The position numbers were made by a program, and so were the translations under genes. Of a stretch of DNA of 23,512 bases, positions 1 through 23,512 are shown piece after piece (position 1 is the first letter of the stretch; each line of letters starts with the position of its first letter). The stretch is from a virus. The notes under the pieces were generated by a model. The model made no database searches, was not told where the DNA came from, and saw only the letters and a list, made by a program, of their open reading frames with translations. The stretch spans positions 1-23,512 of IMG/VR virus record IMGVR_UViG_3300044635_000319, one strand, 5' to 3'.

Positions 1-1898
1 AATGCTATGCCTACTGGCGAACTGTCTTGGGCAGAAACAGAAAGCACCTGTGTAAACGTAGCACCCGCTATATCATAGCTAGAAGAAAACCCACTCAACT
101 CCAGATCACCATCAACAGCGTTATATACTACACCGTACATGTCCCAGTTACCTGATGCGACTTGATTGTAGGATGTAGGTGCAGTGGTCTCTACAAATGC
201 TCCACTTGTAGCTGTGAGGACAAATACACCGCTGTTGGCTTCAATGGTCTTGCCTACGTCTGCTGAGACGAATGAGCCTGTGCCTAGTGCTACCGATACT
301 GCGTCTAGTGTGTATTCATTAACGTCATCGCCGGTAACACCCACAATAAACATCTTAGTACCGCTAGGGTTAAATGCTATTGCCCACGGGTCATTTTCTT
401 GTGAGGATATTGAAAATAACTTAACAAAAGTTGCGGTCGATACATCAAACCCAGTAGACAGGCTATATTGATTTACTTCTTGCCCAGCACCCACAATAAA
501 CATCTTTGTGCCGTCAGCATTAAAAGCTAATCCTTTCGGGTCTGAATCTTGTGCAGATACACTGAAGCTATCTACAAAGGTTGCTGTTGAAATGTTAAAC
601 CCTGTGGACAAAGTGTACTCGTTAACATCTAAGCCGCCGCCGCCAACAACAAACATTTTAGTGCCGTCAGGGCTGAAGGCCAGTCCTTGAGGATAGATGT
701 CTTGCGCTGATACTGAAAACAGTCTTGTAAAACTTGCTGTAGATATATCAAACCCTGTCGATAAGGCATACTCGTTAACGTCAACACCAGTTGCGCCAAC
801 AATAAACATCTTAGTGCCATCAGCGTTAAAACAAAGCCCTGTTGGGTTTGTATCTTGTGAATTGACTGAAAACAACTGTGTAAAGGTAGCTGTTGAGACA
901 TCAAATGCCGCTGATAAAGCGTACTCATTTATATCCTTACCAGCAGCGCCAGTTATAAACATCTTAGTGCCGCTAGGATTAAATGCTATTCCCTTTGGTG
1001 CAGTTTCTTGTGCAGACACACTAAACGCATCTACAAACACTGAAGTAGAAACATCAAACCCAACAAAGTTCAACGTAGTAGCAGGCGCACTGTTCAACCT
1101 TTCATAGTTCTCAGTTGTCGAGTTTACATCCCACTCATTATTAGTCACACCTGTCTGTGGCACTTCTTTAGTCACGCTTACCACTGGTGTCAGCACTGTC
1201 TTAGTCAGGCTGATTGTAGACACCTCATTTGCTGTAAACGTCTTGGTCAGCGTACCCAGCGTTGGGTCTGAGTCAATGGTTGCGTACTCAAGCCCTGTAG
1301 CACCAGAGTTAACAACCAAAGCCTGACCAGCAGTGCCGAGTGTAGATAAGCCTGTGCCGCCTTTAGCAGTGGTGAGCGTGCCTGTGGTTTGTGTCGCTAG
1401 GTTAATTGTTGTGGCGATTGCTGCGGTATCTTGAAACGCTGCGCCGTTATAAACGCGCATGGCAGTTGTCGATGTGTTGAAGTAAATAGCACCTGTCACC
1501 AGAGCATTGCCATCATTATCAAGTGTCGGGTCTGATGCCTTAGCACCTAAGAACCTATCATCAAATAAGTCATAACTCGCAGCAGCGTTATTAGCCGCAG
1601 TTGTTGCCGTTGAGGCACTGGCAGATGCAGAGCTTGCAGAGCCTGATGCCGCACTAGCAGAAGCCGTTGCACTTGATGCAGAGCCGCTGGCAGAGCTTGC
1701 ACTTGCTGCCGCGTTAGTTGCGTTGGTGTTTACCTCACCAGCAACAGTATTGACTTGCCCTGACCATGTGTTTGTTGCAGTGATTACAGCAGGCAGTGAT
1801 GTGCCGTATAAAGTATCTGCGCGACTATCAAAGTTTGCTGGGTCACTTGTTAACGGTGGTGAACCTAGACTCGGAATGCTTTGCGTTATTGTAGTCAT
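1..1898 (-). CDS. Tail fibre with propeller-like repeats (partial, C-terminus outside window)
   Basis: An open frame of 632 codons runs from the ATG at 1898 to the left edge without a stop. The start overlaps the upstream stop (TGATG), with GGAG 8 nt ahead. Residues about 45-105 are Ala/Ser-rich and low in complexity, like a fibre stalk. Next comes a segment with DLFDDRFLGAKASDPTLDND, which I recall from many phage tail fibres. Five tandem repeats follow (starts at 1058, 905, 752, 599 and 449; 51, 51, 51, 50 and 50 residues), each with FDVSTATF, FSVSAQD, P.GLAFN.DGTKMFIVG and DVNEY motifs. This looks like beta-propeller blades. After repeat 5, about 74 residues of a different type (GTGSFVSADVGKTIEANSG) intervene before a sixth repeat begins at 77. 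The likely role is host recognition at the tail tip. Fibre assignment is firm; the propeller fold is inferred. Confidence 0.85.
   Translation of the reverse strand, partial: MTTITQSIPSLGSPPLTSDPANFDSRADTLYGTSLPAVITATNTWSGQVNTVAGEVNTNATNAAASASSASGSASSATASASAASGSASSASASASTATTAANNAAASYDLFDDRFLGAKASDPTLDNDGNALVTGAIYFNTSTTAMRVYNGAAFQDTAAIATTINLATQTTGTLTTAKGGTGLSTLGTAGQALVVNSGATGLEYATIDSDPTLGTLTKTFTANEVSTISLTKTVLTPVVSVTKEVPQTGVTNNEWDVNSTTENYERLNSAPATTLNFVGFDVSTSVFVDAFSVSAQETAPKGIAFNPSGTKMFITGAAGKDINEYALSAAFDVSTATFTQLFSVNSQDTNPTGLCFNADGTKMFIVGATGVDVNEYALSTGFDISTASFTRLFSVSAQDIYPQGLAFSPDGTKMFVVGGGGLDVNEYTLSTGFNISTATFVDSFSVSAQDSDPKGLAFNADGTKMFIVGAGQEVNQYSLSTGFDVSTATFVKLFSISSQENDPWAIAFNPSGTKMFIVGVTGDDVNEYTLDAVSVALGTGSFVSADVGKTIEANSGVFVLTATSGAFVETTAPTSYNQVASGNWDMYGVVYNAVDGDLELSGFSSSYDIAGATFTQVLSVSAQDSSPVGIA
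300..1058 (-). repeat. Five tandem 150-153-nt coding repeats in the tail fibre
   Basis: Successive repeat starts on the minus strand lie at 1058, 905, 752, 599 and 449, giving periods of 153, 153, 153 and 150 nt. The last copy ends near 300. The copies keep both protein and much DNA identity (for example the GGGTTTGAT and GTTAACGAGTA blocks). The one-codon loss in the fourth copy falls in the VGAGQEV loop, where the other copies read VGATGVDV or similar. Confidence 0.85.
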
Positions 1899-2953
1899 CA
1901 GACTCGCTCCAGCTCAAAATTCAAAATAACATTTTCGGGATATTGTAAATTGATACTAAAATCACGGTAATACCCAAGCATTGACACCGCTTCAAAGTAA
2001 CCATCAGTTGCATTATCAATGCCGTACCAGAAGGCAGGCTCTGCGTTAAGCAGGTCTCTCGTTTCGATTATTTTATTGACGGCAATTTTATCACAGAAAA
2101 CAGTCTGCTTGCTTTTCGGGATATTCCTTCTTTTTACCAAGATCGCATTGCCTTCATCGTCTCTGGTAACAGTTGAAAAGTTTAAGATGTCGCTGATGGC
2201 ATTGTATTGTGTTCTGCCAAAGATAACTTCACGCCCTACGCCAAGCGCAGCCAGTTCAGCGTTGCCAGATGTTGCAGTCAAAGTAACCGTCACGATGCAG
2301 TCGGTATAAGGTGGGATGTTAAAAAAGTTTAAGCTCTTTTGCGTTGTGAATGGCACTGTCAGGTGTTCGTACCAAGTGCGAACAATTCGAGTATTTAAAC
2401 TGCCCGTTGAGGTAAAGATAGTGCCGCCACCCAGCACACTAGTCACTGTCACTGTGTAGGAGTTAGCCTGTATGCCATCGAGACAGATACTGTCGATTCG
2501 TTTGCCTGGTGCAAAAACAACAGTAAATGTCAAAGGCACACTAGTGCGATTGTTTCTGTCGTAGTCAAACAATCGGAAGCGGTTAGTCTTGCCGATATAC
2601 TTCCATTTTGTGGTGTCGGTCAACGGGTTGCCAGTGTTAGCCGCAACCAGCGATTGGTACAAATCATGATTAGCCAAGTCGGTAACGATGTCACCAAGAT
2701 CGCAAGATGACCCAGAAGCGTAGATTGGATAAACGATACCAGCATTAGTCCAGTACGCACCTTCTGCAAGGGTTTGCCCGACATTGCCATTCTGCAAAGA
2801 TCGCCAGACCGTTTGCGGATCACCGTAGACAGATGCAAGGCCAACCAAAGCATTTATGGCATAGGTTGTCCCAGCGTTATACGTTGCTGCAACCTCCTCT
2901 GGCACTGTGCTGGATGTGATTGATGTTATCGCAATGGGCGGGATTACTTTCAT
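1898..2953 (-). CDS. Tail tip protein with two carbohydrate-binding-like segments
   Basis: This 351-aa protein starts at an ATG overlapping the tape measure stop by 4 nt (ATGA). Its position between tape measure and fibre marks it as a tail tip or baseplate component. The N-terminal third holds two related segments of about 45 residues. The first (about 24-71) has YNAGTTYA, VWRSLQNGN and AYWTNAG; the second (about 76-119) has GDIV, YQSLVAANTGNPLTD and KWKYIG. This pattern of Y...G..V, Y.SL.A.N.G and W..IG resembles CBM5/12-like repeats on phage tail proteins. The remaining 230 residues are beta-rich with no motif I can name. It has no lysozyme or protease signature, so binding to surface glycans is a reasonable inference, not shown. 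Confidence 0.65.
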   Translation of the reverse strand: MKVIPPIAITSITSSTVPEEVAATYNAGTTYAINALVGLASVYGDPQTVWRSLQNGNVGQTLAEGAYWTNAGIVYPIYASGSSCDLGDIVTDLANHDLYQSLVAANTGNPLTDTTKWKYIGKTNRFRLFDYDRNNRTSVPLTFTVVFAPGKRIDSICLDGIQANSYTVTVTSVLGGGTIFTSTGSLNTRIVRTWYEHLTVPFTTQKSLNFFNIPPYTDCIVTVTLTATSGNAELAALGVGREVIFGRTQYNAISDILNFSTVTRDDEGNAILVKRRNIPKSKQTVFCDKIAVNKIIETRDLLNAEPAFWYGIDNATDGYFEAVSMLGYYRDFSINLQYPENVILNFELERV

Positions 2954-5900
2954 GCTGCCACCGTTACAAGTGAGTCACCATCTCTGGTCACGCGCAGCAA
3001 CAAGTCTGCTGTGCGCTTGGTGTAAAAAGCCATGTTACGCATTTCGGTTAGCATATCACGCATTTCGCTCATCATGCCCCCGTTGTTGCGGTTGCGCGGA
3101 TCACTCGCAGTTAGTACTTCCTCGCCTTTGTGCAATTCAGCCCTAAAACCGTTAAACGGAACATTTCTAATACCGCCGAAACCTATTCCATCTAACCTGC
3201 CGCGTTCAGCCTGACCAAGCGTTGCAGCCCTTTCCAACAAGACATCGGCAGAGCCAGAGGATAACAGGAACTCTCTATCAGCAGGCGATACCTGACCGCC
3301 AAGAGCCTCGACCCACTGCTTTGTAAACTGGGTTAGTTGCTCAGACATTGGCGCAGATGTTACGCCCCTGCCTTCCTCTGCTGCTGTACCCAAGAACAAG
3401 CCACTGCCCTGACCCTTTTCATCAAAGCCACCAAAAGGATTGTTGCTGAAGTTAACATTAAGGCCAGCCGCTTTTGCTATTTCAGTCAGTGAGGCATCGT
3501 ATTTTCTGAATACATCAATCACTTCATTTGCTGACGCTTGATCTTCCCGTCTCGCAAAGCCAACAGGAGCAAAGCCAGAGGCAAAGGCATCAACAGCAAA
3601 CTTGCGATCAGCAGATGCACCAGGCGCATCGTGGATCAACAGGCCAGCGTTGCTAGAGGTTGTTGGTTTTTTAGCAAGTGCAGCAGCCGCAGCCGCAGCA
3701 AGTGCAGCCGCAGCCAGTAAAGGGTTAGCCATAATGAATGCGGTTGCAGCAGATGCGCCACCAGAGATTGCAGAGCCTACAGCAGCCGCACCGCCGGTTA
3801 TTGCAGTGCCTACTGAGCCAGCAGCAGAAGCCAATGTTGCGCCTATACCAGTACCAGCAGCAGCACCACCAGCAGTTCCAGCGGCAGCAGTACCAGCAGC
3901 CGCAGCACCACCACCAGTTATTGCAGATGTGACAGCCTTTGCAGCAGCGTTTGCAACAGCACTCGTTGCCGCACTAACAACAGATGCGCCAGCAGAACCG
4001 CCACCACCACCGCCACTGCTAATGCCGACAAATTCCATCAGCTTAGACGCAGCCCACTCGGCGAGCATTCTCTGGATCATAGTACTAAATGCTTTGGCGA
4101 TATTGTCAAAAGCGTTTCTGCCATTATTGAAAATGTCGATAAAGCTTGTGGTCAGGTATTCGTGAGTTCTGGATATTGCCTCTTCTTGCCGTCTTTGCGA
4201 CTCTATTTCAGCCGCTGCGCGTTGTTCTGAGCCGCGAGTGGATAGCTTAGTCCATACATCAACCGCTTCTTGGTTGCGCTCTGCGGCAGCGGTAGCGGCA
4301 TCAGTAGCATCTCTCTGGTCATACAGTGAGTTTATTGATGCTTCAATAGCTATCATTTGCTCAGTAGTCAATGCTGTGCCAGCACTCATCACCGCGTTGT
4401 AGATTGCTTGTTGTCGCTCGTTCAAAACAAGTTGGATTTCTGCGCGTTTGTTTTCTGTTACCAGTTTGTTTGTATGCTCGACAGCCTTTTCCCTAGCAAG
4501 GTTCAGTGCTTCTTGTGCAGCCTGGCTAGATTTTAACTCTGCCCTTTCATCAAACAGTGCAGATGCAGATGCAATGATTGCTTCTTTCTGGTCGTCTGTT
4601 AATTCAATGCCTTTAATTTTTGTCGCATTAAGGATAAAAAGTTCACGCTCAGACAGTTGCAGTGCAGCCCTTTCCGCATCAAGTTCTGTAACCTTTGCCA
4701 TAATGGCTAATGATGCTTCTTCTTCGGCAGCAGTCATTGCCACAATTGCAGTAGTTGCGGTTGTTGTACTGCCACCCATTGCTGTGATTGCAATTTCAAG
4801 CTCTGCTATTTCGCGCTCAAGGTTTAATGCTTCTGCTGAGTTTTCACCCATTGCCGCAGTAATGTTCTGGTGATTTGCGCGTGATGATACAAGCCTGCCT
4901 TGCAAGTCATCTAAACTGCCGACATACGAGGACAATATCCGATTGTGGTTTTCTTCTGTTCTGGCAAGCGCAGCAGTTTCAGCCTCAAGTGCTTCTGTCT
5001 CCTGCCGGTTGTCGTACATCATCTTGCCAAGCACTGCCAGCGTTGATACAACACCGACAATGATGCCAACTGGACCACCAAGCAGCGTTAAGGCAACACG
5101 CAAAGCACCTGCCGCAGTGGTTGCCACTGTCATACCGCCGACTGTTGCAGACATCGCCCCGACAAGGCCAACAACACCTTTTGCAGCAAACATTGATGCA
5201 GCAATACCGGCAACCGTTGCAACCGTATCAAGGTTCTCTGACAGGAAAACAAGCGCAGCACCAGTTGCACCCACGACACCTTTGACAGCCTCGCTTGAGC
5301 CAACAAACTCCATCATGTTGTTGTTGGCAACAGTCATATTCTGCTCAAAGGTTGCAGACATCTTTGTAAATGTCGCATCAATCTCGCCAGAGGCTTGCTG
5401 CAATGCTGTAACAACAATCTCAGCAGTAATGCCGCCTTCTGCCGCAAAGTCTCGCAGCTCGCCACGGGTCATTCGCAAACTGTCAGCAATGGCCTGCATC
5501 AGTATCGGTGATTGCTCTGATACTGAGTTAAATTCATCGCCGCGCAGTGCGCCTGCTGCCAAGCCTTGTGATAACTGTGTAATAGCGTTTGATGCTTCCT
5601 GTGCGCTTGCACCAGAAACCGCAAATGATTTGTTGATGGTATCTGTGAGGTCGATTAACTCAGCCTGATCGAGATTTAGGTTGGCCGTTGCGCGTGACAG
5701 CCTTGTGTACAGTCCAGCCGTAGCCTCAAAACTAGCGCGTGAGTCGTTAGCAACTCGCATCAATACTGCTTGGGTTGTAGACAGGTTTTCTGTAGCACCC
5801 TGCACAGTTTTAAGCTGGTTGGTTGCGTTTTGCCATGCGTCAGCGTATTCGATAGCTTGCCGAACAACCATTGATCCGCCCAGCGCAACTATTGCCGCTC

Positions 5901-6060
5901 CAGCAGCCTTTGCGGCACTTGTTAAGCCGCCAGTGGTTTTAGTGAGTTTATCGGTAGACTTGTCGGCATCATCGCTGGACGCAGCAAGGCCATCCAGCGA
6001 TTTGCGACCTTTATCGACTTCGGAGCTATCGACCTTAATTCGTAAAGTAACGTCAGTCAC
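2950..6060 (-). CDS. Tail tape measure protein
   Basis: At 1036 aa this is the longest gene in the window. It sits directly after the chaperone pair, as tape measure genes do. Residues 1-250 match the usual N-terminal tape measure domain (WQNATNQLKTVQGATEN, FEATAGLYTRLSRATANL, LSQGLAAGALRGDEFNSV). Residues about 260-350 are strongly hydrophobic with several possible membrane segments. Residues about 355-650 are charged, helical and coiled-coil-like. Residues about 690-830 are an Ala/Gly-rich hinge. The C-terminus contains GFGGIRNVPFNGFRAELHKG. The start is GTG, with GGGGG about 7 nt upstream, and it overlaps the T-frame stop by 8 nt. Its length would set the tail length, at roughly 150 nm by the usual 1.5 Å per residue rule (inference). 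Confidence 0.93.
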   Translation of the reverse strand: MTDVTLRIKVDSSEVDKGRKSLDGLAASSDDADKSTDKLTKTTGGLTSAAKAAGAAIVALGGSMVVRQAIEYADAWQNATNQLKTVQGATENLSTTQAVLMRVANDSRASFEATAGLYTRLSRATANLNLDQAELIDLTDTINKSFAVSGASAQEASNAITQLSQGLAAGALRGDEFNSVSEQSPILMQAIADSLRMTRGELRDFAAEGGITAEIVVTALQQASGEIDATFTKMSATFEQNMTVANNNMMEFVGSSEAVKGVVGATGAALVFLSENLDTVATVAGIAASMFAAKGVVGLVGAMSATVGGMTVATTAAGALRVALTLLGGPVGIIVGVVSTLAVLGKMMYDNRQETEALEAETAALARTEENHNRILSSYVGSLDDLQGRLVSSRANHQNITAAMGENSAEALNLEREIAELEIAITAMGGSTTTATTAIVAMTAAEEEASLAIMAKVTELDAERAALQLSERELFILNATKIKGIELTDDQKEAIIASASALFDERAELKSSQAAQEALNLAREKAVEHTNKLVTENKRAEIQLVLNERQQAIYNAVMSAGTALTTEQMIAIEASINSLYDQRDATDAATAAAERNQEAVDVWTKLSTRGSEQRAAAEIESQRRQEEAISRTHEYLTTSFIDIFNNGRNAFDNIAKAFSTMIQRMLAEWAASKLMEFVGISSGGGGGGSAGASVVSAATSAVANAAAKAVTSAITGGGAAAAGTAAAGTAGGAAAGTGIGATLASAAGSVGTAITGGAAAVGSAISGGASAATAFIMANPLLAAAALAAAAAAALAKKPTTSSNAGLLIHDAPGASADRKFAVDAFASGFAPVGFARREDQASANEVIDVFRKYDASLTEIAKAAGLNVNFSNNPFGGFDEKGQGSGLFLGTAAEEGRGVTSAPMSEQLTQFTKQWVEALGGQVSPADREFLLSSGSADVLLERAATLGQAERGRLDGIGFGGIRNVPFNGFRAELHKGEEVLTASDPRNRNNGGMMSEMRDMLTEMRNMAFYTKRTADLLLRVTRDGDSLVTVAA

Positions 6061-6400
6061 TATCAGCCCCCATAAATACTAAGTCTATTCGCCTAAGAGC
6101 AATGCGCTCCCATAGCTCTAATTGTATCGCATAAAACCAACAGAAATCCTGTACATCTTGAGCTGTCATTGCTTTGCGGGTTTTAGAATCTATCAGGCTG
6201 CGTATTTGGCAATAATAATCCCAAACATGTAGCCCGTACTCTGGTGCTGGTACTGCGTCAGCAAGTTGGTCTGGGATAACGCCTGTTTGACGCTTGATGC
6301 TCTCTAAATGTACCCGCAGTGCAATGCCATCTTCTTGTGGTGTCGCCAGCGTTATTTCTGATCGTGCATAATTTACAAGCCCTGCAATCAGGGCATCATA
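6053..6400 (-). CDS. T domain of tail chaperone GT, read by -1 frameshift
   Basis: The open frame from 6400 to the TGA at 6055-6053 has no start codon of its own near its beginning. It encodes 115 residues starting YDALIAGLVNYARSEITL and ending FMGADSD. It lies in the -1 frame of the upstream G gene and joins it at the slippery heptamer at 6400-6406. The fusion would be 254 aa (139 from G plus 115). In lambda-like siphoviruses the longer GT product recruits tape measure to tail tube subunits. This stretch would otherwise look like a 330-nt gap. Its stop overlaps the tape measure start by 8 nt. Product and mechanism follow the lambda G/GT model; frame, heptamer and absence of stops are seen directly. 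Confidence 0.85.
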   Translation of the reverse strand, partial: YDALIAGLVNYARSEITLATPQEDGIALRVHLESIKRQTGVIPDQLADAVPAPEYGLHVWDYYCQIRSLIDSKTRKAMTAQDVQDFCWFYAIQLELWERIALRRIDLVFMGADSD

Positions 6401-6816
6401 AAATTTGCGTTACTATGTACCGCAGCATCAACCTGCTCTTTTACCCACGGTAAGCTGACAGACTTGTAAAGCTCAATTGCAGCATCAAAAGAAAACTGCT
6501 GATCTTTGCCGTGAAAGAATATTGTCCGTGAATCATCAGTGCGCCAGCCTAAAGTAGAACGAGCCAGCAGTTGTGTACCTCTTTCGTTTGCTTCGGTAAC
6601 AATATCCATTTTTTCTTTTTTGTTAGCCGCAACCTTAATTGACTGGTTCGATACCTCGCGAACAGCAGCTTGGTATCTTTCAGAGTAACGGCCAACAACA
6701 GTGATAAAGATGCCAAGCCCCTGACCGTTGACAGGGTTCTTTAACTCAACATCAACACCCTCATTTGATTTTGTGCCGAGATCAAACTGATCCAAGCTCA
6801 TCGCTTTCTTGTTCAT
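6388..6816 (-). CDS. Tail assembly chaperone G
   Basis: The 142-aa protein lies between the tail tube and tape measure genes, the invariant position of the lambda gpG analogue. The start ATG has GAGG 8 nt upstream. It has the small acidic/basic mixed composition and the phrase LGWRTDD typical of phage chaperones of this type. Translation ends at TGA 6390-6388 with FMMP. A fraction of ribosomes is expected to slip at AAT TTT three codons before the stop to make the GT fusion. It is not a virion component in the lambda model and acts in the cytoplasm during tail assembly. Confidence 0.85.
   Translation of the reverse strand: MNKKAMSLDQFDLGTKSNEGVDVELKNPVNGQGLGIFITVVGRYSERYQAAVREVSNQSIKVAANKKEKMDIVTEANERGTQLLARSTLGWRTDDSRTIFFHGKDQQFSFDAAIELYKSVSLPWVKEQVDAAVHSNANFMMP
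6400..6406 (-). promoter_or_regulatory. -1 ribosomal frameshift slippery site A AAT TTT
   Basis: On the minus strand the sequence in the G frame reads GCA AAT TTT ATG. The heptamer A AAT TTT fits X XXY YYZ exactly, so tRNAs on AAT and TTT can re-pair on AAA and TTT. The -1 frame is then open for 115 codons to 6053. The site lies three codons before the G stop, at the place expected from lambda-type G/GT genes. Confidence 0.85.
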
Positions 6817-6850
6817 TCGTATATCCTCGCGGTTTGGTTTAATGCCCTTA

Positions 6851-6891
6851 CCGCCCCGCCGCTAGTCCGCGAGGACTAGTTGGCAGGACGG
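6851..6891 (-). other. Long RNA hairpin between tail tube and chaperone genes
   Basis: On the minus (transcribed) strand, CCGTCCTGCC (6891-6882) pairs with GGCGGGGCGG (6860-6851) over 10 positions including two G-U pairs. Inside it, CTAGTCC (6879-6873) pairs perfectly with GGACTAG (6868-6862) around a TCGC tetraloop. Only an AA/C internal loop interrupts about 17 pairs. On the other strand the two G-U pairs become A-C mismatches, which argues for function as late mRNA. No U-run follows, so it is not a standard intrinsic terminator. It may be a processing or stability element or a brake on readthrough after the abundant tail tube mRNA (inference). Confidence 0.7.
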
Positions 6892-6902
6892 CAGGTACTC
6901 GG

Positions 6903-8108
6903 TTAAGCAACAGCACTGTCTTGGATTGTGATTGTTGTTTCGTCAAAGGCCAAAGCAGCACCGCCGTCTACGTTCAGTCGCGCACTAAAAGGATACGTAC
7001 GCATAATTGCATCGCCATCATCTGGTGAGTCACCAGTAATTCGGATTTTCGGTATTGAGAAGCCCATGAAGTCAGCAGCATCAGTCTCATCCGCAGCAGC
7101 AGCAACAATCAGGCTGATTTCAGTTTCTGCATCATAAAGCGCAGAAAGGGTTTGATCACGCAGCATTGCCATGAACTGACCAGTCACCACGATCTGATTA
7201 CGGAACACATCACCAGACTCATTGCTGCCGATCTCTGCGCCTGTTGGTGCTGCACCATTAGCAATTTGTATATTCACAGCAGTCACAGGAATTGCAGTGC
7301 CATTGATGAAAATACGACCATTGATGGATGCAATGATGCCGGTCTGCGTTTCAGCAGTCGGAGCAGTCATTACCTGTGAGCCAGACAGTGCGCGTGACAG
7401 GCCAGCCAGTGTAGCTGACATTGTTGCGTTGCCGCTTGCAGGCAGGTCAAAGGTTAATCCCGAAACGATCATGTCACTAAAAAGATCAGAGTCGGTCAGG
7501 TCAGAATAGTATTCTTCAACCTGTAAATAATCCTTTGTGTGACCAGTCAATGGCGGTTTTGCTTTCTTGCCTGGCAGTGTGAAGGTAACAGAGTCGCCTG
7601 CTGATGCACTGACAATGGCATCACCATTCAGAAACACACCAGTCATCACGGTTGCGGTCAGGCCAGTGATCAGGAAGTTCTTGGCATTGTTTGCTGCTGC
7701 GGTTGATGTGAAGCCTGTCCATCTGCCGACATCACCAATCTTCAGACCAGCAGTCAGGTAGCCGCCAGAAGCATCAGTAAATGTGCCAGCGGATGCAGGA
7801 GTTACATCAGTGCCAGCAGCATAGGGCGTTGTGGCAGCAAATGCCGATTCAAGCATTGCTTCAACGAGTATCTGGTAGGTTGCCGAGGACAGCTCACCGT
7901 TGATTGTGCCTGATGCTGACTTGAGGCCGTAGTTTTGACCGCTTGACTGGTGGTCAGAACGAATCTCGTTGCTGCCGTACATGTCACGGCTTGCGTTGAA
8001 TATACTGGACGTTCTTCGCAGAATTTGCCCAGTAGCAGAGCCAGGTACGCCAAGCCCTGTTTGTTTGCGGATGGTGGTTTGTTTAGCAATCTTCTGAGCA
8101 ATGGCCAT
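6903..8108 (-). CDS. Major tail tube protein
   Basis: The 401-aa protein lies after the tail terminator and before the chaperones. The N-terminus (MAIAQKIAKQTTIRKQTGLG, then RRTSSIFNASRDMYGSNEI, then INGELSSATYQILVEAML) matches the phage tube protein family I know as Phage_tube_2. It would polymerise as hexameric rings around the tape measure. It is longer than a minimal tube subunit (about 200-300 aa). Residues about 95-200 (TPASAGTFTDASGGYLTAGL) look like an extra beta-rich domain. The start ATG at 8108 has GAGG 9 nt upstream. A large RNA hairpin follows its stop. Confidence 0.88.
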   Translation of the reverse strand: MAIAQKIAKQTTIRKQTGLGVPGSATGQILRRTSSIFNASRDMYGSNEIRSDHQSSGQNYGLKSASGTINGELSSATYQILVEAMLESAFAATTPYAAGTDVTPASAGTFTDASGGYLTAGLKIGDVGRWTGFTSTAAANNAKNFLITGLTATVMTGVFLNGDAIVSASAGDSVTFTLPGKKAKPPLTGHTKDYLQVEEYYSDLTDSDLFSDMIVSGLTFDLPASGNATMSATLAGLSRALSGSQVMTAPTAETQTGIIASINGRIFINGTAIPVTAVNIQIANGAAPTGAEIGSNESGDVFRNQIVVTGQFMAMLRDQTLSALYDAETEISLIVAAAADETDAADFMGFSIPKIRITGDSPDDGDAIMRTYPFSARLNVDGGAALAFDETTITIQDSAVA

Positions 8109-8119
8109 GATGGCTTACC

Positions 8120-8527
8120 TCACGTTGGAATAAATGATCTGAATCTGATTTTCACCAGCACAGTATAACGGTTGTCTTCGATGCCGGTTGTTTCTATCTC
8201 CGGCGTTTCGGTTATGTTGACAGTGACCCCGCCACTGCTAACGGTTGACGCTCTTTCAAAGTTCGTGCGTATAAGCTCTGCTCTGGTCATCGCCGCTGAC
8301 GATCCTGTGTTCATTGGGTACATCAAGCGCACTTGCATGTAGCCCAATTCCTGATGTGACCTGCCGATTTCTGTGTTGTCAGGTCTGGCAAATAACACAT
8401 TGCATATTTGATACGGAACCGTAGCAGCAGGCGGCTTAAATGGCGCGTTTTCAAACGCCGTAGCAAGTGCTGGCGTAATGCCGTTCAGCCTTGCCTCCAG
8501 TGCTGCGCGAATAGATACCGTACTCAT
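8120..8527 (-). CDS. Tail terminator protein (DUF4128-like)
   Basis: The 135-aa protein starts at an ATG overlapping the previous stop by 4 nt (ATGA). The sequence has an N-terminal SIRAALEARLNGITPALATA, a central PYQICNVLFARPDNTEIG, a GYMQVRLMYP strand and a C-terminal YTVLVKIRFRSF strand. These are typical of the DUF4128/lambda gpU-like tail terminator fold. The role is to cap the finished tail tube and interface with the head. Order in the operon supports it: the HK97-gp10-like gene precedes and the tail tube follows. The family name is from recollection of the pattern. Confidence 0.75.
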   Translation of the reverse strand: MSTVSIRAALEARLNGITPALATAFENAPFKPPAATVPYQICNVLFARPDNTEIGRSHQELGYMQVRLMYPMNTGSSAAMTRAELIRTNFERASTVSSGGVTVNITETPEIETTGIEDNRYTVLVKIRFRSFIPT

Positions 8528-8955
8528 GCCTGTGCCACCGCCCTTGTGAATATCTCAGGTAACTCAAGTTCAATCCTGCCAACAATGCCTTGTGGTGCTT
8601 GCCTTGACCAACCATTTTCAATTCGCTGGGCATAAGGCACATTATTAGCAATGTAATGCACACCAGCCTTGCCATGTGCCGAACTCATTATAGCAGCAAG
8701 AGTCTTTTGCCCTGATGGATCAATATCATTTATGTAACCCACTGGTGGCGAGTTAAAGCCGTACACCCAGTTTCTTCTAAACTGACCGCCAGCGTAACCA
8801 GGTGGTGGCGGGTTTATCCAGTATGAAGGATCACCAACTGGCGAATTAAAGATTGCCCTGTTAGCCACCTCAACAACAACTCGGCGCACAACCTTTTCCA
8901 TTGTCTGCGGCATCGTTTGCTTACACCACTTTGACATATCGGAAGCAAAACTCAC
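8524..8955 (-). CDS. HK97 gp10-like neck/tail completion protein
   Basis: The 143-aa protein starts at GTG overlapping the upstream stop (GTGA). It contains VRRVVVEVANRAIFNSPVGD, then GGQFRRNW, then HYIANNVPYAQRIENGWSRQAPQGIV near the C-terminus. The pattern of NSPV/TPV early, G.l.rsw in the middle and N..pYa..iE.G..q.p.g is the signature of HK97 gp10-type and minor tail connector proteins. It probably sits at the neck joining head to tail. Overlaps on both sides show it is translated within the connector block. Confidence 0.8.
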   Translation of the reverse strand: MSFASDMSKWCKQTMPQTMEKVVRRVVVEVANRAIFNSPVGDPSYWINPPPPGYAGGQFRRNWVYGFNSPPVGYINDIDPSGQKTLAAIMSSAHGKAGVHYIANNVPYAQRIENGWSRQAPQGIVGRIELELPEIFTRAVAQA

Positions 8956-9317
8956 GACAGCCTCACATGCAACTCAAACAGCACATCTGTGCCAGCTGGG
9001 TTGGTTGGCTTAATGGAAACAACCGTATACTGCTCACCCTGAATTGTGTAGATGTCAGTCAGTGCCACTGCCGCTGTTGCATCGAGCAATAGTTTCCTGT
9101 CATTGATTTCCACAAGATTGCCGCGAATGTATTGCTCTGATGTCTTGCTGTAATTAAGCAGTGCGCCTTTTCTTGTGCTGGTTGATGTTGTCGTTGTTGC
9201 AGTACCAGTTGCCGGATCATACGCGCCAACAGTCACTACTGTGCGCGTGACAGACTGCCCTGCTTGAGTCAGCAGGCTAGTCGATACCGCTTGCAAGGCA
9301 ACATAGTCAAAGCTCAT
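8952..9317 (-). CDS. Head closure / head-tail joining protein
   Basis: This 121-aa, beta-rich protein starts at an ATG overlapping the previous stop (ATGA). It has VTVGAYDPATGT, RKGALLNYS, DRKLLLDATAAVAL and YTIQGEQYTVVSIKPTNPAG, as in small head-closure proteins where a stopper domain binds the portal-adaptor ring. Position between the adaptor and the gp10-like gene fits. I assign it from order, size and these strand motifs rather than a clear family hit. Confidence 0.65.
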   Translation of the reverse strand: MSFDYVALQAVSTSLLTQAGQSVTRTVVTVGAYDPATGTATTTTSTSTRKGALLNYSKTSEQYIRGNLVEINDRKLLLDATAAVALTDIYTIQGEQYTVVSIKPTNPAGTDVLFELHVRLS

Positions 9318-10135
9318 TTTCGCACTACCTGATTACGAACATTGCCCAGCAAAGGAGCCAGCCGACCATCTACAGCAGGGAATCTGCGACCCTGAAAACT
9401 ATATTGATCATATTCAACTTCCAGCACATCAACCTTCTGCCGCTTTACAACCTGCCCTTGTTCGCCGTATAGAACACCTGTCAGCGTTGCGTAGGCAAGT
9501 TCAGCCTGTGCTGCTTTGACTTCTTCTGGCACTTCATTCGATGGGTAGTAAAGGAAGCCACCAATCACCTGTGCGCCGTTGCGGGTTATAAACTGGTAGT
9601 CAGCATACTCAACCCAGTTTCTCGGCCAGTCTAGTGCTTGGGTTGTGTTGACACGTTCGCCTTTCCACCGCATCCGGTACTTTTCAACCAGGTACTCAGC
9701 AGATTTGACCATTGCTGCTTTTTTCTCGCCTATGCTCAAATTACCCCAGACCTGATTGCCGCGTCTCGCATGGTAATCGTTAGCATAGTTGATTGTTGCA
9801 TAGCTGACAGCATCAGACTTTGCAGTGCCGTCCTCAACAATAAACCAGTCATCAGGTATCGTTACTGTCTCAGCACTAATGGCTGGCAATGAGTCCCCGC
9901 TGTTGTTGGTAGCGATAACCCGAACCCTGAGCGTATAACCTGTGTCGTTGGCAGTGATAATGTATTGGTTGTTAGTTGCGCCTGCAATATCAACAATGCT
10001 GTCGTTGACTCGCTGCCACTGGAAAGCAAAGCTCGTTGGTGTCGGCGACCATGTGCCAGTTGTTGCCGTCAGTGTATAACCGACCTCAACTGTGCCGCTG
10101 ATTACTGGTAAAACGCTGTTGACAGGAACGGCCAT
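9314..10135 (-). CDS. Head-tail adaptor with N-terminal Ig-like domain and DnaT-like connector domain
   Basis: The 273-aa protein has two parts. Residues about 2-94 are an Ig-like domain of the surface type (LPVISGTVEVGYTLTATTGT, FAFQWQRVND, IAGATNNQYIITANDTG, LRVRVIATN). Residues about 95-273 are the connector often labelled DnaT-like (VEDGTAKSDAVSYATINYAN, then RWKGERVNTTQALDWPR, and a C-terminal DGRLAPLL). Usual connectors of this family lack the Ig part, so this is a fusion. The start ATG overlaps the previous stop (TGATG). The connector domain would form the ring under the portal; the Ig domain would project outward and may decorate the neck. The functional statement is inferred. Confidence 0.8.
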   Translation of the reverse strand: MAVPVNSVLPVISGTVEVGYTLTATTGTWSPTPTSFAFQWQRVNDSIVDIAGATNNQYIITANDTGYTLRVRVIATNNSGDSLPAISAETVTIPDDWFIVEDGTAKSDAVSYATINYANDYHARRGNQVWGNLSIGEKKAAMVKSAEYLVEKYRMRWKGERVNTTQALDWPRNWVEYADYQFITRNGAQVIGGFLYYPSNEVPEEVKAAQAELAYATLTGVLYGEQGQVVKRQKVDVLEVEYDQYSFQGRRFPAVDGRLAPLLGNVRNQVVRK

Positions 10136-10317
10136 CAGATCACCTCAATCGACCCATGTTTGATTTGCAAACGGTAGTCGTTTAGCCTGCCAGTAAATGT
10201 TTCGCCCACTTCTTTGCCATCAACAGGACGCACAACCTTAAGCATCACAGCATCACCTGATGGCTGCTCTACCTGCTCAACAACGTCTGCTGTTTTACGC
10301 TTTGTCGGTTTTTTCAT
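10135..10317 (-). CDS. Small unknown protein, 60 aa
   Basis: I place the start at ATG 10317, with GGAG 10 nt upstream; a TTG three codons earlier is too close to that site. The protein begins MKKPTKRKTADVVEQ and ends GRLNDYRLQIKHGSIEVI. It has a basic N-terminus and a short beta-like C-terminus, with no membrane segment. It overlaps the DUF115-like gene by 23 nt and the adaptor start by 1 nt, so it is translated within the head operon. I do not recognise the family; a small capsid-associated or connector accessory protein is possible. Confidence 0.7.
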   Translation of the reverse strand: MKKPTKRKTADVVEQVEQPSGDAVMLKVVRPVDGKEVGETFTGRLNDYRLQIKHGSIEVI

Positions 10318-11008
10318 CAGGTACAATCTCCAGTGATTTATGCTTTATCTGTCGCCGCACTTCAAACTCTGGCAACGTCAGTATTGTTCCAATAGGCCAT
10401 TCACAGCCGCGATAAGTGAATAGTGATTTAACTCTAACCTTAACGCAGCCATCTCTTGCGTCACCTAGTATCTCAGGAATTGCAAATTTATCAAAATTCT
10501 CTGTTATTTCGTGCTTTGGATACATTCCAATCAATGCCCCAGAGGCAACACGAACCTGACAACGCACCTCTGGCACAAAGAATTTGTGCATATCAATAAT
10601 TTTCTTGTCGCCATTATAGCAATCATATCCTGCGATTATAACAGGATGCGCCCCCATTAGGTACGCCACCCAGACTGCCATTACTCCAGAATTAAACATT
10701 CTTGGATAACCAGGCCACTTGTGCATCTGATACTGACCCCAGTGCCACGGTGATATTACCGGCGCATCAGAGTATTGCCTTAGGAAATGCCGCATCTCAC
10801 CCTTGTTTGCTGTGTGGATGTTGTCCATGCAAACAATATAATCAACAGGCTTTAGCTTTGCCCCGTGATTGTTGACGCTTATCCAGATGTCTGCCTCGAT
10901 GCCTTCAATATCCGATTGCAGGGTCTTGCCGCCACCCATGACGCAGATTCTTTTCCCAGCATGACGCATGATCAGGTCAGCCAGTGGAGCAGTTGGTTCA
11001 AAGTGCAT
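10295..11008 (-). CDS. MptE/DUF115-like Rossmann protein, probably sugar-related
   Basis: The 237-aa protein starts at ATG 11008, overlapping the glycosyltransferase stop by 11 nt. Residues 20-28 (RICVMGGGK) are a Gly-rich nucleotide-binding loop. Residues 40-60 (DIWISVNN...VDYIVCMD) and 106-131 (NSGVMAVWVAYLMGAHPVII, then AGYDCY) match the layout of the DUF115/MptE-like family. In that family NSG..A..LA...G..PIIL.G.D is the core, and members include flagellin glycosylation factors (Maf) and a pterin pyrophosphokinase. With a glycosyltransferase and methyltransferase next to it, a role in handling a sugar or sugar nucleotide is plausible. The family match is moderate and the substrate unknown. 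Confidence 0.55.
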   Translation of the reverse strand: MHFEPTAPLADLIMRHAGKRICVMGGGKTLQSDIEGIEADIWISVNNHGAKLKPVDYIVCMDNIHTANKGEMRHFLRQYSDAPVISPWHWGQYQMHKWPGYPRMFNSGVMAVWVAYLMGAHPVIIAGYDCYNGDKKIIDMHKFFVPEVRCQVRVASGALIGMYPKHEITENFDKFAIPEILGDARDGCVKVRVKSLFTYRGCEWPIGTILTLPEFEVRRQIKHKSLEIVPDEKTDKA

Positions 11009-11552
11009 GTTCTATGTCCCACGGTCTGGGTTTGCCGTGATAGCACACCACATTGGCATCTTGTGGAATTCCATTAGTGCAATGCCTTTTATAGCTGTAC
11101 ACCTTTGCAATGCGCTGCCATCGTTTTGCTGTGTGCAGGTGCTGGTTCAAATAGCCCTGATCACCGAGCGTTATATTCTGGCTGATGTGTTTGCCTGGTG
11201 ATTTAATCCAGTGATCCCAAATTTTAAATCTTGTTTGCTCGGTAAGGTACATCAGGCCGGAACCAATCACATCAGGGTTACCAAAGTCAGTCAGCACACA
11301 ATCGCCTTCTGGTATTTCAGGCATCTGGATAACCGTTGTATCGAGGTCAAAATAGAAAATGTCGCCTTCAATATCTGGGCGAAACATCTCCATTTTGCAC
11401 CACCATGACGGCCAGTTGTAGTGCATTGGTATGACAGGCAGACCATGTATAAACACATCGGATATGCAAAAAAGGTCAGGAACCATGCTGGCAAGTCGCC
11501 GCACATGTTCTGGGTTAAAATCGCCACCTGATTTAAGAACGCAAAGATTCAT
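10998..11552 (-). CDS. GT-A fold glycosyltransferase (GT8-like)
   Basis: The 184-aa protein starts at ATG 11552, 20 nt inside the methyltransferase gene; a TTG one codon earlier is less likely. Residues 1-10 (MNLCVLKSGG) form the first Rossmann strand. FYFDLDTTV carries D69-L70-D71, the DxD metal/nucleotide-sugar motif. GDQGYLNQ around D131 matches the acceptor-side motif. CYHGKPRPW (170-178) matches the H..G..KPW end motif of GT8 enzymes. It is shorter than cellular GT8 proteins (about 300 aa), as phage versions often are. It should transfer a sugar from a nucleotide sugar in the cytoplasm; the acceptor (capsid, glycan or DNA) is not visible. Confidence 0.75.
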   Translation of the reverse strand: MNLCVLKSGGDFNPEHVRRLASMVPDLFCISDVFIHGLPVIPMHYNWPSWWCKMEMFRPDIEGDIFYFDLDTTVIQMPEIPEGDCVLTDFGNPDVIGSGLMYLTEQTRFKIWDHWIKSPGKHISQNITLGDQGYLNQHLHTAKRWQRIAKVYSYKRHCTNGIPQDANVVCYHGKPRPWDIEHAL

Positions 11553-12081
11553 CAAACACCGCCAGCGTCAGGTCGCAGCCGTAGCGCGGATATTGTACGT
11601 TGATAACCTGATACGGTCTTTGGATCATCTCAGCGTATTCTGACAGCTCACGATTAAAGACAGGCGGGTTGCCTGGTCTTCGCCATTGTCTGCCCATGAT
11701 CTCGCCAATCACTATTCGCTTGTATTGCTTTGCCAAACTGATCACGTTTTCTATTTCGTAGTCAGGCACATGTAGCAAGACAGTGTACGCAAGAAACGTA
11801 TAGGCATGATAGATGTAGCCTATGGCATGATCATCGGTATATTGATAAGACGGATTGTTTAGTCTCGCTGCTTTGATTGCAGAATAGTTTATGTCGTAGC
11901 CAACATATTGATCAGAATTAAAAGCTGGCGCAAGCCGACCATCGCCGCAGCCAAACTCGAAAACATAACCTTTGATTGCTTTTTGTAAGGCAGGAAACAG
12001 ATTTACTTCGGGGAATCGTTCGCCCAGCGGAGTAATGTGCTGCAACTTTTCATTGCTCGCCCAATACTCCGCTGGAGTCAC
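11533..12081 (-). CDS. Class I SAM-dependent methyltransferase
   Basis: The 182-aa protein starts at GTG 12081, two bases after the major capsid stop, with no strong ribosome site, so it probably depends on coupling. Motif I is VFEFGCGDGRL (residues 40-50). The acidic ribose-binding residue is D63 in YVGYDINYSAI. A motif IV region follows, with TFLAYTVLLHV in place of the usual acidic D.v....vleHv. There is no DPPY/NPPF motif, so it is not a typical DNA adenine or amino-cytosine methylase. Small-molecule, sugar or protein methylation fits better. It overlaps the glycosyltransferase by 20 nt. Confidence 0.78.
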   Translation of the reverse strand: MTPAEYWASNEKLQHITPLGERFPEVNLFPALQKAIKGYVFEFGCGDGRLAPAFNSDQYVGYDINYSAIKAARLNNPSYQYTDDHAIGYIYHAYTFLAYTVLLHVPDYEIENVISLAKQYKRIVIGEIMGRQWRRPGNPPVFNRELSEYAEMIQRPYQVINVQYPRYGCDLTLAVFDESLRS

Positions 12082-12083
12082 GT

Positions 12084-13052
12084 TTAAGCAGCCTGACCCA
12101 GTGTCAACACGCCAGCAGTGTGCTTCACGCTGGTAGCGATCTTGGTCCAGTTGCTGCCAGTGCCAAGCTCTGCATCAGTCGGTGATGCAACAGACTTGCT
12201 CCAAGCGTAGCCCTTCAGACCCAGACCAAACGTGTAGTCAGCCTGCATGGTAGTCTTGATGCGCTGACTGCCGTTGCTGGTTTCTACGTTGGTGATCAGG
12301 TCGCCAGCATCGTGTACAACAATGCCGCTTTGTGCCAGTGACAGAATCTTGATGTCATTGGTGGAAGTTGCAGGAGTCTCACGCAGTGCAGGAGCGTCAG
12401 TCACAACGATACGCTTGCCCAGAATCTCGACAACAGTCACAGTGCCAGCTTGGAAAAGCTCTGCGCCGTTAGTCAGGTTCTGACCGATCAGCTTGTGATA
12501 CATCACGCCGTCCATCACATCACACACCAGCAACTGGCTGGAATCGCCAAACAGTGCGTGTGAGTTGTTGATGTCGTTGTAGGTCAGATCACGGCCAGTG
12601 CCGATGTCATTCGTGACCGTTGCGCCGAGGTTCTCCATTGCAGCGATTGCTGATGCGATACCAGCGTTCAGCATGTCACGCAGCATTGCCTCAGCCATGT
12701 TGCGGGAGATAACTTCAACAGCAATAGTCGGGTTATCACCGACCCAACGCAGTTGTGAAGGTTCCCACTCAATTGGACCAAAACCGCCAGCAACCTTTGC
12801 AGTCACATGCTCAAGCTGTGCAAGCTGAGTGCTTGATGCGCTGGTGTTGGTGGCGTAGCGATCTACACGGCGTTGTGCGCTGTGCAGGCTGGAGAACATT
12901 GACTTCAGGAAGAAGTCGCCGTCAAAGCCTTGCGTAGACAACTGGATGCCGCCGTTGCTGGCTGCGTTAAATTTCTCGACCATTTGGGCAACAGTTTCAA
13001 TTGTTGCTTCTCGGACGTACTCGTTAAACACTTTCATGTTGGTTAGAGCCAT
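12084..13052 (-). CDS. Major capsid protein
   Basis: The 322-aa protein follows the scaffold gene and has the strong ribosome site AGAGG 8 nt before ATG. The N-terminal stretch (VREATIETVAQMVEKFNAAS) and the central region (IEWEPSQLRWVGDNPTIAVE, MAEAMLRDMLNAGIASAIAA) fit a coat protein with a long N-arm, E-loop and helical P-domain spine. A late strand block (VTVVEILGKRIVVTDAPALR) follows. The HK97 fold is inferred from position and pattern. The C-terminus (ASPTDAELGTGSNWTKIATS) is like that of related phage coats. It assembles on the scaffold. Confidence 0.82.
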   Translation of the reverse strand: MALTNMKVFNEYVREATIETVAQMVEKFNAASNGGIQLSTQGFDGDFFLKSMFSSLHSAQRRVDRYATNTSASSTQLAQLEHVTAKVAGGFGPIEWEPSQLRWVGDNPTIAVEVISRNMAEAMLRDMLNAGIASAIAAMENLGATVTNDIGTGRDLTYNDINNSHALFGDSSQLLVCDVMDGVMYHKLIGQNLTNGAELFQAGTVTVVEILGKRIVVTDAPALRETPATSTNDIKILSLAQSGIVVHDAGDLITNVETSNGSQRIKTTMQADYTFGLGLKGYAWSKSVASPTDAELGTGSNWTKIATSVKHTAGVLTLGQAA

Positions 13053-13069
13053 GATAATTACCTCTTAGG

Positions 13070-13687
13070 TTATGGCGTTAAGTCAGGGAATTTTGTGGCG
13101 AAATATGCTGCTCGTTCAACAGGTGAGCCATCAATTCTGCCTTTTATCGAGGCAGCCCCGCCGCCATTTCCACCAGTGGCTCCACCACCAGAGTTTGCAG
13201 GTGCTTGGACAAAATGCTTGCCTTCGTCACCCGCTGCCCATTCCTTCACATAGTCCGAAAGGGCTTTATCACCGATCTTTGCAATTCGCGCATCACCTTC
13301 GACAACGATTTGCACATTTTCCTTCAACATGGCCTGTACTGCTTTCAGGTGTGTTGGGTTTGTCACTCCAGCCTTAGACAGCTCTGCTGTAAGGCCGTTT
13401 TGTATCAAAAGCTGGCGAGTGTATTTTGACTCTGAGTCTAGAGCATTGCTTTTCTCTTCAAAATTCTTGGACAAATCTTTGTACTGCTTTTGCAGTGTTG
13501 CGTTATCAGCTTGCGACTTTTCTAGCGCAGCCTCTAAACGCTCAACCTCTGCTGGATCAACGGACTTGCCGTTGCGCTCGTTTCTCTTCAAGTCTGCCAA
13601 CAACTGCTTGTTATGGTTCTTTAAGCCTTCAGTAGCAGTAGCAACCGCCTCGTCAACTATTGCTTTTATTTCTGGTGTTATTTCCAT
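13070..13687 (-). CDS. Capsid scaffold protein
   Basis: I choose the ATG at 13687 (205 aa, starting MEITPEIKAIV) because AGGGG lies about 7 nt upstream; an ATG six codons earlier is too close to its AGAGG. Residues about 30-105 form a heptad-rich coiled coil (VERLEAALEKSQADNATLQK, YKDLSKNFEEKSNALDSE). A Gly-rich linker (GGGATGGNGGG) follows. The C-terminal segment (SPVERAAYFATKFP) is the probable capsid-binding tail, as in SPP1-type and DUF4355-type scaffolds. It is expected inside the procapsid and to leave before DNA packaging. Confidence 0.82.
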   Translation of the reverse strand: MEITPEIKAIVDEAVATATEGLKNHNKQLLADLKRNERNGKSVDPAEVERLEAALEKSQADNATLQKQYKDLSKNFEEKSNALDSESKYTRQLLIQNGLTAELSKAGVTNPTHLKAVQAMLKENVQIVVEGDARIAKIGDKALSDYVKEWAAGDEGKHFVQAPANSGGGATGGNGGGAASIKGRIDGSPVERAAYFATKFPDLTP

Positions 13688-13716
13688 CGTTTGACCCCTG
13701 GTCATGGCCTCTGGCC

Positions 13717-14691
13717 TTAATTGTTTCTCTCTTTAAGCTGTGCAATCGTTAATGGCCTACCTCTGCCATTGACTAAATCGTTCAGCGTTATCTCACCTTT
13801 ACGATACATCTCTGCGCGACCTTTGCCAAGTATATCATCTTGACGATCTTGCGTCTGCCGTGATAGCCAGCCCTCAAAAGTCAGTGAAGCCTTGACCTGT
13901 CCTGTCTCTGACGCTCTTGTTCCACCAGGCTCGCCATCAAGCACAACCGGAATCAACAAGCATCGGCAGTTAAAGTGCAGCGGGTAACTTGGCATTGGCG
14001 AACTGTGACCGCCATAGGGTTTGCCAGACTTCTGCCACTCTTTACCATCTAATGGCGCACAGACTAAACAGGTGCGCGAATCAAGTGTTGCGACTGCCCT
14101 ATAACGCAGGACGATGTCATCATTGTCCTCCATCACCTTCATGCGAGCATCGTTGGCAATGGTCGCTGTCGATGTCTGCACCAGTGCCGCTGCGTTGCTG
14201 CGCGATACATCCATGACTTGGCGCACACGGTTTATGATCTGCGCGTTAGTCTCAGCCCCTGCAATACCTTGCCTCACTGCTGCCGCAAACTTAAATTGTA
14301 CATCAGCAGACTGCTTTGCCCAAAATGCACCCTGTGTCGCACCTTGAATAACAGCATCGGTTGCTATTTTATCCAAGACTGCTGCTGCTGGCAAAACAGC
14401 GTCTCTGCTAATGGATGACGCAGTTACTTGTGCTGCGACCTTTGCAATCTCATCGGTATCTGATATTGACTGAATGGCGATACGGTCATAATACTTTTCT
14501 ATCAGAGCCTGTGCTTCTTTTAATTGCTTGTTTGCCCTTGCCCTGCCCCACTCGGTCATCTCGCCTGCGAGTTTGCCAATCAGCTCACGTTCTAACTGGC
14601 GCAGAATGCGGATTACGTTCTGACTGACACCTTCAGATGCCCTGAAAATGTCCAGCTGTAACGCAACTGCCGCATCAAATTGTTTGTTCAT
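13717..14691 (-). CDS. MuF/SPP1 gp7-type minor head protein
   Basis: The ATG at 14691 overlaps the portal stop by one base (TGATG), giving 324 aa. The C-terminal half holds the SPP1 gp7 morphogenesis domain: RVRQVMDVSRSNAAALVQTS, then ATLDSRTCLVCAPLDGKEW with C208 and C211, then YPLHFNCRC with H239, C242 and C244, a likely zinc-binding set. The N-terminal 100 residues are helical. Proteins of this family bind the portal inside the procapsid and are often ejected with DNA. No toxin domain is fused to its C-terminus, unlike polymorphic MuF toxins. Confidence 0.88.
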   Translation of the reverse strand: MNKQFDAAVALQLDIFRASEGVSQNVIRILRQLERELIGKLAGEMTEWGRARANKQLKEAQALIEKYYDRIAIQSISDTDEIAKVAAQVTASSISRDAVLPAAAVLDKIATDAVIQGATQGAFWAKQSADVQFKFAAAVRQGIAGAETNAQIINRVRQVMDVSRSNAAALVQTSTATIANDARMKVMEDNDDIVLRYRAVATLDSRTCLVCAPLDGKEWQKSGKPYGGHSSPMPSYPLHFNCRCLLIPVVLDGEPGGTRASETGQVKASLTFEGWLSRQTQDRQDDILGKGRAEMYRKGEITLNDLVNGRGRPLTIAQLKERNN

Positions 14692-16088
14692 CAATCAATC
14701 CGCTGGCTGTTTATCCGTTCCTGCTCAACTTCAAAAGTGACACCCTGAGCAATGATTTCACCATCTTGCAAGTTATCGAACAAGGTCTGGTTAGAGATTG
14801 CGCCTGATTGCCAGGAGCCGATAAGTGCAGTCAATTCCTGTGCTGACATTCTGATTGGTACAAAGTCGTTGTTAAGAGTATATGCAACAGGTGCATTAAA
14901 CCCAGCCCAACGCAAAAACGTAGTCAGTGCATTAGTGACTGTAATGTTCATGACCTGAGTCATTGCCGCCAGTTGCGACTGTTCACCCGATTGCCTTGTT
15001 TTCTGCGTTTCTGCTGATTCGACACTAGACTTCTGCCCTTCCAGCATTCTTGCGCCAAGCACTGCCATCTGTGATTTTTTATCTTCAAGGTTCGTTCGCA
15101 GAGCAGGGAAGTCGCCTGTTGTTTCAACGTAAAATGCCTTCGCCATCGGGTCTGGCAGGCAGTTTGCTGACGTTCCACCCAATGTGATAGGCGGGTCACC
15201 TTGTTCCATTCTGTGACCAGTGATAAACAAAGTTGGTAAGCCTGAGAAGTGACAAGCGTGTTCATAGTCAGATGTGACCATGTAGTGCGCCAGGTTCATA
15301 TCAACTAAATCCAGCAGCGGAGGTGAGCTGACTGCGGAACTTATGGAGTCAACACCAGCAAAGTAAAAAGGTATTCTTCGCATCGGCTGATTGTTCATCA
15401 ACGGATATAAATCTTCACCAATCTGATTATCGGCATTATCAACTCGCTGGTACACTCGTTGGCGGTATCCTTCAGGCGTTAAATCAAGCACCCTGAAAAC
15501 TGTCTGCATCTCGTGTGAATATGGGTTCTGCTCCATAGCTTTTTCTTCTTGCAAAACTACAAGTGTTAGAACTTCCGCGCCATTAATTCGGGTTGTGCGC
15601 CAGTTGATTATTGCTTTTTCAGTATAGTGAGCCATTAAAGGTTGCCCACCTAACAGTTCTGCGCCAGCAAGAGTAAACCCGCCAGGGTTAGCAATGGGCG
15701 GGTAATCAACAAGAATGCCACTTCTGCCTGTCTTAAGCACACGCTCAAATATGCTCTGAACAAAGACATCAAGTGGTGTGCCAGCTAGATCAACATTATC
15801 TATAAAACGCTTTGCACCTGCTGGTGCAACAATGTTTGATGGCTTGCGAAATACCATACCCTTCAGGCCAGAGATGGTTCGCCAAGTAGCATTAAAAAAT
15901 GGAGTTCTCTTCAGCCTTGTCTCGTAGTCGTTTTGCTCTTCAAAGCGCAATCTTGGCAGATAAGCAGTATTTTTCTCATGGATTTTATACTGGCCTTCTG
16001 AGGCATCAATGCACCGATCCCACAAAGGCAGGTTCTTTTCATAAGCCGGATGTGGCGTTGATACGCCGGTATAGTTCTTTGTGATCAT
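14691..16088 (-). CDS. Portal protein (DUF4055 type)
   Basis: The 465-aa protein starts at an ATG overlapping the terminase stop by 4 nt (ATGA). The N-terminal HPAYEKNLPLWDRCIDASEG and YLPRLRFEEQNDYETRLKRT, then FFNATWRTISGLKGMVFRKP, then GRSGILVDYPP, are the recognisable DUF4055 portal pattern. The C-terminal part has the long helical stem (KSSVESAETQKTRQSGEQSQ). It would form the dodecameric ring at one capsid vertex through which the terminase pumps DNA. Terminase and MuF neighbours agree. The length is normal for the family. Confidence 0.9.
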   Translation of the reverse strand: MITKNYTGVSTPHPAYEKNLPLWDRCIDASEGQYKIHEKNTAYLPRLRFEEQNDYETRLKRTPFFNATWRTISGLKGMVFRKPSNIVAPAGAKRFIDNVDLAGTPLDVFVQSIFERVLKTGRSGILVDYPPIANPGGFTLAGAELLGGQPLMAHYTEKAIINWRTTRINGAEVLTLVVLQEEKAMEQNPYSHEMQTVFRVLDLTPEGYRQRVYQRVDNADNQIGEDLYPLMNNQPMRRIPFYFAGVDSISSAVSSPPLLDLVDMNLAHYMVTSDYEHACHFSGLPTLFITGHRMEQGDPPITLGGTSANCLPDPMAKAFYVETTGDFPALRTNLEDKKSQMAVLGARMLEGQKSSVESAETQKTRQSGEQSQLAAMTQVMNITVTNALTTFLRWAGFNAPVAYTLNNDFVPIRMSAQELTALIGSWQSGAISNQTLFDNLQDGEIIAQGVTFEVEQERINSQRID

Positions 16089-17323
16089 ATGCCTGCAATC
16101 CTCGCCTGTGATATTGGGCGAACCAGTGGGAATCTCCTGTGCAGGAAATAACCCATTGAATCTGTGTAGTCATCAATGGACGGGTGATCGTTGTATTTCT
16201 CCGGCTCACCCTTCGCATCGTAGCCTTGCGACTCAAGCGCATCTGTCAGCATTGGGCATCTGTCAGTGTTAATACTGATGCGATCATGTGCAAACAAAGC
16301 GTTGACTGCGTTAATTCTATCACGAATTGCCGGATTTGCATTAGGAGCGTCCACACGGTAGCCAGCCTGCTCTATTATCTGAATATCAGACTGGCTTGCG
16401 TTGGTTCTGCCAGCCCTGCCTGATGCGTCTGGGTAGACAGTTATCATCCGGCCGCCTTGCCTGTAGCGATCCAGCCTGTTGCAGATGTCGCGGGTATCGT
16501 GAGCCACAAACTCATCCACTGCCACGGGCTTATTGTTCTCGATCAGCCAAAGGTTAGCAGCGCAGCCGCCAATGTTAAAATCCAGTCCGACATAGATTGC
16601 CCTGTCATCTGCTGTCAAAACCCTTGTTGTGTGATGCTTGTGCCGGTCAAAGAAATGGTACACCTTGTTCTGGCTTAGACTAACAAAATCGCCGTTAAGG
16701 TACATCTCTGCCAGCAGCGGGTCGTAGTTTTTGCGAATATCCTCAATGTACTTTTCTGGCAAGTAAATATTTGATGATGTTGCTGCTTTGATTAGATGAT
16801 AGCCATCTTGTGCTTTTTTGACCCACTTTTGGTAAGTGAAGCCGCTAAAGCCCTGATCTGGTGTAGTTACGTTGCCCATCGTGTTCTGTTGGCCGCAGTT
16901 CTGCCGGTTGCGCTCTGCTGCCTTGCGCCAGACTTCTTCAGCCTTGTCCTTTGGCAGTGTGTCAAGCTCGTCCACGATGCTGTGTGCAACTTCATAAGCC
17001 ACGATCCTGCTTGGCTTGTCATAGCTGCGGAAGATCATCTTGCCGTAGCCTTTGATCTTTATCGTGTAGCTGGAATTGTTGATTGTGTGCTTAAGGCCAA
17101 GCTCTGAAATAATTTTTTGTGCGCCTGGCATTGCTCTCAGTTTTAGCAAGTCATAAGTCGGCATGTAATAGGCTGTGTCAATGCCTGGGGTTTGCAGCAT
17201 CTTAAGCAGGTTTCTGACTATGCCAGCTTGGGTTTTGCCTGCACCAAGTCCGGCCACCATAGCTGGATAAGGTTGTTCGCAGAACACAAACTCCTCTTGA
17301 GGTTCAGACAGGCTTAGTCGCAC
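16085..17323 (-). CDS. terL: Terminase large subunit
   Basis: The 412-aa protein starts at GTG, overlapping the small subunit by 20 nt. The ATPase half has Walker A GLGAGKT (25-31) and Walker B SIVDELD (115-121, with D118 and E119). The nuclease half has D248 in VGLDFN, D299 in VYPDASG and the acidic group D384/D385/D388 in SIDDYTDSMGY, the expected RNase H-like triad region. It cuts concatemeric phage DNA and drives it into the procapsid through the portal. All catalytic positions look intact. The overlap with both neighbours indicates tight coupling. Confidence 0.95.
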   Translation of the reverse strand: MRLSLSEPQEEFVFCEQPYPAMVAGLGAGKTQAGIVRNLLKMLQTPGIDTAYYMPTYDLLKLRAMPGAQKIISELGLKHTINNSSYTIKIKGYGKMIFRSYDKPSRIVAYEVAHSIVDELDTLPKDKAEEVWRKAAERNRQNCGQQNTMGNVTTPDQGFSGFTYQKWVKKAQDGYHLIKAATSSNIYLPEKYIEDIRKNYDPLLAEMYLNGDFVSLSQNKVYHFFDRHKHHTTRVLTADDRAIYVGLDFNIGGCAANLWLIENNKPVAVDEFVAHDTRDICNRLDRYRQGGRMITVYPDASGRAGRTNASQSDIQIIEQAGYRVDAPNANPAIRDRINAVNALFAHDRISINTDRCPMLTDALESQGYDAKGEPEKYNDHPSIDDYTDSMGYFLHRRFPLVRPISQARIAGI

Positions 17324-17732
17324 GGACTATCTCAATTGATTTGCTTAAAATCTCGTCATTGCCGACATCTGGGTTTGTTCTAAACTCGTCTGGCATTCTG
17401 TTCTTGAGCCAAAAAATGCAAGCGGTTGTGTCTGGCGGGTAATGTTTGACAGTCTGGGTTATAACAATTTCACCGTTTATGATGCGGATATCATCTTCAG
17501 TGTGTGTGTAGCCCATTGCTCTGTGTACTAGTGATTGCTTGACCCTTTCGTCCACCTGAGATTTGCCAATCTTTAGGGACTCAAAAAACTCAGGGTTTGC
17601 CACTTTCCAGTTATTGATTGTTTGCTCTGTTACGCCAAGAGCCTGTGCAACGTCTTTGTCTATTGCGCCAAGTTCGCACATTTTTTTGGCAATAGCGCAA
17701 TATTTAGGATTGTATTCAGAAGGTCTGCTCAC
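17304..17732 (-). CDS. terS: Terminase small subunit
   Basis: The 142-aa protein starts at GTG 17732 with a GGGGG run about 8 nt before it. Residues about 22-45 (DKDVAQALGVTEQTINNWKV) are a helix-turn-helix used to recognise the packaging site. The middle contains a short beta hairpin (DIRIINGEIVITQTVKHYPP) and TACIFWLKNRMPDEFR, a motif seen again and again in phage and prophage small terminases. It immediately precedes terL and overlaps it by 20 nt. Confidence 0.9.
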   Translation of the reverse strand: MSRPSEYNPKYCAIAKKMCELGAIDKDVAQALGVTEQTINNWKVANPEFFESLKIGKSQVDERVKQSLVHRAMGYTHTEDDIRIINGEIVITQTVKHYPPDTTACIFWLKNRMPDEFRTNPDVGNDEILSKSIEIVRATKPV

Positions 17733-17795
17733 CTTTTAGCCCCCAGCCATAAGGTCATGCCCCCACAGGGAGCGATACAACTTATCTTATCACAG

Positions 17796-17933
17796 TTACT
17801 TCTTTTTGCGTCTAGCCTTCTCAGCAGCACTTATTGCTATGGCAACAGCCTGCTTTTGAGACTTGCCAGCCTTAAGCTCTGTCTTGATGTTGGATGCTAT
17901 CGTCTTTTTACCGTAACCAGTTTTTAGTGGCAT
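17796..17933 (-). CDS. Small basic protein, 45 aa (DUF6496-like)
   Basis: The frame starts at ATG 17933, one base after the stop of the upstream gene (TAA C ATG), and ends at TAA 17798-17796. The protein reads MPLKTGYGKKTIASNIKTEL and then KAGKSQKQAVAIAISAAEKA before a basic tail RRKKK. The pattern of GkSkK...NI..E...GK.QKQAvAIA and a lysine tail is one I recall as DUF6496, frequent in phages near the terminase. Function is unknown; the basic tail suggests nucleic-acid binding. About 60 nt of non-coding sequence separate it from terS. Confidence 0.8.
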   Translation of the reverse strand: MPLKTGYGKKTIASNIKTELKAGKSQKQAVAIAISAAEKARRKKK

Positions 17934-17934
17934 G

Positions 17935-18222
17935 TTATGTCCATTTTACCTTTGAAGACCACCAAGCCGCAGACAATTTGCCTTTGGCTATGTTCGCAGC
18001 ATGTCGAGCCTTAAATGCTGCCCTTCTGGCTGCATCTGCCTTGCTTTCGTTTTCTTTCGGTGGTGAACCTTTAACGCCCTGCTGCCCAAAACGGATTGTC
18101 TTGATCTGATCACCTTCTTTCGCTACTACCACATGGGACTTTGTCGGGTGATTAGGTGTTCTTTTGGGCTTGTTAAAGCCCTCAACACCTGCTCGCTTGA
18201 TTCTTGGGTCTTTTTCAGCCAT
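17935..18222 (-). CDS. Small conserved phage protein, 95 aa (DUF6321-like)
   Basis: The start ATG has AAGG 7 nt upstream. The protein begins MAEKDPRIKRAGVEGFNKPK, continues RTPNHPTKSHVVVAKEGD, then IKTIRFGQQGVKGSPPKE, and ends GKLSAAWWSSKVKW. This combination is one I recall as DUF6321, common in aquatic and proteobacterial phages just ahead of packaging genes. It is basic, with no catalytic motif visible. It is the first gene of the late unit, downstream of the hairpin terminator at 18235-18262, so it reports where late transcription resumes. Confidence 0.75.
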   Translation of the reverse strand: MAEKDPRIKRAGVEGFNKPKRTPNHPTKSHVVVAKEGDQIKTIRFGQQGVKGSPPKENESKADAARRAAFKARHAANIAKGKLSAAWWSSKVKWT

Positions 18223-18234
18223 CGCATCACCTTA

Positions 18235-18262
18235 AAAATGCCCCATGTTTCAGAGGCATTTT
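18235..18262 (-). terminator. Intrinsic terminator between early-left and late units
   Basis: AAAATGCC and GGCATTTT form a perfect 8-bp stem around a 12-nt loop. The minus strand continues with TTTTT. It begins 3 nt after the stop of the 148-aa gene and ends 12 nt before the first late gene. The plus strand also has a T-rich tail, so it may work in both directions. Confidence 0.7.
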
Positions 18263-18265
18263 ATT

Positions 18266-18712
18266 TCATATTGCTATTGATTGCACCCGTGAATTTATAT
18301 ACTCGCGTATTTCAAGAGCGTGTTTCTTACAGCCTTCTGCCATTTTATCGTACTCAGCAGCCCTAGCCTCAAGCTCCGCGTCAGTCATTTGTGCTACTGG
18401 CACAATCTCGCGCCCGTCCCCGCGTTCAATAGGATAGGCTTTTTGCAAGTGTTCAAAGCCGTCCATTACAATCTGACCGCTTTCTGTCTGGTCTGGTGTC
18501 TCGTATTTTTTTATGCATCGCTTGACCAGATCGGCAATATAAAACTTTGCGGTAATCAAATAAAAATCTACATCACGACCTTCGATTTCTGAAAATGTGT
18601 CAATAATTTCCTTTGTTGCCCACTGCATGTTAACCACCTGACCAGCGTCTATTTTATCAGCCACCAGCCTTGCAATTAGGTTTTGTATGTCCTTAATGTC
18701 TTTAAACGTCAT
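18266..18712 (-). CDS. Unknown protein, 148 aa
   Basis: The ATG at 18712 lies two bases after the stop of the 219-aa gene, with GAGG 8 nt upstream. The protein is largely helical: the N-terminus has DIQNLIARLVADKIDAG and VVNMQWATKEIIDTF, then FYLITAKFYIADLVKRCIKK. The last 55 residues (AQMTDAELEARAAEYDKMAE) look like a coiled coil. There is no metal site, nucleotide loop or membrane segment. It is the last gene of the AlpA-like unit and is followed at once by an intrinsic terminator. Its co-transcription with a regulator suggests an early or establishment role; I cannot name it. Confidence 0.75.
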   Translation of the reverse strand: MTFKDIKDIQNLIARLVADKIDAGQVVNMQWATKEIIDTFSEIEGRDVDFYLITAKFYIADLVKRCIKKYETPDQTESGQIVMDGFEHLQKAYPIERGDGREIVPVAQMTDAELEARAAEYDKMAEGCKKHALEIREYINSRVQSIAI

Positions 18713-18714
18713 AT

Positions 18715-19374
18715 TTATATCCTCGTCATTATTGAATCATGGATTGCGTCTATTGCGTTTATGGCAGCGCGGAGCCTGCTGCGCTCTGTGTCGGTCAGTA
18801 TTGCGGTAATGCCTTGCACATCGTATGCCTTGCACTCTCTGGCATAAGACTCAATGCCGCCGACAAAGTGCATAGCTTTGTTAAACTCAGTTGGATCACG
18901 ACCTTTTAGGTCTACAAGCTGTTTTTTTGTTCCCATTGCTGCAAGCTTGGTGACTGTTGGTGGACTGTCTGATTCGACCGATTCATTAAATTGTTGTTCT
19001 GGGACGTTGGCAACACGCAAGGCTGTGTATTGCTGACGCTCAGATAAACCAGCTTGTTCTGCTGCTGATTTTCTTGTAAAACTACTGTCGGCAGCGTCAG
19101 TAGTTATTTGAGAAGGTCTGCCGCCCTTGCTTGGCTCTATCTGTCTAAGCAATTCCCCGCATCGCCTGATAGCCCTTGCTTGTATGCGATCAGCCATTTT
19201 GCGTAAGGAATCGTCATCAGACATTCTTGCATAGCTTGCCAGAGCCTCTGCCTTGTCTGCCCATGACTGGCACTCGTCAATAGTGCTGCACTCAGCAAGT
19301 GCGGTTTTTGCTCGCTCGTATGTTTCTGGAAGTTTTGCATTAGCAACTGATGGTAACTGCGCGTGATCTATCAT
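18715..19374 (-). CDS. Unknown protein, 219 aa, with HTH-like middle
   Basis: The start ATG overlaps the AlpA-like stop by 4 nt (ATGA). The first half is helical (YERAKTALAECSTIDECQSW, ADKAEALASYARMSDDDS, IQARAIRRCGELLRQIEP), a pattern I recall from many unnamed proteobacterial phage proteins. The middle (KSAAEQAGLSERQQYTALRV) reads like a helix-turn-helix of the ParB/KorB sort, followed by SPPTVTKLAAMG. No ParB nuclease motif (GERR) is visible. DNA binding is a reasonable inference from the HTH and from coupling to a regulator. Confidence 0.75.
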   Translation of the reverse strand: MIDHAQLPSVANAKLPETYERAKTALAECSTIDECQSWADKAEALASYARMSDDDSLRKMADRIQARAIRRCGELLRQIEPSKGGRPSQITTDAADSSFTRKSAAEQAGLSERQQYTALRVANVPEQQFNESVESDSPPTVTKLAAMGTKKQLVDLKGRDPTEFNKAMHFVGGIESYARECKAYDVQGITAILTDTERSRLRAAINAIDAIHDSIMTRI

Positions 19375-19574
19375 GCACCACCTGCCTTTTTAGCCAGGTA
19401 AGCGTCAATGTCTGCAATCTTGTAACCGCAAACGCGATGCGAAAACTTAATTTTTGGCGGAAAGTCTGGGTCTGTGTTGCCCAGCCGCCATAGAGTTGTA
19501 ATGCTGAAACCCATGTAAGCGGCTGCATCTGCGAGCCTTAATATTGATGGAGGAACAGTTTGCTTTTGTTTCAT
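19371..19574 (-). CDS. AlpA/HTH_17-like transcriptional regulator or excisionase
   Basis: The 67-aa protein starts at ATG 19574 with AGGA 8 nt upstream. Residues 11-34 (ILRLADAAAYMGFSITTLWR) are the MerR-like winged helix-turn-helix of AlpA and small excisionases, followed by the wing-like FPPKIKFSHRVCGYKIADID and AYLAKKAG. Such proteins act as DNA-bending regulators of excision or of neighbouring promoters. It heads the leftward unit, divergent from the rightward operon, and is a candidate for binding the control region. It could equally be an Xis-type protein, but no integrase is in the window. Confidence 0.8.
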   Translation of the reverse strand: MKQKQTVPPSILRLADAAAYMGFSITTLWRLGNTDPDFPPKIKFSHRVCGYKIADIDAYLAKKAGGA

Positions 19575-19606
19575 ATTATTATCCTGTGTTGTTTATTACA
19601 GCGCAT

Positions 19607-19615
19607 ATCATAACA
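19607..19615 (-). promoter_or_regulatory. Extended -10 promoter for the AlpA-like unit
   Basis: The minus strand reads TG-T-TATGAT, an extended -10 element (TGn TATAAT type, 5 of 6 matches in the hexamer). It lies about 33 nt before the AlpA-like start codon. I see no good -35 upstream, as is usual for extended -10 promoters. Confidence 0.5.
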
Positions 19616-19657
19616 ATTTTATGTGGTTCTATGCCATGCTTTTGCTGTTTTACAGGC

Positions 19658-19686
19658 AAAAAAAGCCTCGGCATGTTCACGAGGCT
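19658..19686 (-). terminator. Leftward intrinsic terminator in the control region
   Basis: On the minus strand AGCCTCG (19686-19680), a 9-nt loop and CGAGGCT (19670-19664) form a perfect 7-bp GC-rich stem followed by a run of T to 19658. No minus-strand gene ends just before it. It either ends a short leader/small RNA begun at about 19760 or blocks transcription entering from the right. Confidence 0.8.
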
Positions 19687-19760
19687 AATAGGAGCTGACA
19701 CACATTCAGCACACCAGTCGGATAAAGCTGGCCTGATGATTTTACCGCTTTAAGCAAAAA
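19658..19760 (-). ncRNA. Candidate short leftward RNA ending at the intrinsic terminator
   Basis: A possible sigma70 promoter on the minus strand (ATGACA at 19792-19787, 15-nt spacer, TATGAT at 19771-19766) would start RNA near 19760. Only about 100 nt later lies a strong intrinsic terminator. No ORF of note and no ribosome site occurs between them. The RNA would carry a weak CCAG/CTGG hairpin and then the terminator stem. It may be an OOP-like antisense or regulatory RNA, or an attenuated leader of the AlpA-like unit. The 15-nt spacer is short, so confidence is low. Confidence 0.35.
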
Positions 19761-19765
19761 GCTGC

Positions 19766-19792
19766 ATCATAGATTTACCCTATCAATGTCAT
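19766..19792 (-). promoter_or_regulatory. Possible leftward promoter for the short RNA
   Basis: ATGACA and TATGAT match the -35 and -10 consensus at 5 of 6 positions each, with a 15-nt spacer. The position fits a transcript ending at the 19658-19686 terminator. Confidence 0.35.
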
Positions 19793-19812
19793 GCTTATTT
19801 ATTTAAAAGATT

Positions 19813-19831
19813 GTGCAATATAATATTGCAC
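19813..19831. promoter_or_regulatory. Perfect 19-bp palindrome, likely operator
   Basis: GTGCAATATAATATTGCAC is a perfect inverted repeat (9-bp arms, one central base). Its right end contains the TTGCAC used as -35 of the rightward promoter. A further half-site TGCAATA lies at 19832-19838. A repressor bound here would block the rightward operon. Confidence 0.65.
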
Positions 19832-19853
19832 TGCAATACAGTCATGCTATTCT
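19826..19853 (+). promoter_or_regulatory. Rightward early promoter
   Basis: TTGCAC (19826-19831), a 16-nt spacer and TATTCT (19848-19853) give a sigma70-type promoter that would start RNA near 19860, about 40 nt before the first gene of the rightward operon. The -35 lies inside the palindrome. Confidence 0.6.
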
Positions 19854-19881
19854 ACTCACATCGGCGGCATCCAGCGGCCAC

Positions 19882-19901
19882 ACACAGAGGATAAAAAAAT
19901 G
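19882..19901 (+). repeat. Leader repeat copy 1
   Basis: ACACAGAGGATAAAAAAATG is identical over 20 nt to 20113-20132 and contains the ribosome site GAGG and the start codon. It is preceded by CGGCCAC, like the other copies. Confidence 0.75.
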
Positions 19902-20087
19902 AGAATACAACTGACAGAAATGCAAAATCTTCAAAACGGCTTTGTACGTGTATTTGCAGTAATTGGCGGCACTGAGGTTTGGATGAAGTTTGACGCAGCC
20001 AAGCAGCCTATTGATTCAACTTTCAAGCCAGAAAGCAAGCCTTTCGCTGCACTTGCTAAAAAATGCGCCAAGCTCTTTTCAGCATAA
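19899..20087 (+). CDS. Unknown small protein, 62 aa
   Basis: This is the first gene of the rightward operon, with GAGG 8 nt before ATG in the repeated leader. The protein starts MRIQLTEMQNLQNGFVRVFA and has a short beta-rich N-terminus (VFAVIGGTEVWMKFDA) and a basic helical end (FAALAKKCAKLFSA). There is no membrane segment or Cys/His metal set. I do not recognise a family. Its place directly behind the operator-controlled promoter suggests very early expression, as for small host-takeover proteins. Confidence 0.7.
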   Translation: MRIQLTEMQNLQNGFVRVFAVIGGTEVWMKFDAAKQPIDSTFKPESKPFAALAKKCAKLFSA

Positions 20088-20094
20088 CAACCAC

Positions 20095-20132
20095 GGCCAC
20101 GGACGGCCATCAACACAGAGGATAAAAAAATG
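20095..20132 (+). repeat. Leader repeat copy 2 with GGCC-GGCC dyad
   Basis: GGCCACGGACGGCCA at 20095-20109 recurs exactly at 20340-20354. It can fold as a small GGCC/GGCC hairpin. It is followed at 20113-20132 by the same 20 nt as in copy 1, ending in the ATG of the 67-aa gene. Confidence 0.75.
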
Positions 20133-20333
20133 GCAAATTTCGCAGCAGTCAACAAAGCACTCAAAACCGCTTACCCAGCACTGGACATAAAAGCCATGCG
20201 TGGAGAAGGTTATGTCTACTTCGGCGGTGATGACGGGTTCGATAAGATTGACTCGATCTTCGTCCACCCAACCAGCACTAGCACGGCAGACCTGACGCGA
20301 TTCGTGATCGAATCGGTCTCAGACCTAATTTAA
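20130..20333 (+). CDS. Unknown small protein, 67 aa
   Basis: The second gene of the rightward operon, with GAGG 8 nt upstream in the repeated leader. The sequence MANFAAVNKALKTAYPALDI, then MRGEGYVYFGGDDGFDKIDS, then a C-terminal LTRFVIESVSDLI suggests a compact alpha/beta fold. I recall near relatives as unnamed proteins on proteobacterial plasmids and phages, sometimes near antirestriction genes, but that link is weak. It is acidic in the middle (GGDDGFDKID). A DNA-mimic or antirestriction role can be imagined but is not supported by a motif. Confidence 0.7.
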   Translation: MANFAAVNKALKTAYPALDIKAMRGEGYVYFGGDDGFDKIDSIFVHPTSTSTADLTRFVIESVSDLI

Positions 20334-20339
20334 CCAACC

Positions 20340-20374
20340 GGCCACGGACGGCCACACACTGAGGAAATAAGATG
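20340..20374 (+). repeat. Leader repeat copy 3
   Basis: GGCCACGGACGGCCA (20340-20354) is identical to 20095-20109. It is followed by CACACTGAGGAAATAAGATG, a diverged form of the ribosome-site block of copies 1 and 2, leading into the ribbon-helix-helix gene. Confidence 0.7.
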
Positions 20375-20674
20375 AACAAAGATAAAGCAATGACCGCCAC
20401 CAGCTTAAGAATGCCTGATGGCCTGCTTAGACTGGTCACAAAGGCAGCTCACAAGTGTGAGCTATCCCGAACCGCTTACATCACACAGGCTCTGCAATCG
20501 GCTGTAGCGCATGATCTGCCTGACTTTGAATACAAGCAGGCATGGGAAACGCTTCAGGACATTTACGACACACTCTTGCCTAACATTGACAAGGACGGCA
20601 ACCCTGACAAAGACATGATGCTAGTTGCAGTTCTTGATATTGTTCTTCCACAACTTAAAGGTAACAGATTATGA
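20372..20674 (+). CDS. Ribbon-helix-helix DNA-binding protein, 100 aa
   Basis: Residues 8-45 (TATSLRMPDGLLRLVTKAAH, then KCELSRTAYITQALQSAV) have the RHH layout: a short beta strand with alternating polar residues, a helix, then SRTAYI..AL as helix 2. The C-terminal 50 residues are helical and acidic (LPNIDKDGNPDKDMMLVAVL) and may form a dimer or partner interface. RHH proteins bind operators as dimers, so this may regulate its own operon through the 19-bp palindrome or the leader repeats. GAGG lies 8 nt upstream. Its stop overlaps the start of the 28-aa peptide by 4 nt. Confidence 0.7.
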   Translation: MNKDKAMTATSLRMPDGLLRLVTKAAHKCELSRTAYITQALQSAVAHDLPDFEYKQAWETLQDIYDTLLPNIDKDGNPDKDMMLVAVLDIVLPQLKGNRL

Positions 20675-20757
20675 CCCGCGCCCAGAAGATCGACCTGCTT
20701 TGCTGTATCGCTACCTGCATCCTGTGCGCTGGCATGTTTATGCTGGTTCTTTTGTGA
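20671..20757 (+). CDS. 28-aa Cys-rich single-membrane-span peptide
   Basis: ATG 20671 overlaps the RHH stop by 4 nt (ATGA) and the frame ends at TGA 20755-20757. The peptide is MTRAQKIDLLCCIATCILCA followed by GMFMLVLL. It has a basic N-terminus and a continuous hydrophobic run from residue 9 to the end, with four cysteines at 11, 12, 16 and 19. This is a typical small membrane peptide, N-in by the positive-inside rule. A lipoprotein reading is unlikely because the cysteines lie within the span. The start/stop overlap and the exact fill of the gap before the next ribosome site support it being translated. Function unknown. Confidence 0.6.
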   Translation: MTRAQKIDLLCCIATCILCAGMFMLVLL

Positions 20758-20767
20758 GGTTATCCGA

Positions 20768-20992
20768 ATGGACTTATTTGATAAATATCCAGAGTGGGTA
20801 GGGATGCCAGAGTTTAATCAGCAAGAGAAAAAGCCATTTAAGGAAATAATCGTTAGATTTGACTCTGAACAAGATTACATGGATTTTCAGCAAAAAATTG
20901 AACAGAAGATGACACTTAAAACAAAAAGCATTTGGCATCCCTTTAAGTCTCATTGGGGTCTTGAGCGCAAGGTTTACGTTGATGAATCCTAA
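20768..20992 (+). CDS. Small conserved phage protein, 74 aa, paired with TAGT
   Basis: GAGG lies 8 nt before ATG 20768. The protein has an acidic, Trp-containing N-terminus (MDLFDKYPEWVGMPEFNQQE), an alpha/beta core (FKEIIVRFDSEQDYMDFQQK) and a C-terminus with TKSIWHP and RKVYVDES. I recall the TKSIWYP..., VDES ending from many small phage proteins next to TAGT glycosyltransferases or ParB-like genes, but not a function. Its stop overlaps the TAGT start by 11 nt, so the two are translationally coupled, which suggests a shared process. Confidence 0.75.
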   Translation: MDLFDKYPEWVGMPEFNQQEKKPFKEIIVRFDSEQDYMDFQQKIEQKMTLKTKSIWHPFKSHWGLERKVYVDES

Positions 20993-21845
20993 ATTTCCAG
21001 TCTATATAGTTTCCAAAGGTCGTTTTGATAACGGCCTTACAACTAGAGCGTTACACGAAATGGGCGTTCCTCACTACATTGTTGTTGAGAGTAATGAGGT
21101 TGACCTTTATCGCAAAGGCAGGTGTTTTGGCGAACTGATTGTGCTGCCATCTTCTTACAAATATGATTACGACCTTTGCGATAATTTAGGGTTTACCAAA
21201 AGCACAGGGCCAGGCCCAGCTCGCAACTTTTGCATTGATCACAGCAAAGCAAACGGATTTAGCAGGCATTGGGTAATGGACGACAATATTGATGCCTTCC
21301 ATTATCTAAACAAGAACGAAAAGTTTGAGGTTCGCACTGGATCAACCTTGTTAGCCTCTGAGGATTTTGTTTGCCGATATTCTAACATTCCTGTTGCGGG
21401 TCTCAATTACTACTCTTTCTGCAAGAAAGGAGATGCTGTGCCGCCATATGTGTTGAATACCAGAATTTACTCATGCCTGCTCATAGACAACAATTCTGGA
21501 TACCGCTGGCGAGGAAGGTACAACGAGGACACTGACTTGAGCCTGCGGGTTCTTAAAGACGGCCTATGCACTTTGCAATTTAACGCTTTTCTATGCGGGA
21601 AAATTACCACTCAAAGAATGCGCGGCGGTAATAGTGCCGACTTTTATGACAATGAAGGGACGCTACCGAAAAGCCAAATGCTTGCAGACCTGCACCCAGA
21701 TGTTGCAAAAGTTGTGTTTAAGTTTAACAGGTGGCATCACCACGTTGACTACTCAATATTTAAAGACAACATGCTGATAAAAATTGCCAATACTGATAGC
21801 CTGCCAAAAATTAACAATTACGGTATGAGCCTTGTGCAATGCTAA
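20982..21845 (+). CDS. TET-associated-type glycosyltransferase (TAGT)
   Basis: I start at ATG 20982 (287 aa, MNPKFPVYIVSKGR) rather than a TTG seven codons earlier, because it matches family N-termini and overlaps the upstream stop by 11 nt. The opening (FPVYIVSKGRFDNGLTTRAL, then VPHYIVVES) is the first GT-A strand and loop. GPGPARNF (77-84) precedes HWVMDDNIDAF, with the metal-site acidic residues D100-D101. RYNEDTDLSLRVLKDGL (179-195) is the conserved acidic motif. TAGT enzymes are proposed to glycosylate hydroxymethylated bases in phage DNA, often beside TET/JBP dioxygenases. No dioxygenase is in the window. Family assignment is fairly confident; substrate is not known here. Confidence 0.8.
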   Translation: MNPKFPVYIVSKGRFDNGLTTRALHEMGVPHYIVVESNEVDLYRKGRCFGELIVLPSSYKYDYDLCDNLGFTKSTGPGPARNFCIDHSKANGFSRHWVMDDNIDAFHYLNKNEKFEVRTGSTLLASEDFVCRYSNIPVAGLNYYSFCKKGDAVPPYVLNTRIYSCLLIDNNSGYRWRGRYNEDTDLSLRVLKDGLCTLQFNAFLCGKITTQRMRGGNSADFYDNEGTLPKSQMLADLHPDVAKVVFKFNRWHHHVDYSIFKDNMLIKIANTDSLPKINNYGMSLVQC

Positions 21846-21853
21846 TCTTCCCC

Positions 21854-21876
21854 TGCGCTGGCTTATGGCTGGCGCA
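21854..21876 (+). terminator. Weak hairpin at the convergent end
   Basis: TGCGCTGGC (21854-21862) and GCTGGCGCA (21868-21876) form a 9-bp stem with two G-U pairs around TTATG, 8 nt after the TAGT stop, only in plus-strand RNA. No T-run follows, so termination is uncertain. Confidence 0.35.
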
Positions 21877-22423
21877 TCTTCAAGTCTGCTAGTTTCTTTT
21901 TGTACTCTGCCTTGATCCTCTTGGCATCCTCAATCGTAAAACGCGCCTCCGAATTGTCACATTCAATCCTGTCCACTTCTGCCTGCCCAATCCTGTTCAG
22001 CAATTCACGCCGGTAGTTGATCAGGTTGCCAGACAAGTGGTTATTGCATGTGGCGCACTGTAGCCAGACTTGAGTCTCATCAAACCTGAGTTGTGGTGCA
22101 GCCTTGCGCGTTCGATAGTGTCCAGCGTGATACTGGATGCCTTGCTTGTTAGTGCCGCACGAAATGCAACCCTGCCCATGATCTCTGGCGCGAATGTATG
22201 CGTTAAACGCCGCCTGAGCCTCTGTCAGCCATTGTGTCTTAGTCTTGATCTTATCCTTGCGAGCCTTTTTTTGTGCTTTGCAAACTTTCTCGTGCTTTTT
22301 TTGTATCGCGAGTTTTCCAAACTCCAGCGCACATTCCTCGCCGCAGCAACCGCGCTTCTGGTAAACAGTCTCTGACTTAGCAAAGCTCGGTATATGTATC
22401 TTGCAGGTGCGGCACTTTCTCAC
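21863..22423 (-). CDS. ninG: NinG recombination protein
   Basis: I start at GTG 22423, which overlaps the upstream stop by 4 nt (GTGA) and gives 186 aa, close to lambda NinG (about 204 aa). The first zinc cluster has C4, C7, C26, C27 and C31 (CRTC, then CCGEEC). A basic helical linker follows. The HNH-like core has GCISCGT (C86, C89), YHAGHYRT (H99, H102), AAPQLRFDE and CATCNNHLSGNL (C123, C126, H129), nearly the same as in lambda NinG. NinG (Rap) acts with phage recombination systems on branched DNA. Its end lies 17 nt from the end of the convergent TAGT gene. Confidence 0.92.
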   Translation of the reverse strand: MRKCRTCKIHIPSFAKSETVYQKRGCCGEECALEFGKLAIQKKHEKVCKAQKKARKDKIKTKTQWLTEAQAAFNAYIRARDHGQGCISCGTNKQGIQYHAGHYRTRKAAPQLRFDETQVWLQCATCNNHLSGNLINYRRELLNRIGQAEVDRIECDNSEARFTIEDAKRIKAEYKKKLADLKMRQP

Positions 22424-22836
22424 GGCTGCTTGCTCGGCCACAAAGGTAGCGTGATCCCATGATGACCTGCGAACCGGCTGTGGATAACTTCGTAGACTTG
22501 GCTGTACTCGATGCGCTTGGCTTCGGTAGTCGATTGCTTGCCTGTTATTGCCTCCTGAACTGGCTTCCAGATGTTTTCCTTGACCGTGTGTTTGGACCAG
22601 GGGATAGTCCACTCTTTTCCTGTTGGCAGGCTGACCACCATTTCCAATCCTGCATCGTTGAGTGTTTTGGCTACGCGCTCAAACCATAGGTGCATTGCAT
22701 CGTTTTGTGTTTCGCTTCTTTGCTGCCCAGTTGACCACTTGAAAGTCACGTACTTGTGTTGCCGATAAAGCTCGGCAGCGTGAGCCAGAAAGCCACCGAG
22801 TTTACTGTCGGAGTTAACTACCCACTGCTCACTCAT
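22420..22836 (-). CDS. NinB-position phage protein, 138 aa
   Basis: The start ATG overlaps the previous stop by 4 nt. The sequence has WSTGQQRSETQNDAMHLWFE, VAKTLNDAGLEM, PWSKHTVKENIWKPVQEAIT, and STTEAKRIEYSQVYEVIHSR with a C-terminal GITLPLWPS. The phrase RS.TQN...H.... at the start resembles the SLDQNRKLW region of lambda NinB. Proteins of this kind usually lie directly before ninG. It may thus be a diverged NinB-type ssDNA-binding recombination accessory, but the match is limited to that motif and position. Confidence 0.65.
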   Translation of the reverse strand: MSEQWVVNSDSKLGGFLAHAAELYRQHKYVTFKWSTGQQRSETQNDAMHLWFERVAKTLNDAGLEMVVSLPTGKEWTIPWSKHTVKENIWKPVQEAITGKQSTTEAKRIEYSQVYEVIHSRFAGHHGITLPLWPSKQP

Positions 22837-23021
22837 AGCCAGTACTCTGCGATCCGCTTGCCGTTGATCTTAACCAGTTGTGATTTGATGTCGCGCCCAA
22901 CGTCTCTTAGCTCTTGCACCCTTGCGGCTAGTCTAAAGCAGCCGAACAGTTGCAATGCTTCTAACGCTGTTAGTTTGTTGCCTTTTTCCAAGTGATTAAG
23001 TATCTGCTGTGTCTGTGTCAT
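22833..23021 (-). CDS. Small helix-turn-helix protein, 62 aa (HTH_39-like)
   Basis: AGGA lies 8 nt before ATG 23021. The protein TQTQQILNHLEKGNKLTALE, then ALQLFGCFRLAARVQELRDV and GRDIKSQLVKINGKRIAEYW, is a winged helix: helix 1 (QILNHL), helix 2 (TALEALQLFG), recognition helix (FRLAARVQELRD) and a wing (IKSQLVKINGKRIAEYWL). This is the pattern of the small phage HTH domain called HTH_39. It probably regulates or assists replication in the nin-like region. Its stop overlaps the next start by 4 nt. Confidence 0.8.
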   Translation of the reverse strand: MTQTQQILNHLEKGNKLTALEALQLFGCFRLAARVQELRDVGRDIKSQLVKINGKRIAEYWL

Positions 23022-23041
23022 GTTGTTATCCTGTTATTTTT

Positions 23042-23191
23042 TTAAAGAGACTCTACAAAAAACACGAAATTAAAAAGCCTAATTTGGTAACAATTATCTA
23101 TGTACCTGCTTGCTTGAAAAGGAGGCAAAACCATCTTTAGCCAATATTTTTTTGGTATCGGCCACAAATTTAAATATCCAACATATTTCAT
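23042..23191 (-). CDS. Probable 49-aa gene in an AT-rich gap
   Basis: The frame runs from ATG 23191 to TAA 23044-23042. GAGGG lies 8 nt before the start in ACTGAGGGCATAAAAAATG, much like the leaders of the rightward operon. The peptide (MKYVGYLNLWPIPKKYWLKM, then VLPPFQASRYIDNCYQIRLF, then NFVFFVESL) is rich in aromatic residues, with no clear membrane span. It fits the gap between neighbours with spacings of 25 and 20 nt, as an operon gene would. The base composition is more AT-rich than the neighbours, so recent gain or a non-coding AT tract remain possible. Confidence 0.45.
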   Translation of the reverse strand: MKYVGYLNLWPIPKKYWLKMVLPPFQASRYIDNCYQIRLFNFVFFVESL

Positions 23192-23216
23192 TTTTTATGC
23201 CCTCAGTGTAATTAGT

Positions 23217-23492
23217 TTAAATGCCTAGGCTTCCGCGTAATTGCGACATCCGATCTTGATTTTCTTCAGGCGTTAAAATAACTGTTACCTTCTCAGGCAG
23301 TGCTTCCATCATCGGGCTGTCTAGCTTTTCACCTTGCATCACTCGATCACAGTAACCAGCGTAAAAGGTTTTAAAGCGAGAATAAATTTGATCTTCAGCA
23401 AATGTTGCCAGCTCAAACCATCCAGTAGCCTTGCCAGCATGGTAAACAGCAGGATGTGACCACTTGTGCTTGGCTTTGGGGCTGGGAGCCAT
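23217..23492 (-). CDS. Unknown protein, 91 aa
   Basis: I start at ATG 23492 (MAPSPKAKHKWSHPAVYHAG) because GGAGG lies 5 nt upstream; an ATG four codons earlier lacks this and is near the window edge. The protein has GWFELATFAEDQIYSRFKTF and YAGYCDRVMQGEKLDSPM, then LPEKVTVILTPEENQDRMSQ. It is basic at the N-terminus, mixed alpha/beta, with no recognised motif. It is the most upstream gene of the leftward nin-like group in view. If the frame really extends past the window edge, the start would lie outside. Confidence 0.65.
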   Translation of the reverse strand: MAPSPKAKHKWSHPAVYHAGKATGWFELATFAEDQIYSRFKTFYAGYCDRVMQGEKLDSPMMEALPEKVTVILTPEENQDRMSQLRGSLGI

Positions 23493-23512
23493 GCAAGCCT
23501 CCATGTATGCCT

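Follow-up and report, generated by a model that had tools for sequence, protein, structure and literature searches.

TET-associated glycosyltransferases (TAGT) were reportedly named in a 2013 paper. A characterised relative of the enzyme described here is the TAGT of phage T6, which acts on phage DNA and adds a second glucose onto glucosyl-hmC (PMC13216743; PMC13390438). In the former, a 2026 paper, a GT-A fold was proposed for the T6 and T2 enzymes, and 288 of 753 phage genomes were found to carry a TAGT but neither an alpha-GT nor a beta-GT; the function of these “solitary” TAGT was left open (PMC13216743). In Gordonia phage CaiB, ParB/TET genes precede the terminase (PMC9302106).

The S-TAGT gene pair and its genomic context

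The window, i.e., the whole stretch of DNA that was analyzed, is the entire IMG/VR virus record IMGVR_UViG_3300044635_000319 (23,512 bases) and represents a genome fragment. It contains a TAGT gene that is preceded by the gene of a small partner protein, termed S, with the following features:

20756..20759, + strand: GAGG, located 8 nt ahead of the ATG of S and likely its ribosome-binding site
20768..20992, + strand: open reading frame of S, a 74-aa partner protein with the motifs W..GMPEF.Q ... VRF ... KTKSIWHP; proposed non-catalytic TAGT subunit
20969..20972, + strand: AAGG within the S gene, 9 nt ahead of the ATG of TAGT, for which it may serve as ribosome-binding site
20982..20992, + strand: 11-nt overlap ATGAATCCTAA with the S stop and the TAGT start
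20982..21845, + strand: TAGT-type GT-A glycosyltransferase (PF20691), 287 aa, ATG start
21279..21287, + strand: DDN motif, DxD-like, donor/metal site (residues 100-102; D100, D101 and N102 invariant)
21522..21536, + strand: NEDTD motif with the catalytic ED (residues 181-185; N181-D185 invariant)

Both open reading frames (74 aa and 287 aa) and their 11-nt overlap are present as stated in the original prediction, which had also described the enzyme as an intact TAGT. Indeed, the 287-aa protein matches PF20691 (TET-Associated Glycosyltransferase) with 164 bits, the cut-off being 27.5, over model positions 1-205 of 205, and its intact DDN and NEDTD motifs are invariant across 17 diverse relatives. 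TAGT relatives were found in hundreds of IMG/VR stretches, far above chance, and a plasmid search gave no matches. Sequence searches of solved structures returned none for TAGT and only chance-level matches for S. The predicted model of a fused relative (L028, 71% identical) matches GT-A transferases with a Z of about 13, and on this model the catalytic part of S-TAGT is a GT-A fold. Among the structural matches, the best are transferases that act on proteins and polysaccharides, including protein O-glycosyltransferases and a collagen galactosyltransferase. GT-A folds transfer sugars onto many kinds of acceptor.

The S-TAGT pair closes a + strand island (about 19899-21845) that is flanked by two - strand blocks, one comprising replication/recombination genes (NinG, NinB, a P-like helicase loader), the other with terminase, portal and head genes. 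The earlier placement of the pair in an early operon is not established by this arrangement, as the sequence does not give the timing of expression. Just upstream of S, a 28-aa hydrophobic ORF (MTRAQKIDLLCCIATCILCAGMFMLVLL; 20671-20757, + strand) may encode a small membrane peptide. Further upstream, the repeated leader pieces CGGCCACGGACGGCCA and ACACAGAGGATAAAAAAATG (19875-20370, + strand) precede three consecutive small ORFs (starting at 19899, 20130 and 20372) and may represent either a common regulatory leader or a duplicated one. Elsewhere in the window, three genes (10295-12081, - strand) adjoin the major head protein gene (12084-13052); they encode a 182-aa methyltransferase-like protein, a 185-aa glycosyltransferase (phrog_1962) and a 237-aa sialyltransferase-like protein (phrog_4603). 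Similar genes are located directly upstream of ParB-S-TAGT in an Erwinia locus (L152). As phrog_4603 was found in the window only and in 0/49 TAGT relatives, these glycosylation-like genes were rejected as part of the S-TAGT system.

Near-constant coupling of S and TAGT

The S protein of the window has no match in Pfam, NCBIfam or PHROG models; the S part of one relative (L146, region 162-208) matches phrog_22103, a 66-aa family without assigned function. The original prediction had considered the small partner a possible unrecognised subunit and proposed to count how often the two families adjoin. The 160 retained TAGT loci, which are of viral as well as bacterial origin and were not deduplicated, include 153 in which S directly adjoins TAGT or is fused to it. 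The seven exceptions comprise two contig edges (L063, L175), a shortened TAGT gene (L176), three loci with S at a distance of about 1 kb (L139, L140, L166) and a locus with two TAGT genes in tandem, the first of which adjoins S (L148). Two scans of IMG/VR, one starting from TAGT and the other from S, yielded 122 loci, corresponding to 76 clusters at 97% TAGT identity, and S was located directly upstream or fused in 121 of them, the sole exception lying at a contig edge. Similarly, the 34 TAGT loci identified among 84,980 bacterial species show the same coupling. Searches that started from S, with three different single S proteins as queries, revealed an adjoining TAGT in 53/53 and 32/32 cases (85/85); one of the 53 matches is divided between contig ends that share a 133-bp repeat (99%). 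Unless stated otherwise, near-identical contigs are part of these counts, and some of the S-first loci are shared with the TAGT-first set.

The exact 11-nt overlap was identified in 107 of 114 separate S/TAGT pairs (62 non-redundant), and its conservation suggests translational coupling of the two genes. S usually precedes TAGT; the reverse order, with a distance of about 100-140 bp, occurs in 16 viral contigs (L194-L199, L201-L210). No other neighbor of the pair is conserved, the runner-up family (terminase-like by eye) being present in 22 of 76 loci. A comparison of the S distance matrix with that of TAGT gave an r of 0.81, the permutation maximum being 0.17, and shared ancestry also contributes to this value.

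In a number of loci, S and TAGT are encoded in one open frame (L025-L029, L059, L060, L158, L160, L168, L173, L192, L200, L212, L213). Fusions with an S-like N-terminal region also exist in the cultured Aeromonas phages 65 and Aeh1, the Vibrio phages 1.076.O, 1.124.O and Kuja, Pectobacterium phage POP12 and Tenacibaculum phage PTm1, the region having been judged by eye for POP12, Kuja and PTm1. Every inspected cultured phage with this type of TAGT exhibits such a region. AlphaFold2 predicted the fused L028 protein (388 aa) as one compact GT-A unit that joins S and TAGT (mean pLDDT 90.8, pTM 0.91). For S alone, the model is poor (pLDDT 63.4, pTM 0.34), so that no fold is claimed for S; since the alignment is shallow (18 sequences), this low score is weak evidence. 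In view of the constant adjacency, the fusions and the compact joint model, the notion of a subunit has gained substance, and S is very probably a subunit or domain of TAGT. Two further observations were made among the cultured phages. In Kuja and PTm1, the N-terminal extension ahead of the S-like part includes another stretch (e.g., IFCRFDNQADLNTLSSFL) that resembles half of S and may have arisen by duplication of an S half-domain. An unannotated TAGT region with one in-frame stop is present in Vibrio phage henriette 12B8 (HQ316582, 6001-6846) and may reflect a pseudogene, recoding or a sequencing error.

ParB fusions and the source of the acceptor

In several viral loci, the gene before TAGT encodes a ParB-like protein with S at its C-terminus (e.g., L072, L081, L136-L141, L185, L211), and the same arrangement was recognised by eye in roughly 18 bacterial loci. 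In one case (L168), ParB, S and TAGT are joined in a single ORF. Three ParB-S proteins were compared with PHROGs; with values as low as 1e-55, they match ParB families as well as a DNA methyltransferase PHROG in its ParB region. The ParB part of the L081 protein is 54-58% identical to Xanthomonas and Stenotrophomonas phage proteins annotated as DNA methylase and similar; one of them, the Suso protein, has no recognisable methylase domain after ParB. Genuine fusions of ParB to an N6_N4 methylase exist in Roseburia phage Shimadzu and in FP_Lagaffe. In Erwinia and Bartonella loci, the order is ParB-S, TAGT and then terminase small subunit genes. The 74-aa S of the window carries no ParB domain, and neither does S in most relatives. 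A search for ParB in trans gave matches in 0/50 records with PF02195, a profile that also overlooks the divergent ParB of L081, and a peptide-pattern search with the ParB-S protein of L146 identified no viral relatives.

Neither a dioxygenase nor a hydroxymethylase was found in the window, a 23.5-kb fragment, in agreement with the original prediction, which had called for a wider search. In whole-record searches of 81 related viral records, some of which may be incomplete, TET/JBP dioxygenases were detected in 0/81 and members of the thymidylate-synthase family, including dCMP hydroxymethylase, likewise in 0/81. Several of these records span 30-90 kb, and one has near-identical ends (133 bp, 99%) and is therefore probably complete at 36.9 kb. 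As positive controls, T6 gp42 was detected at 1.7e-16 by the thymidylate-synthase-family search and the CaiB TET at E 6e-6; the latter lies below the family's own cut-off, and remote TETs could therefore be missed. Neither type of gene is present in the Vibrio phages 1.076.O and 1.124.O, whose genomes are about 48 kb long. Among the isolates, Aeromonas phage 65 has one thymidylate-synthase-family gene, and PTm1 has a second, gp42-like one. TET/JBP was present in one of 33 bacterial genomes with S-TAGT, and the only TET link found is a 5.5-kb contig of a Winogradskyella MAG (L158/L179), which encodes a Tet_JBP protein along with two TAGT, one fused to S and the other lacking S. DNA methylases were rejected as a constant partner, as a C5 methylase occurs in only 1/50 records and an N6/N4 methylase in 3/50. 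With neither TET/JBP nor thymidylate-synthase-family enzymes in the viral records, the known base acceptors are left without a visible source.

S-TAGT as a putative two-piece DNA glycosyltransferase

On balance, S-TAGT is probably a DNA glycosyltransferase in two pieces, with S as an obligate, non-catalytic subunit and with a likely protective base sugar as its product. In this model, S would pack onto TAGT as a separate protein in the way it does covalently in the fusions, and TAGT would most likely use a nucleotide-sugar as donor to glycosylate a base of the phage DNA. The added sugar would then protect this DNA from host nucleases. S itself may serve substrate engagement or targeting, a role as specificity factor being plausible, and in related systems it would connect TAGT with a ParB-like module similar to those found elsewhere in fusion with DNA methyltransferases. 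We regard DNA as the acceptor with reasonable confidence; it is favored over other acceptors because of the ParB-S and ParB-S-TAGT architectures and the one TET/JBP neighbor. Several points count against this model: the T6 enzyme, as the characterised relative, is remote and has no S, the known base acceptors lack a visible source, S carries no ParB domain in the window and most relatives, and GT-A enzymes serve many acceptors, with protein and polysaccharide transferases as the best structural matches. A further-reaching possibility, which is put forward tentatively and at somewhat under an even chance, is that S-TAGT sugars DNA at a hydroxyl that stems from no known route (TET/JBP, hydroxymethylase or 5-hydroxycytosine synthase). 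This would represent a new hypermodification with a dedicated subunit that is targeted by ParB in some phages.

A two-subunit glycosyltransferase in which S keeps its role and the sugar is passed to RNA, to a surface glycan or to a protein of either phage or host would agree with the 0/81 viral records for enzymes that make a hydroxylated base and with the protein glycosyltransferases among the structural neighbors. However, S is joined to ParB-like proteins whose homologues are fused to DNA methylases, one short contig combines S-TAGT with TET/JBP, and the T6 relative acts on DNA (PMC13216743), all of which makes a non-DNA acceptor rather unlikely. It is also conceivable that S-TAGT performs an ordinary second-step or hydroxymethyl-base glycosylation as in T6, with a hydroxymethylase or TET gene elsewhere in the genome and missing from the fragments. 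The fragmentary window, the overlap of the T6 TAGT with gene 42, the second, gp42-like match in PTm1 and the single TET/JBP contig are in line with this scenario, which we nevertheless consider quite unlikely: the viral records are devoid of such genes even where they reach 30-90 kb or are probably complete, the same searches do detect T6 gp42 and the CaiB TET, and the two Vibrio phages of about 48 kb have neither gene.

Small phage genes frequently hitch-hike, and a gene without known function such as S might merely travel with TAGT as an independent unit. The fusions to TAGT in several lineages, the occurrence of both gene orders, the 85/85 adjoining TAGT genes in S-first searches and the compact joint model argue against this view, which is very improbable.

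The two-piece model would provide the solitary phage TAGT class with a defining second component, and the fusions constitute a Rosetta-stone link of TAGT to ParB-type DNA modification proteins. TAGT expressed alone may fail, as S is probably needed alongside. With the natural S-TAGT fusions, cultured phages exist in which it can be asked where the acceptor hydroxyl originates.

The T6/T2 TAGT (beta-glucosyl-HMC-alpha-glucosyltransferase, phrog_842) and the window protein share PF20691 and the DD and ED motifs in equal order. However, the T6 enzyme and the window protein show no similarity by BLASTP, and the two are linked only through PF20691 (37 bits). In contrast to the window gene, the T6 gene is not accompanied by S and overlaps the hydroxymethylase gene (gene 42, annotated as thymidylate synthase); for its substrate, glucosyl-hmC, the window-type phages have no precursor enzyme. 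The window TAGT appears to belong to the “solitary” class. As far as tested, it is a PF20691 member outside the TET-linked or T-even systems.

The fusions of the cultured Aeromonas, Vibrio, Tenacibaculum and Pectobacterium phages are more similar, with a TAGT domain 51-70% identical to that of the window and an S-like N-terminal domain. They differ in being one protein instead of two overlapping genes, and most of their genomes have at least a thymidylate synthase. Shimadzu, FP_Lagaffe and CaiB share with the ParB-S relatives a homologous ParB-like domain and with the Erwinia and Bartonella loci the terminase-side location, but they carry a methylase or TET rather than S-TAGT, and the window lacks the ParB domain.

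In the accessible text of the 2026 paper, there is no description of S, of the ParB link or of the missing acceptor enzyme (PMC13216743). The searchable literature likewise yielded nothing on S, on its connection to ParB or on the coupling of S and TAGT, and an earlier notice of S or of ParB-TAGT is possible. TAGT and phages with a “solitary” TAGT are thus already published, whereas the lack of an acceptor-making enzyme across the tested viral records, the obligate S and its fusions to both ParB and TAGT are new within the searchable literature.
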